In this document: positions 1-64,000 of the stretch, piece by piece
How positions within the stretch are numbered: position 1 is the first letter of the stretch
How the letters are laid out: every line of letters begins with the position of its first letter
Source of the DNA: a virus
IMG/VR virus record: IMGVR_UViG_3300023116_000031
Coordinates: 1-64,000 of that record
Direction: 5' to 3' (one strand)
Length of the DNA: 64,000 nt
Program-made: the position numbers and the translations under genes
The notes under the pieces: model-generated
Database searches by the model: none
Told to the model about the DNA's origin: nothing
Seen by the model: only the letters and a program-made list of their open reading frames with translations

Positions 1-1
1 T

Positions 2-310
2 AGTGCCACTTACTTATTTACATTCGATTGGACAAATGGTTGTCATGCTGATGGCGTCGGTGATTTGGGCTGGAAGTGTGGTCATCTACTCAAGCTCGAT
101 GACGGCAATTTTAGCATTCAGCCTAATAATAGAATACTCTGGTACGATCCTGCGTTCGTGGCAAACCCGTATGAAGGAACGGATAAACCAGATTATCTAA
201 TCAACACACACGAATGGATTTGTGAATCTACTAAATCTAAGTATGTGACAACAGAGAACTCTGATAGAATGTTCTATGACGTGAAGGATAATGATGATGG
301 GTCTGTTTGA
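2..310 (+). CDS. Hypothetical phage protein, 5'-truncated
   Basis: The frame is open from the first bases of the window and ends at the TGA at 308-310; about 102 residues are visible and the start lies upstream. The product is rich in Trp, Asn and Asp, with a WKCGHLLKLDDG segment followed by QPNNRILWYDP. I see no catalytic motif and do not recognise a named domain. Its 3' end overlaps the next gene by 20 bases, so the two are translationally coupled in the operon that ends with the Mpa-like ATPase. A shorter ORF in another frame over the same bases looks like a shadow. Confidence 0.7.
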   Translation, partial: SATYLFTFDWTNGCHADGVGDLGWKCGHLLKLDDGNFSIQPNNRILWYDPAFVANPYEGTDKPDYLINTHEWICESTKSKYVTTENSDRMFYDVKDNDDGSV

Positions 311-1100
311 TATGACAGCAGAGGACTATCTGAAAGAAGTTGAGGGGTGGGTAGATCCTAATCCTGCGCCCGAGGTCGTGGAACACGATGGGCTGCTCGT
401 GGTGCGTGATGATATGCTTGGGTATGGATCAAAGATCCGTGGGCTCGACTACATGATCGGACATGCGCCAGAGTATGCTAATGTTGACAAGTGGTGCTTC
501 GGTGCTTGTCCTGCTGTTGGATACGCACAAATTAGTCTACCGTATCTTTGTAATCGCTATGGTAAGGAAGCGCACCTCTTTATGGCGAAGCGCAACATGG
601 ACAAGCTACACCCAAATCAAAAGATGGGAATTGAGCTTGGTGCTAACTATCATTGGATACCTAATGGTATGCTGAATGTGACTAAAGCAAGATGTCGTGA
701 ATATGTCGCAGAAGATCCTGAACATCGCATGGAGTTCCCTTTGGGATTGGAACATCCTACTGTCATTGGATCTCTGATAAAGGTTGCGAGAAACCTAAAT
801 ATTCAACCAGATCATGTCTGGTCAGTTGGAAGCAGCGGTACATTGAATCGAAGCCTTCAGCTCGCATGGCCTGATGCTGACTGTTTTGTGGTTGGTGTTG
901 GTCATGGTATGGATGATCGAGAGATAGGTAGAGCGACACACTTTAGATCGCCATACAAGTTCAATCAGAAGGTGAAGGATATGGATGCCCCTCCATATCC
1001 ATCGGTACCAGAATACGACGCAAAACTGTGGAGTGTGGTCCGAGAATACTACAAAGAGAACGAGAAACCTAATACGATCTTGTTATGGAATGTCGCATGA
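291..1100 (+). CDS. PLP-dependent enzyme, ACC deaminase / TrpB-like (fold type II)
   Basis: A 269-residue protein with the layout of fold-type-II pyridoxal-phosphate enzymes. GYGSKIRG near residue 48 matches the S-x-K-x-R site in which the lysine binds PLP. It is followed by a GYAQISLPYLCNRYGKEAHLF-like helix that recalls 'activation by cofactor capture' regions. VGSSGTLNRSLQLAWP near residue 180 is the phosphate-cradle loop. The closest resemblance I recall is to ACC deaminase/D-cysteine desulfhydrase-like proteins; the substrate cannot be told from sequence. AAGGA at 284-288 supports a start in the ATGATGATG cluster at 291. It overlaps the upstream gene and sits two genes before a DNA methyltransferase, so a role in DNA-base modification or amino-acid supply is possible but inferred. 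Confidence 0.75.
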   Translation: MMMGLFDMTAEDYLKEVEGWVDPNPAPEVVEHDGLLVVRDDMLGYGSKIRGLDYMIGHAPEYANVDKWCFGACPAVGYAQISLPYLCNRYGKEAHLFMAKRNMDKLHPNQKMGIELGANYHWIPNGMLNVTKARCREYVAEDPEHRMEFPLGLEHPTVIGSLIKVARNLNIQPDHVWSVGSSGTLNRSLQLAWPDADCFVVGVGHGMDDREIGRATHFRSPYKFNQKVKDMDAPPYPSVPEYDAKLWSVVREYYKENEKPNTILLWNVA

Positions 1101-1110
1101 GGACACACAT

Positions 1111-1251
1111 ATGCTACAGCGCCTACATAATCTGTGGAAGCGCATTTTAGGATTTCACGTTTGTTTCTACGTTACCCAAGTGAAACGGGTAAACGGCATC
1201 ACCCAGATGTTTACTGAATGTAAAACATGCGGAAAAAGACTTGACAGATGA
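1111..1251 (+). CDS. Small Cys-containing protein (46 aa)
   Basis: A short ORF filling the gap between the PLP enzyme and the methyltransferase. The ATG at 1111 is preceded by GAGGA with good spacing; an upstream in-frame ATG at 1090 lacks a site. The end overlaps the next start (GATGA). The product is basic with a C-terminal CKTCGKR, half of a zinc ribbon, so it is probably a small nucleic-acid or protein binding element. No family recognised. Confidence 0.55.
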   Translation: MLQRLHNLWKRILGFHVCFYVTQVKRVNGITQMFTECKTCGKRLDR

Positions 1252-2858
1252 TTGGATGGGATTATAATATACACATGATGACACCCGCATTCTATTCTCG
1301 TAACGCTGCCTTGATCGACGACCCATCGGTCAATCTTCTATTTGAAGATGCTATGGCAATGTCAGACAAGGAGTTTTCCGACTGGGCATGGAATCTCCGT
1401 AAATTGATAGTCAAGTTATGGGATCAGGGTATTCCTCCTCGCAACGGGCTCGACGAGCAGGGTATCATTGATCAGTTTGATCGCATGACAATCCACCCTG
1501 TCCACGAGTTTCTGCTTGAGGATCTACTGACTGGTGAAAAGAACGTCATTCGCAACGAAACTAATCTTGGTAATGCTGCCAATCAATGGTTCCCGTCCAT
1601 GCTGGCTACGCGCATCGCATACACATCCAAGCTGAACGATGCCAAGTCGGTATATGACTGGTTCGCTGATGATAGTCTCCATGAGCGATTTATGAAGTAT
1701 GTTCGCCGACACTATCAGCGAGATGGTTTCTATCACTACTCTATGCCTGTGCGTCGGAATAATGCAAAAGATTTCCTTTTTCATACAGAGAGCGGTGAGG
1801 AGTGGGTGAAATGGTTTGAAGCGAATAGAAGACATTATTTGGAAGATGACTATTGGCTTGCGCCCAAGTGCTTGAATAAAGCATATACGGGCGCTGCTGA
1901 GGACGAGGAAATCCATCATCAGCTTTTTATTCCCAAGGAGCATATCGCAGACCTCCCGATCCCCGAAACATCCAAATATAACATGGGGAACCCTGATGAT
2001 TGCGATGGATACCAAATCCGATACTACAAGCTGGGGCAGCGTATCTTCCCGCTGGGGCTGAAGACGTTTCGTGTTTCCTTCTGCCAGTATGCGGTCAACT
2101 ATCCTCCGCTGACAGCTCGGTATCTTTACGAACGATACACCGAACACATCAAGGATCAGGATGTAATCAATATCTACGATCCGTCGATGGGTTGGGGTGG
2201 TCGTATTCTTGGAGCGATGGCAGTCAAGGACGATCGTAACATTCACTACATTGGCACCGATCCTAACACAGATCATAATCTGCCTGATGGTACAACAAAG
2301 TATGCCAATCTCGCTGACTTCTATAATACACGCACAAATAGAGCAAACTCCCTATTTCCACATACGCACACATATGATATATTTCAACGTGGGTCGGAAG
2401 TGATAGGAGACGATGAGCGTTTTCAGAAGTATCGTGGAAAGTTGGATATGGTATTCACCAGCCCTCCATACTTTGCCAAAGAGATTTACTCTGAAGATCC
2501 TGAACAGTCCGCTCACAAATTTACTACATACAAGACCTGGCGAGATGGATTTCTTCGCCCAACACTAACAACTGCTGTTGAGTATCTGAAATCGGATCGC
2601 TATTTGTTATGGAACATAGCCAACTGTGTTTTTGATAATATCAACCTACCACTTGAGGATGACAGTCGAGCAATACTTGAAGAACTGGGAATGGAGTATG
2701 TAGAGACATTGAAGATGACTCTATCCACCATGCCAGGTGGTAATAGAGTGGATGAAGAAGGTAAGCCTCGCACCGAGAGTTTCGTTCGTATACGGAAGGT
2801 TGGTGGAGGAGAGATGTATCGCAAGTATGAACCCATATTTGTGTATCGCAAGCCATAA
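1248..2858 (+). CDS. DNA methyltransferase (N6-adenine / N4-cytosine type)
   Basis: A 536-residue protein. The C-terminal half holds the SAM-dependent amino-methyltransferase signature: motif I DPSMGWGGRILG at about 311-322, an acidic IGTDPN strand end at about 335-340, and catalytic motif IV TSPPYF at 404-409. The order I-then-IV places it with gamma/beta-type N6A/N4C enzymes. The first ~290 residues are alpha-rich, unrecognised, and may carry the target-recognition function. DPPY/SPPY enzymes methylate exocyclic amines, so this probably modifies phage DNA against restriction. The start overlaps the preceding small gene and the stop lies 11 bases before the Mpa-like ATPase. Confidence 0.85.
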   Translation: MIGWDYNIHMMTPAFYSRNAALIDDPSVNLLFEDAMAMSDKEFSDWAWNLRKLIVKLWDQGIPPRNGLDEQGIIDQFDRMTIHPVHEFLLEDLLTGEKNVIRNETNLGNAANQWFPSMLATRIAYTSKLNDAKSVYDWFADDSLHERFMKYVRRHYQRDGFYHYSMPVRRNNAKDFLFHTESGEEWVKWFEANRRHYLEDDYWLAPKCLNKAYTGAAEDEEIHHQLFIPKEHIADLPIPETSKYNMGNPDDCDGYQIRYYKLGQRIFPLGLKTFRVSFCQYAVNYPPLTARYLYERYTEHIKDQDVINIYDPSMGWGGRILGAMAVKDDRNIHYIGTDPNTDHNLPDGTTKYANLADFYNTRTNRANSLFPHTHTYDIFQRGSEVIGDDERFQKYRGKLDMVFTSPPYFAKEIYSEDPEQSAHKFTTYKTWRDGFLRPTLTTAVEYLKSDRYLLWNIANCVFDNINLPLEDDSRAILEELGMEYVETLKMTLSTMPGGNRVDEEGKPRTESFVRIRKVGGGEMYRKYEPIFVYRKP

Positions 2859-2869
2859 GGAGCAATAAG

Positions 2870-4471
2870 TTGACTGAGGAAATCCAAGACACTATCACGG
2901 TGAACGCTGAAGAACTCAGAGAGTTGCATCAAGAACACGCGCAAAGTGTTGCCATGAATCAGAGACTTGAGTATCTGCTTCAGCAAGCAAAAGTCAAGCT
3001 GGCGGAGATGAAGGATGAACTTGAGCGATTGAGTAATCCTCCGAATGTGTATGCTTCATTCCTTCACATGAACGATGATGGGTCGGCTGAAGTAATCGCA
3101 AATGGTAGACGAATGAGGTGTACCATTTCAAATCACATACCGATCGACGAGTTGCATCGTGGGCGTTATTTGATTATGAACGAGCAAATGGTTGCTATTG
3201 CCATTGGCCCCTACGCTGATGCGGGTGAAATCTGTAAGGTGCTTGAGGTACTTGACGATCGACGACTTGTTATTGAAGGGCGTCTCGACGAGAGGAAGAT
3301 CATTTACTTGAGGGATGGGCTCAAGGTAGAGGAGCGTCCACTCAAGCCGGGTGATGAAGTTCTCGTTGATCCCACAAGCGCAGTTGCTATGGAATATGTG
3401 TATAAGGTTGACGAGAAAGACACTCTACTCGAAAGCGTTCCTGATGTGACATATGATAAGATTGGTGGAATTGACGATGCGATTGAAATCGTTCATCATA
3501 GCGTCGAACTACCATACAAGCATCCTGATGTGTTCAAGGAGTTTGAGCTTAATGCACCCAAAGGCATCCTTTTGTATGGTCCGCCTGGATGCGGAAAGAC
3601 GTTGATCGCAAAGGCTATCGCAAACAGTCTGGCGAAGAAGGGTGGTGTATCACAGTTCATCAACATCAGCGGGCCTCAACTTCTCACCAAGTGGGTGGGT
3701 GAGTCGGAGCGACGTATCAGAGAGGTGTTCAACAAAGCGCGAGAGGCTGCGACACCTGAAAGCCCTGTTGTGATCTTCTTTGATGAGGCAGAGAGCTTGT
3801 TTCGTATGCGCGGATCAGGCAAGTCATCTGACATGGAAAGCACGATCGTTCCTACACTATTGGCTCAGTTGGATGGTGTTGAAGGGCTTGAGAACGTGTT
3901 AGTCATCTTCGCATCCAACAGACAAGATTTGATTGATCCTGCTGTTCTTCGACCTGGGCGCATTGATGTCAAGATCAGATTGTCACGACCTGATCGAGAT
4001 GCTTCAAAGAAAATCCTTAGTGTGTATTTACATTCTGGGCTGCCTATTGAGGGTGATCTGGATTCTATTCTGGATAAAACTATCGACTATCTATTTGAAG
4101 AAGCACCTAATAAAGAGTTCCTTGAGCTGGTGTATAATAAGGGGACGAGAGAAACTTTATACTTCAAGGATTTCTTATCAGGAGCGATGTTGGAAAACAT
4201 TGTTGCTCGGGCTAAGAAACTCGCAGTTCTTCGTCGAATAGAAGGTGAAACAACAGGTATCACTACAGAAGACATGATTACTGCTGTGGATCAAGAGTTC
4301 CATGCAACACGAGATTTGCCAAATACGAGTGATGTGTCTGATTGGCAAGCAATCACTGGGCGTAACAACGGTGAAGAGATTGTTAAGATCCGATCGCTTA
4401 TTCAAAAGAAGGAAGCAGAGGAAAAGAAACCGAAAAAGGTTGAAGATGCTGCCACCGGGCAATATCTATAA
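2870..4471 (+). CDS. mpa-like: Proteasomal AAA+ ATPase, Mpa/ARC family, with C-terminal GQYL
   Basis: A 533-residue homologue of the actinobacterial proteasome-associated unfoldase Mpa (ARC). A coiled coil at about 14-55 (in Mpa it binds the pupylated tail) is followed by a beta-rich OB-like interdomain at about 57-180. The AAA module has Walker A GPPGCGKT (237-244), Walker B FFDEAES (303-309), and the ARC-specific YFKDF-SGAM and DLPNTSD-DW blocks. The last residues are ATGQYL; in Mpa the terminal GQYL docks into the 20S proteasome. Start TTG at 2870 follows AAGGAG with suitable spacing; no ATG fits. It is the last gene of the operon, before a terminator. The family does not include FtsH, Cdc48 or phage ClpX types: the C-terminal block is diagnostic. 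No 20S, Pup or PafA gene is visible here, so a host proteasome partner is inferred. Confidence 0.93.
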   Translation: MTEEIQDTITVNAEELRELHQEHAQSVAMNQRLEYLLQQAKVKLAEMKDELERLSNPPNVYASFLHMNDDGSAEVIANGRRMRCTISNHIPIDELHRGRYLIMNEQMVAIAIGPYADAGEICKVLEVLDDRRLVIEGRLDERKIIYLRDGLKVEERPLKPGDEVLVDPTSAVAMEYVYKVDEKDTLLESVPDVTYDKIGGIDDAIEIVHHSVELPYKHPDVFKEFELNAPKGILLYGPPGCGKTLIAKAIANSLAKKGGVSQFINISGPQLLTKWVGESERRIREVFNKAREAATPESPVVIFFDEAESLFRMRGSGKSSDMESTIVPTLLAQLDGVEGLENVLVIFASNRQDLIDPAVLRPGRIDVKIRLSRPDRDASKKILSVYLHSGLPIEGDLDSILDKTIDYLFEEAPNKEFLELVYNKGTRETLYFKDFLSGAMLENIVARAKKLAVLRRIEGETTGITTEDMITAVDQEFHATRDLPNTSDVSDWQAITGRNNGEEIVKIRSLIQKKEAEEKKPKKVEDAATGQYL

Positions 4472-4473
4472 CG

Positions 4474-4506
4474 AAAACGCCCCGGGCTGGTCCGGGGCGT
4501 TTCTTT
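4474..4506. terminator. Bidirectional intrinsic terminator
   Basis: Perfect 11-bp stem aaacgccccgg / ccggggcgttt with a six-base loop. It has an A-run on the left and TTTCTTT on the right, so it can work on both strands. It lies between the convergent Mpa-like gene (+) and the polyprotein-like gene (-). Confidence 0.9.
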
Positions 4507-4523
4507 GTCATCGGTTCAGTTGT

Positions 4524-7043
4524 TTACATCGGTCTTCGTATTACCCTTCTTTTACTTCGGGCCCGAGCAATAGCTCTGCGTCTTAAAACATCAGCATGTT
4601 GCTGGGAGGCTGCGGCTTTGCGTTTTTGTCTGTTTGCATCGTATCTATGTTTTGTGGAAGATACAGAGGCTTGATAATTTTTACTTGAGACGTTTCTTAC
4701 TAATTGATTTCCGGTCATCCCTTCACTTCGCATTCCACGAACTTTGTTACCATAATCACGAGCCTTAGTTCGTGCTAGTCGCTGCTTGGCAACCATGACA
4801 CGCTGCTTTGCTTGAGCGACACGCTCCTTGGCTGCATCAACATTCTCATCCACGGCAGGGTTGATCTTCACATCAGCCTTCCCCTTCTTACGTTCAGCCT
4901 TGTGAGCAGCACGCTTCGCGTCCTTGAGGGATTTCGTGCCAAGATACTTCTTCTCGAACTTCTGAACATTCAGCTCACGCGATGGCTTCGTGCGACCGAT
5001 CATTCCAGCTTCCGCTACCTCGACCTCTTCGTTTGGGAACAATCTCTTGTAGTTGCGACTGTTCTTGATCTTCGCTGATCGCTCTTTGCTAATCTGACGA
5101 AACAGTTTAGCAGCACCGCTTTTGTCACTCTTGCTGAAATAAAGACCAGCCTTGTCAGCACCAGCAGACTTGAGAGCATAGTTATCAGGATCATCAATCG
5201 GACCCGTTCCCTTCAGAGATGGTCTACGATCTGCCATTCTCTGAGCGCGCCCCACCTTTGACTTACGCATCTTATCGGGATGAAGAAGCATTGTGTCCAA
5301 TCCTACTCCACGTTGATCCAACTTGTCGCGAAGACCACCGGGCTTTCCACCCTTTCGGATCTTATGAAGAAGACCACCATACTTGGCTTCATCAACCTGC
5401 TCGACCTCTTCGCGAACAGGCTTGCCATCCTTGGAGATGATACCCTTCATTCCCTTCTTTTCAACTGCGGCTAGGAATCCCTTCGCTGCGTTTAGTGTGC
5501 CAAACTTTGACACCTGAATGGGTCCGCGCTTTGACTTGGCGTACTTGACTTCAAACTCATCGTCAGACCGAGAACTCTTTTCCCGCGACACCTTATCAAG
5601 AGCGCGATTAGTCATTGATTGCGCTCGGTTCTCATCAACCTGCTCGACCTCTTCACCCATTCGACGACGCTTCATGCTCTTGACGAGATCACCTGCTGTT
5701 GGTCCACCCTTGTCTCCACGGACACTGCGACCAAGCTCTCGGATACGCAGTCGTGCCTTCATGGGAACCTTGGACATCGGCATGTCACCATACTTGTCCA
5801 TCAGCTTGTTGTATTCAGACTTGGATTCATTGACCGGATAGAGCTTCTGAAGCTGTGCCACTGCCTTCTCTGCTCCAGAGAAGTTAGCGGTGTTGCGTAA
5901 TGAATAACGTAGCTTCTCGGGTGAATCAAACACATTCTTCAAACCACTCTTGGCTTTCCAGTAGTATTGAATCCTTCCTCCGCGCTTCACCATTCCAATC
6001 TCAACGGCATCTCCACCACTAACTTTAATAGTCGCAGATGTGGAATCTCCCTTGGCTTCCTGCATACTACGGTGAGTGCTTGAGTAAGTATTCAACTCAT
6101 ATGGATGTGAACCACCTTTGTTGTATACTTGAATGTGTATCTGGTGCTTCTTACCGGATTTATGAGTAGCAGGAACACTTACTGAAGTAGTCTTACCTTC
6201 GCCAGGCTTTTTGGAGTTTAGACCAATGTGGTGCATTTTGTCATCATCAGATGAACGTAGTCCACTCTTTGCGTGGTGAGCAAATGCGTGCTTTACGGCA
6301 TCAGTGTATGACTTGTGATATAGTTTATAGTCTGAGCCACGAGCCTCTTCGATTTCTTCTTCCTCTCCCTTTGCCTTCATCATAAAGTGCTTGCGCTTCT
6401 TTGATGGGGTGACACGCTCTATGTCACCGATCATGTCGGGCTTCTTAACTAACTTGCGGAGTTTCATTTTTACTTCAGCTTCTCCTGATCCATCAACAAT
6501 GATGGTTCCGATTCCTTCGACGCTTACTTTGTAACTTGACTCATCAACCTGTTCGACATCAGGATCATAAGAAGCATTGATCTCCTGATTTCTGAACGCA
6601 CGCTTTGAATAGAAAGCATTTTGACTAACAGGTCGTCTTCGATTTTGTGTCAGCCCGGGATTGTTACGAAGATGCTGCTCACGATCGCGCTTCTTCTTCG
6701 CGAGATACTGTTGGTATCGTTCAACCTTCTTCTCGTGTGCTGTCTTTCCAACATAAGGCTTGTCGGGATTCTTCGGACCAGACGGAGGAGTTGCCTCGTT
6801 GATTCTCTTTTTCAATACGACCTTCTTTGTTCTCACCTTAGCGTCCTCCTGTCCGGGGGTATCGTTTTTGTATTTATCTGTTAGTTTGTTTGTGCCCCAC
6901 TCACCAGCACCATGTTCTTCTTTGAACTGCTTATTTGCTGTTGCGTATAGCACACGCTCCCAATCAGCACCATATCGCTTCTTGAAAGCTGCCTTGTTCT
7001 TCATAATGAATCGTTCTGCCTTTTCCGATCTTGCTTCATTCAT
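4524..7043 (-). CDS. Basic polyprotein-like internal head protein with VEQVDE repeats
   Basis: About 839 residues, very rich in Lys and Arg, built from short basic domains separated by acidic linkers. VEQVDE occurs at about 163, 466 and 547, and related EEIEEARG, SMQEAKGD and EEVEVAEAG occur between them. The N-terminus (FKKRYGADWERVLYATA) is a recurrent element of T4-like marine phages. T4 prohead protease cuts after short E-containing motifs, so these linkers look like processing sites that release packaged DNA-binding peptides; this is inference. I chose the ATG at 7043 because it follows one base after the stop of the upstream gene; an in-frame start at 7091 would overlap that gene. Confidence 0.8.
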   Translation of the reverse strand: MNEARSEKAERFIMKNKAAFKKRYGADWERVLYATANKQFKEEHGAGEWGTNKLTDKYKNDTPGQEDAKVRTKKVVLKKRINEATPPSGPKNPDKPYVGKTAHEKKVERYQQYLAKKKRDREQHLRNNPGLTQNRRRPVSQNAFYSKRAFRNQEINASYDPDVEQVDESSYKVSVEGIGTIIVDGSGEAEVKMKLRKLVKKPDMIGDIERVTPSKKRKHFMMKAKGEEEEIEEARGSDYKLYHKSYTDAVKHAFAHHAKSGLRSSDDDKMHHIGLNSKKPGEGKTTSVSVPATHKSGKKHQIHIQVYNKGGSHPYELNTYSSTHRSMQEAKGDSTSATIKVSGGDAVEIGMVKRGGRIQYYWKAKSGLKNVFDSPEKLRYSLRNTANFSGAEKAVAQLQKLYPVNESKSEYNKLMDKYGDMPMSKVPMKARLRIRELGRSVRGDKGGPTAGDLVKSMKRRRMGEEVEQVDENRAQSMTNRALDKVSREKSSRSDDEFEVKYAKSKRGPIQVSKFGTLNAAKGFLAAVEKKGMKGIISKDGKPVREEVEQVDEAKYGGLLHKIRKGGKPGGLRDKLDQRGVGLDTMLLHPDKMRKSKVGRAQRMADRRPSLKGTGPIDDPDNYALKSAGADKAGLYFSKSDKSGAAKLFRQISKERSAKIKNSRNYKRLFPNEEVEVAEAGMIGRTKPSRELNVQKFEKKYLGTKSLKDAKRAAHKAERKKGKADVKINPAVDENVDAAKERVAQAKQRVMVAKQRLARTKARDYGNKVRGMRSEGMTGNQLVRNVSSKNYQASVSSTKHRYDANRQKRKAAASQQHADVLRRRAIARARSKRRVIRRPM

Positions 7044-7044
7044 G

Positions 7045-10000
7045 CTATGATCCGTTCGCTCCGATATATGTGCCGTCGCGCCCAAGCACATACCATGTAG
7101 GTTGCAATGATGTTGGATTTATCAACATCATACAAATGAAACTGGAGAGTCCAGCCTGACCTGAAATTGTAGGTGAAACCGTCCCTCCACCCGGCGTTTC
7201 AAATAGTGTTCCGTTAAAGAATATCGGAGCATGGCTGGCTCCGGTCTGAATAGTAAAGTCCGTAGCATATAAACCATGAATACAAAGATTAGCACCGTCA
7301 CTTAAAGTTGAAGAATCAGGAAGCACAAACGGGCCGGAGCCGCGAGTATCAATAAAATACCACTGCCCGTTCGCAAATGGAATGGGAATGTCTTCACTCC
7401 CGTCGCCGTAGTCCAAATAACGAACATCAACATTACCCCTGATTGTTCCCGAACCAAGATCCAGATTTGCTCCGTTGCTTCCTGCTCGCAATGTGACAGG
7501 GCCAGCAGTTCCACCGTTGAACTCAATATAATGTGTTGATGTGCTTCCGTCCGTACTAACACCATCATAGATTTTAATCTCTGGAAATGTGGAAACATCT
7601 CGCCCAACACCAATAGTCAACTGACAGTAATCTGGATCACTCACTCCCGTGCAGAGTGTAGAGAAACTAGCATCTAGTGTTGTAGATCCAGATCCAGGGT
7701 CACCAGCATAATCAGTGGCACCATCGAACGTATCAATGTCATAGTTAAGTGATCCAGCAGCAGTTAACTTACTTGTTACGTCGATATTGTTGAATAGAGC
7801 ATTTCCATTGACATCAACGCTCCAGTTTGAACTAGCAGTGTCTTCATCTTTAATCGCTTCAACGAAAAGTTGACCACTTTGATCCAATCGTAAGAGGTCT
7901 AACGATCCTCCATCGCGTTGAACATGAACAACGGGAGCCATATCTACACCGACCGGAGGCGCTTCAACGAGCAATGATGCTATGGTTCTATCATCTCCCT
8001 TTATCTTTACTTTACCATCCGTTGATGTTCCTGCACCAACGATAAGTCTATTTGTGGCGGCTGTAGCAAGAGACGCATTTCCTCCGCTATGTGTGATGGT
8101 TTGTGTGCTTGTTAGTGATGGTGTATTTACCGACGTTCCTGTGATGGCCCCAGCACTTGTGATACCCCAGTTGGTGCCTGGTCCGTCAAGGTCTTGAATA
8201 GCTTGAGTTCGAACTTCACCATCAGCCCAGGCTTTGAACACAGAAGCACCTGCAAATGTAATCAAATCGAGCAGAGGATTACCAGCAACTCCAGGTTGTC
8301 CATCGGCACCACGGACGATAAGTTGTGTGACTGTGGATTGTCCTCCAATCTCAACCTTTCCGGTACGACCTGCGATGTCATCCCCTACGGAAAGTGTCCC
8401 ATCAAAAGCAGCAGAACCATTATCGCTGATCGACCACTCCACTGGTGAATCAATATCTGTGAGGGATTTTAATGAGCCGACACCACCACTACTGATACTC
8501 CAGTTAGTGCTAGGAACATCGATGTCACCGATGGACTGAGCGTATACCGCACCATCAGCATCCACATTGAACAGCTCTGTTCCTGCGTTGTCCTCAACAA
8601 CAAAGACGGAATCTGTCTGTGTGCTATGTCCCTGAACGACGAGCTGTGGTTGATCTTGTGTGCCACCAATCTCTGCCTTACCAGCAAGCGCCGTGCCATC
8701 ACCAATAGTGAACAGCTCCGTTGCTCCAGATGTCAGCGTTGCGTTTCCACCGTTCTGCGTCAGCGCACCAGTATTTGTCAGCGCACCAGTATTTGTAATG
8801 TCTTTGAACTTACCTTCTCCGCCGGCTGTTATTTCCCAATTACCACCACTTGCATAAGCGTTACTGCGATCTCTCAGAGCTTCTGCGTAAATAAGACCAG
8901 TATCGAACATTTGAATTGGATTGCCGGTGGAGGCCGGGTCTGTGCGATCTTCTGATATTACAAATACTGGATTGGCATCAGTACCTTCGCGTGATGCCAC
9001 AACCAAGCCAACTTCATTGGCCACTCCTGAATATATCTCTACCGTTGGTGTAAAGAATCTATCTGTAAAATCTGCTCCTCCGACGACAGCAGAGTCAATA
9101 TCGGATACTCCTAAAACAGTTAACGATGATACCGTGGTTCCTTGAAAGATTGCTGTTCCGCCCGGAGCGATGCTCCAGTTATCACCTGGTCCGTCCGTAT
9201 CTGAAAGAGATTGAAACTGAGCTGCGCCGCTGGGAGGAATGACCCAGTTTGATGTACCTACACCTTTGGTTGGGTCTGGAAACCCAGTAAGATTGTTTGT
9301 GACTCGCACGCTACCATTATGAAATACATCAAACACTGTGTTGGTGGTATCAACCGTCGCGCCACCACCACCACTTACGGGATTAAATCCATATATTCTG
9401 AAGGCAGGCTGTCCAGCAGCACCGCTGCCGCCACTGTCAAGCGATGGGATCAGGTCCAACAGAGAAGTAGCACTTGTTGTTGTTCCTGTTATGTTCACTG
9501 CTGCTGAGATGTTATTCACATCAGGTGCGAGATCGCTGAGAACATTGTCTTCACACTTCTTGAACTTCCCTTCGCTGTCATTATAGAAAATGCCGCCATT
9601 CGCGTTGTCGAATGTGTTACAGTTCGTTAGTTCTCCTGCGACAAACTCTGCTCCCAAGTTAGAAACGACAAGCTCTGTTGTCAGTGAACCGAGACTTGTA
9701 ATACCTGTGCCGATCACATCAAATGTTACAACACCAGAAGTGTCCGTGACATTGACTGTGGATGTATCTTGAAGATCAGCGGATTGGATGATTGTTCCGC
9801 TTGAGTCCACTTGAATAGAGGATGATCCTACAGTTCGCGCTCCACACTGCCACAACGAACTGGTCTCATTCCACGCGATAGTGTCTCCGTTAGAACAACC
9901 TTGAAGTATTGCTAATTCGCCTGACTGTGTGAACTCAAGCCCAGATAGATTGGAGTTTGATCCGACCCCGTCTACTGCTCCATTAAGATCAACAGCAAAG

Positions 10001-10962
10001 GTTGCTGTGTCTGGGTCGGCCGTCGTATTGAGGCTGATAGTAACACCATCTCCGCCTCTCAGATCCAGTCGGTTGTTTCCATCTCCTGTTGCAACACCTT
10101 CAACATAAATTTCATCAGCGTTGACATTGCCTGCTTCCATATTCGTCGCGACCCCGGCTTCGCACTTCTTCATGTTCGTGCCGTCATACCAAATGCCAGC
10201 CACTATTTCGCCCGCCCCTGTGTTAGTGCCGCAGGTGAAGCCTGGGACCCCTGCCGAAATCGCAATACCAGCCCCGCTCAGTGTAAGCAATCCGCTCGAT
10301 GTTATGGATGTTAGTGTTCCCACTTCAACAATGCTATTTGAGTCGAAAAATGCTGTGACAGCACTACCACTGGAATCGAAGCCGATGTTGATATTAGGTG
10401 ATGTAAGCACACCAGTCTGGAAAATCGGATCTGCGACTTCCGCCGCGGCCCCGCCGTCCGAGCCGGCGGCACCCGGGTCAACGCTAACCGTCGATCCACC
10501 AGCCGCTACAGGTTGACACTCCCACCCATTCGTTGTGTCCCATTGGAGGACATCATTATCGAAGCAGGTTCGCAGTAGAGACAGATTAGTAGCATCGAAC
10601 TCCAGACCAGGGCCTGTGCTATGGAGTGTGATGTTGAGCGTAACGGTGTCCGGGTTTGGAACCGTATCAAGATCAAGCTCAATACCATTACCATCCAAGA
10701 AGTTCACGGTGGAATCGGGTGTGACAGTACCATTAATTTGAACAGCATCACCACCACCAGAAGTTAGCGAATTAACATCAGTTTTTATGGAATTAAGAAC
10801 AGTATCAATCTGATTCATGTGTGTGGATGTGATGCGGTCACCTCGATTAAATCCGTTCGGTCTCCCATCAAACCCATCCCAAATAACAGTTGCAAAAGCC
10901 AGTCCGGGGAGTAGACTAAATACTGTCAGAAGCGCAAGTGCCAGAGGCATCGTTCGTCTCAT
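7045..10962 (-). CDS. Giant signal-peptide-bearing fibre / adhesin protein
   Basis: A 1305-residue protein starting with a typical Sec signal peptide (MRRTM, hydrophobic core to LPGLAFA). Next comes a Gly/Ser/Thr/Asn-rich beta-repeat region with recurring units such as DLDGPGTNWGITSAG, DIDVPSTNWSISSGG and DIDSPVEWSISDNG, then a C-terminal globular region from about 1190. The repeats look like trimeric fibre shafts. The ITSTHMNQI segment after the signal peptide recalls the start of the other giant fibre at 53.9 kb (ISSSEVNTN). It has GGAG upstream and a minus-strand late promoter at 10996, so it is a late gene. A signal peptide on a fibre-type phage protein is odd: it may be exported to the host surface. 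Low Cys; no depolymerase motif recognised. Confidence 0.8.
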   Translation of the reverse strand: MRRTMPLALALLTVFSLLPGLAFATVIWDGFDGRPNGFNRGDRITSTHMNQIDTVLNSIKTDVNSLTSGGGDAVQINGTVTPDSTVNFLDGNGIELDLDTVPNPDTVTLNITLHSTGPGLEFDATNLSLLRTCFDNDVLQWDTTNGWECQPVAAGGSTVSVDPGAAGSDGGAAAEVADPIFQTGVLTSPNINIGFDSSGSAVTAFFDSNSIVEVGTLTSITSSGLLTLSGAGIAISAGVPGFTCGTNTGAGEIVAGIWYDGTNMKKCEAGVATNMEAGNVNADEIYVEGVATGDGNNRLDLRGGDGVTISLNTTADPDTATFAVDLNGAVDGVGSNSNLSGLEFTQSGELAILQGCSNGDTIAWNETSSLWQCGARTVGSSSIQVDSSGTIIQSADLQDTSTVNVTDTSGVVTFDVIGTGITSLGSLTTELVVSNLGAEFVAGELTNCNTFDNANGGIFYNDSEGKFKKCEDNVLSDLAPDVNNISAAVNITGTTTSATSLLDLIPSLDSGGSGAAGQPAFRIYGFNPVSGGGGATVDTTNTVFDVFHNGSVRVTNNLTGFPDPTKGVGTSNWVIPPSGAAQFQSLSDTDGPGDNWSIAPGGTAIFQGTTVSSLTVLGVSDIDSAVVGGADFTDRFFTPTVEIYSGVANEVGLVVASREGTDANPVFVISEDRTDPASTGNPIQMFDTGLIYAEALRDRSNAYASGGNWEITAGGEGKFKDITNTGALTNTGALTQNGGNATLTSGATELFTIGDGTALAGKAEIGGTQDQPQLVVQGHSTQTDSVFVVEDNAGTELFNVDADGAVYAQSIGDIDVPSTNWSISSGGVGSLKSLTDIDSPVEWSISDNGSAAFDGTLSVGDDIAGRTGKVEIGGQSTVTQLIVRGADGQPGVAGNPLLDLITFAGASVFKAWADGEVRTQAIQDLDGPGTNWGITSAGAITGTSVNTPSLTSTQTITHSGGNASLATAATNRLIVGAGTSTDGKVKIKGDDRTIASLLVEAPPVGVDMAPVVHVQRDGGSLDLLRLDQSGQLFVEAIKDEDTASSNWSVDVNGNALFNNIDVTSKLTAAGSLNYDIDTFDGATDYAGDPGSGSTTLDASFSTLCTGVSDPDYCQLTIGVGRDVSTFPEIKIYDGVSTDGSTSTHYIEFNGGTAGPVTLRAGSNGANLDLGSGTIRGNVDVRYLDYGDGSEDIPIPFANGQWYFIDTRGSGPFVLPDSSTLSDGANLCIHGLYATDFTIQTGASHAPIFFNGTLFETPGGGTVSPTISGQAGLSSFICMMLINPTSLQPTWYVLGRDGTYIGANGS

Positions 10963-10995
10963 GTTTGAAATCTCCTTGCGTAAAAGTGCTGTCCC

Positions 10996-11003
10996 TATTT
11001 ATG
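10996..11003 (-). promoter_or_regulatory. T4-type late promoter
   Basis: CATAAATA on the minus strand, followed by GGG, 34 bases before the giant fibre start at 10962, with an AAGGAG site in between. It matches the T4 late consensus TATAAATA at seven of eight positions. Confidence 0.8.
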
Positions 11004-11020
11004 CGAACAGAGAGCCGAGT

Positions 11021-11161
11021 ATGCCTAAGACAAATCGTATACGAGAGTCCATTCTTACCGAGAAAGAGATTGAGATCGTTCCTGTTCGAGATAAGATCAT
11101 GGATCAACTTGACATAGCAGAAGATAATATACTGGAGATCACCGATGAAGAACAAGATTGA
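11021..11161 (+). CDS. Small acidic hypothetical protein (46 aa)
   Basis: ATG at 11021 preceded by an AGAGCCGAG stretch that may serve as a weak ribosome site. The product is charged (Glu/Asp/Arg), probably helical, ending EITDEEQD, with no recognised domain. Its 3' end overlaps the next gene by 17 bases, indicating coupling. It is the first plus-strand gene after the divergent junction with the fibre gene. Confidence 0.55.
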   Translation: MPKTNRIRESILTEKEIEIVPVRDKIMDQLDIAEDNILEITDEEQD

Positions 11162-11522
11162 TGACATTCTGGCTGGCTATGACGACGGCGACTTTTCGTT
11201 TGAGGCTATCGACCTGCCTGATCCTCCAGAAATCGAAGATCGTGAGCCATTTATTGCTGCTCCCCCCATGTCTACCGAACACCTTGAGGACATGATCGGT
11301 CAACTGAACGATCGACTGGATTCCATGCAATCTCACCTTGAGGGTGCAACACCAGAATATCAGAGAGACATGAAGTCTCTCGAACAGCTCATTATGCCTT
11401 TGTTAGTCAAGCTATCCAAAGGGGATCAAGAATACATTAAGTGGCCCAATCGACAAGATCAGGTCAAGAATCAAATGCAACGCATTCTAGCCATTACACG
11501 GAAGTATATAGTAGAGGAGTAG
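11145..11522 (+). CDS. Conserved T4-like hypothetical protein
   Basis: 125 residues. An acidic N-terminal half (DDILAGYDDGDFSFEAIDLPDPPE) is followed by a helical coiled-coil-like centre and a basic C-terminal segment with EYIKWPNRQDQVKNQ. The KWPNR segment resembles conserved T4-like phage proteins whose role I cannot name. It overlaps the upstream small gene and is followed after 2 bases by the CTS-bearing gene at 11525. Confidence 0.7.
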   Translation: MKNKIDDILAGYDDGDFSFEAIDLPDPPEIEDREPFIAAPPMSTEHLEDMIGQLNDRLDSMQSHLEGATPEYQRDMKSLEQLIMPLLVKLSKGDQEYIKWPNRQDQVKNQMQRILAITRKYIVEE

Positions 11523-11524
11523 GT

Positions 11525-12370
11525 ATGAAGTCTTTCAAAACTTTCATTACCGAGGCCGGCGCAAACTATGAGCGTCAAGAGAATGAACTAATCCGATCCA
11601 TCAAGGCAGCTTACAAGAAGAATGGTAGACGACCATTTACGCTGGTGGACAAGGAAGGTAAGCGCCTAAAGAACATCGTTGACGCAAAGAAGTTCGATGA
11701 TAAGGTTACCACAGGACATGAGCCATATACTGATGTCCAGCTCATCACAAGCACGGGTCGCAAGATCAACCTGTCGAACAAGGGAGACAGCGCACCATCT
11801 GTGGCTGGTGGTGGAATCGAAGGCCTTGAAGAGATTGTACCTGGGATCACCAAGAATCTCTGTGCAGCAGCGCGGAAGTGGTATAAAGCCAACGGATATA
11901 AGACGGGAGACTATGGCGTTGATCTGTTCGCGAAAGTCAATGAGGACGACAAGGAGAAGATCATCATCGGCACCAAGAAGATGGGCGGGCCCATTCACTA
12001 TATGTACGTTGGACCAATGGACGTAAAGTCTGACTGGGATGGTGAAGCAGGCGAGCTGACCGTCAATGGTAGAATGACCCCATCCAAGACATACGCTGCG
12101 AAGTACGAGATCCATTACCGCATTCGCCGCCGACGCAAGCATATGCGACTCGACCTTGAATCCAAGGATCGACGTGGTTATTACTCGCTACTCGCAACAC
12201 CACAGGACATCGAAGTCAAAGATCCAAAGACGGGTAAAATGAAGTTCAACGAGAAGAAGTATGGAACAGAGGGCAAGAAAGAGTGGAATGCGAAGCCGAA
12301 GCGAGAAGTGAATCGCCGCATCGTCATTTCTAAAGCACCACCCAAGAACGCCAACATCGTAGTATTCTAA
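11525..12370 (+). CDS. Putative packaged internal protein with LSNKGDSAPSVAGGG domain
   Basis: 281 residues from the ATG at 11525 (GAGGAGTAGGT just upstream). The N-terminus MKSFKTFITEAG closely resembles the T4 capsid targeting sequence of internal proteins (MKTYQEFIAEA), which the prohead protease cuts after Glu. The body has DVQLITSTGRKINLSNKG followed by SAPSVAGGG, an order (D - x - beta - xK) that recalls PD-(D/E)xK nucleases. GGPIHYMYVGPMDV follows, then a basic C-terminus. The same core recurs in the protein at 43500. Likely packaged; the nuclease assignment is tentative. Confidence 0.7.
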   Translation: MKSFKTFITEAGANYERQENELIRSIKAAYKKNGRRPFTLVDKEGKRLKNIVDAKKFDDKVTTGHEPYTDVQLITSTGRKINLSNKGDSAPSVAGGGIEGLEEIVPGITKNLCAAARKWYKANGYKTGDYGVDLFAKVNEDDKEKIIIGTKKMGGPIHYMYVGPMDVKSDWDGEAGELTVNGRMTPSKTYAAKYEIHYRIRRRRKHMRLDLESKDRRGYYSLLATPQDIEVKDPKTGKMKFNEKKYGTEGKKEWNAKPKREVNRRIVISKAPPKNANIVVF

Positions 12371-12382
12371 TGGAGAGATGAC

Positions 12383-12547
12383 ATGACTTGGAGCAAGTTC
12401 AAAAGCGATTTGAGCGAGAGTTTCATTCTCGGTATGTTTGGATTTGCTATCGGGCTTGCGCTTCTGATCATATATATTCCGTATTTCATATTCTATGATG
12501 TACCACGCACAATAGACAAACTAATAACTCGACTGGTGAGAGGATGA
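12383..12547 (+). CDS. Small single-pass membrane protein (54 aa)
   Basis: ATG at 12383 with GGAGAG eight bases upstream. A charged N-terminus (MTWSKFKSDLSES) precedes a long hydrophobic helix (about residues 14-38, GMFGFAIGLALLIIYIPYFIF) and a short basic tail. It overlaps the start region of the next membrane-protein gene. Could be a holin-like or host-membrane factor; nothing more can be said. Confidence 0.6.
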   Translation: MTWSKFKSDLSESFILGMFGFAIGLALLIIYIPYFIFYDVPRTIDKLITRLVRG

Positions 12548-12549
12548 TA

Positions 12550-12876
12550 ATGAAGAGACTTGAGAGCTTTGCTCATGTGATGATGGGATTTGGTGCTGGG
12601 CTGGTGAACCTTCGGCTGCTACTTAACATGCGTGAACTAAAACAACTGCCACCCGAGAACGACAAGAACCCTGTGTTATGGATACCATACATCGGAGAGA
12701 AGAACTGGGACTGGTGTAAAGCGTTTCGTGGCTCCGCATATGGTGGCAAGGAATACTGGTCAAAAGAAAGAGTGATGGACACACTCAACGACTCGTGGGA
12801 GTATCGTGTAGGGGAAACCATCTCTTGGTTCTTCGTGTTAGGTGGTGGCATGGCCATCGGAAAGTATCTGCTCTGA
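12550..12876 (+). CDS. Hypothetical membrane-associated protein
   Basis: About 108 residues from the ATG at 12550, chosen because AGAGG lies six bases before it; an in-frame ATG at 12544 has no space for a site. An N-terminal hydrophobic stretch (HVMMGFGAGLVNLRLLL) and a C-terminal one (ISWFFVLGGGMAIGKYLL) flank a Trp-rich soluble middle, suggesting two membrane contacts. It follows another small membrane protein and precedes the secreted paralogue pair. No family recognised. Confidence 0.65.
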   Translation: MKRLESFAHVMMGFGAGLVNLRLLLNMRELKQLPPENDKNPVLWIPYIGEKNWDWCKAFRGSAYGGKEYWSKERVMDTLNDSWEYRVGETISWFFVLGGGMAIGKYLL

Positions 12877-12886
12877 GGAGACAACA

Positions 12887-13759
12887 ATGTATCGTATCAT
12901 CATTACAATCGTGGCTGTATTGCTTTTCGTGTCACCATCACAGGCTGTTAAGGTAGATCAGGGTGGTAAGGTTCTGAACGAACATGCAGTTCAGATCGGT
13001 GGCAAGCGATCACCATTAGGGTCAAATGCTCCTGTTCAATCATCTGCTGGCACTTTCTATGGTGTTAGTTTTGCTCCAGCTTACACACCTGCATGTGCAT
13101 CACCATATAGCGGATTTCCGATTGATTTTGAGGGATCTGGAACTTGTGCTGCTCAAGAGGCCCAAATCACATTCGCCACGAGCGGCACCGATTGTGACTA
13201 CACAACAACTGTGCTGGAGGGATCGGAGTCTGCTTATCTAAATGGACAAGAACTTAGAATGCTACTTGGAGGAGTGGCAACTGACTATAAATCGGCTAAG
13301 ACTCGAATGGCATGGAGATATAGATATGTCACTGAACCCAATAATAATCGTCTTTTCGTTCAGCCCATGAATGGAGCTACCGTGACTCCAGTTTCATGTA
13401 CCTCAAGTCATTGTATGAAACTATACAGTCTTGTTAGTAGCCCGAACATACAATATAGATTTTATGATACTGAAGGCGCCCCTCCTTACTTCAGCTCGAC
13501 TAGCACAGGTAGTTCACTCGTAACTGGAACAACGTATCTAATGTGCTATGAATATGATCCATCGGTTGATACATCTTGGTTCTTCGTTGATGAGGTAGAC
13601 GGAGAATGGTGCGCTGGAGCCTATGCTTCTTTGAACTGGGCAGGGAATGGCGCAAATGTCGCTGTCACCGACTTTAACGCATTTGGTATCACAGCAGATT
13701 TTGGTGCCAATCTATATGAAGCTATTGTTGATGAGATCACAGCTTGTGATGCTCCATAA
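12887..13759 (+). CDS. Signal-peptide-bearing lectin-like protein, paralogue 1
   Basis: 290 residues from the ATG at 12887 (GAGGAG upstream). A signal peptide (MYRIIITIVAVLLFVSPSQA) is followed by a conserved module ending QSSAGTFYGVSF. A variable beta-rich C-terminal domain of about 200 residues has paired cysteines (CTSSHC, EWCAG, ITACDAP) and the look of a LamG/concanavalin-type jelly roll. Cysteine pairs and the signal peptide suggest oxidative folding outside the cytoplasm. The next gene is a tandem copy. Possible exported adhesin or decoy; not a recognised tail protein. Confidence 0.75.
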   Translation: MYRIIITIVAVLLFVSPSQAVKVDQGGKVLNEHAVQIGGKRSPLGSNAPVQSSAGTFYGVSFAPAYTPACASPYSGFPIDFEGSGTCAAQEAQITFATSGTDCDYTTTVLEGSESAYLNGQELRMLLGGVATDYKSAKTRMAWRYRYVTEPNNNRLFVQPMNGATVTPVSCTSSHCMKLYSLVSSPNIQYRFYDTEGAPPYFSSTSTGSSLVTGTTYLMCYEYDPSVDTSWFFVDEVDGEWCAGAYASLNWAGNGANVAVTDFNAFGITADFGANLYEAIVDEITACDAP

Positions 13760-13779
13760 CACATTTTAAGGAGATACTA

Positions 13780-14628
13780 ATGTATCGTATCATTTTTACA
13801 ATCGTGGCTGTATTGCTTTTCGTGGGCCCTTCGCAAGCTGTTAAGGTAGAGCAAGGCGGTAAGGTTCTGACTGAGCATGTAGTCCAAATGGGAGGCAAAC
13901 GATCACCATTAGGGCCAAATGCTCCTGTTCAATCATCTGCTGGCACTTTCTATGGTGTTAGTTTTGTCACAGAAACCCCAGCATGTGCATCACCATTCAC
14001 CAACTTCCCTATGACGTTTGAAGGAACCGGAACTTGTGTTTCCCAAGAAGCTGCAATATCCACTGTCACCGGTACTGGAACAAACTGTGATTACACTGGG
14101 GTCGTGTTGCAAGGATCTGAATCAGCACAAATTAACAGTGATGGAACTAACTTATGGTCCTCTATAAACGCAACTCAATCGTTTTCTGCACAGAATGGCA
14201 ATATAAGAGCAGCGTTCTATTATCATGTAGAGAACTGGCCTCTCTCAGCCAGACAATTTTTCAACTTCACAAAGGGAACGATAGGTCAATGGCCTTATAT
14301 CTATCAGTATCCAGGCGTTGGCGCAGGCACAGGCACGATGCGAATTTTTGATCTTGGTGGAGATTCACAAATTGTGGTAGTCGCAAACATAAGCCTTAAC
14401 ACAACTTACAAAGTGTGTATAGATTTTAACAATCCAACCGACCTGTTCACAGTTTATGTTGATGCTGTTGATGGTGAATGGTGTACCGGAGCTGTAGGAA
14501 CGAACTCTACACAAGGAGTGAATTTATCACCCGATATTGACGGCTTCTTGCTATCAGCATTCAGTAACAATGATGGAAATCAAGGAAAAACATGGGTGAC
14601 TGACGAGATTTCCGTTTGTAATTTCTAA
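13780..14628 (+). CDS. Signal-peptide-bearing lectin-like protein, paralogue 2
   Basis: 282 residues, ATG at 13780 after AAGGAG. The first ~65 residues, including the signal peptide and the KRSPLGPNAPVQSSAGTF segment, are nearly identical to the gene upstream even in nucleotide sequence. The C-terminal domain has diverged but keeps the same order of features: acidic CDFNNP-like strands, VDGEWCTGA and a final ISVCNF. This points to a recent duplication with diversification of the exposed domain. It ends just before a late promoter and hairpin. Confidence 0.75.
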   Translation: MYRIIFTIVAVLLFVGPSQAVKVEQGGKVLTEHVVQMGGKRSPLGPNAPVQSSAGTFYGVSFVTETPACASPFTNFPMTFEGTGTCVSQEAAISTVTGTGTNCDYTGVVLQGSESAQINSDGTNLWSSINATQSFSAQNGNIRAAFYYHVENWPLSARQFFNFTKGTIGQWPYIYQYPGVGAGTGTMRIFDLGGDSQIVVVANISLNTTYKVCIDFNNPTDLFTVYVDAVDGEWCTGAVGTNSTQGVNLSPDIDGFLLSAFSNNDGNQGKTWVTDEISVCNF

Positions 14629-14651
14629 TGATACCCCAACGTGAGAATCGA

Positions 14652-14658
14652 CTAAATA
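14652..14658 (+). promoter_or_regulatory. T4-type late promoter (CTAAATA)
   Basis: ACTAAATAG, matching the late consensus in its AAATA core, 64 bases before the membrane protein at 14722. It is nested between GTGAGA and TCTCAC arms that could pair. Confidence 0.6.
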
Positions 14659-14659
14659 G

Positions 14660-14693
14660 AAGCAGCATTTAGGGAAAACTCCTAATGCTGCTG
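14660..14693 (+). other. Leader hairpin after late promoter
   Basis: AGCAGCATTTAGG pairs with CCTAATGCTGCT around a short A-rich loop, with one bulge. It lies in the untranslated leader between the late promoter and the ribosome site (AAGGA) of the next gene. It could protect the 5' end or influence translation. Confidence 0.55.
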
Positions 14694-14721
14694 CTCGAAA
14701 CTCTCACGCAAGGATCAAAAA

Positions 14722-15057
14722 ATGGATGCCGAACCCGTCAACTATGTAACTGCACAAATAGCAATGGCTCCATACTACTTGGAGGGAGTGGCCGCAGTTG
14801 GAACGGTGTTCGCAGGAGCAATCTATCGTCTATGGCAGCGTGTTGACCATGACCACAAAGTCACAAAGGTCGAACTTCAGAAGTGTCTTGATGAGCATAG
14901 TCTGACAAAGCAAGAGATGTCTGACATTCGCGAAGAGCTTGGCTTTGTACGCGGGCGCCAAGACGGCATCGAAGATATGTCACGCAATGTGCTGGATACC
15001 ATCGCACGCGGAAATTGTGCGAGAATGGATAGCGGCACATCACCAAAAAACGACTAA
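14722..15057 (+). CDS. Membrane-anchored coiled-coil protein
   Basis: 111 residues. An N-terminal hydrophobic segment (about 15-35, YYLEGVAAVGTVFAGAIYRLW) is followed by a charged heptad-rich helix (about 40-95). The plan resembles Rz-like spanins or small holin-associated proteins, but there is no lipoprotein partner next to it. Its stop overlaps the stop of the convergent minus-strand gene. A late promoter and a leader hairpin precede it. Confidence 0.65.
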   Translation: MDAEPVNYVTAQIAMAPYYLEGVAAVGTVFAGAIYRLWQRVDHDHKVTKVELQKCLDEHSLTKQEMSDIREELGFVRGRQDGIEDMSRNVLDTIARGNCARMDSGTSPKND

Positions 15058-16049
15058 CGCACCGATCCTCGAATCTCACCACGGCGTCGAGCATCACCTA
15101 CTGCTCGTGTGAACTCGGATGCTGTGTCGTGATAACTGAATGTAAACTTATATTTCTTGGCCAATGCGAACATCATGCGATTGATGCTAAGTAGCACGTC
15201 AGGGTTCGTTTCAATCTCACTCACCCATGTCTTCTCACGGGGAAAGAACGCAGTGATAAAGTCACTGTAGAAACTATGGTTTCGATAGATGTAGAGGTGC
15301 TTGATGTCGAAGTTGTTGACCACAAGCTCATCCCAACTCTCATCGTATTCGTCTGGATTTCTATCATACGCAGCTTGCATAAGCTCTCTCGCGACGATCT
15401 TTTTGTGCTTCTTCATGAGTGCTTCGAGCCCATCAATGTATTCTCTAACGATCCGCCCCTTGATAGTCTTGACGTTTGTTGATTGGTTTCCAACCTTCAT
15501 GTTCCAGCCATAAACAGCGCCTTCAATGTCCTTCCACCGATTGTTGATTTCTCGACGATCCCGAGTGTCAGCCACATTCCACGCACTTGCGTCCATGCCT
15601 GCATACTTCGCAAGTAGTTCGAGTCGCAGACTCAAAATCTTGTCAATCACGTCACGCCCCGGACCATCCCAACTAAACACGTTCTGTGCAGCTACCCATC
15701 GTCTGCCATTACCATCCGGCTGCGACATAATGTCCTCTGGGTAGTCGATCAAAATGTCCGCATCAATGTCCGCAACGACACCACCTCTCGTCTGAACACC
15801 ACTCACCAGAGATGTCGCACCCATATGAGTGAACGCGCTGATGCTCTTTCTCTTGCCTTGGAGCTTGAAAAACTCCTTCATTTTTGAAGCATCCATCAAG
15901 TGTCGCACGCGATCACGAGGAACATTGCCCATGACACGTTTCATAATCGTCGAACTAACAGGCACAAACAAAGAGGAAGTAAAGATAAACTCGGTGACTT
16001 TCTTTGTCCACGCTGGCGCTTCTTCCAGATACTCATTAAATCCCTTCAT
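15054..16049 (-). CDS. Conserved T4-like late protein with CTS-like N-terminus
   Basis: 331 residues from the ATG at 16049, preceded by AGGAGAACTACCC; a longer reading from 16127 overlaps the upstream gene and lacks a site. The N-terminus MKGFNEYLEEAP resembles the T4 capsid targeting sequence. The body is a soluble alpha/beta protein (VVADIDADILIDYPED, EIETNPDVLLSINRM) with no motif I can assign. Probably packaged in the head; function unknown. The stop overlaps the convergent gene at 14722. Confidence 0.65.
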   Translation of the reverse strand: MKGFNEYLEEAPAWTKKVTEFIFTSSLFVPVSSTIMKRVMGNVPRDRVRHLMDASKMKEFFKLQGKRKSISAFTHMGATSLVSGVQTRGGVVADIDADILIDYPEDIMSQPDGNGRRWVAAQNVFSWDGPGRDVIDKILSLRLELLAKYAGMDASAWNVADTRDRREINNRWKDIEGAVYGWNMKVGNQSTNVKTIKGRIVREYIDGLEALMKKHKKIVARELMQAAYDRNPDEYDESWDELVVNNFDIKHLYIYRNHSFYSDFITAFFPREKTWVSEIETNPDVLLSINRMMFALAKKYKFTFSYHDTASEFTRAVGDARRRGEIRGSVR

Positions 16050-16060
16050 GGGTAGTTCTC

Positions 16061-16498
16061 CTAGTAGAAAATCTTGACCTGATCGTCTTTGGCTAAAGCC
16101 TTCAGCGTGCGAGACTTGTTCAACCATTTCTTGTTGTTGCCCTTTGTCATCACGTCATTGGTGAAGAATACACTTACGGGCGTATTCGCACCATAAGAAA
16201 CCGTCCCTTGCCCAAAGTCATCACCATCTGCGATTGCCATTCCACCACGATCCAACTTCAATCCAAGTTCGCCAGCAGCGACTTGTGCGTGTAGAGCAGA
16301 ACTCGCATTCCAAGCATAGAAATCACCAGCCGGGCTAATAATGAACCGCAGCTCGTCATATTTTTTGATAGCCGCTTCAAGCTCTCGTCGTGTCGGATTG
16401 ATTAGCCCATCCACAGTTCGAGCAGGTGCACCCGGCATACGAATATACATCAGGTCGCGCCGTTTTTCAGTCAACACATAACATCCAAACCGTTTCAT
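16061..16498 (-). CDS. Hypothetical protein
   Basis: 145 residues, alpha/beta, with a central FIISPAGDFYAWNASSALHAQ segment and a C-terminal SVFFTNDVMTKGNNKKW. It lies between the HAD-like gene, whose end overlaps its start by four bases (ATGA), and the CTS-like gene. I recognise no family; gene order suggests one late minus-strand operon. Confidence 0.65.
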   Translation of the reverse strand: MKRFGCYVLTEKRRDLMYIRMPGAPARTVDGLINPTRRELEAAIKKYDELRFIISPAGDFYAWNASSALHAQVAAGELGLKLDRGGMAIADGDDFGQGTVSYGANTPVSVFFTNDVMTKGNNKKWLNKSRTLKALAKDDQVKIFY

Positions 16499-17088
16499 CG
16501 CCCCACCCTCCGAATGGCTCCATTCACCACCAAATGCTTGCGAAACTCAATGCTCGTGAACTCCTTGGCCAGCTCATCCAGTATATTCACGTTGGGAGCA
16601 TGATCATCATAGATGCTCACCACCGAGGGAGAAAATCGCCCAATGAACTTGCGTATGATATAAGCCTTTCGCTCCTCGACTGTTCCACGCTTCAAATTGC
16701 CCGAAAGCTCAAGCCTCAAGTTCGGTGCATTGACACGAAGGCTATGATCCAACAGAGCATCCTTGAACAACCGATTGCTGTCAAACGAGGCCCGCGCTGT
16801 CAACAACACAACCATCGTATTCGAAGCCCTTAGCTGTTTTTTCACTCGCTCCAACGATCCCGAAATAGCCTCCGATGTCGCACGAAAGAAAGCAGCATTA
16901 CGAAACTGGCCATAGTCAAAAGTCTCACCCGGACCCAATCGGTAACTATTGTATTCTGCATTACTCAAAGCCCGAACCACACGCGAGCCCCGCATAACAT
17001 TCACCCGCGCACGAGTCCTAAAAATCGTGTCGTCAATATCCCAGAAGGAAAGGTGATCATAGCTGCGTCGCCCCTCGACTAACAACAT
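16495..17088 (-). CDS. HAD-like phosphatase / hydrolase
   Basis: 197 residues from the ATG at 17088, which overlaps the stop of the upstream small gene (TAGTGATG). FWDIDDTIFRT at about 16-26 matches the HAD motif I DxDxT. MVVLLTARA near 93-101 matches motif II (T). SIYDDHAPNV near 158-167 matches motif IV (DD). It is a single-domain size with a small helical cap between I and II. HAD proteins of this plan act as nucleotide or sugar phosphatases; T4-like phages carry several. Substrate unknown. Confidence 0.75.
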   Translation of the reverse strand: MLLVEGRRSYDHLSFWDIDDTIFRTRARVNVMRGSRVVRALSNAEYNSYRLGPGETFDYGQFRNAAFFRATSEAISGSLERVKKQLRASNTMVVLLTARASFDSNRLFKDALLDHSLRVNAPNLRLELSGNLKRGTVEERKAYIIRKFIGRFSPSVVSIYDDHAPNVNILDELAKEFTSIEFRKHLVVNGAIRRVGR

Positions 17089-17090
17089 CA

Positions 17091-17249
17091 CTATCTTCGC
17101 AACCTCCGAACCACAATACGATACCCAATCACCGCAAAGACAACCACAACCACCGCATACTCGTGACTAATAAGAAAGTCAAGGCCTGTGTCGATTACTC
17201 TCTCTACAGTCTTCAAAAGGTCTTTGGTAAACTTTGCTATTGCATCCAT
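17091..17249 (-). CDS. Small membrane protein (52 aa)
   Basis: Minus-strand ORF read from the ATG at 17249: MDAIAKFTKDLLKTVERV, then a hydrophobic helix (YAVVVVVFAVIGYRIVV) and an Arg-rich end. It lies 6 bases after the preceding small gene and 2 bases before the HAD-like gene, so it fits the operon. Amphipathic N-terminus plus one helix suggests a bitopic membrane peptide, perhaps holin-like. Confidence 0.6.
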   Translation of the reverse strand: MDAIAKFTKDLLKTVERVIDTGLDFLISHEYAVVVVVFAVIGYRIVVRRLRR

Positions 17250-17255
17250 TCCAGT

Positions 17256-17384
17256 CTACCTCTGATTCATCTTCCGTATTGTGGAAATCAGCCCAACCAA
17301 CAATGCTGTTGCTGTAGCCAATACAATAGCGATGTCATATTCAACTAACACATCATGGATGGTGTGAACGATCTCTTCTGACAT
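17256..17384 (-). CDS. Small membrane protein (42 aa)
   Basis: Minus-strand ORF from the ATG at 17384, with AAGGAGAAGGT directly upstream. Residues about 14-36 form a hydrophobic helix (EYDIAIVLATATALLVGLI), then a basic tail. First gene of the minus-strand late operon, 26 bases from its promoter. Function unknown. Confidence 0.65.
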   Translation of the reverse strand: MSEEIVHTIHDVLVEYDIAIVLATATALLVGLISTIRKMNQR

Positions 17385-17409
17385 TACCTTCTCCTTGTTA
17401 GGTTCCCCC

Positions 17410-17417
17410 TATTTATG
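17410..17417 (-). promoter_or_regulatory. T4-type late promoter
   Basis: Minus-strand CATAAATA followed by GGGGG, 26 bases before the start at 17384. Same form as the promoter at 10996. Confidence 0.8.
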
Positions 17418-17530
17418 CATGTTAGTTTAGCCGAAACCATGACACGTTGCGTCAAAAGGTCAAAAAAGCTATTCAAAAGAGATAGAAAAGAAGCCAAATC
17501 GTGTAGGAAGAGGTCAGGAACAGCAGCCAG

Positions 17531-17594
17531 GAACAGCCGATGTAGCGCGCGGAAGGACAGAAGAACAGCCGATGTAGCGCGCGAAGCGCGCGTA
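17531..17594. repeat. 21-bp direct repeat with GC-rich palindrome
   Basis: gaacagccgatgtagcgcgc plus g occurs at 17531-17551 and 17563-17583. The second copy runs into a palindrome, gtagcgcgc-gaa-gcgcgcgta (17574-17594). The palindrome recurs near 19721 and 19882. Confidence 0.8.
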
Positions 17595-17716
17595 AAGGTG
17601 TGCTAATCAGTCATCTCAGCCCGCGTGTCAAGGGCGGCTGCACGCCCTTCCCCTGCGGGGAAAATCCGCAGAATCAGCCGCAACCCCTTGATTTTGCTCC
17701 GCTTTTCAGCCGAACG

Positions 17717-17729
17717 TGACCCCGAGTCA
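17717..17729. promoter_or_regulatory. Candidate operator TGAC-N5-GTCA
   Basis: TGACCCCGAGTCA, a perfect 4+4 inverted repeat, 12 bases upstream of the -35 box at 17741. The surrounding gtgaccNcgagtcatctt is shared with the site at 26733, which also precedes a promoter. Confidence 0.6.
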
Positions 17730-17740
17730 TCTTTTACCCC

Positions 17741-17768
17741 TTGACACGGGCTCGCAGGGAGCTACCTT
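17741..17768 (+). promoter_or_regulatory. Early sigma70-like promoter
   Basis: TTGACA, 16-base spacer, TACCTT. The unusual GCTACCTTT -10 context recurs at 26512 after TTGACT and a 16-base spacer. Drives the first genes of the small-ORF region. Confidence 0.65.
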
Positions 17769-17807
17769 TTGGATGCTGGGGGGAGTTCCCGGCGGAAAGG
17801 TGATCCC

Positions 17808-17966
17808 ATGACTCTGACTGGTTTCTGTTTCGCGGCTGGAATGGCTGCCCTCGCGGGATGCGTCGCGTCCTATAAACGAGTCCACTGGATCGACTGCATC
17901 GGCATCTCGATCCTGGCTTTCGCCACTGGAGGCCTTCTCGTCATCACATTGGAGCCTGCACACTAA
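17808..17966 (+). CDS. Small two-helix membrane protein (52 aa)
   Basis: ATG at 17808 follows AAAGGTGAT. Two hydrophobic stretches (LTGFCFAAGMAALAGCVA and ISILAFATGGLLVITL) are joined by a short polar loop with a KRVHW turn, so it is a hairpin membrane protein. It is the first gene after the early promoter at 17741; the stop overlaps the next start. Function unknown. Confidence 0.6.
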   Translation: MTLTGFCFAAGMAALAGCVASYKRVHWIDCIGISILAFATGGLLVITLEPAH

Positions 17967-18130
17967 TGCACTTAGAAACAGCACACTATACACCCACCAC
18001 TGAAGAGGCTCTCGAAACCGTTCGAGCTGAACGAGCCTTTTTGATTGAACTCTGCGCCGAGCTGCGGCGAGAGAATGAACGACTCCGAGCCGCTTTGATC
18101 GGTGTCCCTGAAGAGGAGCTTCCTTTCTAA
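17966..18130 (+). CDS. Small acidic helical protein (54 aa)
   Basis: Starts within the stop of the upstream gene (TAATG) and its own stop overlaps the following start (TAATG). A single Glu/Arg-rich amphipathic helix (TEEALETVRAERAFLIELCAE) precedes a GVPEEELPF tail. Compositionally like the short coiled-coil genes at 22072 and 22400. Unknown role. Confidence 0.55.
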   Translation: MHLETAHYTPTTEEALETVRAERAFLIELCAELRRENERLRAALIGVPEEELPF

Positions 18131-18462
18131 TGAACGTCCATGCTTTCCCCATCTCTATTACTCGTCTCGAACTCTACTTTCCCGTTTCGGGCGAGGCTGA
18201 GGAAGTCTTTGCGCGGGAGGCTGCTATCGCGCCAGCCTTGGCTGCGCGTAAAGACGTAGGAGCCTCAGCCATCACTCGTCTGATCTTTACCGAGAACGAG
18301 GCTGTCTCAGCCGCTACGAATGCCATGCACCTGCGGAACCTGAAGGCCGCAGCCAAAGCCTACAACATGGCCTTCTTCTCGAAGTGGGTTTCGGCTGAGG
18401 CTGTGTTCGAGTGCGTGTCGAACTGGGCGCGAGGGGCTGCCTACGAGCTGACGGAGGTTTGA
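18130..18462 (+). CDS. Hypothetical early protein
   Basis: 110 residues, Ala-rich and helical, with no recognised domain (SAITRLIFTENEAVSAATNAMH; LKAAAKAYNMAFFSKW). Start overlaps the upstream stop. Part of a tight early operon; the G+C-rich codon choice is shared with the neighbours to about 24.4 kb. Confidence 0.6.
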   Translation: MNVHAFPISITRLELYFPVSGEAEEVFAREAAIAPALAARKDVGASAITRLIFTENEAVSAATNAMHLRNLKAAAKAYNMAFFSKWVSAEAVFECVSNWARGAAYELTEV

Positions 18463-18463
18463 A

Positions 18464-18640
18464 ATGTCATTGATCGCCTGTGAAGTATGCACCACTGTTC
18501 TAGAGGCCGCGGCTGGCGACACGGTTGTCTGGGATGACCTGAGCCCCCTCTGTGTCGATTGCGCCGATGAGATTCCCCCGTGGGGACGACGCCCAGCTCG
18601 ACTACAGCGGCGTATGGCTCTGAATTATTTTCAGCCCTAG
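18464..18640 (+). CDS. Small zinc-ribbon-like protein (58 aa)
   Basis: ATG at 18464, one base after the upstream stop, with GGAGG just before. Two CxxC knuckles (CEVC and CVDC) about 26 residues apart suggest a bound zinc; the tail is Arg-rich. Plausible nucleic-acid or RNA polymerase binding early protein, by analogy only. Confidence 0.6.
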   Translation: MSLIACEVCTTVLEAAAGDTVVWDDLSPLCVDCADEIPPWGRRPARLQRRMALNYFQP

Positions 18641-18697
18641 CCGGTCCTATCGCACCTACAAAAAATAGTCTAAAACCCCTTTAAAATCAAGGGGTTG
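18624..18697. repeat. Intergenic repeat module, copy 1
   Basis: About 74 bases shared with 21746-21818. It contains a 8-bp stem AACCCCTT / AAGGGGTT (18675-18697) and ends in AAAATCAAGGGGTTGCGGC, an inverted match to 17677-17695 and 26363-26381. It sits between the end of one early gene set and the next promoter; the hairpin may terminate transcription, though no T-run follows. Confidence 0.7.
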
Positions 18698-18712
18698 CGG
18701 CGGCGCAAATAT

Positions 18713-18740
18713 TTGATTTCTGACCCATCTGGGCTATAAT
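18713..18740 (+). promoter_or_regulatory. Early sigma70-like promoter
   Basis: TTTGAT, 16-base spacer, perfect TATAAT followed by ATGGGTG. The -35 match is moderate. Leads to the gene at 18771 through a purine-rich leader with GAGGAG. Confidence 0.65.
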
Positions 18741-18770
18741 ATGGGTGTAGTGAGTGAGGAGAAAAGAGAG

Positions 18771-18887
18771 ATGATCGAAACCCAAGCCCGAGTCCCCTTC
18801 CTTGAGGGTCACGTCGAAACCTTCCAATTTGAGATGATCGCCGTCGCTGTCGCGATCTTCCTCGCTCCCGTTTTCACCCTTCTCTAA
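18771..18887 (+). CDS. Very small membrane peptide (38 aa)
   Basis: ATG at 18771 after GAGGAGAAAAGAGAG. Polar first half, then a hydrophobic C-terminal helix (EMIAVAVAIFLAPVFTLL). Placed directly after a good promoter, which favours real expression. Function unknown. Confidence 0.5.
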   Translation: MIETQARVPFLEGHVETFQFEMIAVAVAIFLAPVFTLL

Positions 18888-18898
18888 AGGAAACCCAA

Positions 18899-19171
18899 AT
18901 GCCCAAAGCAATCACCGTATCTACCTTCAATCGCGAAGCTGGCGAGCTGAAATGGGAGTGTTCGTCGGTCGTCAGACCCAGCGATCTCTTTCGCCCGTGG
19001 GAACCCGAGAACATGGTCTCGGCGGCTACGAACTCGTTCGGAACCAGCGTCCTCATCAATGTCGATTCGGTCGAAACCTCGATGATGGCGAAACTGTCGC
19101 TCGAAGAAGCCATCGCGCTTCGCAAGGAACTCAACAAGGCGATCAACGCCGTCCGAAAGGAACTCAACTAA
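18899..19171 (+). CDS. Hypothetical early protein
   Basis: 90 residues; AAAGGAAACCCAA precedes the ATG. A beta-rich first half (ITVSTFNREAGELKWECSS; SVLINVDSVETS) and a C-terminal helix (LEEAIALRKELNKAINAV). No recognised family. Two bases separate it from the next gene. Confidence 0.6.
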   Translation: MPKAITVSTFNREAGELKWECSSVVRPSDLFRPWEPENMVSAATNSFGTSVLINVDSVETSMMAKLSLEEAIALRKELNKAINAVRKELN

Positions 19172-19172
19172 C

Positions 19173-19514
19173 ATGATGAAAGAAGAAATCCTCGGTCGCC
19201 TCGCGGTCCTGATCGGTCGTATTGACGAGAAGCTCGTCGCCTATTACGCGAAAACCTATGACTTCGTTGAGCCGCCCGAGCTGCGGGTCCGTCTGGGGCG
19301 CCGCTACGCCAAGATCGTGCGGACCGGTGCTGGGCGTGGCGAATCGGTCTACTTCTTCGTAGACCTCGACAACGGCGACCTGCTGAAGGCTGCGTCCTAC
19401 AAGGCCCCTGCGAAGGGCGCTCGGGCCTCGCTGTTCGACGACGATCTGGGCATCTCTGCTGTGGGCCCGCACGGTGCGGGCTACGCTGGTGTCAACTACG
19501 ATGGAGCATGGTGA
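19173..19514 (+). CDS. Hypothetical early protein
   Basis: 113 residues, alpha plus beta, basic centre (ELRVRLGRRYAKIVRTGAGRG), then VYFFVDLDNGDLLKAASYKAP, a strand-turn-strand pattern seen in small nucleic-acid-binding folds. No family recognised. Stop overlaps the following start. Confidence 0.6.
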   Translation: MMKEEILGRLAVLIGRIDEKLVAYYAKTYDFVEPPELRVRLGRRYAKIVRTGAGRGESVYFFVDLDNGDLLKAASYKAPAKGARASLFDDDLGISAVGPHGAGYAGVNYDGAW

Positions 19515-19696
19515 TGGGTGAGTATGATGAAATGACGGCTGAAGAGCTGCTGGCTGAGATTCGGCTCGTTCAAGGCATTCTGGAGTTCGAGACGGGTTTC
19601 GCGGCTGAGACGATGGAAGCCTTCTCGGAGGTTCTGGGCGAGCTGATCGAAGCACATCGGCTGAGGGCTGCTGGCGAGACGGCAGAGGGGTTCTGA
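19514..19696 (+). CDS. Small acidic helical protein
   Basis: 60 residues from the ATG at 19514, inside the upstream stop (TGATG); an in-frame ATG at 19508 is an alternative. Glu-rich amphipathic helices (MTAEELLAEIRLVQGILEFE) and no other feature. Last gene before a 270-base non-coding stretch. Confidence 0.55.
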   Translation: MGEYDEMTAEELLAEIRLVQGILEFETGFAAETMEAFSEVLGELIEAHRLRAAGETAEGF

Positions 19697-19965
19697 CGGC
19701 TTTCGGTATACTTGTTAGTCGTAGCGCGCTCTGCGCGCGTAGAACGGCTTTCGGCAGTATATTGTTATAATACCGCCTGGGACTCCTAGCCGCTAGACCC
19801 CCCCAATACAATGGGGGAGAGGGTTAGCGTGAATGCCGGAATCAAAATTTTTTCCGGCACCCCAGCACACCCCCAGACCTTTACGCGCGCTGCGCGCGCT
19901 ACATTAACGAAGTTCCTTACCTTACCCTTCACCTTCCCACCTTCCCACAAAGGAAACACATCGTT
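19697..19965. other. Non-coding stretch with GC palindromes and a promoter
   Basis: About 270 bases without a credible gene. It contains two copies of the GTAGCGCGC...GCGCGCGTA palindrome family (19721-19742 and, inverted, 19882-19902), a CCCCCC-AATACAAT-GGGGGA hairpin near 19798 and an extended -10 promoter at 19763. A SD and start at 19966 follow. Confidence 0.6.
19763..19771 (+). promoter_or_regulatory. Extended -10 promoter (TGTTATAAT)
   Basis: TG-N-TATAAT, a perfect extended -10, with no clear -35 box. Faces the gene at 19966; the leader between would be about 190 bases and holds one palindrome. Confidence 0.5.
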
Positions 19966-20145
19966 ATGAACGAACTGAAAGCATACAAGCAAGCTCTCCA
20001 CCTCGCGCTCAAGACGCTCGCTGAGACTGAACTGGCTCCCACCGAGGCTCTGCTCGACCTTGAACAGGCTGTCGCGTTTCTCGAATACAAATATAATTTT
20101 ACCTCGGAAAATTTCTGCGGTAGTCTTTCGTCGGAAGACTTCTGA
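19966..20145 (+). CDS. Small hypothetical protein (59 aa)
   Basis: ATG at 19966 after AAAGGAAACACATCGTT. Helical first half (ELKAYKQALHLALKTLAE) and a Ser/Asp/Glu-rich end. No family. Three bases before the next gene. Confidence 0.55.
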   Translation: MNELKAYKQALHLALKTLAETELAPTEALLDLEQAVAFLEYKYNFTSENFCGSLSSEDF

Positions 20146-20148
20146 AAA

Positions 20149-20481
20149 ATGGCAAAACGAAAGATGTGGAAAGAGGGCTCGAAGGAATACTCCCTTCACG
20201 AGTCGGGATCGCTCGCGATTACGGTAAAGCTGAAGAGCATCAACTCTGCTCTGATGGTTATCGTAAATACGGCTACGAACCCTCCGCAATATGATAGTGG
20301 AGCATGGTGGCCACTTCGGCTCGATGGCGGATTTTCAGCGGAGCCTGTCGAGTTTGGCTACACCCCCGGAGAGCCTGGCTCTGCATGGCCGTGGAATTGT
20401 CTGTCAGAGGAAGACGAGGCTTTGGTTGACGATCTGGTGACAGAGGTTGGTTGCATGTTGTTTGATCATCAAAGGAGTTGA
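20149..20481 (+). CDS. Hypothetical early protein
   Basis: 110 residues. A beta-rich pattern with SGSLAITVKLKSINSALMVIV, then PWNCLSEEDEALVDDLV, an acidic helix. Trp-rich middle. Nothing recognised. Follows closely on the upstream gene and precedes a small membrane peptide. Confidence 0.6.
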   Translation: MAKRKMWKEGSKEYSLHESGSLAITVKLKSINSALMVIVNTATNPPQYDSGAWWPLRLDGGFSAEPVEFGYTPGEPGSAWPWNCLSEEDEALVDDLVTEVGCMLFDHQRS

Positions 20482-20487
20482 TTGAGA

Positions 20488-20613
20488 ATGGACCTTTACA
20501 TTTTTCTTGGTGTTGTTTCGTGGTTTGTTCTTTCACTTGTCTTCGGTGTTTTCATCGGTGGGCTTTTGAAAAGAAATTCTGATTACTATGATGTAGTAGG
20601 AGAGGAGGAGTGA
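20488..20613 (+). CDS. Small membrane peptide (41 aa)
   Basis: ATG at 20488 with AAAGGAG upstream. One long hydrophobic helix (LYIFLGVVSWFVLSLVFGVF) followed by KRNSDYYDVVGEEE, an inside-positive then acidic tail. Stop overlaps the next start (GTGATGG). Unknown role. Confidence 0.55.
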   Translation: MDLYIFLGVVSWFVLSLVFGVFIGGLLKRNSDYYDVVGEEE

Positions 20614-20852
20614 TGGCTATGGGCGAGAAACGAAGGTTTTCTGTGGTGTGGAGAGAATATCGAGATTGCGAAGCGGTGATCGAAGCAGACTCGATCGAGG
20701 AAGCGGAGGCAATGATTGTCGATGATGATGGCGACTTGGTGTCCGCAGCCGAGATGGAATCTGTGGTGGAGGAGCTGTGGCGCAGCGATCTGTTCGTTGA
20801 GTCTGGTTCAGAGTTTCTCGATGAGATTGTGGAGGAGGATGACGATGAGTGA
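20613..20852 (+). CDS. Hypothetical acidic protein
   Basis: About 79 residues from the ATG at 20613 inside the upstream stop region, preceded by GGAGAGGAGGAG. The first half is beta (RRFSVVWREYRDCEAVIEADSIEEA), typical of small alpha/beta 'IEADSxEEA' proteins seen in phages and bacteria. The second half is strongly acidic, ending EEDDDE. Could mimic nucleic acid; speculative. Confidence 0.6.
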   Translation: MAMGEKRRFSVVWREYRDCEAVIEADSIEEAEAMIVDDDGDLVSAAEMESVVEELWRSDLFVESGSEFLDEIVEEDDDE

Positions 20853-21039
20853 CAGCAGGCTCGAAATCTTTGAAGAACTGGCTGATCATGCAGAATCTCT
20901 GGAGGAGGTTCTGGTTCGCATGTGCGAGCTGGTCTCGGACCTGGAGATGAGCATCAACGAGGATGAGAGGCTTCGCTCGGAAAGTCGATTGTTTGAGTTT
21001 GCGAGTGAGGCTGCAAGGATGGTTCAGGAGGGTCGATAG
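20845..21039 (+). CDS. Small helical acidic protein (64 aa)
   Basis: ATG at 20845 overlaps the end of the preceding gene. Entirely helical with heptad spacing (RLEIFEELADHAESLEEVL; LVSDLEMSINEDERL). No motif recognised. Confidence 0.55.
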   Translation: MSDSRLEIFEELADHAESLEEVLVRMCELVSDLEMSINEDERLRSESRLFEFASEAARMVQEGR

Positions 21040-21041
21040 CG

Positions 21042-21149
21042 ATGGAAAATGAAGTGGTCAAAGAAATCTTGGCTCCGTTGGAGGAGGCTCTCGATCAGGT
21101 GCGTTCGGACCTTTTGAGGTTGTTTGCAAAGATGTTTGAGGAGGACTGA
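21042..21149 (+). CDS. Very small helical peptide (35 aa)
   Basis: ATG at 21042, two bases after the upstream stop. A single amphipathic helix (VVKEILAPLEEALDQVRSDL). Kept because spacing and codon usage match the flanking operon; otherwise weak. Confidence 0.4.
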   Translation: MENEVVKEILAPLEEALDQVRSDLLRLFAKMFEED

Positions 21150-21154
21150 GAAAA

Positions 21155-21703
21155 ATGGCGGCAGGGCGTCGATACCATAGGGCGGTTGGATACTGCGAAA
21201 ATAGTGACTGTGTGCAGAAGCATCGCGGAGTGTTTCTTCTGAACAATCCGGGGGAGTTCTATTGCCCGAGTTGTCGAGAGGAGGGGTTCGTCGAATCGGA
21301 GGAAGGAAGTTTCTCTGGCAATCCAGAGATGTTCAACGAGGTTCGTGTTGAGTTTGATTTTGCTCCTGCGGATCGAACCTATTCAGCCACAGCCATTGTT
21401 CGTGATGAGAGCTTGGGTGATGTGAACCAGCATGGCATTCCGCATGGCGTCTATGTTATTCGATCGCCTTTGGTCAAGACGCATGTTCGCGCATTGAAGG
21501 TGGCTGAGTCGGTGCTTTCTACTCTGAGCGTCTATGGCGGGCTGGACGAGAAGAGCGAGCTGCCGAGGTCGAGCGAGGTTCTGCTGAGCTTCGATAAGCC
21601 GAGGGCTGAGTTTGCCAAGGATCTCGTTCGGCTAGCCGAGAGCTGGGAGGCTGGGCCGAAGGCCAACATCGAAGCGGAGCCGTTCCTTCCCCGAGGGAAG
21701 TGA
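21155..21703 (+). CDS. Zinc-finger-containing hypothetical protein
   Basis: 182 residues. N-terminal CENSDC and CPSC pairs (about residues 14-40) form a likely four-Cys zinc ribbon. The rest has strands (NEVRVEFDFAP; RTYSATAIVRDES) and a helical end. The zinc ribbon on an early protein suggests nucleic-acid or transcription-machinery contact, by analogy. GAGGAGGACTGAG precedes the ATG. It ends 43 bases before repeat module copy 2. Confidence 0.6.
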   Translation: MAAGRRYHRAVGYCENSDCVQKHRGVFLLNNPGEFYCPSCREEGFVESEEGSFSGNPEMFNEVRVEFDFAPADRTYSATAIVRDESLGDVNQHGIPHGVYVIRSPLVKTHVRALKVAESVLSTLSVYGGLDEKSELPRSSEVLLSFDKPRAEFAKDLVRLAESWEAGPKANIEAEPFLPRGK

Positions 21704-21745
21704 AACCGAAAAAACGTAGCGAAAACAGGGAGTTAGCCGGTTCAA

Positions 21746-21818
21746 ACTATTTTTCGCCCTCGCCGGTTCTACGGGGTCCACAAAAAATAGTCTAAAACCC
21801 CTTTAAAATCAAGGGGTT
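21746..21818. repeat. Intergenic repeat module, copy 2
   Basis: Same plan as 18624-18697: ACTATTTTT...AAAAAATAGT arms, then the AACCCCTT / AAGGGGTT stem (21796-21818), then a promoter. CACAAAAAATAGTCTAAAAC and the stem are identical in both copies. Confidence 0.75.
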
Positions 21819-21834
21819 CCCGAGGGGACAAGGC

Positions 21835-21863
21835 TTTACTTTTTGGCTGAACTGTCCGATAAT
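21835..21863 (+). promoter_or_regulatory. Early sigma70-like promoter
   Basis: TTTACT, 17-base spacer, GATAAT, then ATAAGTGTAGTGAG, which matches the ATGGGTGTAGTGAG downstream of the promoter at 18735. Serves the gene set starting at 21897. Confidence 0.65.
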
Positions 21864-21896
21864 ATAAGTGTAGTGAGAAAAAAGGAGTTCCCGAGA

Positions 21897-22079
21897 ATGG
21901 TTGACGGTTGGATTGCGTTCTACAAAGGAAAGAGCGTCGAGATTCCGCGCGACGATAGCTTGCCCGATCTTTGGGCAGTCAAGCTCCGCGCGATCGAGTT
22001 GCTGAACGTGCCCAAGTCTGGGCGAGGGCTGCTGGCCATTGCTCCGGCCTACAACGAGGAGAACACTGAGAATGAGTGA
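21897..22079 (+). CDS. Hypothetical early protein, paralogue A1
   Basis: 60 residues from the ATG at 21897 (AAAGGAG upstream). GWIAFYKGKSVEI and LLAIAPAYNEENTENE are shared with the gene at 22212, so A1-B1 and A2-B2 arose by duplication. Small beta-strand protein; no known family. Overlaps the next gene. Confidence 0.65.
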   Translation: MVDGWIAFYKGKSVEIPRDDSLPDLWAVKLRAIELLNVPKSGRGLLAIAPAYNEENTENE

Positions 22080-22209
22080 AGAGCTGGAAGAGTTGAAACG
22101 AACCGTCGAGGCTCTTCGTGAAGAGCGCGAGTGGCTTCTGAATGAGCTTGCTCGTTTCGTAAACTGGTGTGCCAAGAATCATGGTGCCTGCAACAGTGAG
22201 GAAAACTGA
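22072..22209 (+). CDS. Small coiled-coil protein, paralogue B1 (45 aa)
   Basis: ATG at 22072 overlaps the end of A1. Glu/Arg heptads (EELEELKRTVEALREEREWL) then a short Cys-containing end. Matches the beginning of the longer protein at 22400. Confidence 0.6.
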   Translation: MSEELEELKRTVEALREEREWLLNELARFVNWCAKNHGACNSEEN

Positions 22210-22211
22210 GA

Positions 22212-22397
22212 ATGAGTGATGGATGGAAAATGGAAGGATGGATCGCAATTTATAAGGGAAAGCGGATCGAGATTCGCTTGGACGAAACCGATAGTCTCTG
22301 GGGCGCGGAGCAGATTGCCATCGAGCGGCTTAGGGTTCCGAAGAGTAAACGAGGTCTGCTGGCAATCGCTCCCGGCTACAGTGAGGAGAACGGCTGA
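22212..22397 (+). CDS. Hypothetical early protein, paralogue A2
   Basis: 61 residues, ATG at 22212. GWIAIYKGKRIEI and KRGLLAIAPGYSEENG align with A1 at 21897; WAVKLRAIELLNVPKS corresponds to WGAEQIAIERLRVPKS. The second copy of a tandem two-gene duplication. Confidence 0.65.
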   Translation: MSDGWKMEGWIAIYKGKRIEIRLDETDSLWGAEQIAIERLRVPKSKRGLLAIAPGYSEENG

Positions 22398-22399
22398 GA

Positions 22400-22801
22400 A
22401 TGATTGAAGAACTGAAAGGAATCGTCAAGGATCTTCGCGAAGAACGCGAGCGGATTCTGGGTGTGCTTGATCGTTTTGCGATGCCTGCGGGCAGGGGAAA
22501 GAGGAAAACTGAAATGAGTGATGATGTGATTTTTCTGAATAGTGTCGGATCTGCTTTGGTTCGTTCGACGCTTCACGTTTACCCCGTCGAACCCAATGGG
22601 CATGTGATCTTCGATCCTTGTCTCGGCACTCCTTTGGAGAACTGCGAGGCTGAGTGGGTCAATGCGCTCGACGAGACTGACTGGAGCCTGATCGCTGACG
22701 CTGCGTATCTCACTGAAGGTGAGGTTGCGTTTGCCAAAAAGCTCGCGCGCGAGTGGAATGACGAGCCGCTGTTTGCGGCTGATCCTCGCGGAAATGACTG
22801 A
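22400..22801 (+). CDS. Coiled-coil B2 fused to a hypothetical domain
   Basis: 133 residues. Residues 1-38 (MIEELKGIVKDLREERERI) correspond to B1, whereas the rest (from MSDDVIFLN) is a different globular domain. Where B1 ends GAG GAA AAC TGA, the same bases here (22501-22512) are read in another frame, so the stop is bypassed. An internal ATG at 22514 with GAGGAAAACT upstream could still start the second domain alone. Looks like a frameshift fusion. Confidence 0.55.
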   Translation: MIEELKGIVKDLREERERILGVLDRFAMPAGRGKRKTEMSDDVIFLNSVGSALVRSTLHVYPVEPNGHVIFDPCLGTPLENCEAEWVNALDETDWSLIADAAYLTEGEVAFAKKLAREWNDEPLFAADPRGND

Positions 22802-22808
22802 GGGAGAA

Positions 22809-23027
22809 ATGAAAGTTCGATTGATCGGCAAATCGAGACACGGCAAAAACCGTGTTCGTGAACATGGCGAGTTGTGGAATGTCGAAGCAGAGTGCGCGAC
22901 ATTGATTGCTCGACCGGGAGCAAATGGTCCATTTCTGTTTCTGCGACCAGCAAACGGTTCCGATGATATGCGGTGGGTTGCAGAAAACAACGATCCCAAC
23001 TTCAACCTTGAGTTTGTGGAGGATTGA
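22809..23027 (+). CDS. Hypothetical early protein (72 aa)
   Basis: ATG at 22809 after GAGGGAGAA. Beta-rich, basic N-terminus (KVRLIGKSRHGKNRVREHG), then ATLIARPGANGPFLFLRPA and an acidic end. May be a small OB/SH3-like barrel; not assignable. Confidence 0.6.
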   Translation: MKVRLIGKSRHGKNRVREHGELWNVEAECATLIARPGANGPFLFLRPANGSDDMRWVAENNDPNFNLEFVED

Positions 23028-23030
23028 GAG

Positions 23031-23276
23031 ATGGACATTCCCAACTGGACTGCGACGTGTCCCGAGAACGAGACGGTTCACGCGAAGATCGAGCGAGAAC
23101 TGCGCGCGAACGTCTACGACGACCTGACTCTGGGTCGAGCGATCGGGTTCGCGTTCTACAAGCTGGGTTATCAGAAGTGGCGCGCTGCTCCGTTCGCTGA
23201 GTGGGTGATACGGAATCTGGAAACGAAGGAACAGTGGGCTGCTCGAATGGGCAGAATTATGGAAGGTAAGGGATGA
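23031..23276 (+). CDS. Hypothetical early protein (81 aa)
   Basis: Starts with MDIPNWTATCPENE, mixed helical (LGRAIGFAFYKLGYQKW). No family. Its stop overlaps the start of the phosphatase-like gene (GGATGAGG), so the two are coupled. Confidence 0.6.
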   Translation: MDIPNWTATCPENETVHAKIERELRANVYDDLTLGRAIGFAFYKLGYQKWRAAPFAEWVIRNLETKEQWAARMGRIMEGKG

Positions 23277-23740
23277 GGACGATCGACGTTTACAATCGAG
23301 AGCAGTTTCGGATGCTCGTGCCCGATCCCGATATGTGCGTGATTTCCTGCCAGACTCCTCCGACGACGTGGGGAGAGGGGACTCTTTCCGAGATCCCGAA
23401 TGGCTGGGGTGATACTCTGGTTCTGGAGTTTCACGACGTGCTTCAACAGTCTTCCCCGGAGATGGTGGTCTTCGATGCGAAGATGGCAGATCGGGTTGTC
23501 GATTTCGTTGAGAAGGGAGGTCGCCGGTTCGTGGTTCACTGCGATGCTGGTCAATCTCGATCGGTGGCAATCGGTCTGTGGTTGAGTCAGTATCACGATT
23601 ACGACGAGGAGACTCCGATGCGTCTCCACGCTGCTCCGCATATGGGTGGCTACAACTCGACGGTTCTGCGTGAGCTTCGGCAAGCAGAGAATCGTTACTG
23701 GTATGGTGAAGACTATACCGTTCCAACAGAAGAGGATTGA
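23273..23740 (+). CDS. Tyrosine / dual-specificity phosphatase-like protein
   Basis: 155 residues with the PTP-loop signature HCDAGQSRS (Cys90, Arg96), the C-x5-R of Cys-based phosphatases, preceded by a strand (RRFVVHC) and an amphipathic helix as in that fold. It is as short as the smallest dual-specificity enzymes. The general acid would lie upstream, and LEFHDVLQQ (about 51-59) is a candidate. May dephosphorylate host proteins or nucleotide/RNA 5' ends. It overlaps its upstream neighbour by four bases in an otherwise unknown early cluster. Confidence 0.7.
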   Translation: MRTIDVYNREQFRMLVPDPDMCVISCQTPPTTWGEGTLSEIPNGWGDTLVLEFHDVLQQSSPEMVVFDAKMADRVVDFVEKGGRRFVVHCDAGQSRSVAIGLWLSQYHDYDEETPMRLHAAPHMGGYNSTVLRELRQAENRYWYGEDYTVPTEED

Positions 23741-23743
23741 GAA

Positions 23744-24049
23744 ATGATTTCAGTACGTTCAAATGAATTTCCGAATCGAGGCGAGGTGAGTAATGTTCGG
23801 TTCACGTTCGACAACGGGCACTCTGTTTCACTCGGCGTGTCTGCTTTTCACTACTGCTCTCCGCGCACGCAGCAGGGATTGAACCCTGAGCGTGAAGGCG
23901 TGGAGCTTGCGGTCATTCTGGAAAGCGGAGGATGGGGTACGCGCGAAGCGGTCTACGAGGTTCTGGGATATGATCCCGGTGACGATGTAGCCGCGAATCT
24001 CACGGCTGACGAGGTTGCGCGAATGATCGCGCACGTTCAGAGTTGGTGA
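23744..24049 (+). CDS. Hypothetical early protein
   Basis: 101 residues, three bases after the phosphatase-like gene. Begins with strands (RGEVSNVRFTFDNGHSVSLGV) and ends helical (LTADEVARMIAHVQSW). The FTFDNGxxxSL pattern is common in small phage proteins of unknown role. Confidence 0.6.
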   Translation: MISVRSNEFPNRGEVSNVRFTFDNGHSVSLGVSAFHYCSPRTQQGLNPEREGVELAVILESGGWGTREAVYEVLGYDPGDDVAANLTADEVARMIAHVQSW

Positions 24050-24053
24050 TCAG

Positions 24054-24218
24054 ATGAAGCTCACGAGCAACACGACCAATGACACAATCAAGGCGATCAA
24101 GCGTGCTGCTCGTGAGCTTCACAAGGATATGCCGGCTGGTGGTCGGCACGGAACGAAAAAGGGCAAGCGTGGCTATACTCGCAAGCCCAAACACAAGAAG
24201 GTAAATGATGAGCGATAA
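24054..24218 (+). CDS. Small basic protein (54 aa)
   Basis: ATG at 24054. N-terminal helix with KRAARELHKDMPAGGRHG, then a Lys/Arg/Gly-rich tail (KKGKRGYTRKPKHKK). Likely nucleic-acid binding by charge alone. Overlaps the next start. Confidence 0.55.
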   Translation: MKLTSNTTNDTIKAIKRAARELHKDMPAGGRHGTKKGKRGYTRKPKHKKVNDER

Positions 24219-24420
24219 TGATTTTTTCGATTGCGTGATCTGCGAAGAAGATGTTGACCCGCGCCGGGTTGCTCTCGGATACAAGACCTGCCTCGAATGT
24301 GGCGGCAGGGTTGCTGAGCAAGAGCGCGCTCGCAAGGCTCGATCGTCTGCTCCTGCGTTCAACAAGGGTGCGTATATGTATGTTACGAGCCGACGAATGG
24401 CTCTCGATGTGGGGAGGTGA
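24208..24420 (+). CDS. Zinc-ribbon protein, DksA/TraR-finger-like
   Basis: 70 residues from the ATG at 24208 (AGAAGG six bases upstream; ATG at 24205 also in frame). CVIC - EEDVDPRRVALGYKT - CLEC is a four-Cys finger with the spacing of DksA/TraR C-terminal fingers. The tail PAFNKGAYMYVTS is a conserved element I recall from phage proteins of this type. May touch RNA polymerase or RNA; inference. Confidence 0.65.
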   Translation: MSDNDFFDCVICEEDVDPRRVALGYKTCLECGGRVAEQERARKARSSAPAFNKGAYMYVTSRRMALDVGR

Positions 24421-24425
24421 TTATG

Positions 24426-24432
24426 CTAAATA
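24426..24432 (+). promoter_or_regulatory. T4-type late promoter (CTAAATA)
   Basis: GCTAAATAGG, then a 26-base leader with AAAAGGAG before the GTG at 24459. Marks the switch from the early gene block to the next unit. Confidence 0.6.
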
Positions 24433-24458
24433 GGCACGAGAGCAAAAGGAGCTTCAAT

Positions 24459-24674
24459 GTGAGAGAGGTCTTTTTGACCATTTGCCCTGAATGCGTGCGC
24501 TGGATCATCAACGATGGTCCCAAAACACGCTCCGGCTCTGACCCCATTGATGCTACCAATACTCCATACAATGACTTGATTGCGTTCGGATTGAAAAACG
24601 CAGTAGGAGCCCACCGAGGATTGACCTCGGTGGTTTTGCATATTGAAGATGAGAGGTGGGTTTGTCGGTTGTAG
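24459..24674 (+). CDS. Hypothetical protein with C-x2-C
   Basis: About 71 residues if started at the GTG at 24459, which has AAGGAG seven bases upstream; an in-frame GTG at 24417 would place the late promoter inside the gene. TICPECVRWIINDGPKT contains one CxxC. A 9-bp hairpin lies within its 3' part. Nothing else recognised. Confidence 0.5.
   Translation: MREVFLTICPECVRWIINDGPKTRSGSDPIDATNTPYNDLIAFGLKNAVGAHRGLTSVVLHIEDERWVCRL
24611..24633 (+). other. Hairpin inside a coding end
   Basis: CCACCGAGG - attga - CCTCGGTGG, a perfect 9-bp stem followed by TTTTGC. It resembles an intrinsic terminator, but lies within the gene ending at 24674. Confidence 0.5.
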
Positions 24675-24919
24675 TAAATGAAGATGTTGCAGTTAGAAGA
24701 GGGCAGACAAAACTCGAATCGTTTTTTGAGCAAGCGGGAGCAACCGTATTTCTATTATGTCTAACTTTCTTTACCGCTCAATTCATCGTCTATCCTCTAT
24801 TCGATGTTCCAATATCATCAGCACAAAACGTGGGCGTGACGCTTTGGTTCGCGTGCCAGAATACGACCATTCGATATATAATACGAAGACGTGTCGAAAG
24901 GCAGCTCAAGCTACAATGA
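24656..24919 (+). CDS. Small membrane protein, DUF7220-like
   Basis: 87 residues from GTG (24656; TTG at 24662 is an alternative with GAGAGG upstream). Two hydrophobic helices (GATVFLLCLTFFTAQFIVYPLF and NVGVTLWFACQNTTIRYIIRR) with the 'QxxxES..E..., FP/YPLF.., RxYxxRRxxE' plan I associate with the phage family DUF7220. Its stop overlaps the lipoprotein gene. Function unknown. Confidence 0.6.
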   Translation: MGLSVVVNEDVAVRRGQTKLESFFEQAGATVFLLCLTFFTAQFIVYPLFDVPISSAQNVGVTLWFACQNTTIRYIIRRRVERQLKLQ

Positions 24920-25068
24920 TGCTTGGTTGTCTTTTTCTCTTTGGTTGTGCTGAGTTGAATGGAAGAACCGCAAAATGGGTTCGCGATGACTGCATCAATT
25001 ATGAGATATACGAAGATGTCCGCGTTTGTACGGACGGCAACAATGCGATGGTTCAGATGCAGTTTTAG
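24916..25068 (+). CDS. Small lipoprotein (50 aa)
   Basis: ATG at 24916, inside the end of the upstream gene. MMLGCLFLFGC gives a short hydrophobic leader and a lipobox (L-F-G-C) with Cys11 as the likely lipidated residue. Mature part is about 39 residues with two further Cys. Could be an o-spanin-like or superinfection-exclusion lipoprotein; the preceding membrane protein may be its partner, unproven. Confidence 0.6.
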   Translation: MMLGCLFLFGCAELNGRTAKWVRDDCINYEIYEDVRVCTDGNNAMVQMQF

Positions 25069-25080
25069 CGGAGGCGGTTT

Positions 25081-25407
25081 ATGGCAGTAATGAAGGACAT
25101 CAGGATTGACATGGAAGGGTTGACTGAAGAGAAGTGGCGGAAAATACTCAAGCGTGTCGAACGGCGTGTGACAGAAGCAAAAACAGAGAGAGAGCGTCGT
25201 AGCAGACCTTACGTCAGCAGTGTGGATGCTGAGGCAATCGCATCCCATAACGAGTTCCTTGAGAGATACAGAGCAATACTGGCAAATCGTGCTGCCATGG
25301 TCGAGTCCGAAGCATCAGCGTGGGGTGTGTATTCTATGTTCGGAATACCTCCGGCTGAATACGAAGACGATGACGACGATGACGATTTGGAAACAGAGGA
25401 TAGGTAA
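25081..25407 (+). CDS. Hypothetical protein with acidic tail
   Basis: 108 residues. Basic helical first half (EEKWRKILKRVERRVTEAK) and a C-terminal Asp run (EDDDDDDDLE). No family recognised. Followed immediately by a tiny membrane peptide. Confidence 0.6.
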   Translation: MAVMKDIRIDMEGLTEEKWRKILKRVERRVTEAKTERERRSRPYVSSVDAEAIASHNEFLERYRAILANRAAMVESEASAWGVYSMFGIPPAEYEDDDDDDDLETEDR

Positions 25408-25488
25408 ATGAGCGAAGAAGCACTTTTGATCCATGCCATTTGGATCTTCATTGTTGTTTACGCTGCTGTTGTTTTTCGGAATGCGTGA
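25408..25488 (+). CDS. Tiny membrane peptide (26 aa)
   Basis: ATG at 25408, directly after the upstream stop. MSEEALLIHAIWIFIVVYAAV: acidic start and one transmembrane helix. Spacing supports coupling, but its length makes it uncertain. Confidence 0.4.
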   Translation: MSEEALLIHAIWIFIVVYAAVVFRNA

Positions 25489-25501
25489 GTGAGGAGAAAA
25501 T

Positions 25502-25508
25502 CTAAATA
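25502..25508 (+). promoter_or_regulatory. T4-type late promoter (CTAAATA)
   Basis: TCTAAATACC, 31 bases before the PhoH start at 25539. Confidence 0.5.
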
Positions 25509-25538
25509 CCAATATACACCACTATGGGAGGTTGGATA

Positions 25539-26285
25539 GTGACCAAACGTGAGCGCCGGCGAATGCGAAAAGCTGAACGTCAACTGCAACTCGTAGGATC
25601 AGTAGAACCATTAGAAAAGGAAAAGCCACAAAGAAGATCAAAGAAAGTGGAAATCAAACCACGGAACTTCAGGCAGCGGCGACTGCTCGCTGCGCTGAAC
25701 AACGAGGACAATTCAATCGTCCTCGCGACCGGTCCTGCTGGAACCGGCAAAACCCTCCTGGCGACATTGCACGCCATTAAGGCGCTTCAAGAGAAGACGA
25801 TCCGAAAGATCGTGATCACGCGCCCCGCCGTATCGGTTGAGGAACAACATGGCTTCCTCCCCGGCGACATCAATGACAAAATGATGCCATGGCTCATGCC
25901 AATCATCGACGTGTTCGAGGAGTATTATCATCCAGAACAGGTCAAACAGATGATCAAGGATAAGGTCATCGAGGTTGCTCCGCTCGCGTACATGCGTGGA
26001 CGAACCTTCAAGGATGCCATCGTCATTCTCGACGAAGCCCAGAACACAACCCCATCCCAAATGAAAATGATTACCACTCGCCTCGGCGATAACTGTCGCT
26101 TGTTTATTACGGGCGATGGCGATCAATACGATCGAGGTTATGCGAGGAATGGGCTTGGAGACTTTGCCGATCGGTTGCGAGCATACGGCTCGGATCATAT
26201 TGCCGTTGTGGCATTTGATTCCGGTGATGTCGAGCGCGCGCCAATCGTGGCTGAGGTGCTGGCGCTCTACGCCGAAGAAGGTTGA
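25539..26285 (+). CDS. phoH: PhoH-like ATPase
   Basis: 248 residues from the GTG at 25539, chosen because GGGAGG lies seven bases upstream; the ATG at 25524 would contain that site. Basic N-terminus, then the PhoH P-loop domain: Walker A GPAGTGKT, a KIVITRPAVSVEE sensor strand, Walker B VILDEAQN, and the TRLGDNCRLFITGD block. PhoH genes are frequent in T4-like marine phages; a link to phosphate stress or RNA metabolism is known but not settled. Preceded by a CTAAATA motif and followed by a control region. Confidence 0.9.
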   Translation: MTKRERRRMRKAERQLQLVGSVEPLEKEKPQRRSKKVEIKPRNFRQRRLLAALNNEDNSIVLATGPAGTGKTLLATLHAIKALQEKTIRKIVITRPAVSVEEQHGFLPGDINDKMMPWLMPIIDVFEEYYHPEQVKQMIKDKVIEVAPLAYMRGRTFKDAIVILDEAQNTTPSQMKMITTRLGDNCRLFITGDGDQYDRGYARNGLGDFADRLRAYGSDHIAVVAFDSGDVERAPIVAEVLALYAEEG

Positions 26286-26444
26286 TCCCCGGCGTACCCC
26301 GGAGAGCCCTACCGATCGACGAGCCGCGCAAGACGGCTCGCGGTCGGCTCGCGTCGGGGGCCGCCGCAACCCCTTGATTTTATTACGCTTTTCGGCATCT
26401 GCCGTAAGTGCTTGATTTTGTTTATGTTTTCGGTTTATGAAAAA

Positions 26445-26457
26445 TGACTCCCGGTCA
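26445..26457. promoter_or_regulatory. Candidate operator TGAC-N5-GTCA
   Basis: TGACTCCCGGTCA, perfect 4+4 inverted repeat, 32 bases upstream of the -35 box at 26490. Confidence 0.55.
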
Positions 26458-26489
26458 CGAAAAATCGACATTCCCCGAGGGGAAACCCA

Positions 26490-26517
26490 TTGACTTCCGA
26501 CCTCAGGTTGCTACCTT
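26490..26517 (+). promoter_or_regulatory. Early promoter with TACCTT -10
   Basis: TTGACT, 16-base spacer, TACCTT in the context GCTACCTTT, the same box as at 17763. Transcribes the small basic gene at 26547. Confidence 0.65.
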
Positions 26518-26546
26518 TACGCAGTAACAAAAAAGAGGTGTGTCGC

Positions 26547-26735
26547 ATGACCGATTCCAGAGAGACCGTTGCCGAGTTCCTTTCCCGTGGGGGAAAGATC
26601 ACCCGAGGGAAAACCCGCAAGGCGAACGGCTTTGCTTCCCTGACCACCGGCGTCCGCGTCGGCTCGACCAAGTGTCGCGGTCGGGAGATGGCGATCCGGG
26701 CTGCGGTCAAGGTCGAGCGCGCCGTCAGAAAGTGA
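26547..26735 (+). CDS. Small basic protein (62 aa)
   Basis: ATG at 26547 after AAAAGAGGTG. MTDSRETVAEFLSRGGKITR then a Lys/Arg-rich end. The first 20 residues recall the start of the helix-turn-helix-like protein at 62326 (VVDYLASGKTLT), so it may be a small DNA-binding regulator. Its own promoter upstream and another promoter right after it mark it as a single-gene unit. Confidence 0.65.
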   Translation: MTDSRETVAEFLSRGGKITRGKTRKANGFASLTTGVRVGSTKCRGREMAIRAAVKVERAVRK

Positions 26736-26745
26736 CCGCGAGTCA
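26733..26745. promoter_or_regulatory. Candidate operator TGAC-N5-GTCA
   Basis: TGACCGCGAGTCA, overlapping the stop of the upstream gene and 23 bases before the -35 box at 26768. Flanks (gtgacc-cgagtcatctt) match those at 17717. Confidence 0.6.
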
Positions 26746-26767
26746 TCTTCTTCCCCCGCAGGGATAG

Positions 26768-26795
26768 TTGACACTCACTCCTCTGCGCTTATATT
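26768..26795 (+). promoter_or_regulatory. Strong sigma70-like promoter for the CobS-like gene
   Basis: Consensus TTGACA, 16-base spacer, TATATT. Leads into a ~55-base leader with GTGAGG and the ATG at 26854. Confidence 0.75.
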
Positions 26796-26853
26796 TTCCA
26801 AAGCTCGCGAGAGTTGCGAGCGAACCCAAAACCCAAAGTGAGGTATTTTCATC

Positions 26854-28080
26854 ATGGCACAGGCACCCTACTCCGGCAAGCCCAAGCAGGATGCGTTCCT
26901 GCGCGCGGCTGACGCGGCTGGCTTTCCCGCTGGCTCCATCGTCGGCTACGCCGAGATTGACTCCATCATCGGCGACGCTACTCGCCCGTGGTGGCTGATC
27001 AACGCGATCGAGCATCGCGCTGGTCGCGGCAAGTTTCTTCTGCCCGCGATCGGCGGTGCGGTTGCGGCTGCTCCGAAGCCCGCGCCCAAGCGCGCTCCTG
27101 CTCCGAAGCGCGCTGCGGCTCCTGCTCCGGTCGCGGCTCCTGCTGCGGTCGAGCCTGTTGTTGCTCCGATTATGAAGGTCAGCTCGGTTTCCTACTCGGC
27201 TGTTCCTTCCAAGTCGGACAACTTCGTTCCGTTCGGACACTTCTCCGATCTGAAGCAGGTCTTCGACTCTGGCTTCTTCTATCCCGCCTTCATCACCGGA
27301 ATGTCCGGCAACGGCAAGACGTTCGCTGTCGAGCAGGCTGCGGCTCGCTCGGGTCGCGAGTTGTTTCGCGTCAACGTGACCGTCGAGACGGACGAGGATG
27401 ACCTCCTCGGTGGCTTCCGCCTCGTCGATGGCGAGACGCGATGGTTCGATGGTCCCGTCGTCGAGGCCATGCGACGCGGAGCGATCCTGCTCCTCGACGA
27501 GATTGACCTTGCGTCTAATCGGATCATGTGCCTCCAGCCTGTCCTCGAAGGCAAGCCTGTGCTGCTGAAGAAGATCAATGAGATCATCACTCCTGCTGAT
27601 GGCTTCACGATCGTCGCGACGGCGAACACGAAGGGCAAGGGGTCCGACGATGGTCGCTACGTTGGGACCAACGTGCTGAACGATGCGTTCCTTGAGCGAT
27701 TCGCGATCACGTTCGAGTGGGACTATCCGTCCGCTCCGGTCGAGACCAAGATCATCTCTGGGACTCTCGCCAAGCTCGGTGTGGACGATAAGGAGTGGGC
27801 GAAGCAGCTCGTGACTTGGGCTGGCATCACTCGCGCGTCCTTCGCTGAAGGTGCGGTTGACGAGTTGATCGCCACTCGACGGCTTGAGAAGATCGCCCAG
27901 GCTTTCGCCATCTTCGGTGACAAGCGCAAGGCTGTCGAGCTTTCGCTCAATCGCTTCGATGCCGAGACCAAGGAGGCCTTCATTGACCTCTACGACAAGG
28001 TCGTCGGTGACGAGCCGATCGAGGCTGCGGAGCGACACGCGGCCCCCGACGGCAGCGAGTCCTCGGAGGTTCCCTTCTAA
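26854..28080 (+). CDS. cobS-like: CobS/MoxR-like AAA+ ATPase
   Basis: 408 residues. An N-terminal ~70-residue domain and an Ala/Pro-rich linker (about 75-110, repeats of APKRAPAPK) precede an AAA_5-type module. It has Walker A GMSGNGKT, the TETDEDDLLGG loop of CobS/MoxR proteins, Walker B LLLDEIDLA, and the sensor region TIVATANTKG. Marine T4-like phages carry CobS homologues named after the cobaltochelatase subunit; the true role may be a general chaperone-like ATPase. G+C-rich codons, its own consensus promoter and strong terminator suggest high expression. A B12 link would suit the B12-dependent reductase at 59 kb. Confidence 0.85.
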   Translation: MAQAPYSGKPKQDAFLRAADAAGFPAGSIVGYAEIDSIIGDATRPWWLINAIEHRAGRGKFLLPAIGGAVAAAPKPAPKRAPAPKRAAAPAPVAAPAAVEPVVAPIMKVSSVSYSAVPSKSDNFVPFGHFSDLKQVFDSGFFYPAFITGMSGNGKTFAVEQAAARSGRELFRVNVTVETDEDDLLGGFRLVDGETRWFDGPVVEAMRRGAILLLDEIDLASNRIMCLQPVLEGKPVLLKKINEIITPADGFTIVATANTKGKGSDDGRYVGTNVLNDAFLERFAITFEWDYPSAPVETKIISGTLAKLGVDDKEWAKQLVTWAGITRASFAEGAVDELIATRRLEKIAQAFAIFGDKRKAVELSLNRFDAETKEAFIDLYDKVVGDEPIEAAERHAAPDGSESSEVPF

Positions 28081-28112
28081 TCATCGAGCCGCGCGCTCGA
28101 CGCGCGCAGGCT

Positions 28113-28160
28113 CCCCCGCCCCGTAAGGTTTTGGGTTCCCTTACGAGGCGGGGTTTCTTT
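28113..28160 (+). terminator. Intrinsic terminator after the CobS-like gene
   Basis: CCCCGCCCCGTAAGG pairs with CCTTACGAGGCGGGG (one wobble), followed by TTTCTTT. A second palindrome, GCGCGC-tcgac-GCGCGC, lies just upstream at 28091-28107. Confidence 0.9.
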
Positions 28161-28169
28161 CATGAGCCC

Positions 28170-28243
28170 TTCGACGTTTAGTCGAAGGCCTTCGACGTTT
28201 AGTCGAATGCGACGTTTAGTCGAAGGCCTTCGACGTTTAGTCG
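28170..28243. repeat. Four iterated palindromes TTCGAC-GTTTA-GTCGAA
   Basis: Copies at 28170-28186, 28191-28207, 28208-28224 (left arm TGCGAC) and 28229-28243 (right arm GTCGGG), spaced about 20 bases. The GACGTTTAGTCG core is invariant. It sits between the terminator and the gene at 28273. Confidence 0.85.
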
Positions 28244-28272
28244 GGTTTCTTTTGATGAACGAGGTAAATGGT

Positions 28273-28392
28273 ATGGATGATCTGGAGTTTCATCTGGAGC
28301 GGCTTGCTGATGCGAGCGCGGAGCGTGTCAATGAGTTCGTGGCACATTGGCTTGAGGTCGAGAGCATCGTCGAGATGTTCGAGGAGGCATAG
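28273..28392 (+). CDS. Small acidic helical protein (39 aa)
   Basis: ATG at 28273 with GAGG eight bases before; starts at 28255 or 28162 in frame would read through the repeat array and are unlikely. MDDLEFHLERLADASAERVNEF, helical and acidic. Two bases before the next gene. Confidence 0.5.
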   Translation: MDDLEFHLERLADASAERVNEFVAHWLEVESIVEMFEEA

Positions 28393-28394
28393 TA

Positions 28395-28937
28395 ATGTCG
28401 GATCTGTTCGGCGGCGATTGGAAAAAGGTACAAACCTTTGAGATAGACTTTCGTGACCGGGCGTTCGCAAAGGGCTTTAGTTCGCCGCCGATCGACGCGG
28501 AGTCGCAGCGATTGGAATATTATGATGAGTTCACTGAACTTGGCGTTCGTCTAATATCAAACGACTATGATCAATCGCCATATGCGGTAATGTTCGTGAA
28601 CCGTGACGTTGACTGGTCGAAGATTAGGGACAGGGCGGGGTGGGAAGAGTTCTACCGCGTTGACCCGGACAAGTTCTGGTTAGTATCGGTTCGCCAGCGC
28701 AAGGAATCGCTGCCTAATGTCTTTACCTTGCTATGGTTCCGTTGGAGCAGGGATCTGTCCCATGATCATCCTGATTTTTCGAGGGCGTCGAACGCTTTGG
28801 GTGTTCCGTTTGAATCCGAACCAGTCGAAGAGTGGATCTGGAACTACGAAACGAACACATTCATCACGCCCAAAAAGGATAAGGAAGGGCGAAAAGCACC
28901 TTCTCGATCTTGGGCCCCAACCTCTATGTCTAAATAA
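28395..28937 (+). CDS. Hypothetical protein
   Basis: 180 residues, Trp-rich alpha/beta protein (VDWSKIRDRAGWEEFYRV; WNYETNTFITPKKDKEG). No recognised motif. AT-richer than the block before 28 kb. A CTAAATA motif overlaps its last codons. Confidence 0.65.
   Translation: MSDLFGGDWKKVQTFEIDFRDRAFAKGFSSPPIDAESQRLEYYDEFTELGVRLISNDYDQSPYAVMFVNRDVDWSKIRDRAGWEEFYRVDPDKFWLVSVRQRKESLPNVFTLLWFRWSRDLSHDHPDFSRASNALGVPFESEPVEEWIWNYETNTFITPKKDKEGRKAPSRSWAPTSMSK
28930..28936 (+). promoter_or_regulatory. Possible late promoter (CTAAATA)
   Basis: TCTAAATAAC overlapping the stop of the upstream gene, 25 bases before the ATG at 28961, with AGGAGG in the leader. Confidence 0.5.
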
Positions 28938-28960
28938 CTCTTCATTCATAGGAGGAATAT

Positions 28961-29197
28961 ATGGCTGCCAATAATTCAATCGCCTGTACGGTGACTGATG
29001 GTGATCCCGACCATATAGAGGATTTGAGTGACAATCTGGAACAGCTTCTTATTGAAGCTGCGAAAGACATTGCGGACAGGATACCTGAACTATCAAGCGA
29101 CTACGGCACAGCCCCCGACGGCATCGACCTCATTCGTTTTCATGTGCGAGAGATTCTGATGGAGAACGTCTATCTAAAAATTATGATGCCAACTTGA
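28961..29197 (+). CDS. Hypothetical protein (78 aa)
   Basis: ATG after TAGGAGGAATAT. Helical, acidic (DNLEQLLIEAAKDIADRI), no family. The promoter-like sequence for the glycosyltransferase follows it. Confidence 0.6.
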   Translation: MAANNSIACTVTDGDPDHIEDLSDNLEQLLIEAAKDIADRIPELSSDYGTAPDGIDLIRFHVREILMENVYLKIMMPT

Positions 29198-29230
29198 AAT
29201 GGCATGTGACTTGCGGCTTCTAGTGTGCTA

Positions 29231-29236
29231 TATACT
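29231..29236 (+). promoter_or_regulatory. Probable promoter -10 (TATACT)
   Basis: TGCTATATACT near an A/T-rich leader; the -35 region (TGTGAC / TTGCGG) is weak or mis-spaced. Faces the glycosyltransferase at 29265. Confidence 0.35.
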
Positions 29237-29264
29237 AGGAGCCCTTTTTATTATGGAGGATTGA

Positions 29265-30251
29265 ATGAAGAAGGAAATTTCGATTGAAGAGTTGCGAACG
29301 AGAAAGATTTTTGTTGCGACTCCGATGTATGGTGGTCAATGTCATGGCATGTATGCAAAGTCTTCGACTGACCTAGCCACTCAAGCTGCCAAGTATGGCA
29401 TGGATGTTCGGTTCTTTTACCTGTTCAATGAGAGCTTGATTACTCGTGCGCGTAACTATTTGGTCGATGAGTTTCTTCGATCAGACTGTACGCACTTGAT
29501 GTTTCTTGATTCAGACATTGGATTTGCTGCTCAGGATGTTCTGGCTCTGGCTGCTATTGCGGAACCCGGATCTGACTATGACATTGTGTGTGGTCCGTAC
29601 CCGAAGAAGTGCATTGCATGGGAGCGCGTAGTTGCTGCTGTCAAGTCTGGGCTGACCGACCAACATGGCGCACAATGGCTTGAGAATATCGTCGGCGACT
29701 TCGTGTTCAATCCCGTCGAGGGTGGAGACAAGATCGACCTTGGCACTCCAGTTGAAGTGCTTGAAGGTGGAACTGGCTTTATGATGATTCAGAGGCATGT
29801 GTTTGAGAAGTGGAATGAAGCATATCCTGAGCTTCAGTATACTCCTGACCACAACCGATCCGCGCACTTCGATGGCACGCGAAAGATCATGTGCTACTTC
29901 GATACCGTTATCGAGGATGAACACAACCGCTACCTCTCCGAAGACTATATGTTCTGTCAGTGGTCGCGAAAGATCGGGTTGAAGATTTGGATGTGCCCGT
30001 GGATGGTGATGTCGCATCAGGGTGCTTACGGGTTCAATGGAAACCTTCCTGCGATTAGTGCGGTTCCAAATGCGACGCACGGAGGAATGGTTGGGCAACC
30101 TTTGCCGAACAAGGTGAACCCTTTGACTCCGCCTCCTGCTGTATCGCCTGAACGGGCTGAAGGGCTTGCGTCACGAGCAGCACGGAGACGAGAAGCTGCT
30201 CGGAAGCGTCGTGAAGAGCGTAAGGCAAAGAAGTCGAATGATTCTGCATAA
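29265..30251 (+). CDS. Glycosyltransferase family 2-like (GT-A)
   Basis: 328 residues. KIFVATPMYGGQCHGMYAKS begins a Rossmann-like nucleotide-sugar site. LMFLDSDIGF carries the DxD metal motif near residue 85, and SEDYMFCQWSRKIG near 226 supplies the ED base region; together they define GT-A inverting transferases. The Arg/Lys/Ala-rich last 40 residues look unstructured. Such proteins in T4-like phages are thought to glycosylate DNA bases or virion/host surface sugars; the acceptor is unknown. The 3' end overlaps the next gene. Confidence 0.85.
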   Translation: MKKEISIEELRTRKIFVATPMYGGQCHGMYAKSSTDLATQAAKYGMDVRFFYLFNESLITRARNYLVDEFLRSDCTHLMFLDSDIGFAAQDVLALAAIAEPGSDYDIVCGPYPKKCIAWERVVAAVKSGLTDQHGAQWLENIVGDFVFNPVEGGDKIDLGTPVEVLEGGTGFMMIQRHVFEKWNEAYPELQYTPDHNRSAHFDGTRKIMCYFDTVIEDEHNRYLSEDYMFCQWSRKIGLKIWMCPWMVMSHQGAYGFNGNLPAISAVPNATHGGMVGQPLPNKVNPLTPPPAVSPERAEGLASRAARRREAARKRREERKAKKSNDSA

Positions 30252-30663
30252 GACGATAGCGACAGCAGGAAAGTTTGACTGGCTCACGGATCTTGATGTC
30301 AAGTTTCTAAACTATGTCAGTGAGCTTGGGGATGACCTCGTTGTTATTCTATACAACGATCGTCGAGTTGATATGGGAGTTACCAATCGAGGCAATCGTG
30401 TCAATGCTCGAATCAAACAGCTTGAAGCACTCGATTGTGTGGATTCGGTTCTTGTTACTAATCACGGAGCAGATTTTCGATACGCTCCATTTACGGACAT
30501 TGAGCCGGATGACCTGAGTGTTGGTTATGAGATTGAGCAGTTGCGGCCGCACTTGTTTGTTACGCACCAACAGAAGGTGTGGGTTCATAATGAAAAGGCG
30601 TGTGAGGAATTGAAAGTTCCTATGCGTTTTGTGACAATGGAGGAATATTTTCCAGATGAGTGA
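30238..30663 (+). CDS. Nucleotidyltransferase-fold protein with degenerate HxGH site
   Basis: 141 residues from the ATG at 30238. TIATAGKFDWLTDLDVKFLNYV aligns with the start of cytidylyltransferases (G.FD..H.GH...L). LGDDLVVILYNDRR matches their GDxLvVgv..D strand, and NRVNARIKQLEAL the R..l..L segment. The HxGH catalytic pair is missing, so it is probably not a normal nucleotidyltransferase. It overlaps the glycosyltransferase and the DUF3310 gene and may bind a nucleotide ligand. Confidence 0.6.
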   Translation: MILHKTIATAGKFDWLTDLDVKFLNYVSELGDDLVVILYNDRRVDMGVTNRGNRVNARIKQLEALDCVDSVLVTNHGADFRYAPFTDIEPDDLSVGYEIEQLRPHLFVTHQQKVWVHNEKACEELKVPMRFVTMEEYFPDE

Positions 30664-30970
30664 TTTCAAGTTTCGTGAAGACGAGTTGATGCAGGAGCTT
30701 CGCGAGTATATCGAATCTACCTATGGGCAACATTACGTTGGCGGTGCAGGTGGCAAGGAAGCACTTCAGATTCAGGAGTTGTTTCATTCGATCGGCATCG
30801 CTGTTCCGTTCTGTCAGGCTAACGCGATCAAGTATCTTTCGCGCTGGGGTAAGAAGGGAGGCAAGAATCGCAAGGATCTGCTCAAGGCTCTCCACTATAC
30901 CATTCTGCTGATGTATTTCGATGATGATAATGTGCCATCTTCGGACGATCAGTTGACATTTGTGCTTTAG
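30656..30970 (+). CDS. DUF3310 protein
   Basis: 104 residues. QANAIKYLSRWGKKGGKNRK followed by DLLKALHYTILLM is the hallmark of DUF3310, a small phage family often called nucleotide kinase-like. QHYVGGAGGKEALQ precedes it as usual. The function is undefined in the literature I know. The promoter for the sliding clamp overlaps its last codons. Confidence 0.8.
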   Translation: MSDFKFREDELMQELREYIESTYGQHYVGGAGGKEALQIQELFHSIGIAVPFCQANAIKYLSRWGKKGGKNRKDLLKALHYTILLMYFDDDNVPSSDDQLTFVL

Positions 30971-30980
30971 TAACTATACT
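30953..30980 (+). promoter_or_regulatory. Consensus promoter for the sliding clamp
   Basis: TTGACA, 16-base spacer, TATACT, then ATACAAG; 44 bases from the -10 to the ATG at 31024. Overlaps the stop of the DUF3310 gene. Confidence 0.85.
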
Positions 30981-31023
30981 ATACAAGAACGACTCGTAGA
31001 GTCTCTGATAAGGAAAATACATA

Positions 31024-31698
31024 ATGAAGATTTCAAGTGAAACCATTTCCATTCTCCAGAATTTTGCCTCGATCAACAACGGGCTTCAGGTCAAGGCTGG
31101 AAATATTCTGCGAACCATTTCTCCCGGTAAGGCTTTGCTCGCGAGCGCAGTTGTCTCTGAGACATTCGATGACTTTTGCGTTTATGATCTGAGCCAGTTC
31201 CTTGGCACTCTTTCTCTGTTCAATGATCCTGACGTTGTGTTTGAGGATGGATATGCTGTCATTACCGATGGTAACAGCAAGGTCAGGTATGTCTATGCTG
31301 ATCCGAATACAATCGTAACCGTTCCTGATCGTGAGTTGACGATTGATCCTGCCATCAAGGTTGTCATCAAGAAGGAAAATCTCCAGAAGGCTCTCAAGGC
31401 AGCGAATGTGCTTGGGCTTCCCAACATCGTCATTGCGGGAGATGAACAAGGAGACGTGGAGCTTCGCGCAACCGATGTAAAGAACAGCACATCAAACCAG
31501 ATCGCTGTTGCACTTCAGGACGACGAGGTTGTTACTTCTCCCGGCAACTCGTTTTCGATGGTCTTCAAGCTCGACAATCTGAAGATCATTCAGGATGATT
31601 ACGTTGTGAGCATTGCAACCAACGGAATCTCTGAGTTTGTTGGAAATACTGCGCGTTATTTTGTTGCAGTAGAGCAGGCTGACTCAAAGTTCAACTAA
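31024..31698 (+). CDS. 45: Sliding clamp (T4 gp45-like)
   Basis: 224 residues, the length of T4 gp45. Shows the clamp pattern MKISSETISILQNFASIN...ILRTISPGKALLA, and FCVYDLSQFLGTLSLFNDPDVVF is a segment conserved in gp45 homologues. The trimeric ring tethers gp43 to DNA and, in T4, also activates late transcription. Start ATG with AAGGAAAATACATA. First gene of the conserved order 45-44-62-regA-43. Confidence 0.92.
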   Translation: MKISSETISILQNFASINNGLQVKAGNILRTISPGKALLASAVVSETFDDFCVYDLSQFLGTLSLFNDPDVVFEDGYAVITDGNSKVRYVYADPNTIVTVPDRELTIDPAIKVVIKKENLQKALKAANVLGLPNIVIAGDEQGDVELRATDVKNSTSNQIAVALQDDEVVTSPGNSFSMVFKLDNLKIIQDDYVVSIATNGISEFVGNTARYFVAVEQADSKFN

Positions 31699-31701
31699 AT
31701 A
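31695..31701 (+). promoter_or_regulatory. Possible late promoter (CTAAATA)
   Basis: CTAAATA formed by the stop codon of the clamp gene and following bases, 18 bases before the gp44 start. Confidence 0.45.
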
Positions 31702-31719
31702 AACAGGATCAACTACTAA

Positions 31720-32667
31720 ATGAGTTTGAACAATGAAGAGTTCCTTTGGGTCGAAAAGTATAGACCCAAAACGATTGATGAATGTATCCTACCGTCAAGT
31801 ATCAAAGCCACTTTCGATGAATTCCTCAAGGCTGGGGATATTCCTAATCTTCTGCTGGCTGGTTCTGCTGGAACTGGCAAGACGACAGTAGCTCGTGCTT
31901 TGTGCGAGCAGATTGGTGCGGACTACATCATCATCAATGGGTCAGAGGAAAGCGGGATTGATGTTCTACGAACGAAGATCAAGCAGTTTGCCTCTACGGT
32001 AAGTTTCAGTGGCGCGAGAAAGATGGTCATCCTCGATGAGGCCGACTATCTTAATCCTTCCTCGACGCAGCCTGCACTTCGTGGGTTCATCGAGGAGTTC
32101 TCTGGAAACTGCGGATTCGTTTTCACTTGTAACTACAAGAATCGAATTATTGATCCCATTCACTCTCGCTGTAGCGTGATCGACTTTCGTATCAACAATG
32201 CAGACAAGCCTCAGATTGCAAGCCAGTTTATGGCTCGCATGGAGCATGTTCTGACCAGCGAGGGGATCGACTTCGACCGCAGAGTTATCGCGGAGCTTAT
32301 CAAGAAGCACTTCCCTGATTTCAGGCGAGTAATCAATGAGCTTCAACGATATTCAGTCAGTGGGAAAATTGATACTGGTATTCTGGTACAAGTTGCTGAT
32401 GTTTCTATCAAGACGCTGATGGGAGCCCTGCGTGAGAAGGACTTCAAGTCCATGCGAAAGTGGGTTGTTGAAAACATCGACAATGACCCGACGCGAATCT
32501 TCCGTAAGATTTATGATTCATTGTATGAATATATCGAACCGGAAAGCATTCCGCAGACTGTGGTTACGTTAGCGGACTACAGTTACAAGCACGCCTTCTG
32601 TGCAGATGGTGAGTTGAATCTTGTAGCCTGTTTAACCGAACTAATGGTGGACGCTAAGTTCAAGTGA
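31720..32667 (+). CDS. 44: Clamp loader large subunit (T4 gp44-like)
   Basis: 315 residues, AAA+ clamp loader. WVEKYRPKTIDECILP is the usual entry. Walker A GSAGTGKTT lies at about 49-57, Walker B VILDEADYL at about 105-113, followed by an FTCNYKNRI sensor and HSRCSVIDF (SRC-type arginine finger). With gp62 it opens gp45 onto primer ends. In T4 gp62 follows directly; here it lies after two inserted genes. Confidence 0.93.
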   Translation: MSLNNEEFLWVEKYRPKTIDECILPSSIKATFDEFLKAGDIPNLLLAGSAGTGKTTVARALCEQIGADYIIINGSEESGIDVLRTKIKQFASTVSFSGARKMVILDEADYLNPSSTQPALRGFIEEFSGNCGFVFTCNYKNRIIDPIHSRCSVIDFRINNADKPQIASQFMARMEHVLTSEGIDFDRRVIAELIKKHFPDFRRVINELQRYSVSGKIDTGILVQVADVSIKTLMGALREKDFKSMRKWVVENIDNDPTRIFRKIYDSLYEYIEPESIPQTVVTLADYSYKHAFCADGELNLVACLTELMVDAKFK

Positions 32668-32671
32668 GGGG

Positions 32672-32956
32672 ATGATGGGTGCATTGAAATATGTAAAGTG
32701 GCCAGTCAAATCTCAGTTCGACGATCCAATGACGAAAACTGAATGGGAATGGCTCGATAATAAGATGCGAGACTATATCACAGAAAGAGTGGCTGGATGT
32801 GATACCCAACAGGCAGTCTTTGCACTTGGTGAGTTGATGGCGGAACTGCACTCACAAAAAACAAAAACAGGTAACGTAAAAAATCAACGTAAGCTAGGCT
32901 TACAGCATGACTACACACTTTTTGTGTATGACCATTTGTTTGAAAGGATTCTTTAA
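32672..32956 (+). CDS. Hypothetical protein (94 aa)
   Basis: GAGGGGATGATGG gives two ATG choices (32672, 32675). Helical with WPVKSQFDDPMTKTEWEWLD at the start and AVFALGELMAELHSQ in the middle. Not recognised. Inserted after gp44 in a stretch that is A+T-richer than the replication genes. Confidence 0.55.
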   Translation: MMGALKYVKWPVKSQFDDPMTKTEWEWLDNKMRDYITERVAGCDTQQAVFALGELMAELHSQKTKTGNVKNQRKLGLQHDYTLFVYDHLFERIL

Positions 32957-32957
32957 T

Positions 32958-34418
32958 ATGGGTTTGGGACGAGGAGATTGGAAGCTGATTACAATTACGG
33001 TTGGTGAATTCATGGGCGATCCACTTACTGCATGGAATGTTGAGCCTTCTCTAAATCAGCGTGCATATTGTGATACGGCTGCAAAGTTAAAACTGCGTGA
33101 GCCTATTCTTAGATCAGTTCTAATAGGAGAACCCATTGGACCGTTCCATCTTGTAGATAAGTATCGCGAACAAACGGGAAAGACCGGGAAATATCGAGGA
33201 CAAAGGGGAAAGTATTGGATTGAGGATGCGAACCATCGCAGAACTCATCTCATCGAGTTTGTTCAAAATAGAGTTTCTATTGAATGGGAGGGTAAGACTG
33301 TATATTTTCGTGATCTGTCTCTATCCGATAGAAAGAATTTGTTGGAATATGAATTGCACATATATGTCTATTTCAATGCTACAGCAGAAGAGCGCGCCAG
33401 ACTATTCCGTCAATTAAATTCGGGAATCCCCCTTAGTGTATATGAAGTGATGAATGCTTATATGAACGATGCTATGAACATCATTCGTATAACCACTGGG
33501 CTCGGAGAACGGTGGGAGGGTGAGGATGAGTATAAGATTCCTGAAATCTTTGATGAGCTTCCATTGAAGCGAAAACAGAGACACCCGTTGTGGGCTGATT
33601 TTGAAAGAGGAGAATGGTACCACACAGCCAGTCTCAAAAATCGGATTGACTTTGCATCAAAGATGTTTATGGTTTTTTGTAAGAAGAATGATCCGAATAA
33701 TGATTCTAGTATCTATTCAGCGTATAGCATGTCCATGAATGATCAAGGAGTGCTTCGACTTCTTCGCAGTAAGAATGATGGGCCTGGATATTGGCAGATG
33801 ATTCAGAATCGTGAAGATGGGTTGTCTAAGAAAATTTTGACAGAGTATTATGATTTTTTGGATGAATTGAATAAGGTATTGCGAGCCGCACCAAAGGGTC
33901 GTAAGGATTTCACCACTCCTATTATGATCGAAGGCATTGCGATGTTCATGTTGGGGATTGAGAATTGGCAGGAAAAGAAGATCGGAAAGCTGATTAAAGA
34001 TTATGGATTGTTCGCTTCGAGCTTCATTGAAGCGCACGAATATATGCGCGAAAATCCTGAAGAGGATACGAAATATTTTGCATATACAAAGGCCTGCGGA
34101 AGAAAGAATGAAGAAGAGTGGAAGCTCAAGAATGACATTCTAAGGGAGTATTTTTCGGAAAACTACAACAATTTCGATCATAAGGTATGCGGAATTAATC
34201 TGGTAAATAAGGGGCAGAAGCGATTCTTTACCCGAGCAGTGAAAATGCGAGTATTGCGTAATCAGGGAAATGTATGCTCTGGGTGCGAGAAGCCGCTAAC
34301 CTTGGACGAATCGCACGCACATCACATCATTCCGGTTGTTGTGGGTGGAGATACTGTGGAATCTAATTGTGAAATGCTTCATCAAACATGCCACATGGTC
34401 AAACACTTGGGGCTGTAA
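32958..34418 (+). CDS. DUF262 (ParB-like) plus HNH nuclease-like protein
   Basis: 486 residues from the ATG at 32958. The N-terminal half has the DUF262 plan of GmrSD, SspE and related proteins: entry ITITVGEFMGDP, NQRA, then WIEDANHRRTHLIEFV, which stands where those proteins have the DGQQRLT nucleotide-binding motif, and FRQLNSGIPLS. The C-terminus is an HNH domain: CSGCEKPLTLDESHAHHIIPV, then ESNCEMLHQTCHMVKH, with two CxxC-type pairs and HHI. DUF262-HNH proteins act in restriction of modified DNA; in a phage it could exclude competitors or be a homing-type insertion. A+T-rich codons unlike its neighbours. Sits between gp44 and gp62. Confidence 0.75.
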   Translation: MGLGRGDWKLITITVGEFMGDPLTAWNVEPSLNQRAYCDTAAKLKLREPILRSVLIGEPIGPFHLVDKYREQTGKTGKYRGQRGKYWIEDANHRRTHLIEFVQNRVSIEWEGKTVYFRDLSLSDRKNLLEYELHIYVYFNATAEERARLFRQLNSGIPLSVYEVMNAYMNDAMNIIRITTGLGERWEGEDEYKIPEIFDELPLKRKQRHPLWADFERGEWYHTASLKNRIDFASKMFMVFCKKNDPNNDSSIYSAYSMSMNDQGVLRLLRSKNDGPGYWQMIQNREDGLSKKILTEYYDFLDELNKVLRAAPKGRKDFTTPIMIEGIAMFMLGIENWQEKKIGKLIKDYGLFASSFIEAHEYMRENPEEDTKYFAYTKACGRKNEEEWKLKNDILREYFSENYNNFDHKVCGINLVNKGQKRFFTRAVKMRVLRNQGNVCSGCEKPLTLDESHAHHIIPVVVGGDTVESNCEMLHQTCHMVKHLGL

Positions 34419-34843
34419 TGAGTGACATTTACAACAAATCGTTCTACGATGAACGCATCAAGCAAATGCCGCTAATCTATGTTGGTGGAAGATTTAGTGA
34501 TGGTGGTAAGTTACCGGAGGAGGATCAAAAAAAGAATCGCGACCTCCTCCGGTATCACTCTGCTGTGTTTACCAATCTCGGGTGGGCAGTTATATGCCCG
34601 CTGGAGATGGATATGTGGGCGTATGATCGTGGGTTAATGAAGTATGAGGACTGTATTGGCAAGGATCTGGTGTTGATTTCTCGTTCAGATATGCTATTCT
34701 TAGCACCGGGCTGGGAGAAGGGAACAGGCACTCAAATTGAGTTTGAGTTTGCCCAAGACCACAACATTCCGATCATTCACGATCATATGTCTGCCCACGA
34801 GTTTCTACATGGCACATGGAGACGAATAGATGAAGTTGGGTGA
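34418..34843 (+). CDS. DUF4406 / nucleoside deoxyribosyltransferase-like protein
   Basis: 141 residues from the ATG at 34418, overlapping the HNH gene stop. LIYVGGRFSD, HSAVFTNLGWAVICPLEMD, SRSDMLFLAPGWEKGTGTQ and EFEFAQDHNIPII form the Rossmann-like plan of DUF4406, related to nucleoside 2-deoxyribosyltransferases. May act on nucleotides or signal molecules. Overlaps gp62. Confidence 0.75.
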   Translation: MSDIYNKSFYDERIKQMPLIYVGGRFSDGGKLPEEDQKKNRDLLRYHSAVFTNLGWAVICPLEMDMWAYDRGLMKYEDCIGKDLVLISRSDMLFLAPGWEKGTGTQIEFEFAQDHNIPIIHDHMSAHEFLHGTWRRIDEVG

Positions 34844-35219
34844 TTTTCTCACCTCCATCAATAAGAGCAAGCAGCCGTTGATGGACGAAGACGAGTTTGC
34901 GGAAAAAGAGTATCCTCCGTTTCCGATCAATCGGACTCTGAGTTACTTCTCGGATACCGTATTGTTCGCAAATGAGATGAACCGAAGACATTGGATCGAC
35001 CATAAGCTCCAGTTCGATTATCTACGAACAGCCGTTCGTCAGAAGAGCCGATTTAGTCGATGGCACAAAGCGAACATTGAGGACGATGTGAAGGTCATTC
35101 AGCAGGTGTATGGGTATTCCTCGCAGCGTGCAATGGAAGTTGCCGATTTGCTCACACCAGAGCAAATGTCAGAGTTGCGTCAGAAACTCAACACTGGCGG
35201 TAAGGGTAAGATTCGCTAA
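34830..35219 (+). CDS. 62: Clamp loader small subunit (T4 gp62-like, Phage_clamp_A)
   Basis: 129 residues, about the length of cyanophage gp62 rather than the 187 of T4. INRTLSYFSDTVLFANEMNRR and a QKSRFSRWHK block, then VYGYSSQRAMEVADLLTPEQ, are the conserved segments of the T4-like clamp loader A subunit. Together with gp44 forms the 4:1 loader. Directly upstream of regA as in T4. Confidence 0.85.
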   Translation: MKLGDFLTSINKSKQPLMDEDEFAEKEYPPFPINRTLSYFSDTVLFANEMNRRHWIDHKLQFDYLRTAVRQKSRFSRWHKANIEDDVKVIQQVYGYSSQRAMEVADLLTPEQMSELRQKLNTGGKGKIR

Positions 35220-35222
35220 ATA
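35216..35222 (+). promoter_or_regulatory. Possible late promoter (CTAAATA) at the gp62 stop
   Basis: CGCTAAATAG, using the stop codon of gp62. Immediately followed by the hairpin that covers the regA ribosome site. Confidence 0.5.
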
Positions 35223-35244
35223 GTCACTCCGAGGAAGGAGTGAC
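35223..35244 (+). promoter_or_regulatory. Hairpin sequestering the regA ribosome-binding site
   Basis: GTCACTCC - gaggaa - GGAGTGAC, perfect 8-bp stem; the right arm holds the GGAG of the regA Shine-Dalgarno, three bases before its ATG. Suggests translational control, plausibly by RegA itself. Confidence 0.75.
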
Positions 35245-35247
35245 AAA

Positions 35248-35667
35248 ATGGCAGATGATGATATTTTCAATGGACTGGGTGTTGAAGTTACGTTACCGAA
35301 TGATGAAAACTTCCTGAAGGTCAAAGAAACCCTTACAAGAATTGGTATAGCATCCAAGCAAAATATGACACTGAGTCAATCCTGTCATATATTACATAAG
35401 CGTGGAAGATATGCTATACTACATTTCAAGGAATTGTTTATTCTCGATGGCAAAAGTGGTCGAACGAACTTCACGGATGAGGATGCACAAAGGCGAAATA
35501 CAATCGCTGCGTTGCTCGCAGAGTGGGGATTGGTCGATTTAGTCGATGATGTTGATGAAAAGCTCTCAATGAGAAGCATCAAGATTGTGCCACATCGAGA
35601 AAAAGCACAATGGAATCTCGTGTCTAAGTATACGATAGGAAATGATAGAAATGAAAACTCTACTTGA
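35248..35667 (+). CDS. regA: RegA translational repressor
   Basis: 139 residues. NFLKVKETLTRIGIASKQ and TLSQSCHILHKRGRYAILHF correspond closely to T4 RegA, as do LAEWGLVDLVDD and the final QWNLVSKYTIGN. About 17 residues longer than T4 RegA because of an N-terminal extension. RegA binds around start codons of early mRNAs, including its own. The ATG follows a hairpin that hides the ribosome site. Its end overlaps the next gene. Confidence 0.92.
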   Translation: MADDDIFNGLGVEVTLPNDENFLKVKETLTRIGIASKQNMTLSQSCHILHKRGRYAILHFKELFILDGKSGRTNFTDEDAQRRNTIAALLAEWGLVDLVDDVDEKLSMRSIKIVPHREKAQWNLVSKYTIGNDRNENST

Positions 35668-36241
35668 AGCAAGTCTTACCCGAATTTATCAGAAAACGCA
35701 AAAGTATGCTGTTGGCGCAGTAACGGCTGAGCGTGGTGGTAGATCCAGGGCCGAGAACAAGGCCAATAACAAGAAAGTTTTAGCCTATCTTCTCGACAAA
35801 GGTTACTCGGTCATCAAGGTGAAGGGTAGCTACATGGAGAATTTCGGAAGTGAAGACGAGCGCGAAGTCGGAGAAGAGTCATTCTTTGTAGCCAATCACA
35901 AGGTTGATGGTGATGATGGCGGAGAGCTTGAGCGCGATCTTATCAAGCTCGGTCGTCTATACGATCAGGATAGTATCCTGAGCGTTCCCTTCGGTAAGAA
36001 GGGATACCTATACGGAACGTCGAAGCGCAGCAACGCCTTTCCTGACTACAATCAGAAGCACGTTGTCGGAAAGCCTGTGTTTGGAGATGCGAAAGGACAG
36101 TTCTTCTCTCGTGTTCGCGGCCGGAAGTTTGCAGTCGAGGCAGCAGAGGAGTTGGAAGTTCCGAATACTCGTAACGGTAAATGGGCAATGAGTCTAATGG
36201 CCGTTGAAGTGAGAAATGCAATGAATAACCTTGAGGAGTGA
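35651..36241 (+). CDS. Conserved T4-like hypothetical protein
   Basis: 196 residues from the ATG at 35651 (AGGA nine bases upstream), overlapping regA. RGGRSRAENKANNKKVLAYL, KGSYMENFGSEDEREVGEES and a NGKWAMSLMAVEVRNAM end give the plan of a conserved T4-superfamily protein family that I can recall only as hypothetical. MKTLLEASLTRIY is faintly CTS-like. Inserted between regA and the polymerase. Confidence 0.65.
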   Translation: MKTLLEASLTRIYQKTQKYAVGAVTAERGGRSRAENKANNKKVLAYLLDKGYSVIKVKGSYMENFGSEDEREVGEESFFVANHKVDGDDGGELERDLIKLGRLYDQDSILSVPFGKKGYLYGTSKRSNAFPDYNQKHVVGKPVFGDAKGQFFSRVRGRKFAVEAAEELEVPNTRNGKWAMSLMAVEVRNAMNNLEE

Positions 36242-36243
36242 TA

Positions 36244-36681
36244 GTGCGTTATTATAGAATGTTTGATGAAGTCGAGCATCCCTCGCTCGCAACCGCTGGT
36301 TCAGCCTGTGTTGATATTAGAGCATATTGTCCGAATGGTTCTTACATCATTGATCCAGGGCAGAGACTTTTAATTCGCACCGGGCTCATTTTTGACATTC
36401 CCGACGGGTATAGCATTCGGCTTCATCCTCGGTCGGGATTGTCTATTAAGAACGGCATCACACTTATCAACGCAGAGGGTGTGATTGACTCTGATTATGT
36501 GGAAGAAGTGAAGATTCCTATCATCAATCTTGGGCATCATCAGTTTACCGTTAATCATGGAGAGCGTGTATGTCAGGCTGAGCTTGTCGAAAATTACATT
36601 GCGTATCCTCAAGAGATCATGGAACCTCCTGCGCGGAAGACAACTCGGGCGGGAGGATTTGGTTCTACAGGAGTAAACTGA
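36244..36681 (+). CDS. dut: dUTPase
   Basis: About 145 residues from the GTG at 36244 (GAGGAG before it). All trimeric dUTPase motifs are visible: AGSACVDI (1), HPRSGLSIK (2), LINAEGVIDSDYVEEV (3, catalytic Asp in GVIDSDY), GERVCQAEL (4) and the flexible arm RAGGFGSTG (5). Hydrolyses dUTP to dUMP, which feeds the ThyX at 58.5 kb. Confidence 0.93.
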   Translation: MRYYRMFDEVEHPSLATAGSACVDIRAYCPNGSYIIDPGQRLLIRTGLIFDIPDGYSIRLHPRSGLSIKNGITLINAEGVIDSDYVEEVKIPIINLGHHQFTVNHGERVCQAELVENYIAYPQEIMEPPARKTTRAGGFGSTGVN

Positions 36682-36682
36682 T

Positions 36683-37408
36683 ATGATTATGGATGGGCGG
36701 CCGCCGACGACAACACCGCTTTATCGAAAACCAGAGACGCGAATCATCAACAAGGTATTTCTTCATTGCTCTGCTTCGGGTCTTCCTGAACATGCTCGTG
36801 TTGATGTGATTGATATGTGGCATCGTAAGCGAGGGTTTGATGAGATCGGCTATCACTACTTCATTGATTTTGAAGGAAAGATATGGCATGGTCGAGACAT
36901 TGAAAAGAAGCCAGCAGCACAGAAGGGGCACAACACAGGATCAGTTGCGATTTGTTTGGCAGGATTACGACAGACAGACTTTCGTTTAGTTCAGCTCGAT
37001 TCATTGATTCACTTGTGTTACGAGATCAATCACGCACACAACGGCAATGTTACCTTTCATGGGCATTGTGAAGTATCAAACAAATCGTGCCCAGTCTTTG
37101 ATTACAAACATTATCTAAAGCTCGATGCTGATGGTGTGCTTGGAGGAAATAGAACAGACATTACGGCTGCACTTGAACTGTTCGATACCGGAGTTGCGAT
37201 TGTTCAACTTCAGCGGCAACTAAATCATTGGTTAGGTTCCAATGGAAAACGAATGGTTCATGTTGATGGCGTGTTTGGTAATGAAACTGCTCAAGCAGTT
37301 ATTGATTTTCAAATTGCAAACGACTTGCCACCAACAGGCAGGGTCGATAGTTTAACGAAGCTACAGCTTCCGATACTTGTATATCATGGAGGACAAGAAA
37401 ATGAGTGA
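36683..37408 (+). CDS. Endolysin: zinc amidase plus peptidoglycan-binding domain
   Basis: 241 residues. Residues about 25-155 are a T7-lysozyme-like N-acetylmuramoyl-L-alanine amidase with zinc ligands His in FLHCSASG, His in TFHGHCE and Cys in SNKSCPVF, and Tyr-containing GYHYFID. A C-terminal peptidoglycan-binding repeat (about 170-235: IVQLQRQLNHWLG, DGVFGNETAQAVIDFQ) follows. Cleaves the host wall at lysis. No signal peptide, so it needs a holin. Unusual position inside the replication cluster. Confidence 0.9.
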   Translation: MIMDGRPPTTTPLYRKPETRIINKVFLHCSASGLPEHARVDVIDMWHRKRGFDEIGYHYFIDFEGKIWHGRDIEKKPAAQKGHNTGSVAICLAGLRQTDFRLVQLDSLIHLCYEINHAHNGNVTFHGHCEVSNKSCPVFDYKHYLKLDADGVLGGNRTDITAALELFDTGVAIVQLQRQLNHWLGSNGKRMVHVDGVFGNETAQAVIDFQIANDLPPTGRVDSLTKLQLPILVYHGGQENE

Positions 37409-37679
37409 AGTGAAAGTGATTCATCCTATCAGCGGGTCCGCTCCGATCATTGCCAAAGTATCAAAACTTCATCGAGATGAGTATTATACACTTGAAAATC
37501 CTCTTTCGTTGGTGTATTATAAAGACGAAGAGAACAAAGAAAGAGTTAGTGTTATCAATATCCTTGTATATGCCAAAGATAAAAAGGTAGATATAAGAGC
37601 CGATCATATTCTGTTCATCTATGAACCTTCGGATGAAACTCTCGAATTTTACAACAAGAAAGTGATTGATGTCGGTTGA
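37401..37679 (+). CDS. Hypothetical protein, Sm-like fold possible
   Basis: 92 residues from the ATG at 37401, which overlaps the amidase stop. Beta-rich (VIHPISGSAPIIAKVSKLH; LENPLSLVYYK; FIYEPSDETLEFYNKKV), in the manner of the small T4-like proteins with a five-strand barrel. No named family claimed. Overlaps the polymerase start. Confidence 0.6.
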   Translation: MSEVKVIHPISGSAPIIAKVSKLHRDEYYTLENPLSLVYYKDEENKERVSVINILVYAKDKKVDIRADHILFIYEPSDETLEFYNKKVIDVG

Positions 37680-40176
37680 CAGACTTTACACTAGCGTAGA
37701 AAACTTCAAAGGGAAGCTACTCTATCGCGGTTACGAGGATGGGCGACGGGTTCAGCAGCGTGCTAACTTCAAGCCCACTCTATATGTCCCGTCTAACGAA
37801 CCTACCGGATGGCAGGCGTTGGATGGGACTTTCGTGCTTCCGCGTCCTCAAGAGAGCATCAAAGCGTCTCGTGATTTCATCGACCGCTATAAGGGAATGT
37901 CTAACTTCAATGTGTATGGCAACATTCCCCCGCAATACGAGTTCATCAACAAAGCATTTCCCAAGACGATTGATTACAATGCTGATTTGATTCGTGTAGC
38001 GTATCTGGACATCGAGGTTGAAACCCGAAACGGATTTGCTGAACCCGCTGATGCGGATCAGCCGATTACTGCTATCTCTCTAAAGAGTGCTGGAAAGTAT
38101 TACGTCTTCGGTCTGAAGGACTATGACGTTCGACAGGGTAATGTTGAGTATTACCTTGCGGAAGACGAAGAGGATCTTCTTCAGCAGTTCATTGCGACAT
38201 GGCGTGCTTTGGATGTGGATGTTGTGACTGGATGGAATGTTCAGTTCTTTGATATTCCATATCTGGTCAATCGTATTACGAATGTGTTTGATCTGGATAC
38301 CGCGCGAAAGCTGTCTCCATGGGGGCACTTCACAACGCGCAACGCGATCATTCATGGACGTGAACAAATGGCTATGACACTTGTTGGAATTGCCATTCTT
38401 GATTATCTTGAGCTTTATAAGAAGTTCACCTTCACGCAGCAATCGAGCTACAAGCTGAACCATATCGCATATATCGAGTTGGGGCAGGAGAAGGTTGACT
38501 ACTCCGAGTATGGCACTCTACATGATTTGTATGACAACGACTATCAGAAGTTCATCGACTACAACATTCAAGACGTTGAGCTTATCGAGCGGCTTGAAGC
38601 AAAGATGAAGTTCATTGAGCAAGCCTATGCTCTGGCTTACTCTGCGAAAGTCAATCTCAACGATGTGTTCTCGCAAGTGCGTATGTGGGATGTGATGATC
38701 CACAACTATTTGATGGAGCGCCACATTGTCATTCCGCAAAAGAAGGAGTCCAAGAAGGATGAAAAGTATGCGGGTGCTTATGTCGCTGAACCCATTACTG
38801 GTATGCACGACTGGGTTGTGAGTTTCGACCTTGCGTCTCTGTATCCGCATTTGATTATGATGTATAACATTTCGCCGGAGACATTGACTTCACATACCGA
38901 GAAAATTAGCATTCAGGATGTGATTGATCGCAAGGTATCGTTCAAAAACTCGGATGTTTGTGTTGCTGCGAATGGTCACACATTCCGGCGCGATGTTCGT
39001 GGATTTCTCCCTGAGATGATGCAGATGTTGTATAATCAGCGCAAGGAATACAAGCGGTCGATGATTGAAGCAGAGCAGGAGCTTGTTGATTGTACCGGTG
39101 GGCTGGCTGAACGTGATGCGATCAAGAACAAGATCGCGAAGTTCAAAAACTTTCAGCTTGCTAGAAAAGTTCAGCTCAACTCAGCTTATGGCGCTTTGGG
39201 GAATCAATACTTTCGCCACTATGATCTGCGACAAGCAGAAGCGATCACAATGTCCGGGCAGCTTTCTATTCGTTGGATCGCGACTCGATTGAATGAGTTT
39301 CTGAACAAAGCATGTGGAACAGAGGACAACCAGTTCGTCATCGCGGGTGACACAGATTCGGTTTATCTGAATCTCAAGCCTGTAGTGGATAAGTTCTACG
39401 GCGACAATCTCCCTGAAACAAGCAAGGTCATTGATTTCCTTGACAGTCTGTGCCAGAAAAAGATCCAACCTTTCATTGACAAGTCGTATCAGGAGTTGTC
39501 CGATACGATGAATGCCTATGAACAGAAGATGGATATGGAACGAGAGGTCATCGCGGATCGTGGAGTGTGGGTCGCCAAGAAGCGTTACATGCTCAACGTC
39601 CATGATAGCGAAGGTGTGCGCTACGATGAGCCGAAGCTGAAGATCATGGGTCTGGAAGCAGTCAAGTCTTCGACTCCGGCAGCTTGCCGGGACAATCTCA
39701 AGAAAGTGATGCGACTGATTCTGACCCATACCGAAAGCGATGTGATTGATTTCATTGAAGCGTTTCGTAAGGAGTTCAAGACGTTGCCTTTGGATGATAT
39801 TGCGTTTCCTCGTGGCGTTAATGGTCTGCGAAAGTATCGGTCAGCAGATACCATTTGGAAGAAAAGCACTCCGATTCATGTCAAGGGAGCATTGATATAT
39901 AATCACATGCGCGAGGAGCGTGGTGTTGCGAAGAAGTATGAAGAGATTCGTGACGGCGACAAGCTCAAGTTTGTTCATCTTCGTGAACCGAACGAAGCCA
40001 TGGCTCCGGTCATCTCGTTCCCTGATGAGCGCATTCCGGCTGAGTTTAATCTAAGCAATGTGATCGACCATGACACTCAGTTCGATAAGGCGTTCGTCGA
40101 ACCGTTGAAAATCATTCTCGATACGATTGGATGGCAAACAGAACGCAAATCCACTTTGGAGGCATTCTTCTCGTGA
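37669..40176 (+). CDS. 43: Family B DNA polymerase (T4 gp43-like)
   Basis: 835 residues. The 3'-5' exonuclease has YLDIEVET (Exo I), NVQFFDIPYLVNR (Exo II) and YNIQDVELIERL (Exo III). The polymerase has SFDLASLYPHLI (motif A), KVQLNSAYGALGN (motif B) and AGDTDSVYL (motif C). The C-terminal tail ends KSTLEAFFS, similar to a clamp-binding peptide. Start ATG at 37669 is coupled to the upstream stop. Full length for the cyanophage-like gp43 group, with no intein or split. Confidence 0.95.
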   Translation: MSVDRLYTSVENFKGKLLYRGYEDGRRVQQRANFKPTLYVPSNEPTGWQALDGTFVLPRPQESIKASRDFIDRYKGMSNFNVYGNIPPQYEFINKAFPKTIDYNADLIRVAYLDIEVETRNGFAEPADADQPITAISLKSAGKYYVFGLKDYDVRQGNVEYYLAEDEEDLLQQFIATWRALDVDVVTGWNVQFFDIPYLVNRITNVFDLDTARKLSPWGHFTTRNAIIHGREQMAMTLVGIAILDYLELYKKFTFTQQSSYKLNHIAYIELGQEKVDYSEYGTLHDLYDNDYQKFIDYNIQDVELIERLEAKMKFIEQAYALAYSAKVNLNDVFSQVRMWDVMIHNYLMERHIVIPQKKESKKDEKYAGAYVAEPITGMHDWVVSFDLASLYPHLIMMYNISPETLTSHTEKISIQDVIDRKVSFKNSDVCVAANGHTFRRDVRGFLPEMMQMLYNQRKEYKRSMIEAEQELVDCTGGLAERDAIKNKIAKFKNFQLARKVQLNSAYGALGNQYFRHYDLRQAEAITMSGQLSIRWIATRLNEFLNKACGTEDNQFVIAGDTDSVYLNLKPVVDKFYGDNLPETSKVIDFLDSLCQKKIQPFIDKSYQELSDTMNAYEQKMDMEREVIADRGVWVAKKRYMLNVHDSEGVRYDEPKLKIMGLEAVKSSTPAACRDNLKKVMRLILTHTESDVIDFIEAFRKEFKTLPLDDIAFPRGVNGLRKYRSADTIWKKSTPIHVKGALIYNHMREERGVAKKYEEIRDGDKLKFVHLREPNEAMAPVISFPDERIPAEFNLSNVIDHDTQFDKAFVEPLKIILDTIGWQTERKSTLEAFFS

Positions 40177-40421
40177 GTTACTATATGATGATCAGCAAAG
40201 ACAACTGCCCATATTGCGTAAAAGCAAAGGCGTTGTTCAAGACGTATGATGTTCCCGTTGATGTGCTGAATGTTCCTGATGATCTTAGTCGGGATGAGTT
40301 CATCCATATATTTGAAGGTATGGAACAACCTCTGACTGTTCCGAAGGTATATGCTGGAAATGAAGTGATCGGCGGATACCGAGAATTGGTTGAATATTTT
40401 AGGGAGCTTGGTGAAAGATGA
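40173..40421 (+). CDS. Glutaredoxin
   Basis: 82 residues from GTG (40173), overlapping the gp43 stop; GGAGG lies about 11 bases upstream. CPYC active site at about 12-15, the TVP cis-proline motif (LTVPKVY) and [10 protein letters not shown] are standard glutaredoxin features. It can supply electrons to ribonucleotide reductase. Overlaps uvsX. Confidence 0.9.
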
Positions 40422-41452
40422 GTTTTTTCAAAGACATTACACGGTCGATCAGTAAGATCAATCCTGATGTAAATGAGTTCGGTGATGTTGAAGCGTGGGT
40501 GGATACTGGTTCGTATGTGCTGAATGCTCTTTTGAGCGGAAGCATTTATGGTGGCATTCCAAATAACAAGATCGTCGCGCTGGCTGGTGAGAGTTCTACT
40601 GGTAAGACGTTTTTCACTCTGGGTATTGTCAAACAATTTCTTAAAGACAATCCTGAAGGTGCGTGCTTCTACTTTGAGAGTGAGGATGCCATTACGAAGC
40701 AGATGTTGATCGAGCGTGACATTGATCCTGATCGTGTTATCTCTGTTCCGGTCGCGACCGTTCAGGAGTTTCGGCATCAAGCTGTTACGATTCTCGACAA
40801 GTATCTGGAGGTAGCCGAGAAGGATCGCCCTCCGATGATGTTCTGTTTGGATAGTCTCGGAATGCTCTCGACGACCAAGGAGATTGAGGATACCGCTGAA
40901 GGTAAAGAGACACGAGACATGACGCGAGCGCAGCTCGTTCGTGCAACCTTTCGTGTGTTGACGTTGAAGCTCGGTAAGGCTGGTGTTCCGATGATCGTCA
41001 CCAATCACACCTACGAGACAATGGGTATGTTCTCGACGAAGGAGATGAGTGGTGGCGCTGGTCTGAAGTATGCCTCTGACTACATCGTGTTTCTTTCAAA
41101 GAAGAAGGAGAAGGATGGAACTGAGGTTGTTGGAAACATCATTCATTGTCTGAACAAGAAGAGCCGATTGACCAAAGAAAATATGATGATTGATGTGTTG
41201 CTTCGCTACGATAGTGGTTTGTCGCGACACTATGGGCTTCTTGAGTTGGCTGTTGAAGCTGGTGTGTTCAAGAAGATGTCAACCAAGTTCGAGCTGCCTG
41301 ATGGAACAACCCAGTTCGGCAAGACGATCCTAAAGAACCCGGAGAAGTATTTCACAAAGGAAGTGTTGGATGCGATCGACGGCGTTTGTAAAGCGAAGTT
41401 CTGTTATGGGTCTGCGATTGTAGAGGAGGAAACCGATGAGCAAGGTGAGTGA
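40418..41452 (+). CDS. uvsX: UvsX / RecA-like recombinase
   Basis: 344 residues. Walker A GESSTGKT at about 58-65, followed by a Walker B-like [11 protein letters not shown] at about 140-150; the DNA-binding loop 2 region [19 protein letters not shown] matches T4-like UvsX. Forms filaments on single-stranded DNA for repair and replication restart. Directly downstream of 43 as in T4-like phages. Confidence 0.93.
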
Positions 41453-41795
41453 ACGATACGAGATGGTCCCTGATCTCGATGGCACAGAAGATGCTTGGTG
41501 TATTCGTCTGAAAGAAGAGCCATTTGAGGGTGTCATTTATCGGTACGGTAAAGTGAAGCTACAGGTAAATGAAGAGAGTGATGATCATTTGACAGCCAAC
41601 TTCGTCTATGATATTCTTGTTGTTCCTGAACAGTTACAGGAGCAGACTTTTGAGGATGAAGTCAAGTGGGACTTTGAGAGATTGATCGGAGATATTCTGA
41701 TGGACATTGTTCAGACCGCGATCGACAACTCGGAAGTAACCGAAACAGAAGATGAAGATGGAAACCTTACCATCAAGAGAAAGGTAACTTTTTAG
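41436..41795 (+). CDS. Conserved T4-like hypothetical protein between uvsX and gp41
   Basis: 119 residues, overlapping uvsX by 17 bases. Beta-rich first part ([20 protein letters not shown]), [12 protein letters not shown], then an acidic helical end. T4-superfamily phages have a small protein of this plan at this place; its role is not known to me. Confidence 0.7.
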
Positions 41796-43177
41796 TGGAT
41801 AGAGTGGAATACACAATCATTCGCAACCTGGTCCGTAACGAGGACTTTGCGCGAAAGGTCGTTCCGTTTATTGATCCTGAGTATTTCAGCATCAAGGCGG
41901 AGCGAACCATCATTGAACAAATCGTTGAGTTCTTTTCGGAATATAATGCGTCCCCAACTCCAGAGACGCTTGCGATTGACTTGAATGAAAAACGTGGAAT
42001 CACCGAGACTGAGTTCAAAGATATTCAAGAGACATTGAATCAAATCTCTTCCAATGCTCCGGCCCCCGACGCTGACTGGCTCGTCGATACTACAGAGAAG
42101 TTCTGTAAGGATCGCGCGGTGTTCAATGCTGTGCGTGAGAGTATTGCTATTCTGGACGGGCAAGGGCAGGTGACGAAGGAGGCTATTCCCGACATTCTAT
42201 CGAAAGCTCTGGGTGTTTCTTTTGATACCAACGTCGGGCATGATTATCTTGAAGACGCAGACGAACGATTTAACTTCTATCACAACACCGAAACGCACAT
42301 TCCGTTTGACCTTGATTATTTCAACAAGATCACAAACGGTGGATTGGTTCCGAAAACATTCAATGTTCTGATGGGTGGACCCGGAACTGGTAAGACACTT
42401 GTTATGTGTCATATGGCAGCAGCGTATCTTGCTCAAGGCAAAGACGTTCTTTATATCACGATGGAAATGGCGGAGGAGCGCATCTCTGAGCGTATTGATG
42501 CAAACCTGCTGAACGTGCCTATCAAGGATATTCAGCACTTGAGCAAAGAAAAGTATGACGAGAAGATCGGGAAGCTGAGAAAGAAAACGGACGGCAAACT
42601 AATTGTAAAAGAGTATCCCACTTCACAAGCTGGATCTGCTCACTTCCGTCATCTGCTCAACGAGCTGAAGCTGAAGAAGGATTGGCAGCCCGAGATTATC
42701 TTTGTCGATTATCTCAACATCTGTATGTCATCTCGTTTCAAGTTCGGAGCAAACGTGAACTCATACACTTATATTAAAAGCATCGCAGAGGAGCTTCGCG
42801 GTCTTGCCGTGGAGCGAGAGGTTATTCTCATCTCCGCAACCCAAGTCAATCGAGAAGGATATGGATCGAGTGACATTGCGATGGAAAATGTATCCGAGAG
42901 CTTTGGGCTCCCGGCTACTGCGGACTTGTTTCTTGGAATCATCACTAACGACGAGCTTCAGCAGTTGAACCAGTTGATGATCAAACAGTTGAAAAATCGC
43001 TACAACGACCCTACCGAGAACGCGAAGTTCGTGGTAGGCGTGGATCGGAGCAAAATGAGACTGTATGATTGTGAGCAATCGGCTCAAAAGGATGTGGACG
43101 ATGGCCCTGCATTCGATAAGACCGAGTTCGGCAGTCGAGAGTCTGGGAGAGATTTTTCTGGGATCAAGGTACTCTAA
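41795..43177 (+). CDS. 41: Replicative DNA helicase (T4 gp41-like, DnaB family)
   Basis: 460 residues from the GTG at 41795 next to the upstream stop. N-terminal helical domain, then the RecA-type motor: Walker A GGPGTGKT at about 195-202, KDVLYITMEMAEERI (H1a), Walker B PEIIFVDYLNIC and RGLAVEREVILISATQVNR (H4). Hexameric helicase of the lagging strand, partner of the primase at 57.5 kb. Its stop contributes to a CTAAATA promoter motif. Confidence 0.93.
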   Translation: MDRVEYTIIRNLVRNEDFARKVVPFIDPEYFSIKAERTIIEQIVEFFSEYNASPTPETLAIDLNEKRGITETEFKDIQETLNQISSNAPAPDADWLVDTTEKFCKDRAVFNAVRESIAILDGQGQVTKEAIPDILSKALGVSFDTNVGHDYLEDADERFNFYHNTETHIPFDLDYFNKITNGGLVPKTFNVLMGGPGTGKTLVMCHMAAAYLAQGKDVLYITMEMAEERISERIDANLLNVPIKDIQHLSKEKYDEKIGKLRKKTDGKLIVKEYPTSQAGSAHFRHLLNELKLKKDWQPEIIFVDYLNICMSSRFKFGANVNSYTYIKSIAEELRGLAVEREVILISATQVNREGYGSSDIAMENVSESFGLPATADLFLGIITNDELQQLNQLMIKQLKNRYNDPTENAKFVVGVDRSKMRLYDCEQSAQKDVDDGPAFDKTEFGSRESGRDFSGIKVL

Positions 43178-43216
43178 ATACGGGTGGAGGATTGATCCTT
43201 CACCTTTTGCAAAAGG
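43174..43216 (+). promoter_or_regulatory. Late promoter and two overlapping leader hairpins
   Basis: CTAAATA at 43174-43180 overlaps the gp41 stop. Next, GGTGGAGGA-ttga-TCCTTCACC (43183-43204), then CCTTT-tgca-AAAGG (43203-43216), which shares two C residues with the first stem and covers the AAAGGAG ribosome site of the gene at 43225. The two stems are mutually exclusive at their junction. Confidence 0.6.
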
Positions 43217-43224
43217 AGAACATC

Positions 43225-43401
43225 ATGGAATGGCTAACAGCTAACATTGGCAACATCTTTCAGATTATTACAGGTGTTGTTGGTATTGCTGCTATCGTTG
43301 CGACCATGACACCGAACGACAGCGATAATGAGCTTATTCAGAAGATTCTGGATTTCGTTAATCTGCTTGGCGCAAACGTCGGTAACGCACGCAACGCATA
43401 G
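43225..43401 (+). CDS. Small membrane protein (58 aa)
   Basis: ATG at 43225 after AAAAGGAG. One hydrophobic helix (about 10-32, NIFQIITGVVGIAAIVATM) and an amphipathic end. Single-gene unit between a late promoter and a terminator. Could be a holin or virion membrane factor; undefined. Confidence 0.65.
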   Translation: MEWLTANIGNIFQIITGVVGIAAIVATMTPNDSDNELIQKILDFVNLLGANVGNARNA

Positions 43402-43421
43402 CACGAATCTGATTGATTCAC

Positions 43422-43451
43422 AGCCCGCTATCTTCGGATGGCGGGCTTTTT
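43422..43451 (+). terminator. Intrinsic terminator with UUCG tetraloop
   Basis: AGCCCGCTATC - TTCG - GATGGCGGGCT followed by TTTTTC; an 11-bp stem with one wobble and a stabilising tetraloop. Confidence 0.92.
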
Positions 43452-43466
43452 CAGGTCCTGCTGTGG

Positions 43467-43475
43467 CATAAATAG
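43467..43475 (+). promoter_or_regulatory. T4-type late promoter (CATAAATAG)
   Basis: GGCATAAATAGGGG, 25 bases before the ATG at 43500, right after the terminator. The same form as the two minus-strand late promoters. Confidence 0.85.
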
Positions 43476-43499
43476 GGGAGGTTATCGGGAGGATTTGTC

Positions 43500-44555
43500 A
43501 TGGCAAATTATGGAGCAATAAAGACTGGAACAGAAATGACCAGTTGGGATTACTATATTCTTGGTAACAAAGATATGCTCAAAAAGACATTCAAAACCGA
43601 CAAGGCTGGGGACATCCTAGATGACCGCGACAGGAAGATCGCCAAATTTGCCAAAGGGGTGAGTCTGAAACTTCTCGACACCGGAACCTATCCAGGGCCA
43701 GGAAGGGTTCCTTACGCTAGAGTCAATCTAGCCGGGACGATTGGATACATCAAGATTTCATGTATCCAAAAACTAACATCAGGAACAACTAAAGTATCGG
43801 GTAAAGCTGGAATCCGACCTCAAGAGAGACAAGAATTTGGTGTGATCGAGGCGATCACCAATTTCTACAATTCATATGGAAAGCCAATCACAATTCTGAA
43901 CGCGAACAATAAGTATCCCAAGATCACAGGGGTAACTGGTGCTAGTAAAAATGATGGAACGAATCAGTATGGAAAAGAACCATATGCTGATGTTTGGGTA
44001 CACAGGAGAGGGACAAAGTTAGGGGTTTCAAATAAGGGTGAATCTGCTCCGTCTGTGGCTGGTGGTGGATTGGAGGGAATGTATAGGATGGACGCAGCCT
44101 ATATGCACAAGATATTCAACAAAGCACTCAGCGAATCAATGAAATCAGAAGGATTTGAGATCGGATCGCACACAAAATTGTCTGACATTTTCGTTAAGGT
44201 TGATTCTACCGATTTCATCAAGAAGATGTTCGTCGGAACGACGGAGATGGGTGGTCCCGTTGACTATATGTATATCGGTGACATGGATGTTGCATTTGAG
44301 GTAGACAGCAAAAAGGGAACTCTAAAATTCACGAACGGAAACTTCATTTCCGTTGCCACATACGTTCGCGAACACCCTAACATTTACTTTAGAATCAGAA
44401 GAAGAGATGTAGGCTTCTACTACACAAGTGAGCTTGATGAAAGATTCATGCTGAATGGCAAGGGTCTTCCGTACATTTTCAAAAAAGGCAATACTGCAAG
44501 ATCACGATTGGTCGTGGTTACCAAACCGACCGCCGGGTCTTTGGTTATCACATGA
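43500..44555 (+). CDS. Late protein with LSNKG-SAPSVAGGG domain (packaged-protein candidate)
   Basis: 351 residues; GGGAGGATTTGTC precedes the ATG. The N-terminal ~110 residues have SH3-like strands ending in YIKISCIQKL. From about 165 onward it repeats the core of the protein at 11525: ADVWVHRRGTKLGVSNKGES, SAPSVAGGGLEGM, EMGGPVDYMYIGDMDV and YFRIRRR. The D...K order in the first block recalls PD-(D/E)xK nucleases, a tentative call. Coupled to the next gene, another nuclease-like protein. Confidence 0.65.
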   Translation: MANYGAIKTGTEMTSWDYYILGNKDMLKKTFKTDKAGDILDDRDRKIAKFAKGVSLKLLDTGTYPGPGRVPYARVNLAGTIGYIKISCIQKLTSGTTKVSGKAGIRPQERQEFGVIEAITNFYNSYGKPITILNANNKYPKITGVTGASKNDGTNQYGKEPYADVWVHRRGTKLGVSNKGESAPSVAGGGLEGMYRMDAAYMHKIFNKALSESMKSEGFEIGSHTKLSDIFVKVDSTDFIKKMFVGTTEMGGPVDYMYIGDMDVAFEVDSKKGTLKFTNGNFISVATYVREHPNIYFRIRRRDVGFYYTSELDERFMLNGKGLPYIFKKGNTARSRLVVVTKPTAGSLVIT

Positions 44556-45460
44556 CATTCAACGACTTCTTGACAGAGAATAATACCTTTCGCGGAGATG
44601 CGAATGAGATCGTTCTGGGAGTTCAGCTCGCAGGATCATGGGATAGTATTATCAACTCATCAGAAGTCAAGAAAGCTCTCAAGGTTCGTCGCGATGCACT
44701 CGATCCAGAAGAATACGCAGAGGAGGAACGCAGAGCGAAGACCATGGCACCCGAGCTGAGAACTTGGTTCGATGAACAAGGTTTCGGTAAGATCAAGACA
44801 GTCGAGTGGGTGGGCAGAACGACATCTGATTCGCCCAACGCTGTGGATTTGATCGTGACATTTACTGACGGAAAGACATTTGGTGTCTCTGCGAAGAGTA
44901 CCGGGCAGGGAAGAGAGATTGTCTATCAGTCAGCAGGGCTTGGTACGATTGACTCTGCGCTCAAGACCAATCTCGTGGACACCCGAAACAGAGCAGAGCA
45001 GCGATTTATTGACAAATACAACCTATCGGATCAGCCTATTCGCCGGAAGGAAGAGATTCGAGGAAATCCTATTATGACAAAGAAGGCGAACGAAGAGCGC
45101 AGCGTAATACTTCGGAACATTAGAAATACGCTATATCGTAAACTAGACATGCTACCACAACCCAAACTGAAGCAGTTCATTTCCACCCAACTGTTAGGTG
45201 ATAACACCCATTCTTTGGGTTATGTTCAAGTGACGGGGCATGGATCTGGTAAAGTCACGATCACAAATCCGAAGAAGAACGAAAAGCGAACAGCCCTGAA
45301 GACACAGAAGGTCGTCATGGACAAAAGCGGTAATGACTCAATTACATTCAAAGCAGGGGACATAAATATAGCAAGGGTAAGAATCAAGTATGGTACAGTT
45401 CCGCTTGCGACCCCGATTGAAGTTTCTATTGATCCTTGGTCTATTGTGAGGAGTGAGTAA
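44552..45460 (+). CDS. PD-(D/E)xK nuclease-like protein with CTS-like N-terminus
   Basis: 302 residues, ATGA overlap with the gene before. MTFNDFLTENNTF resembles a capsid targeting sequence. NEIVLGVQLAG, then NAVDLIVTFTDGKTFGVSAKST, follows the E - D - (x) - SxK order of PD-(D/E)xK nucleases (Glu near 19, Asp near 93, Lys near 108). The C-terminal 100 residues are basic. Probably packaged; DNA cleavage activity is an inference. Confidence 0.65.
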   Translation: MTFNDFLTENNTFRGDANEIVLGVQLAGSWDSIINSSEVKKALKVRRDALDPEEYAEEERRAKTMAPELRTWFDEQGFGKIKTVEWVGRTTSDSPNAVDLIVTFTDGKTFGVSAKSTGQGREIVYQSAGLGTIDSALKTNLVDTRNRAEQRFIDKYNLSDQPIRRKEEIRGNPIMTKKANEERSVILRNIRNTLYRKLDMLPQPKLKQFISTQLLGDNTHSLGYVQVTGHGSGKVTITNPKKNEKRTALKTQKVVMDKSGNDSITFKAGDINIARVRIKYGTVPLATPIEVSIDPWSIVRSE

Positions 45461-45781
45461 ATGAGTATTGAATTAGGAAAACATATGACAATCATTACTG
45501 GTGTGATTGCAATTATAGGCGCTCTTTTTGCTAGTGTCGAAGGTTATCGTGCTTTTTTGAATCGCATTGATGAGCTTCACGATCAGATCGCTCGGCTTGA
45601 AGAGGTTGAGGAACAACTTGAAGAGCAAGTCGAGAGGATGGATTATAGACTCACTATTCACAGTAATCGCTGGGCAGCGCATTACGGTCTTTGGGGTGAT
45701 AGTATTGAACGCAAGTCTATTGAGACTGGAATAGATGTTCGTGCTTTAAGACCTGTGGGGTCGTCAGAAACATTGGAGTAG
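45461..45781 (+). CDS. Membrane-anchored coiled-coil protein
   Basis: 106 residues. A hydrophobic N-terminal helix (about 8-27, MTIITGVIAIIGALFASVEG) and a Glu-rich coiled coil (EELEEQVERMDYRLTIHS). Same plan as the gene at 14722, as expected for an i-spanin or holin-type protein. Next gene is secreted. Confidence 0.65.
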   Translation: MSIELGKHMTIITGVIAIIGALFASVEGYRAFLNRIDELHDQIARLEEVEEQLEEQVERMDYRLTIHSNRWAAHYGLWGDSIERKSIETGIDVRALRPVGSSETLE

Positions 45782-45785
45782 TTCA

Positions 45786-47372
45786 ATGCGTAAGCTATTT
45801 TACATACTGGTCTGTATTGTTGCTGTTCTTCAACTCGGATCATTTATTAGCCTCAACCTTGGTGGCGGGACTAGTGCTGTGCCTAGAGAACAGGGTTTGC
45901 AAACTAATATAGAAGAACTTACTCGATTCCATGATCTCTGGGTTAATGAAGGCGGAACTGGACCTGTTACTACTGATCGTGGGTTACTGGCCACAGATGC
46001 GGGTGCCGCGAAAGATAGCTGGGCATATTCTATTGATGCTGGAGATTGGGAATGGGATTACATTCCAGAGCCAACATGCATTCCCGTTGGCGCGCTCGGG
46101 TTGGGCCCGGAATACGATCTTGATGGTGCTGCTTCAGACATTCTAGCCATGGCACTATACGGTGCTTTACTGGATATTAATTCACCCGGAACAGGAGATG
46201 CCTATTTTTCTGCTGTTAAGACACGCATATTAGAATTTACTAACATAACGGGATTTGGGGGAATTTTCGAAGTCCCTGAAGTAATGCTTCAAAATGGGTG
46301 TATTTTTGCAATTTCGTCTGCTATTCCGCAGATACTTGAAGCAGCATGGCTGATTGAGGAGGCTGGATATACTGAAACTAATGAATGGGAATCTTCCGAT
46401 CGACAGACTCTTGCTTTTTGGGCAGTAAATGTTGTGTTTCCACTTGCAAGTTTTGATGCTAGACAACGTAAAGAATATCAGGGAATTACTGGATTGGGTG
46501 CGACAATGGCTATCGCAGCATATTCTGTTGGTATACAAAATACAGGTATAGTTGAAACATGGGATGGCTATAGGACTACGCCGAATAACTGGCTGTTGCA
46601 ACCATCAACTGATCATTTACTAGAGTGGTTGGACAATTCTACAGGCCAGGCGAAAGGGATTCGAAATAGTGCGTGTTTTCAACAAAATCGTACTTTTGGG
46701 CTTCAGTCAAATGGTAGGTTCCCCGATGAAACTAGACAGGTGGAACAGAATACTTTTGGTATGCCTCCTTATGGTGGATTTATTGACGATAGTGGGAGAA
46801 CTCCTTTCCCATCCAACAACGTCGCTTCATGTGATTATGGGAGTCTTGGTGCGGTCGCGGGCGATCCGCTCGAAGATCCAAATGGAACCTGTAGCACACT
46901 TTCCGGGCAAATTACATCTGGATGCCTAAGTCATGTCCAATTTCAACAGTTGGCAACAAATTCTTTTGCTCGCACCTGTGAGATATTTCGACGGTTAGAC
47001 AAAGGCGGCGGCCGCTGTTTCGATTTAGACGTGCATAACCCAGGAGGCGGAACAACAGCACTAAATTCTGCTATTTTGTTTTCAACGACAGAACTTTTGG
47101 CAGCCGGAGATGTCCGGTACCGAACTTTTGGGCCATATCAAGATTTCTGGACACACGATGAACTTCAAGGATACATTCATGTTGCATCAACTTATTATGA
47201 CAACTATTGTTCATATATTGCTCTAACAGACGGAGATGTTCCTCTTCAGGGTGGGGATATGTATCCGTATACAAGAATCACACACAGAGACGGTGTAGCT
47301 CATGTCGGCCCTCTTTCTGCGGGATCGACTTGGGATTGCGCTACATGGGATAACACGTTATGGTCAAATTAG
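45786..47372 (+). CDS. Exported protein, possible polysaccharide-lyase-like fold
   Basis: 528 residues with a signal peptide (MRKLFYILVCIVAVLQLGSF). Alternating helices (AAWLIEEAGYTETNEWES; LAFWAVNVVFPLASFDARQRKEYQGI) suggest an alpha/alpha-toroid as in alginate-lyase-type enzymes. The second half is Cys- and Gly-rich with Asn-Asn repeats. The function is not established. It is A+T-richer than the genes before it. Exported enzymes acting on host or biofilm polysaccharide would fit; no catalytic residues were identified. Confidence 0.6.
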   Translation: MRKLFYILVCIVAVLQLGSFISLNLGGGTSAVPREQGLQTNIEELTRFHDLWVNEGGTGPVTTDRGLLATDAGAAKDSWAYSIDAGDWEWDYIPEPTCIPVGALGLGPEYDLDGAASDILAMALYGALLDINSPGTGDAYFSAVKTRILEFTNITGFGGIFEVPEVMLQNGCIFAISSAIPQILEAAWLIEEAGYTETNEWESSDRQTLAFWAVNVVFPLASFDARQRKEYQGITGLGATMAIAAYSVGIQNTGIVETWDGYRTTPNNWLLQPSTDHLLEWLDNSTGQAKGIRNSACFQQNRTFGLQSNGRFPDETRQVEQNTFGMPPYGGFIDDSGRTPFPSNNVASCDYGSLGAVAGDPLEDPNGTCSTLSGQITSGCLSHVQFQQLATNSFARTCEIFRRLDKGGGRCFDLDVHNPGGGTTALNSAILFSTTELLAAGDVRYRTFGPYQDFWTHDELQGYIHVASTYYDNYCSYIALTDGDVPLQGGDMYPYTRITHRDGVAHVGPLSAGSTWDCATWDNTLWSN

Positions 47373-48409
47373 ACGAAGTATATAAGAACTCAGGGCTTGG
47401 TAAATGGTTCCACAAGCAATCTGCTGGTGGAGAGCCTGGATGGGATCGATACAACAGCAAAGGCGAGAAAGCTGGAAAGTGCGGTGACAGCAAGCCAGGT
47501 GAGCCTTATGCTGCGTGTCTATCCAAGCAGAAAGCAGCCAAGCTAGGAAAGAAGGGTGTCAAGTCCTTTGTTTTACGCAAGCGAGCAAAGCAGCGCGAGC
47601 TAGGCAAAGGAAAGAAAGATATTAGTGGTAAAGGAAACAAGCCTATCAATGTAAAGACAGGCGTGACGGACAAAGATCCTAACAAGAGAGGAATACAAGA
47701 AATGAGTAAGTCATTCGACGATTTTCGCACGGAACTACAAGAGAAGAATGTTCCTACAAACCCTAAGTTGTGGTCTTCTGTTCTCGCAACGACCCGTTCA
47801 AAGTTTGATGTGTATCCTTCAGCATATGCTAACGCATGGGCAGCAAAGGAATATAAGAAGAAGGGTGGAGGCTGGCGCAAGTCCAAGGGTAAGGTGGACG
47901 AGGCGATTATGGTCGCTCTTGACGAGAAGTCTGCGGCAGATAAGCTCAAGGCGCACATGAAGGCTGGCGAGAAGTATCGAAGGAAAGATGGAGATCGCAG
48001 AAAGGGTCCAATTTTCCGACCAATGAGTGATAAAGAGAAGGATGAGCGTATTGCTCATACCAAGCGAGAAATCCAGCTTCGGAAGCAGGTTGAGCGAGAG
48101 CGAGCAAAGCGACGTAACGAAGAGGTCGAGCAGGTTGACGAGAAGTCTGCTGCGTGGCAACGCAAGGAAGGCAAGAATCAGGAAGGTGGTCTGAACGCAA
48201 AGGGTCGTGCTTCATACGAACGCGAGAATCCCGGCAGCGATCTGAAAGCTCCCGTTTCCGCAGCGCAAGCAAAGAAGAGCAAGGGTGGAAAGGCTGCGAA
48301 GCGTCGCAAGTCATTCTGCGCTCGAATGGGTGGAATGCCCGGACCAATGAAGGATGAGAAAGGTCGCCCAACACGCAAGGCACTTGCTTTGAGAAAGTGG
48401 GATTGTTAA
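47360..48409 (+). CDS. Composite basic packaged protein (DUF5872-type segments)
   Basis: 349 residues starting inside the end of the upstream gene. Segment 1: GEKAGKCGDSKPGEPYAACL, a KQKAAKLGKKG run. Segment 2: an internal ATG at 47702, with AGAGAGGAAT before it, begins MSKSFDDFRTELQE, a CTS-like start, followed by NPKLWSSVLATTRSKFDVYPSAYANAWAAKEYKK, the DUF5872-like part (here shown in two pieces only). EEVEQVDEKSA separates a last basic segment with SFCARMGGMPGPMKDEKG. Looks like a modular internal protein cut at Glu motifs. Confidence 0.7.
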   Translation: MVKLDEVYKNSGLGKWFHKQSAGGEPGWDRYNSKGEKAGKCGDSKPGEPYAACLSKQKAAKLGKKGVKSFVLRKRAKQRELGKGKKDISGKGNKPINVKTGVTDKDPNKRGIQEMSKSFDDFRTELQEKNVPTNPKLWSSVLATTRSKFDVYPSAYANAWAAKEYKKKGGGWRKSKGKVDEAIMVALDEKSAADKLKAHMKAGEKYRRKDGDRRKGPIFRPMSDKEKDERIAHTKREIQLRKQVERERAKRRNEEVEQVDEKSAAWQRKEGKNQEGGLNAKGRASYERENPGSDLKAPVSAAQAKKSKGGKAAKRRKSFCARMGGMPGPMKDEKGRPTRKALALRKWDC

Positions 48410-49663
48410 GTGGAATCATTCCGCCAATATATTGTTGAAGAGAAGGGGCAAAAGAACCTTCATATGACTCATTTGGAAGAGCTTATTCTTCTGAATGGGG
48501 TGACTGGCGGTCGTGATTCGATCAACTTTCTGCGTTCGGTTCGAGACATGCTAGCCGGGCAGAGCAAGAAATCAGTCAACATAACAGTCAAATGGGATGG
48601 CGCACCTGCGATTTTTGCTGGCATTGATCCAGAAGACGGAAAGTTTTTTGTTGGAACCAAAGGAGTGTTCAACAAGACACCCAAGTATGTCAAATCGAAA
48701 GCTGATCTGTCACAATATGGTTCTGGATTACAGGACAAATTGAGTATCGCATTTGATGAACTCAAAAAGATGAATATACCAAAGGGAATTGTTCTTCAAG
48801 GTGACATGCTGTATGGGCCTGGTGATTTAGAAGAGAAAGACTTTGATGGTGTGAGTCATGTGACATTTACTCCGAATACGATCACATATGCTATTCCAAG
48901 CAATTCTGCTCTGGCCAAGCGAGTGAAGAAAAGTAAAATAGGAGTCATCTTTCATACCACATATACGGGTGACACGCTACAGGACATGACAGCCTCATTT
49001 GGTGCTGATGTGTCTAAGCTACGAAGAACGGGTAGTGTGTTTTTTGATAACGCAGACTATCGTGACGTATCAGGAACAGCTACACTGACAGCGAAGGAAA
49101 CAACTGAAGTCACTCGTTATCTGTCTCGTGCGGGAACAGTATTTCAAAAGATTCCCGGGCCAGCTCTACGAAAGTTTCTGACGTTTCAGCAATCGTTGTC
49201 TGGATCGGTTTCTGGAGCTTCTTTTGCCACATATACCAATAGTCTGATTCGTCAGGGCAAGACGATTACAGATCCGCGTAAGCATACCAGAGAATATAGA
49301 GAGTATTTCAAGAACTACTGGGAGACGAAGGTGATTGCGAAGGTGAAGAGCCCCGCGAAGATCGAAGAGAAGCGTCGGCTCCTGAAGGAGCATTTGCGGG
49401 CTATTGCGGAGATCGAAGTTACCCTACGAAGTGTCATTGAGTTTCAAATTAACATCATGGCAGCAAAGAATATGTTGGTAAGAAAACTCAACACTGCTGG
49501 AGGAATGGCGAGAACCTTTGTGAAGGTGAATGACGGCTATCGTGCGACTACACCAGAAGGATTTGTTGCGATTGACAGAATGAGCGGAAACGCAGTTAAA
49601 CTTGTGGATAGACTGGAGTTCTCTCATCTCAACTTCACAGTAGCCAAGAATTGGGACAAGTAG
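48410..49663 (+). CDS. DUF6267-like protein with ligase-type KxDG motif, CTS-like N-terminus
   Basis: 417 residues from GTG at 48410. MESFRQYIVEEKG resembles a capsid targeting sequence. TVKWDGAPAIFAG near residues 62-74 has the lysine-x-Asp-Gly signature of covalent nucleotidyltransferases (DNA/RNA ligases, capping enzymes). FFVGTKGVFNK and VLQGDMLYG may be motifs III-IV. The C-terminal 200 residues are helical and basic. Proteins of this family are conserved in T4-like marine phages; activity unproven. May be packaged to seal ends or modify RNA in the new host. Confidence 0.7.
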   Translation: MESFRQYIVEEKGQKNLHMTHLEELILLNGVTGGRDSINFLRSVRDMLAGQSKKSVNITVKWDGAPAIFAGIDPEDGKFFVGTKGVFNKTPKYVKSKADLSQYGSGLQDKLSIAFDELKKMNIPKGIVLQGDMLYGPGDLEEKDFDGVSHVTFTPNTITYAIPSNSALAKRVKKSKIGVIFHTTYTGDTLQDMTASFGADVSKLRRTGSVFFDNADYRDVSGTATLTAKETTEVTRYLSRAGTVFQKIPGPALRKFLTFQQSLSGSVSGASFATYTNSLIRQGKTITDPRKHTREYREYFKNYWETKVIAKVKSPAKIEEKRRLLKEHLRAIAEIEVTLRSVIEFQINIMAAKNMLVRKLNTAGGMARTFVKVNDGYRATTPEGFVAIDRMSGNAVKLVDRLEFSHLNFTVAKNWDK

Positions 49664-49676
49664 AGTTACCGTAACA

Positions 49677-49685
49677 CATAAATAG
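49677..49685 (+). promoter_or_regulatory. T4-type late promoter (CATAAATAG)
   Basis: ACATAAATAGAG, only eight bases before the ATG at 49693. With a start site about seven bases downstream, the transcript would have almost no leader. Confidence 0.75.
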
Positions 49686-49692
49686 AGACACT

Positions 49693-50067
49693 ATGGCAAA
49701 AGACCTGTCTGAAATGCGCGAGGAGCTACAAGAAGCCCTAACGACTGCTCAACGAATGAAGCGGCGAATGGTGTTCCGTCGGTCAAAAGCCAGAATCAAG
49801 ATAGCACGAGAACGCGCCCAGAAGAAACTCGCACCAAAAGAAAAGCTAGAAAAGCGAGCAATGAAGCAGGCTAGAAAGAAGATCGAGATGAAAATTCTTG
49901 GAGGTAAGAAAAAAGACGATCTTCCGTTTGCAGCACGAACCGCGATTGAAAAGAAAGTGGATCAGCGATCTGCTGCTATTAAGCGCCTAGCAAAACGAAT
50001 GTTTCCTGGCGTCCGAAAAGCTGAACTTGAGAGACTTCAAGCATATCGGAGAGGTGGACCAAAATGA
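49693..50067 (+). CDS. Highly basic internal protein
   Basis: 124 residues, about a third Lys/Arg. SEMREELQEALTTAQRM is a CTS-like start region; the rest is helical and basic (RRSKARIKIARERAQKKL), suited to DNA condensation in the head. Adjacent to a late promoter and overlapping the adenylyltransferase gene. Confidence 0.7.
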   Translation: MAKDLSEMREELQEALTTAQRMKRRMVFRRSKARIKIARERAQKKLAPKEKLEKRAMKQARKKIEMKILGGKKKDDLPFAARTAIEKKVDQRSAAIKRLAKRMFPGVRKAELERLQAYRRGGPK

Positions 50068-50921
50068 GTACCGCAGTAGTCACATTCGGTCGATTTAATC
50101 CTCCTCACATTGGGCACAAGCTCGTGGTGGATACGGTCAAGAAGATCGCAAAGAAAGAGAAAGGAACGCCTTTGGTGTTTCTTTCCCACACTCAGAATCA
50201 GAAGAAAGATCCTCTGACATATGATCAGAAAATCAAGTTTGGAAAGTCTTTTTTCGGTAACGTAATACAAAAGACGAATGCGAAGAACATCGTTCAGATT
50301 GCTCAGGAACTCGATGACAGCTATGATAATCTCGTGATGGTTGTGGGCGCAGATCGTGTCAAAGAATTTGATAATATGCTTCAGAGATACAACGGAAAGG
50401 ACTTTGACTTCGACAGTGTAAAAGTCATTTCCGCAGGAGAGCGAGATCCAGACGCAGATGATGTAACCGGAATGAGTGCGTCAAAAATGCGAAAGCTCGC
50501 TGCTGATGACAACTTTGCCGAGTTCAAGAAGGGTGTTCCGAAGGCAACTATGGCTCGTGCGCTGTTTGATGCAACTCGACAGGGAATGAGAGTTAATGAG
50601 AGATTTGAAAAGGATGGTGTATTTGATCTAATTGAAGCTCTTGAGGAGCGAGAAGATTGGGACGATCTTACCGAAGATATTATAAATAACAGACGATTCA
50701 ACTCACTTTTGAGATTTGGTCTTGTTGCAGATCGAGATATTCCGATTACAAAAAGAGCTTTCTCTGACTTGAAACGAGCAAATGTTGACTGGACACTGAG
50801 GGACATGGTGTTTCAGGTAACACAAACTATGGCCGATTACATTTTAGAGGATGATCTACTCTACAACAGATTACTGTTACTCGTTCAGCGAGATCAGTTC
50901 TTCAATAATAAAAAAGACTAG
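50064..50921 (+). CDS. NMN adenylyltransferase-like nucleotidyltransferase
   Basis: 285 residues. TFGRFNPPHIGHKLVVD holds the intact HxGH of the nucleotidyltransferase superfamily. VVGADRVKEF and MSASKMRKLAADDNFAEF match the G-x-D strand and the ISxTxR-type motif (here MSASKMR). Homologues in cyanophages are annotated as NMN adenylyltransferases. C-terminal ~100 residues are a helical extension with no recognised domain. Could repair NAD pools or cap an RNA; inference. Confidence 0.8.
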   Translation: MSTAVVTFGRFNPPHIGHKLVVDTVKKIAKKEKGTPLVFLSHTQNQKKDPLTYDQKIKFGKSFFGNVIQKTNAKNIVQIAQELDDSYDNLVMVVGADRVKEFDNMLQRYNGKDFDFDSVKVISAGERDPDADDVTGMSASKMRKLAADDNFAEFKKGVPKATMARALFDATRQGMRVNERFEKDGVFDLIEALEEREDWDDLTEDIINNRRFNSLLRFGLVADRDIPITKRAFSDLKRANVDWTLRDMVFQVTQTMADYILEDDLLYNRLLLLVQRDQFFNNKKD

Positions 50922-50930
50922 GAGATAACT

Positions 50931-51785
50931 ATGTTTGGGAAGAAACCTGTTTCAAATTCGCTGATTGACGCAGTGAAGAGTGTCGTATCGGCAACGCAAG
51001 AAGACGCTGCTGGTGTTCAGATCGAGGCTGGAGAAGCTGTATATGTTATTGAGGGTGCCTATGAAGGAAATTCTGGAAAGATTTTAGAGTTTCCTACGGC
51101 TGGTAAAGCACTCGTTCAGCTCGATCATGGTCGCGCAGTTCCAATTACCAATGATAGCTTTGTTTGTGAACATACGATTGAATTATTTGAGGCAAAGAAG
51201 CTCGATCCAGTTGGTCAGGAAGACGATGACGTTGACAACGACGGTGATTCTGATGAGTCGGATGAGTATCTAATGAAGCGCCGAAAGGCAATCAAGAAGG
51301 CCATGAAGGAAGGAAACTGCGGTTGCTGTGACGGTGAGTGCCAGTGTTCTGCTGATTGCTCTGATTGTGACTGTAACGAAGAAATCGAGCAGGTTGACGA
51401 GCTAAAGGTTTCCACAAAGATTCGAGCAGCAGCACAACGCGCGGCTGATGCCTCCGGCGATCGTATTGATGCTCGGTGGGCTACCACCGATTCGGGCGCG
51501 AGAGATGCGGAAAAGTCAGCCGTAAAGAACCAACGCTCGGCTGATAAGATGCGAAGTCAGATTGCAAAGAAGCACGGAGAGCGAGCAGCTAAGGGTGTCG
51601 ATAACCTCGCCAATATCCGATCTGGTAAGAAGATGTCACATTCGCGTGTGAGAAACTCTCAGAAGTCTGACAGTCTTGCGAATCGACCAAGCACAAGCAT
51701 CGCCAAGAGTGGAGAGCGCAAGGGTAAGATTACGCGAGCAAGCGCAGAACGGCTCAAGTCCGCTATTCGTAATCGACGAAAGTAA
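50931..51785 (+). CDS. Composite structural protein with Cys-cluster and EIEQVDE motif
   Basis: 284 residues: an N-terminal KOW/SH3-like domain (AVYVIEGAYEGNSGKILEF), an acidic linker with DVDNDGDSDESDEYLM, a Cys-rich patch of nine Cys in about 18 residues (GNCGCCDGECQCSAD...CDC), then EEIEQVDELK, then a basic Ser/Arg-rich tail. The EIEQVDE is the same motif that separates segments at 4.5-7 kb and 48.1 kb. Likely virion or packaged; the Cys patch may bind metal. Confidence 0.65.
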   Translation: MFGKKPVSNSLIDAVKSVVSATQEDAAGVQIEAGEAVYVIEGAYEGNSGKILEFPTAGKALVQLDHGRAVPITNDSFVCEHTIELFEAKKLDPVGQEDDDVDNDGDSDESDEYLMKRRKAIKKAMKEGNCGCCDGECQCSADCSDCDCNEEIEQVDELKVSTKIRAAAQRAADASGDRIDARWATTDSGARDAEKSAVKNQRSADKMRSQIAKKHGERAAKGVDNLANIRSGKKMSHSRVRNSQKSDSLANRPSTSIAKSGERKGKITRASAERLKSAIRNRRK

Positions 51786-51797
51786 AGGAGAACTAAA

Positions 51798-52478
51798 ATG
51801 CCTAACTGGACAGGAAATTCAGCACCAAATTGGTTTAAGGATTTGTCTGATAGTCAATCCGCAGATCGGCCTAATCATCCAAATGGACCGATTGGTGATC
51901 TTTATTTGGATGCTCGTGGGTGGGTACGAGAAGTATCATACACCGATCAACACGGTCGCAGCCGAACAAAAGAAGAAGTTGTCATTGCAGACCGACAAGC
52001 ACAGTCAGAGAGCGGAACCGTGTTTGTTACAGACATTCGTGTTGCGAATGCTGCTGACTTTACAACCACACCTCCTACCGCTGCCGCGGCTGCTAGTGGC
52101 TCCGGTACTAAGTGGGTGATTACATTCAATCAGCCAGTTGCTACTGGAGGGAGTACCACATTTACATGGGGTGGATCAGCAGACGATGGGCCAGGAACCG
52201 TGACTGCATTTGAGGCTACTTATGTATCAGGAAATTTGACAAATCAAATTACAGTCGAATATGATACAAGCACATTTGCTGCTACTAGCCCCGTTGGTCT
52301 GACTGGTGTATGCACGCTTGGTGTTGATGCCTATGATACTTCTGCGGAAGCAGCCATATCATCCGCAACTGTAAAAAATATTCCTGCTGGATCTGATATT
52401 ACATCGTATGCTACTGGTGTTGTTGCATCTACCGTAACATTTGTTGATGGAGCAACAGCTAACGTCGTTGTTGGATAA
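51798..52478 (+). CDS. Structural beta-sandwich protein
   Basis: 226 residues, AAAGGAG upstream. N-terminal PNWTGNSAPNWFKDL and a basic middle (DQHGRSRTKEEVVIADRQ) precede an Ig/FN3-like beta domain (Gly/Thr-rich, VTAFEATYVSGNLTNQI). The plan suits a head or tail decoration protein. Followed by a signal-peptide protein. Confidence 0.65.
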   Translation: MPNWTGNSAPNWFKDLSDSQSADRPNHPNGPIGDLYLDARGWVREVSYTDQHGRSRTKEEVVIADRQAQSESGTVFVTDIRVANAADFTTTPPTAAAAASGSGTKWVITFNQPVATGGSTTFTWGGSADDGPGTVTAFEATYVSGNLTNQITVEYDTSTFAATSPVGLTGVCTLGVDAYDTSAEAAISSATVKNIPAGSDITSYATGVVASTVTFVDGATANVVVG

Positions 52479-52489
52479 GGAGCATAGCT

Positions 52490-52936
52490 ATGCGCGCGTT
52501 TATTACAATGTTGATCGTGCTGTTGATGACAGCTCCAGTGTTTGCAGCAGATTATACCAAAAAGGTTCCAACCAACAAGTGTTCGGCTCCTGTTAGTATC
52601 ACAGACGGAGACAACTGGTATTGGGATATTGGTTATTCATCAAACGCTGAAGCTGCTCCTGTTTCTGTTTTTCTTGATCACGACATCGGCGATACTTCGA
52701 TTTCAGCTCAGAGATTGACTCTTTACGCCTGTTTAACTGCTGAAGATGCCAATAGTTGTATTGCTCTTCAGTGGGACTCCGATGCTGATGGTGTCCCAGA
52801 TACCAATGTCATGGGTGCGACTGCTGCGTTGACGGATACTGGTGTGACAGGAATCAGTGGATTCCCATATCTTCGTATTGAAGAGACAGGCACAGTAGAT
52901 TCAAATGCAAGATATGTTGTTTGTAGGGGATTTTAG
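52490..52936 (+). CDS. Small exported protein
   Basis: 148 residues with signal peptide MRAFITMLIVLLMTAPVFAA. The mature part is beta-rich, with four Cys (KCSAP, YACLT, NSCIA, VCRGF) that may form two disulfides. It resembles the exported lectin-like pair in composition. Unknown role. Confidence 0.7.
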   Translation: MRAFITMLIVLLMTAPVFAADYTKKVPTNKCSAPVSITDGDNWYWDIGYSSNAEAAPVSVFLDHDIGDTSISAQRLTLYACLTAEDANSCIALQWDSDADGVPDTNVMGATAALTDTGVTGISGFPYLRIEETGTVDSNARYVVCRGF

Positions 52937-52957
52937 TATAGCATACATATCTACATT

Positions 52958-53347
52958 ATGGCAGATGACTTGAATGATAACACGATTGATATGTATATGC
53001 TTAGATCATACATGAACCCTCAATGTATTGGCATTGAGGAATATAATGATGATGTGAGTCGTATTAAGTATATCAAAAGGTTACTAAACAGGTATGCCAC
53101 AAATGGAGAGTTAAAAGAACAACTACTATTGAATCATGTGATTATCATATACAATGTGTTTGGTGTGATTCCAGCCACTAGAATATTGTTCTATAATATA
53201 CAGGAGGAACACTGGTCAGCACTTAAAACGATTATGGTGTTTCTTCAAACTATGCCTGATGTAGTAAGAGGCATCAAAGGTAGGGACATTTTAGACTCGG
53301 ACATTGCGGTTGATTTAGAGATCGCAAGGAGATTGCGAGAAATATGA
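52958..53347 (+). CDS. Conserved T4-like hypothetical protein
   Basis: 129 residues. ECNPQC-like start (YMNPQCIGIEEYNDDVSRIK), then YIKRLLNRYATNGELKEQLL, LNHVIIIYNVFGVIPATRIL and a helical end. This pattern is shared by a T4-cyanophage core family that I recall only as hypothetical. Coupled to the next gene. Confidence 0.7.
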   Translation: MADDLNDNTIDMYMLRSYMNPQCIGIEEYNDDVSRIKYIKRLLNRYATNGELKEQLLLNHVIIIYNVFGVIPATRILFYNIQEEHWSALKTIMVFLQTMPDVVRGIKGRDILDSDIAVDLEIARRLREI

Positions 53348-53697
53348 AATCATTTGAAGAACTACGAGAAATGATGGGTATGGGTGGAGGAGGCATTGCT
53401 GGGTCTGCTGAAGCTGGTGATGATCCACCAGTCCGAAAGAAGGATCAAGCAAAGCTGATTCGTCGCAACAGATTTATGAAGAATGAGGTATTTGAAGTTC
53501 CTGCTGATGTGTATAATCGTATTCTACGCCCCAAGTTCAATTCAGAGAGATTCAACTCTATTGTGGGAGCAGATGAGATTGGAGAAGCGATTCGTCAGTA
53601 TGCCAAAGACAACCCAGGTAAAGGCATTCTAGTTCAATGTGAAAATACTGGGTGTATGACATGGTTGAGACTACCTCGCGTAAGGAAGGCTAAATAG
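53344..53697 (+). CDS. Hypothetical late protein
   Basis: 117 residues, ATGA overlap with the previous gene. KSFEELREMMGMGGGG is CTS-like in its first ten residues. The rest is basic with one CENTGC, and its Gly-rich start argues for flexibility. No family recognised. Confidence 0.6.
   Translation: MKSFEELREMMGMGGGGIAGSAEAGDDPPVRKKDQAKLIRRNRFMKNEVFEVPADVYNRILRPKFNSERFNSIVGADEIGEAIRQYAKDNPGKGILVQCENTGCMTWLRLPRVRKAK
53690..53696 (+). promoter_or_regulatory. Possible late promoter (CTAAATA) at a stop codon
   Basis: GGCTAAATAGC: the stop of the gene above forms the motif. The ATG of the next gene begins three bases later, so if used here the transcript would miss that start; it would rather serve the fibre gene at 53904. 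Confidence 0.4.
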
Positions 53698-53698
53698 C

Positions 53699-53944
53699 AT
53701 GTGGGAAACAATTATTGGTGGAGTAGTTACTTTAGTTGTCGGATTATTCGGTATCTGGTGGAAAAATAGAAGCGACAAGACAAAGCAAGAAGAACTCGGC
53801 GAACAGAGAATTTCTAATCTGCACCATCAGAAAAATGCAGCAGCCAAGAAAGCTGCCGACAAAAGACTCGGACAGGATTTACCCGAAGGGAAGGAGTTAA
53901 TAGATGCGCTGGAAGAAGACGCTCGCCGCTCTGGTCGCGATTAG
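53699..53944 (+). CDS. Small membrane protein (81 aa)
   Basis: ATG at 53699. N-terminal helix (IIGGVVTLVVGLFGIWWKN), then a basic-acidic amphipathic region. Overlaps the start of the giant fibre gene by about 40 bases in another frame. Possible holin or pore; unproven. Confidence 0.6.
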   Translation: MWETIIGGVVTLVVGLFGIWWKNRSDKTKQEELGEQRISNLHHQKNAAAKKAADKRLGQDLPEGKELIDALEEDARRSGRD

Positions 53945-56900
53945 TATATCTGGATTAGCATATGCTGGACAGTTAACTCCCGGTACCGACACTACAACAT
54001 TTACTTCAGGTACCAATATTAGTTCATCTGAAGTTAATACTAACTTTAACAATATCATTAATGATGGAGTGAATGACAACGCCACTGATATTAATAATCT
54101 GACTAACCGAGTTGTTGTTCTTGAACCTCAGGTTATAACTGTTGCATCATCAAATATAGTCCCCATAACAATAAACTCATTCCACACAATTACTGGTAAT
54201 ACAGAAATCAAAAATTTTGTTGTGGCAGCTAACGCCGCGCCTGAGGCGGGTTCAAAATTTACAGTTAAATTTCAAAACAATATTGTTTTGGCTCACGATG
54301 ATTCGAGTGTTCAGGCCGCCGGCCGGCTTTCTCTTCTTGGTTCAGCGGATACTGAATATCTCGCAGGCGACATTGTTGAATTTATATCGGACGGAACAAT
54401 TCTATATGAAATTCCCCAAGCGCCGAGAGATTTCATCTTCGGAAATATTGACCCCGACCCCAACTCAATCAAGTCGATGCACACTATGACAACTATTGCT
54501 TCTAGGGATGATGGATATATCGACAATTTTAGACTTGAATCTCCATATCACGCGAGAACGACCGCGATTACTTCACGATGGGCAATAGATGGTGAGAAGG
54601 TTTATTGTACCGCAGCCGGCTGGCCAACTACGAGAACAGAGACAGGCTGGAACTTAAACACAGCGAAGCCTTGGAAGGAGTGCCCAGCTACAAACGAAAG
54701 CGGTACAATTAGTTTCCCAGCAACGCTCAAAACAAAGACGACTGCACTCAACCTGGATCATACGAATGCAACAGCGAGTGAGGCTCATGCTCTGGCAATC
54801 CAGCTTTGGTCTGCTGGTGATACTGATCCCAATGGTGTTCACCTCAACCTCTGGCTTGGAGGTGGATCTCAAACTGGTGGGGACGAGGGACCAAACATTA
54901 TGCGTCTGACAGTGGACGACTCCACTCATACGCCATCAGGATATACTGTTGTTCCTGCCACTGTTTCAGGGTTGGACCCTGCTACGCTCGTAACGCTTAA
55001 TGTAGTAAATAGCGGCGGCGGCGACGCGGTGATGGGAGAAACAGCAACGAAGGGTGTCGGTGAAGGGAGACTTATTGTCTTCAAGCCAAGCGGGGGATAC
55101 ATCACCTCGACAGGAAATACCATTCAGCCTCCAGGTACAACCTCTGGTGGCGCGCCGTATGCTATAGATCAAACGGAACCTATTCCACAGGACAGGTTAC
55201 CCTATGCTCAAGGTTCGTTCCCTCCCCTCCGAGGCCAATCAGGAGGATATGGAGGGCATGATGGATGGTGGTACATCACTGGAGCAGATCCAACCGGATG
55301 GGCATCAGTTGAAGTGGGTTGGTGTGTAAAGGATGATCTTTCCGATTACACACCGGCGGTTGCATATGTTCCGCTCGACGGCAGCTTGGGCTATGAAGAC
55401 TCAGCTCAATGGCTTTACATCAGGGATGTGGGAACCTGGGACGACAACGGAACAACACGACCAAGGTTCAGAACAGAATGGTTCTCGCAGAGTCGAGACT
55501 ACCACTATCCATCAGGAACACTTTGGGGAGGTAACTATACATTCGCTCCGTGCGCGCATGTTGTGAATCCAATCTATAGTGACACGAACCCGAGTCAAGT
55601 TACGTCGATAGAAGTGTTCAAAGAGACAAGCTGGAGTAGTAGTAGTGGTGTTGTTGAGTTCTATGTACCTTCATATGGTGACATGCCATTCCAAGGTATT
55701 ACACTCACATTCAACTCCAAGCTGGGCTCGGGCAATAACGGAACAGGACTGGAGCTTATTCAGCTTCTCGGAAATTCAGGCCCTGGCACGGTGCAACCGA
55801 CCCGATCTGGTCGATATGCGATGGGAACAGGCCTCAGGATGACCACATCAGGTGGGGCCTATAATGGAGAAATTCAGGTCATAAACAACTCACTCAAGGA
55901 CGGAAAGTATCACCCGTGGGATAGAGGAGTTGAGTGTGATTTAGGAGCCTGTAGGATTGGGATCGACTACGACTACTACGATTATCATCAAACGTCGGGT
56001 TCTACGGTGATCTCAATTACTCCGCCGGACAATCCTGCGAAGGCCTTCGGAGGCGCACAAAACTGCGGAAACGGAGGGCTTGATGTGCCCGGCGGCGCGC
56101 CGGCCGGCGGCGGATCTTGGGGAACGGGTGATGGTCTGCTTGAAGCATGTTGGGGCAATGGATACGGAACCTCAAACTACATGAACGTGGTTGACGTAGA
56201 AGGACATACCGAGCTGGATCTTCGACTGACTCGTGTTGGATGGGGAACGGGACGAGGATACTTCCCCGTCATTGGAAAATCTGTATCGGCCGTGGCGCCT
56301 GGCGCAGCCAAGGATGGTCAGGCTGTGGTCTGGGATGATACAAATCAGTATCACGAATACGCTCCGATTCTTGATCTTACAGCTCTGGAAACAGGCATTC
56401 AAAGTGATTACGTTATCAAGTGGAATGGCGCAAATTGGACAGCAGCCCCGGATGCTGGTGGATTGGGATCAACGACGGTCGCGGGAATGTCGGATACTAC
56501 TATCGCATCTCCATCGGCGGGAGAGGTGTTGTTATACAATGATGATACCAACACCTGGAAAAACGAAAAGTCTTTGGTCCCAAGGCAAACATTCGCCGGG
56601 TCCTCGGGCGTGACGCAACCCTCTACATACGCAACCGCTGTTGTGTATGACGTATCGTTAGCACCGGCTGAAACGGGATTTGGACGAAAACATAAAGTGA
56701 CATTCAATAACTTGTATCACAATACAAATGGCAATTTTCAGAAGATCGGAATCGAACTCAGTAGTGATGGCGGAGCTAATTGGATCAACTCCGGTCTTTA
56801 CTACAACTTCATTACACAAAAGGCAAACGGGCTCTTCACCGGAAGTGCTGGGTTCGGTTCAAATGCGACCCAAGTATACATTCAAACCGAAGGCTCTGGG

Positions 56901-57179
56901 CAGTCAATCACAGGCGTCAAAGAACTTACATTTGAGATTGACCAAGCGTACTCAGGGGGGAGTCCGACAGGAATTAAGGTTGATGGGTTGCTTACCATGC
57001 TAATCGGCGGAAATCAACAGCTTGCAAGGGTGACTGGATTTATAAACACAACTGGTACCACGGTAATTACGAATGATGTCACAAATATTCGATTGTCATT
57101 TGGCACCCAGGCGCCAGGAAGTCCAGATCAAAGTGTAATCAGTTCGTTGTGGACATCGGAGACGTATCTTATTGACTAA
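53904..57179 (+). CDS. Giant signal-peptide-bearing fibre protein 2
   Basis: 1091 residues. Signal peptide (MRWKKTLAALVAISISGLAYA), then TFTSGTNISSSEVNTNFNNI, the same type of N-terminal block as in the giant protein at 7.0-11.0 kb. The middle holds Gly/Asn/Ser-rich blades with many Trp (DGWWYITGADPTGWASVEVG), and the C-terminal part has AGMSDTTIASPSAGEVLLYN repeats typical of phage fibre/appendage modules. Likely receptor-binding or exported adhesin. Late-gene position next to membrane proteins. Confidence 0.75.
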   Translation: MRWKKTLAALVAISISGLAYAGQLTPGTDTTTFTSGTNISSSEVNTNFNNIINDGVNDNATDINNLTNRVVVLEPQVITVASSNIVPITINSFHTITGNTEIKNFVVAANAAPEAGSKFTVKFQNNIVLAHDDSSVQAAGRLSLLGSADTEYLAGDIVEFISDGTILYEIPQAPRDFIFGNIDPDPNSIKSMHTMTTIASRDDGYIDNFRLESPYHARTTAITSRWAIDGEKVYCTAAGWPTTRTETGWNLNTAKPWKECPATNESGTISFPATLKTKTTALNLDHTNATASEAHALAIQLWSAGDTDPNGVHLNLWLGGGSQTGGDEGPNIMRLTVDDSTHTPSGYTVVPATVSGLDPATLVTLNVVNSGGGDAVMGETATKGVGEGRLIVFKPSGGYITSTGNTIQPPGTTSGGAPYAIDQTEPIPQDRLPYAQGSFPPLRGQSGGYGGHDGWWYITGADPTGWASVEVGWCVKDDLSDYTPAVAYVPLDGSLGYEDSAQWLYIRDVGTWDDNGTTRPRFRTEWFSQSRDYHYPSGTLWGGNYTFAPCAHVVNPIYSDTNPSQVTSIEVFKETSWSSSSGVVEFYVPSYGDMPFQGITLTFNSKLGSGNNGTGLELIQLLGNSGPGTVQPTRSGRYAMGTGLRMTTSGGAYNGEIQVINNSLKDGKYHPWDRGVECDLGACRIGIDYDYYDYHQTSGSTVISITPPDNPAKAFGGAQNCGNGGLDVPGGAPAGGGSWGTGDGLLEACWGNGYGTSNYMNVVDVEGHTELDLRLTRVGWGTGRGYFPVIGKSVSAVAPGAAKDGQAVVWDDTNQYHEYAPILDLTALETGIQSDYVIKWNGANWTAAPDAGGLGSTTVAGMSDTTIASPSAGEVLLYNDDTNTWKNEKSLVPRQTFAGSSGVTQPSTYATAVVYDVSLAPAETGFGRKHKVTFNNLYHNTNGNFQKIGIELSSDGGANWINSGLYYNFITQKANGLFTGSAGFGSNATQVYIQTEGSGQSITGVKELTFEIDQAYSGGSPTGIKVDGLLTMLIGGNQQLARVTGFINTTGTTVITNDVTNIRLSFGTQAPGSPDQSVISSLWTSETYLID

Positions 57180-57191
57180 ATGAGGGCAAGA

Positions 57192-57437
57192 ATGAAGTAT
57201 TCTCTATTTCTATTATTGATTATAACACTTACTACCGGATGCGCTTCTTGGTGGAAAACTGACGTTGTGGTATCCTACGAGCCTCCAAGGTGTGATATTA
57301 TCTGGGAGTCGGATGATCGCGCAGAATTAATTGCCTTTATGGACAGCGAGCTACCATCAGATAAGGTATTCGAGAAGATTGCCGAATATCGGCGGTATTG
57401 TAACGCTGTGAATGATTATATCAACGGAGCTGAGTAG
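57192..57437 (+). CDS. Lipoprotein (o-spanin-like size)
   Basis: 81 residues from the ATG at 57192 (an ATG at 57180 overlaps the fibre gene stop and is an alternative). Leader MKYSLFLLLIITLTTGC ends in a lipobox (L-T-T-G-C). The mature part is about 65 residues with a short helix and two Cys. Its size suits an outer-membrane spanin, with a membrane coiled-coil partner at 45461 or 14722 possible. Diderm host implied if so. Confidence 0.65.
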   Translation: MKYSLFLLLIITLTTGCASWWKTDVVVSYEPPRCDIIWESDDRAELIAFMDSELPSDKVFEKIAEYRRYCNAVNDYINGAE

Positions 57438-57443
57438 AAACAC

Positions 57444-57472
57444 TTGACATATGTGCTTCGCGTGATTATACT
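57444..57472 (+). promoter_or_regulatory. Consensus promoter abutting the primase start
   Basis: TTGACA, 17-base spacer, TATACT. The -10 ends six bases before the ATG at 57479, so a start site seven bases downstream would fall on the ATG itself. Confidence 0.85.
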
Positions 57473-57478
57473 TTCAGC

Positions 57479-58489
57479 ATGAAGTATATCGACGTAAAAT
57501 ATCTTCGGCTACTGTCCCCGCAGCTCAATCTATTTACCGATAAAGGCAATGATCTGTTCAACTTTCGTTGCCCTATCTGTGGTGACTCTGAACGGGATCG
57601 AACTCGTGCGCGGGGGTATGTTTTTCCTGCGGACAATCGCCTGATCTTCAAATGCCATAACTGCGGTGACAGTCGCGGTATTGGCAATCTTCTACGTTCG
57701 GTTGATCCTCGTCTTGCTGACGAATACCGAATGGAGATGTTCGAGGCGAAGTTCGGCAACAAGCCACAGAAGAAGTCTGTGGAGAAGCTGATCACTCCAG
57801 CCCCTCTCTTTCAATCAAACTCGCCATCAAAGGTGCTGCTTGCGCTCGATGGTGTAAAAAGACTTTCTGATCTTCCAAACGATCACGAAGCGTGTCAGTA
57901 TATGCGTTCGCGCAAGATTGACGATTTAAGTGGGCTTTTCTATTGTGACGATGATAACGTGCTGGAGAAGCTGTCTACTGCTTATATTGGAAGGATTAGA
58001 GGAGGGGTGTCAAGAATTTTGATTCCCTTCACAGATCGGACTGGAAACCTTGTCGGATTGACTGGGAGAGCCTTGTCCCCCGACGCATTGCGCTATCTAC
58101 ATATCAAGATTACCGAAGATCCCCTGATCTATGGGCTCGACAAGTGGGAGCCTACGGAGTATACATATGTTGTAGAAGGGCAGTTCGATTCGATGTTTCT
58201 TCCCAACGCCCTGGCTGTTGGTGGATCTGATCTCGCCAAGATGACCGAGATTGTTGATAAGCACAATACGGTATTTGTGTTTGACAACGAGCCTCGCAAT
58301 CGCGAGAATATAAAGAAACTAAGAAAGCTCGTAGCTGAGGGGTATTCTGTTTGTGTCTGGCCGAGCCAGATTGAGCAGAAAGATGTAAATGATATGGTGA
58401 TGGCTGGCATCGACGTGAAGAAGATCATTGATCTAAATACGGAACGTGGTCTGAGTGCGGAGCTGGCAATAAATGATTGGAGTAGATAA
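57479..58489 (+). CDS. 61: DNA primase (T4 gp61-like)
   Basis: 336 residues. A zinc-binding start, FNFRCPICGDSERD and FKCHNCGDSRG (CxxC...CxxC), as in T4-like primases, then the TOPRIM-type core with YVVEGQFDSMFLPNA (Glu) and TVFVFDNEPRNRENI (DxE) and a C-terminal helical end. Makes RNA primers for gp43 with the gp41 helicase. Start lies on top of its promoter, with no ribosome site visible. Confidence 0.9.
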   Translation: MKYIDVKYLRLLSPQLNLFTDKGNDLFNFRCPICGDSERDRTRARGYVFPADNRLIFKCHNCGDSRGIGNLLRSVDPRLADEYRMEMFEAKFGNKPQKKSVEKLITPAPLFQSNSPSKVLLALDGVKRLSDLPNDHEACQYMRSRKIDDLSGLFYCDDDNVLEKLSTAYIGRIRGGVSRILIPFTDRTGNLVGLTGRALSPDALRYLHIKITEDPLIYGLDKWEPTEYTYVVEGQFDSMFLPNALAVGGSDLAKMTEIVDKHNTVFVFDNEPRNRENIKKLRKLVAEGYSVCVWPSQIEQKDVNDMVMAGIDVKKIIDLNTERGLSAELAINDWSR

Positions 58490-59121
58490 TGAGAGCTGAG
58501 TATGTGGATCACATGGGATCTGATCTAACCGTTGTAAATGCTGCCCGGGTTTCGTTCGATAAACACGCTACGGAGTTCTCTGCCAGAGACGAAAAGCTCA
58601 TCAAATACTTAGCTTCGCATAATCACTTCACTCCCTTCACGCACCCGCAAATCACCGTGCGTGAGACTGTGCCGATCTTCGTTGCGCGTCAGCGTTTCAA
58701 GCACACGGTTGGATTCACCTACAACGAGGTGTCTCGGAGATACGTTTCCGATGATCCTGAGTTCTTCATTCCCGAGGAGTGGCGAGCTTCTGCTGAAAAT
58801 GTCAAGCAGGGATCATCAAGTGATGCCGTAGAGGAGCCGTGGTTGACTGAAGCTGTTGAAGCACATCACGAAATGTCATTATCCCTATATAAGAAACTCA
58901 TGGAATCGGGAGTCTGTAATGAGCAAGCTCGTATGGTTCTTCCACAGTCCATGTATACCTCATATTATGTGACAGGATCATTATCTGCGTGGGCTCGCGC
59001 ATATATACTCCGCGCTGAAAAAACAGCACAGAAAGAAATCCAAGAGCTTGCTCATATATGGGCGAGCATTCTTGTCCCCCTATTCCCAGCAAGCTGGGCT
59101 GCCCTTACGGAAGGAAAGTAA
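58489..59121 (+). CDS. thyX: Thymidylate synthase ThyX
   Basis: 210 residues, ATGA overlap with the primase. RQRFKHTVGFTYNEVSRRY carries the ThyX signature RHRxxSxNExSxRY in variant form (RQR; NEVSRRY intact). Flavin-dependent methylation of dUMP. The C-terminal part (LPQSMYTSYYVTGSLSAWA) matches the catalytic Ser/Arg region. Uses dUMP from the dUTPase at 36 kb. Confidence 0.92.
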   Translation: MRAEYVDHMGSDLTVVNAARVSFDKHATEFSARDEKLIKYLASHNHFTPFTHPQITVRETVPIFVARQRFKHTVGFTYNEVSRRYVSDDPEFFIPEEWRASAENVKQGSSSDAVEEPWLTEAVEAHHEMSLSLYKKLMESGVCNEQARMVLPQSMYTSYYVTGSLSAWARAYILRAEKTAQKEIQELAHIWASILVPLFPASWAALTEGK

Positions 59122-61032
59122 ATGTCAGTCGATCTACCTACGCTCTACCAGTCTTACATTCACCTTTCACGATACTCTCGATGGCTCCCCGAAAAGAACC
59201 GTCGTGAAACTTGGGAGGAAACGGTAAAGCGTTATTTCGACTTCTTTGAATGGCATCTAGCTGAGAATACCACAGGAAAACTATCAGCGCAGACACGCAA
59301 TGAGCTAGAACAAGCTGTATTGAATCTTGAGGTGATGCCTTCTATGCGTTGTCTGATGACAGCAGGTGACGCATTGGCTCGTGAAAATATCGCAGGTTAT
59401 AACTGCTCGTATGTGGCTATCGACAATCTTCGTGCGTTCGACGAAGTGTTGTATATTCTGATGAACGGCACAGGTGTTGGCTTCTCGGTTGAGGAGCATT
59501 ATGTTCAACAGTTAGGTATTGTGAATGATGAGTTCAATCAAACCGATACCGTTATTGTTGTTCCCGATTCCAAGTTAGGATGGGCAAAGGCTCTTCGCGA
59601 GCTTCTTGCCATGCTCTATGCTGGGCAAGTTCCTCGATGGGATCTGTCTCGCCTGCGACCCGCTGGCGCGCCATTGAAGACATTTGGCGGCCGCGCATCT
59701 GGACCCGAGCCACTGGACACGCTTTTTAGGTTTTGCGTGAACACGCTAAAAGGTGCGGCTGGTCGCAGGTTAACTTCGCTCGAATGTCACGACATTGTTT
59801 GTAAGATCGCAGAGTCGATCGTTGTCGGTGGTGTTCGTCGGTCTGCCTTGATCTCTCTGTCTAATCTTTCTGATGAAAGAATGCGACATGCAAAGACTGG
59901 GCAGTGGTGGGATACAGAAGGGCAGCGAGCGTTGGCTAACAACTCTGCTGTATATAATGAGAAGCCTGAGATGGGTATCTTCATGCAGGAGTGGTTGTCT
60001 CTCTACGAATCAAAGTCGGGAGAACGTGGTATATTCTCGCGTGCTGCTTCTATCAAGCAATCATTGAAGAATGGTAGACGAGATGCTGAGTGGGAGTTTG
60101 GAACAAATCCTTGCTCCGAAATTATTCTTCGCCCTCGCGAGTTCTGTAATCTGAGTGAAGTTGTGGTTCGCGCAGATGATACTGAAGAGTCGCTGAAGCG
60201 AAAGGTTCGTCTTGCTACCATTCTCGGAACAATGCAATCAACGCTGACCAACTTCCGCTTCATTAGTGCAGCATGGAAGAAGAACTGCGAAGAGGAACGA
60301 TTGCTTGGTGTCTCGATGACAGGCATCATGGATTGCAATCTTACTAACGGTAAGAAGGTTGGATTGGCGAATCGCCTTGAAGAGCTTCGCAATGAAGCAA
60401 TCAAAACAAATGAAGAGTGGGCAAAGAACTTCGGTGTCAACCAGTCTGCTGCGATTACTTGCGTCAAGCCTTCGGGAACCGTATCGCAGCTCGTGGATGC
60501 AGCGAGTGGTATTCATGCACGTCACAGCGAATACTATATTCGTACCATTCGAGCAGATAAGAAAGATCCGCTTGCGCGTATGATGGTAGAGAAAGGATTT
60601 CCGGTTGAGGATGATGTGATGCAGCCGGACCATAACTATGTTTTCTCGTTTCCCATCAAGTGCCCGAAGAACGCAATCTTTCGAGAGGATCTGACTGCTA
60701 TCGAGCAGCTTGAGTTGTGGCTGACATATCAACGACATTGGTGCGAACACAAGCCTTCTGTTACGATCTCCGTCAAAGAACACGAATGGTTTGAAGTTGG
60801 AGCGTGGGTATACAAGCACTTTGATGAGATGAGTGGTGTATCATTCCTGCCATTCGTTGGGCACATTTATCAACAGGCTCCGTATCAAGATTGCGATAAG
60901 GAACAATATGAAAAAGTTTTGAAGCAGATGCCACAGAATGTAGACTGGGCCGATCTCGCCGAGTATGAAGTATCTGATCAAACCACAGGCAGCCAAGAGC
61001 TTGCGTGTGCAGCGGGAGGATGCGAAATATAA
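59122..61032 (+). CDS. nrdJ: B12-dependent (class II) ribonucleotide reductase
   Basis: 636 residues, directly after thyX. AGYNCSYVAIDNLRAFDEVLY (catalytic Cys), then GGVRRSALISLSN, NPCSEIILRPREFCNLSEVV (active-site Cys and Glu region), and CVKPSGTVSQLVDAASG. The C-terminal ACAAGGCEI has the redox Cys pair. The layout fits the monomeric B12-dependent triphosphate reductase. Makes deoxynucleotides, pairing with the glutaredoxin and the CobS-like ATPase if the latter serves B12. Confidence 0.9.
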   Translation: MSVDLPTLYQSYIHLSRYSRWLPEKNRRETWEETVKRYFDFFEWHLAENTTGKLSAQTRNELEQAVLNLEVMPSMRCLMTAGDALARENIAGYNCSYVAIDNLRAFDEVLYILMNGTGVGFSVEEHYVQQLGIVNDEFNQTDTVIVVPDSKLGWAKALRELLAMLYAGQVPRWDLSRLRPAGAPLKTFGGRASGPEPLDTLFRFCVNTLKGAAGRRLTSLECHDIVCKIAESIVVGGVRRSALISLSNLSDERMRHAKTGQWWDTEGQRALANNSAVYNEKPEMGIFMQEWLSLYESKSGERGIFSRAASIKQSLKNGRRDAEWEFGTNPCSEIILRPREFCNLSEVVVRADDTEESLKRKVRLATILGTMQSTLTNFRFISAAWKKNCEEERLLGVSMTGIMDCNLTNGKKVGLANRLEELRNEAIKTNEEWAKNFGVNQSAAITCVKPSGTVSQLVDAASGIHARHSEYYIRTIRADKKDPLARMMVEKGFPVEDDVMQPDHNYVFSFPIKCPKNAIFREDLTAIEQLELWLTYQRHWCEHKPSVTISVKEHEWFEVGAWVYKHFDEMSGVSFLPFVGHIYQQAPYQDCDKEQYEKVLKQMPQNVDWADLAEYEVSDQTTGSQELACAAGGCEI

Positions 61033-61178
61033 TGGATGAATTGGATATTGACTGGGATGACATTGACCCAAGAATATGTCGAGCGTGCGAAGCGGAATTC
61101 ATCGTTATTTTAGCCGATGATCTTTTGGAAGCGGATCATGCGTTTTGCCCGTTCTGCTCAGAGCCAATGATGGATTAG
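61032..61178 (+). CDS. Small zinc-ribbon protein (48 aa)
   Basis: ATG overlaps the nrdJ stop (TAATGG). Acidic start (MDELDIDWDDIDPR), then CRAC and CPFC pairs 27 residues apart. A stand-alone zinc ribbon, too short for the usual search. The next gene follows after three bases. Could contact RNA polymerase. Confidence 0.6.
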   Translation: MDELDIDWDDIDPRICRACEAEFIVILADDLLEADHAFCPFCSEPMMD

Positions 61179-61181
61179 CCA

Positions 61182-61763
61182 ATGTTAGTTGTAGGCATTG
61201 ACTATTCTCTGACATCTCCTGCGATCTGTCTATATAATACAGACCATGAGTTCAAGTTTAGTAATACAAAGTGTCATTTTCTCGCAAGTAAGAAAATGCA
61301 CGAAGCCTACGACGATGGCGTAATCATATCTGAAAACTACCCGAAACTCTGGACAACGGATGAGGGGAGATATAGTTCGATCGCATATTGGGCAGAACAG
61401 GTGATATTCAATGCGTTGGGTCTATCTTCAAACAATGAAATTTCTATCTTCATTGAAGGTTATGCTTTCGGTGCTTCTGGTAAAGTATTCCACATTGCTG
61501 AGAACACTGCCATACTGAAACATAAGCTATATAATGCTGGAGTCAGTTATGAAACTGTTGCTCCAACTGCGGTGAAGAAATTTGCAACAGGTAAAGGCAA
61601 TGCCAATAAAGAGGCAATGTATGAAGCATTTGTTGAAGAGACAGGAGAGGACTTGATGATGAAGCTATCCCCAAAAGCAGATAAAGTAAACTCTCCGGTA
61701 TCTGACATTGTGGATGCTTACTATATCTGTAAGTATGGAGTAGCATCCCTTCGGGATGCGTAG
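61182..61763 (+). CDS. RuvC-like Holliday-junction nuclease
   Basis: 193 residues. VVGIDYSLTSPAIC carries the first RNase-H-fold Asp, IFIEGYAFGASG the second acidic residue (Glu), and SDIVDAYYICKYG the C-terminal DxxD pair, as in RuvC-type resolvases of T4-like marine phages. May resolve branched replication intermediates before packaging. Its last codons form a strong hairpin. Confidence 0.85.
   Translation: MLVVGIDYSLTSPAICLYNTDHEFKFSNTKCHFLASKKMHEAYDDGVIISENYPKLWTTDEGRYSSIAYWAEQVIFNALGLSSNNEISIFIEGYAFGASGKVFHIAENTAILKHKLYNAGVSYETVAPTAVKKFATGKGNANKEAMYEAFVEETGEDLMMKLSPKADKVNSPVSDIVDAYYICKYGVASLRDA
61743..61759 (+). other. Hairpin at the end of the RuvC-like gene
   Basis: GCATCC - CUUCGG-type loop - GGATGC; stable stem within the last codons, not followed by a T-run, so a terminator role is uncertain. 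Confidence 0.55.
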
Positions 61764-61909
61764 CGTAGCTACTACCTTATTACTATATCTACTTTGGTTT
61801 CGGCCGACTACATCTCTATATATAAGACAAAGACACAAAAAACACTTGCCAATTTCATAGGCAATCAAAATGGCAAGCATACCATTTTTGACTTATTTCA
61901 AAATGATTG

Positions 61910-61937
61910 TTGACATGCTCCGATTGGGAGCTATAAT
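61910..61937 (+). promoter_or_regulatory. Perfect-consensus promoter, near-leaderless
   Basis: TTGACA, 16-base spacer, TATAAT, the only full match to both consensus boxes seen here. The -10 ends seven bases before the ATG at 61945. GGGAGCTATAATATGG recalls GGGCTATAATATGG at 18731. Confidence 0.85.
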
Positions 61938-61944
61938 ATGGAAC

Positions 61945-62220
61945 ATGATGAAGAACAGAAATTTCAAATGCGTTATTGAATGGCAGCTCAACTCAGCCGA
62001 AGGTGAGCTTGAACAGGCAAATCAAAGTCTTTTTTGGGCAGAAGAAAATGCTGAAAAGAGAAAGGTAGAAAAGGCTGATGACGTGAATGTCATCGCTGGT
62101 ATCAATCGTGTGAACTCAGCACAAGTTCGCCTTCAGCGAGCAAAAGAGTTAATGGCGGAGCATAAATGTGAAACGCACGCCATTTGCGCCATTTTGAATA
62201 AAAGTAAAAATGGTAGTTAG
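61945..62220 (+). CDS. Hypothetical early protein
   Basis: About 91 residues if begun at the ATG at 61945; the longer frame from 61870 contains the promoter itself and is unlikely. Helical (LNSAEGELEQANQSLFWAEEN), basic, with two Cys near the end (CETHAIC). No ribosome site before the ATG. Function unknown. Confidence 0.55.
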   Translation: MMKNRNFKCVIEWQLNSAEGELEQANQSLFWAEENAEKRKVEKADDVNVIAGINRVNSAQVRLQRAKELMAEHKCETHAICAILNKSKNGS

Positions 62221-62250
62221 TTTTTCTGTGTAGTTTGACTACATAGTAAT

Positions 62251-62290
62251 AAGAACAGAGCGGACGGTGCGACGGCGCCCCTTTGTTCTT
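62251..62290 (+). promoter_or_regulatory. Leader inverted repeat
   Basis: AAGAACA (62251-62257) pairs with TGTTCTT (62284-62290) around a GC-rich 26-base loop (gcggacggtgcgacggcgcc inside). Lies 36 bases before the gene at 62326. Confidence 0.5.
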
Positions 62291-62325
62291 TATGTAAATC
62301 TGTCGTATTTGAAAGGTAATATACT

Positions 62326-62547
62326 ATGGCATTTCGTTCTACTTCTACCAACCGCAAGGTCGTTGACTATCTCGCTTCGGGGAAGACCCTGACCGCTGCA
62401 CAGGCAAAGGCGCGCTTCGGCGTCGCCAACCTCCGCGCAACGATCTCCGACATTCGATCGGTTGTCGAGGCTTACGGCAATCACGAGATTTTCTCGGAGA
62501 CGACCGCTACGGGCAAGACTGCCTATGGAATGCGATCGTTCAACTAA
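62326..62547 (+). CDS. Small helix-turn-helix-like protein
   Basis: 73 residues; AAAGG nine bases before the ATG. KVVDYLASGKTLTAAQAKARF then GVANLRATISDIRSVVE is a two-helix turn pattern seen in small phage DNA-binding proteins. Gly-rich strand-like end. Homologues in T4-like marine phages are conserved but uncharacterised as far as I know. Confidence 0.7.
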   Translation: MAFRSTSTNRKVVDYLASGKTLTAAQAKARFGVANLRATISDIRSVVEAYGNHEIFSETTATGKTAYGMRSFN

Positions 62548-62562
62548 TCCTAGTTGATAATG

Positions 62563-62656
62563 CTATATTAGAAACTTCGGAGCGTCCATCCGAGTCGGGT
62601 CTAATATAGTTTCGAGTCAGGGGGCTGCGGTCTGATCAGCCGTGGTCCCCTGACTC
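62563..62656 (+). ncRNA. Candidate structured RNA: two consecutive long hairpins
   Basis: Stem 1: CTATATTAGA (62563-72) with TCTAATATAG (62600-09), containing an inner ACTTCGG/CCGAGT pair. Stem 2: GAGTCAGGGG (62614-23) with CCCCTGACTC (62647-56), containing an inner GGCTG/CAGCC. Both are perfect 10-bp stems. It fills the leader of the gene at 62671; whether it acts as a separate RNA is not shown. Confidence 0.6.
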
Positions 62657-62670
62657 ATATGGAGGGCACG

Positions 62671-63645
62671 ATGAGCTTTGAGCTTAGTATCAAGAATGAC
62701 CAAGAAGACAAGACACTTGTTCACCCCAACTCGAATGGCGGAACCGAGCAGCTTTATCGTGAGCTGAAAGCGCGCATCGACCCTGACCTCTTTGATAAGT
62801 TTAACATCATTCCTTCGCGCGTTCGCGAAGATATGTTTGATGATCGCCCTACTATTCTCTGGCTTCACGATCTCCCTGAAGATCCAGAGTCAGCCATGCT
62901 GGCTAATGCAGAATACCGAAAGAAGTTCGACAAGATCGTCTTCGTTTCTAACTGGCAGCGCGACGCATACAACCGAGTGCTTGGCGTTCCGCTTGATGAA
63001 GGTGTTGTCATCAAGAACGCGATTGAGCCTATCATGGATGAGCGCGATGCTCCTAATCCCGATGAGCCTATTCGTCTAACATACTTCTCCACTCCTCATC
63101 GTGGTCTTTCCTTGCTATATCCTGCGCTCCATGTGCTGCGGCAGCATCGTCAGGACTTTACCGTTGACATCTATTCTTCATTCGAGCTTTACGGATGGAA
63201 GGATAATGATGCTGCGTTTCAGGAGTTGTTTGATAAGCTGAGTGGCATTGACGGTGTGAAGCTCCACGGGACCGTGATGAACGCAAAGCTCCGTAATGAG
63301 CTTATCCATACCGACATTCTCGCATATCCCTCCATCTATCAAGAGACGAGCTGTCGCGTTCTGATCGAGTCGATGTGTGCTGGTTTGCTTCCGGTCATTC
63401 CTAACTACGCTGCACTTACTGAGACAGCTTGCGATTTCGCATTCATGTATGAGTGGAGTTCCGATCCGCAGAAGCATGTTGAGACGTTTACGAACACGTT
63501 GAACCACGCGATGGATTGTTTTCGTCTGCCATTTTATCAGAATGTCTTGAAAATGCAGAGAAGCTACTATCAGTATTTCTATGGTTGGGATCTTCGTGCT
63601 GCACAATGGACCGCAATGCTCACAAAGATGTTGGAGAATAAGTAG
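62671..63645 (+). CDS. Glycosyltransferase family 1/4-like (GT-B)
   Basis: 324 residues from the ATG at 62671 (GGAGGGCACG upstream). N-terminal NSNGGTEQLYRELK (glycine-rich acceptor loop) and the LWLHDLPED segment, then the C-terminal nucleotide-sugar site IRLTYFSTPHRGLSLLYPAL and SIYQETSCRVLIESMCAGLLP, where the E-x7-E pair is typical of GT-B retaining enzymes. Acceptor unknown: DNA base, protein or surface sugar. Followed by a methyltransferase. Confidence 0.85.
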   Translation: MSFELSIKNDQEDKTLVHPNSNGGTEQLYRELKARIDPDLFDKFNIIPSRVREDMFDDRPTILWLHDLPEDPESAMLANAEYRKKFDKIVFVSNWQRDAYNRVLGVPLDEGVVIKNAIEPIMDERDAPNPDEPIRLTYFSTPHRGLSLLYPALHVLRQHRQDFTVDIYSSFELYGWKDNDAAFQELFDKLSGIDGVKLHGTVMNAKLRNELIHTDILAYPSIYQETSCRVLIESMCAGLLPVIPNYAALTETACDFAFMYEWSSDPQKHVETFTNTLNHAMDCFRLPFYQNVLKMQRSYYQYFYGWDLRAAQWTAMLTKMLENK

Positions 63646-64000
63646 TGGCTCATAAGAAAACTTCACTTGAGTTGTTATCAACTACCCCCATCATCTCTGG
63701 AATGGTAAATGCAGAACAAGTTGAATTGATTTTGGATCTTCTGGAAGAGGTTTTGGAATCTGGTATTGATGGTGATGTGGTCGAGTTGGGTTGTAATACC
63801 GGAACCACTTCTATCTTCATCAGAAAAATGCTAGATTTGTGGGAGTCTGATAAGGTGTATCACGTCTATGATTCATTTGAAGGATTGCCGGAGAAAAGTA
63901 AGCAAGATACTGGTGGTGGAAATGCTGGAGAATGTAGAACAACTCGTGAAACATTTGAAGGTGTGTTTTCTCATTTCAATTTACATCTTCCTGTTGTTAA
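63646..64000 (+). CDS. TylF-like SAM methyltransferase, 3'-truncated
   Basis: 118 codons visible from the GTG at 63646, immediately after the glycosyltransferase; continues past the window. GDVVELGCNTGTTSIFIRKML is the SAM-binding motif I, and VYHVYDSFEGLPEKSKQDTG follows as in macrocin-O-methyltransferase (TylF) proteins. Together with the glycosyltransferase suggests a sugar-modification pair. Confidence 0.75.

Follow-up and report, generated by a model that had tools for sequence, protein, structure and literature searches.

What divides the long open reading frame (ORF) on the complementary strand at positions 4524-7043 of this viral DNA, in which strings of the EVEQVDE type recur between segments, and do similar strings at two further loci have the same role? 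The window, i.e. the whole stretch of 64,000 nucleotides analyzed here, covers the opening 64 kb of an IMG/VR virus record of 73,822 bases, and its replication genes form a T4-like set (gp43-type polymerase, gp45 clamp, gp44 clamp loader, UvsX, gp41-type helicase and primase). The reading that we favor, with a probability of roughly 0.7, is that EVEQVDE, together with its variants, is where a gp21-type prohead protease (Peptidase S77) cuts, and that the ORFs carrying these strings encode modular polyproteins that would be cut in trans and yield packaged pieces.

EQVDE copies in the window

A six-frame scan of the window resulted in exactly five [D/E][V/I]EQVDE strings, all located within long ORFs and distributed over three of them: three copies at 4524-7091 (complementary strand), one at 47360-48409 and one at 50931-51785 (both direct strand). 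The same scan with the reversed pattern returned zero matches, and the occurrence of EVEQVDE-like strings at three loci, as given in the preliminary description, was thus confirmed. The DNA of the five copies was nearly identical, synonymous positions included. In a scan of viral contigs, at least 120 IMG/VR stretches matched EEVEQVDE. The five-copy scan, the empty reversed control and these matches rule out a chance repeat, and the matches also rule out a motif restricted to this phage. A sequencing artefact is not suspected, since orthologues occur in independent contigs.

The modular ORF at 4524-7043

The modular, polyprotein-like ORF (complementary strand) encodes 855 aa if translation starts at 7091; the ATG at 7043 is the likelier start, in agreement with the limits initially assigned to it, and its nearest relative (L338) starts near the corresponding place. 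Within this ORF, the three EQVDE sites (a slash marks the predicted cut) are DVEQVDE/S (6540-6560, P1 at residue 184), EVEQVDE/N (5631-5651, residue 487) and EVEQVDE/A (5388-5408, residue 568). The preliminary description took such strings as the cut sites and overlooked five further predicted sites of the same class on the same strand, namely INE/A (6795-6803, residue 99; IDE/A in L338), IEE/A (6345-6353, residue 249), which opens a module found after VDE, MDE or LEE sites in other phages, MQE/A (6057-6065, residue 345), VNE/S (5826-5834, residue 422; VNE/A in L338) and VAE/A (5010-5018, residue 694).

The comparison with L338 revealed two exact site-to-site module deletions. In the relative, the 65 aa between VEQVDE/ and IEE/ are absent and the flanks are joined site to site, the junction reading VEQVEE/A; likewise, the 126 aa between EQVDE/ and VAE/ are absent and IEQVDE/ is joined directly to AGMIGR. 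If all such sites are read as cuts, eight cuts give nine pieces with predicted masses of 7.3-18.3 kDa and predicted pI values of 7.9-11.6, which bears out the earlier description of the segments as basic. Judging from these sites, the product is probably processed to roughly nine pieces, each of 7-18 kDa. An AlphaFold model of the 855-aa ORF based on a two-sequence alignment was too poor (pLDDT 46.9) and was not used.

ORFs at 47-53 kb

The ORF at 47360-48409 (direct strand; pI 10.1) belongs to the DUF6321 family (PF19846; 88.7 bits against a cut-off of 28.5, E-value 4.1e-25) and is a homologue of T4-GC_119, which carries the label "structural protein" in cyanophage S-E7. Its single site, EVEQVDE/KSAAWQRKEGK (48122-48142), lies directly before the DUF6321 module. 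Earlier annotation of this family was only structural or hypothetical, and the literature found describes no cleavable junction before the domain. The following ORF (48410-49663, direct strand; DUF6267, PF19782) starts with MESFRQYIVE/ (48410-48439), an N-terminus resembling a capsid-targeting sequence (CTS). Further downstream, a cytidylyltransferase-like ORF (50064-50921, direct strand) is followed by the ORF at 50931-51785 (direct strand), which contains a DVDNDGD module and one site, EIEQVDE/LKVSTK (51381-51401), and which, like modular proteins in phages Cr30 and P-TIM68, occupies the gene slot after the cytidylyltransferase. In its orthologue L342 (88% identical) the site is exchanged for AFENLDE/LKVSTK, that is, EQVDE is replaced by ENLDE and the class of the site is kept. 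The motif ORFs of the window lie away from the prohead core cassette, those of this region in a cluster around the cytidylyltransferase and before the primase.

Residue constraint at module junctions

In order to avoid circularity, junctions were fetched by module and not by motif. Among the 62 distinct junctions of the PKFAGKS module, P1 was E in 62/62 and P3 was L (41), I (18), V (2) or M (1), corresponding to L/I in 59/62 and L/I/V in 61/62, with P2 free. EVEQVDE-like strings were found in only 2/62, a minority in this motif-independent set that rules out the full string as the recognition element. For the SKKTLGSY module, with loci chosen without the motif and three regex false positives discarded, P3 was L/I/V in 24/24 copies having E at P1. 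The signal was weaker for the DVDNDGD module, with the site present in 18/30 junctions vs. 16.5% at random positions. At the expected maturation site of gp23 of these phages, LxE/[A/T/S] was present in 13/13 sequences, always with L at P3.

The gp21 protease of T4 cleaves after the E of L/I-x-E (PMC9026906). V at P3, found in about 80% of EVEQVDE copies, in each of the five EQVDE strings in the window and in some neighboring sites, falls outside this known consensus; the EQVDE sites of the window therefore fit the T4 rule only if V is allowed. The residues EEVEQ preceding P3 were conserved within lineage. As far as the junction sequences can tell, EVEQVDE is a lineage dialect, and the predicted constrained determinant is [L/I/V]xE/, with P3 and P1 as in T4. 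The preliminary proposal of a gp21-type site by which long ORFs are split into modules gained strong comparative support, whereas the full EVEQVDE string did not hold as the determinant. That [LIV]xE is simply the opening turn of the domain behind it was ruled out for DUF6321, for which stand-alone copies without the site exist; in the PKFAGKS family, [LI]xE could be partly a feature of the domain itself.

Module borders and exchange

Among 126 non-redundant motif proteins, 38 carried two to five copies, with flanks that differed from copy to copy. After masking the motif, alignment of the motif proteins yielded 1053 alignments between 867 protein pairs (median block 58 aa). Homology blocks started just after the motif in 326 cases, vs. 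97 at random (maximum of 200 trials, 177), and ended just before it in 364 cases, vs. 100 at random (maximum 168), i.e. block boundaries fell at the motif about 3.5-fold more often than in the random trials. This accumulation of starts and ends indicates that the motif marks module borders. Copies within a contig differed at 117 synonymous positions vs. 219 predicted from codon usage (76 pairs, not independent), suggesting, and only suggesting, that the site may also serve as an exchange seam. Between phages the DNA of the site diverges and the peptide rule [LIV]xE stays.

Interchange of capsid-targeting-like N-termini and internal linkers

The DUF6321 module was found after internal linkers, such as EEVEQVDE/KSAAW in the window, EETQLDE/KSAAW and EETELDE/VAAW, and also after CTS-like N-termini, such as MLKFKQFLDE/SAAW, MISFKKFLEE/SAAW, MKTFSEYLNE/DW and MLSFKQFITE/AAV. 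The capsid-targeting N-terminus of T4 IPIII, which the latter resemble, is MKTYQEFIAE/. Stand-alone DUF6321 proteins begin at the module, without the E; these come from contigs without detected gp21 and from podovirus MEP401, from which gp21 is also absent. A similar arrangement was observed in gp064 of Caulobacter phage Cr30, whose N-terminus (MRSKILAE/ISKKTL) is followed by a repeated linker dialect of its own (ESENLNE/, ESEEMINE/, GEELDE/) before the SKKTLGSY module and others. The predicted sites of gp064 are numerous, among them MINE/A, NLEE/I, HLEE/S, NLNE/R, ELDE/I and ALDE/V, and Cr30 also has gp21. Such interchangeability of CTS ends and internal linkers before the same modules would be expected of elements that serve as one and the same protease site. 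No clear N-terminal CTS was found in any of the three window ORFs with EQVDE; EVEQ itself could be the targeting part.

The prohead protease gene in relatives

The gp21 gene was not found on the 73.8-kb fragment to which the window belongs. In other genomes, gp21 (PF03420, Peptidase S77) was present in 7/14 motif records, in 9/10 PKFAGKS contigs with a length of 100 kb or more, and in 9/9 T4-like isolates examined. Among site-bearing DUF6321 contigs it was present in 1/15, a count that says little because these were mostly fragments. Of the 24 contigs in which both the PKFAGKS module and gp21 were found, 22 have the module on the gp21 strand, 0.6-2.7 kb upstream of that gene. Where a whole cassette was read, the module had the portal gene on one side and gp21 on the other. 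The genes of the cleaved core proteins of T4 (gp67/gp68) are near the slot that the PKFAGKS module occupies in these relatives. In contig G006 (87079-90138, complementary strand; L142-L143), the portal ORF (gp20) appears to contain an intein-like insertion (CLALDTRIPLLDGRTLPLEEIIAEYEAG...).

Published virion proteomes

Counterparts of the 47-53 kb cluster occur in finished virions according to published proteomes: the cytidylyltransferase gp154 and its neighbors gp155, gp156 and gp160 were detected in S-CREM2 (PMC10665884), the cytidylyltransferase and _139 in S-SZBM1 (PMC9146016), and the cytidylyltransferase in S-SM1 (PMC3037559). A strict CTS was present in 5/16 virion-detected non-tail proteins of S-CREM2 vs. 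1/167 undetected ones (p=1.5e-5), with a regex that was written after inspecting the S-CREM2 proteins. An independent enrichment test in S-SZBM1 was under-powered and not significant (p=0.14); among its three CTS carriers are the virion-detected cytidylyltransferase and the protein with DUF6321.

Three other virion-detected proteins of S-CREM2 (gp12, gp14 and gp6; L171), a Cas9-annotated endonuclease, an APH-like kinase and a SAM hydrolase, have CTS-like N-termini (LRFASFMAE/A, MKRFDAFLTE/ and MKDFDSFLEE/) and may therefore be injected. In addition, the virion protein gp160 (S-CREM2; L170: gp160, gp145) contains EEMMAAGATGFTGAAAPEGPVAGYDP, which resembles the mature N-arm of the major capsid protein gp23 (LLTE/APTQAVGADGFTGAAAPGGPNAGFDP), a likeness that may explain the label "major head protein" given to GC_426 (metaG-MbCM1, L166).

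Proposed mechanism and alternative explanations

Cleavage at these sites would account for the constraint at P3 and P1, the exchange of CTS and linker, the modular borders, the head-cassette position together with gp21 in relatives, and the site-to-site loss of modules, all of them features read from sequence comparison. The products of the precursor ORFs would be drawn into the prohead core, like the T4 internal proteins and gp67/gp68, and a gp21-type protease would cut them in trans after the E of [L/I/V]-x-E during head maturation. Small, mostly basic pieces would result, some of which would probably stay with the DNA and then be ejected, while others may leave the head. The upstream EVEQ, as a lineage dialect, may aid targeting or docking. 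We infer cleavage itself, the packaging of the window's own products and their ejection; the earlier idea of a polyprotein that gives packaged peptides is kept on these terms, with the addition that an N-terminal CTS is interchangeable with the internal linker.

Other explanations were weighed against the same observations. It seems somewhat unlikely that the sites are cut and the pieces are a disposable scaffold, comparable to T4 gp67/gp68, whose fragments mostly leave the head, rather than delivered effectors. The adjacency of the modules to gp21 in relatives and the cutting of T4 core proteins into multiple fragments (PMC9026906) would agree with such a role; however, finished S-CREM2 virions hold the CTS-like cytidylyltransferase, kinase and SAM hydrolase as well as neighboring proteins, and the pieces are numerous, diverse and basic. 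Uncleaved strings, acting as flexible acidic linkers or scaffold-docking motifs between DNA-binding modules, are distinctly unlikely. They would explain why the lineage-conserved EEVEQ exceeds the need of a three-residue protease rule, and the targeting residues of the T4 CTS are indeed separate from the processing residues. With D at position 10, the CTS of T4 IPIII is no longer processed but still targets (PMC9026906). On the other side, E at P1 and an aliphatic P3 are kept while all else varies, the site swaps with the CTS end, and its replacement in the 88% identical orthologue (EQVDE to ENLDE) keeps the class.

A site that is primarily a DNA-level recombination seam for module swapping, with the peptide as a by-product, has very little probability in our view: the codon sharing within contigs, the near-identical DNA of the window copies and deletions that run from site to site are what such a seam would produce, yet between phages the DNA diverges and [LIV]xE is kept, dialects differ by phage (ESENLNE/ESEEMINE in Cr30), and the end of an N-terminal CTS can take the place of the site. 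Protease cleavage and a seam are combined in a broader reading, which we regard as tentative and less likely than not, in which aquatic T4-like phages have a plug-and-play system of injected proteins: a genome-specific, homogenized dialect would be both the cut site of the prohead protease and a recombination seam, so that modules could be added, lost or moved from gene to gene without forfeiting their packaging, their release in the head or their delivery along with the DNA.

With respect to known systems, the proposed gp21-type cleavage is closest to that of the T4 gp21 substrates (gp22, gp67, gp68, and IPI-III/Alt with their CTS), with which it shares the L/I-x-E/ rule (for the EQVDE sites of the window, only with V allowed at P3), an S77 protease in the genomes of relatives, genes beside gp21 in relatives, predicted small basic pieces, and an IPIII-type CTS in relatives. 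In size, the predicted window pieces (7.3-18.3 kDa) also come close to the internal proteins of T4, which range from about 8 to 20 kDa. The T4 internal proteins, in contrast, are encoded by one gene each and cut at the N-terminus, whereas the ORFs considered here chain many modules by internal sites that recur, often have V at P3, and exchange modules from phage to phage. A comparable mosaic multidomain organization is found in the polyvalent proteins of phages and conjugative elements, for which separate release and entry with the DNA were proposed by authors who likened them to polyproteins (Iyer et al. 2017, PMC5512222). They differ in having an embedded peptidase and known effector domains, while cutting in trans by the head protease is proposed here; neither an embedded MPTase nor known polyvalent effector domains were found in the motif ORFs with Pfam and PHROGs. 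The propeptides and ejection proteins of SPN3US and phiKZ (gp245-type proteases) are likewise cut after E at a short motif, which is A-X-E in SPN3US, with several cuts per propeptide (PMC10052503; PMC5694885), but those cuts remove N-terminal propeptides, and an array of modules joined by a repeated dialect linker is not described there. In the literature searched, which mostly did not cover subscription journals, no paper mentioned VEQVDE or DUF6321, and none dealt with a gp21-cut polyprotein or with such arrays.

Cleavage by the head protease would provide one testable mechanism for a large set of unexplained proteins of aquatic T4-like phages, i.e. hundreds of unknowns, including DUF6321 and T4-GC_119-type proteins, the SKKTLGSY and PKFAGKS modules, and the proteins around the cytidylyltransferase gene. 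If true, few genes would place many small proteins in one capsid, each of them releasable by the head protease. Read after a CTS or a linker, [L/I/V]xE/ would be a rule by which to find candidate injected proteins, and the modular sites suggest how such cargo evolves fast.

Neighboring genes

A 528-aa ORF with a signal-peptide-like start (45786-47372, direct strand) is flanked by replication genes and the DUF6321 ORF, and had no PHROG match. Directly upstream of the modular ORF, and on the same strand, a 1305-aa ORF (7045-10962, complementary strand) also has a signal-peptide-like start; a family match was sought and none was found, and the product looks like a fiber or adhesin.

The ORF at 2870-4471 (direct strand) encodes a proteasomal ATPase of the Mpa/ARC kind, with 588 bits against TIGR03689 (pup_AAA; cut-off 505), OB domains, and a proteasome-associated ATPase as best PDB match (1e-134). 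Its C-terminus ends in GQYL, the tail that docks Mpa onto the 20S proteasome. The presence of this ATPase suggests that the host has a Pup-proteasome system, which the phage may hijack.
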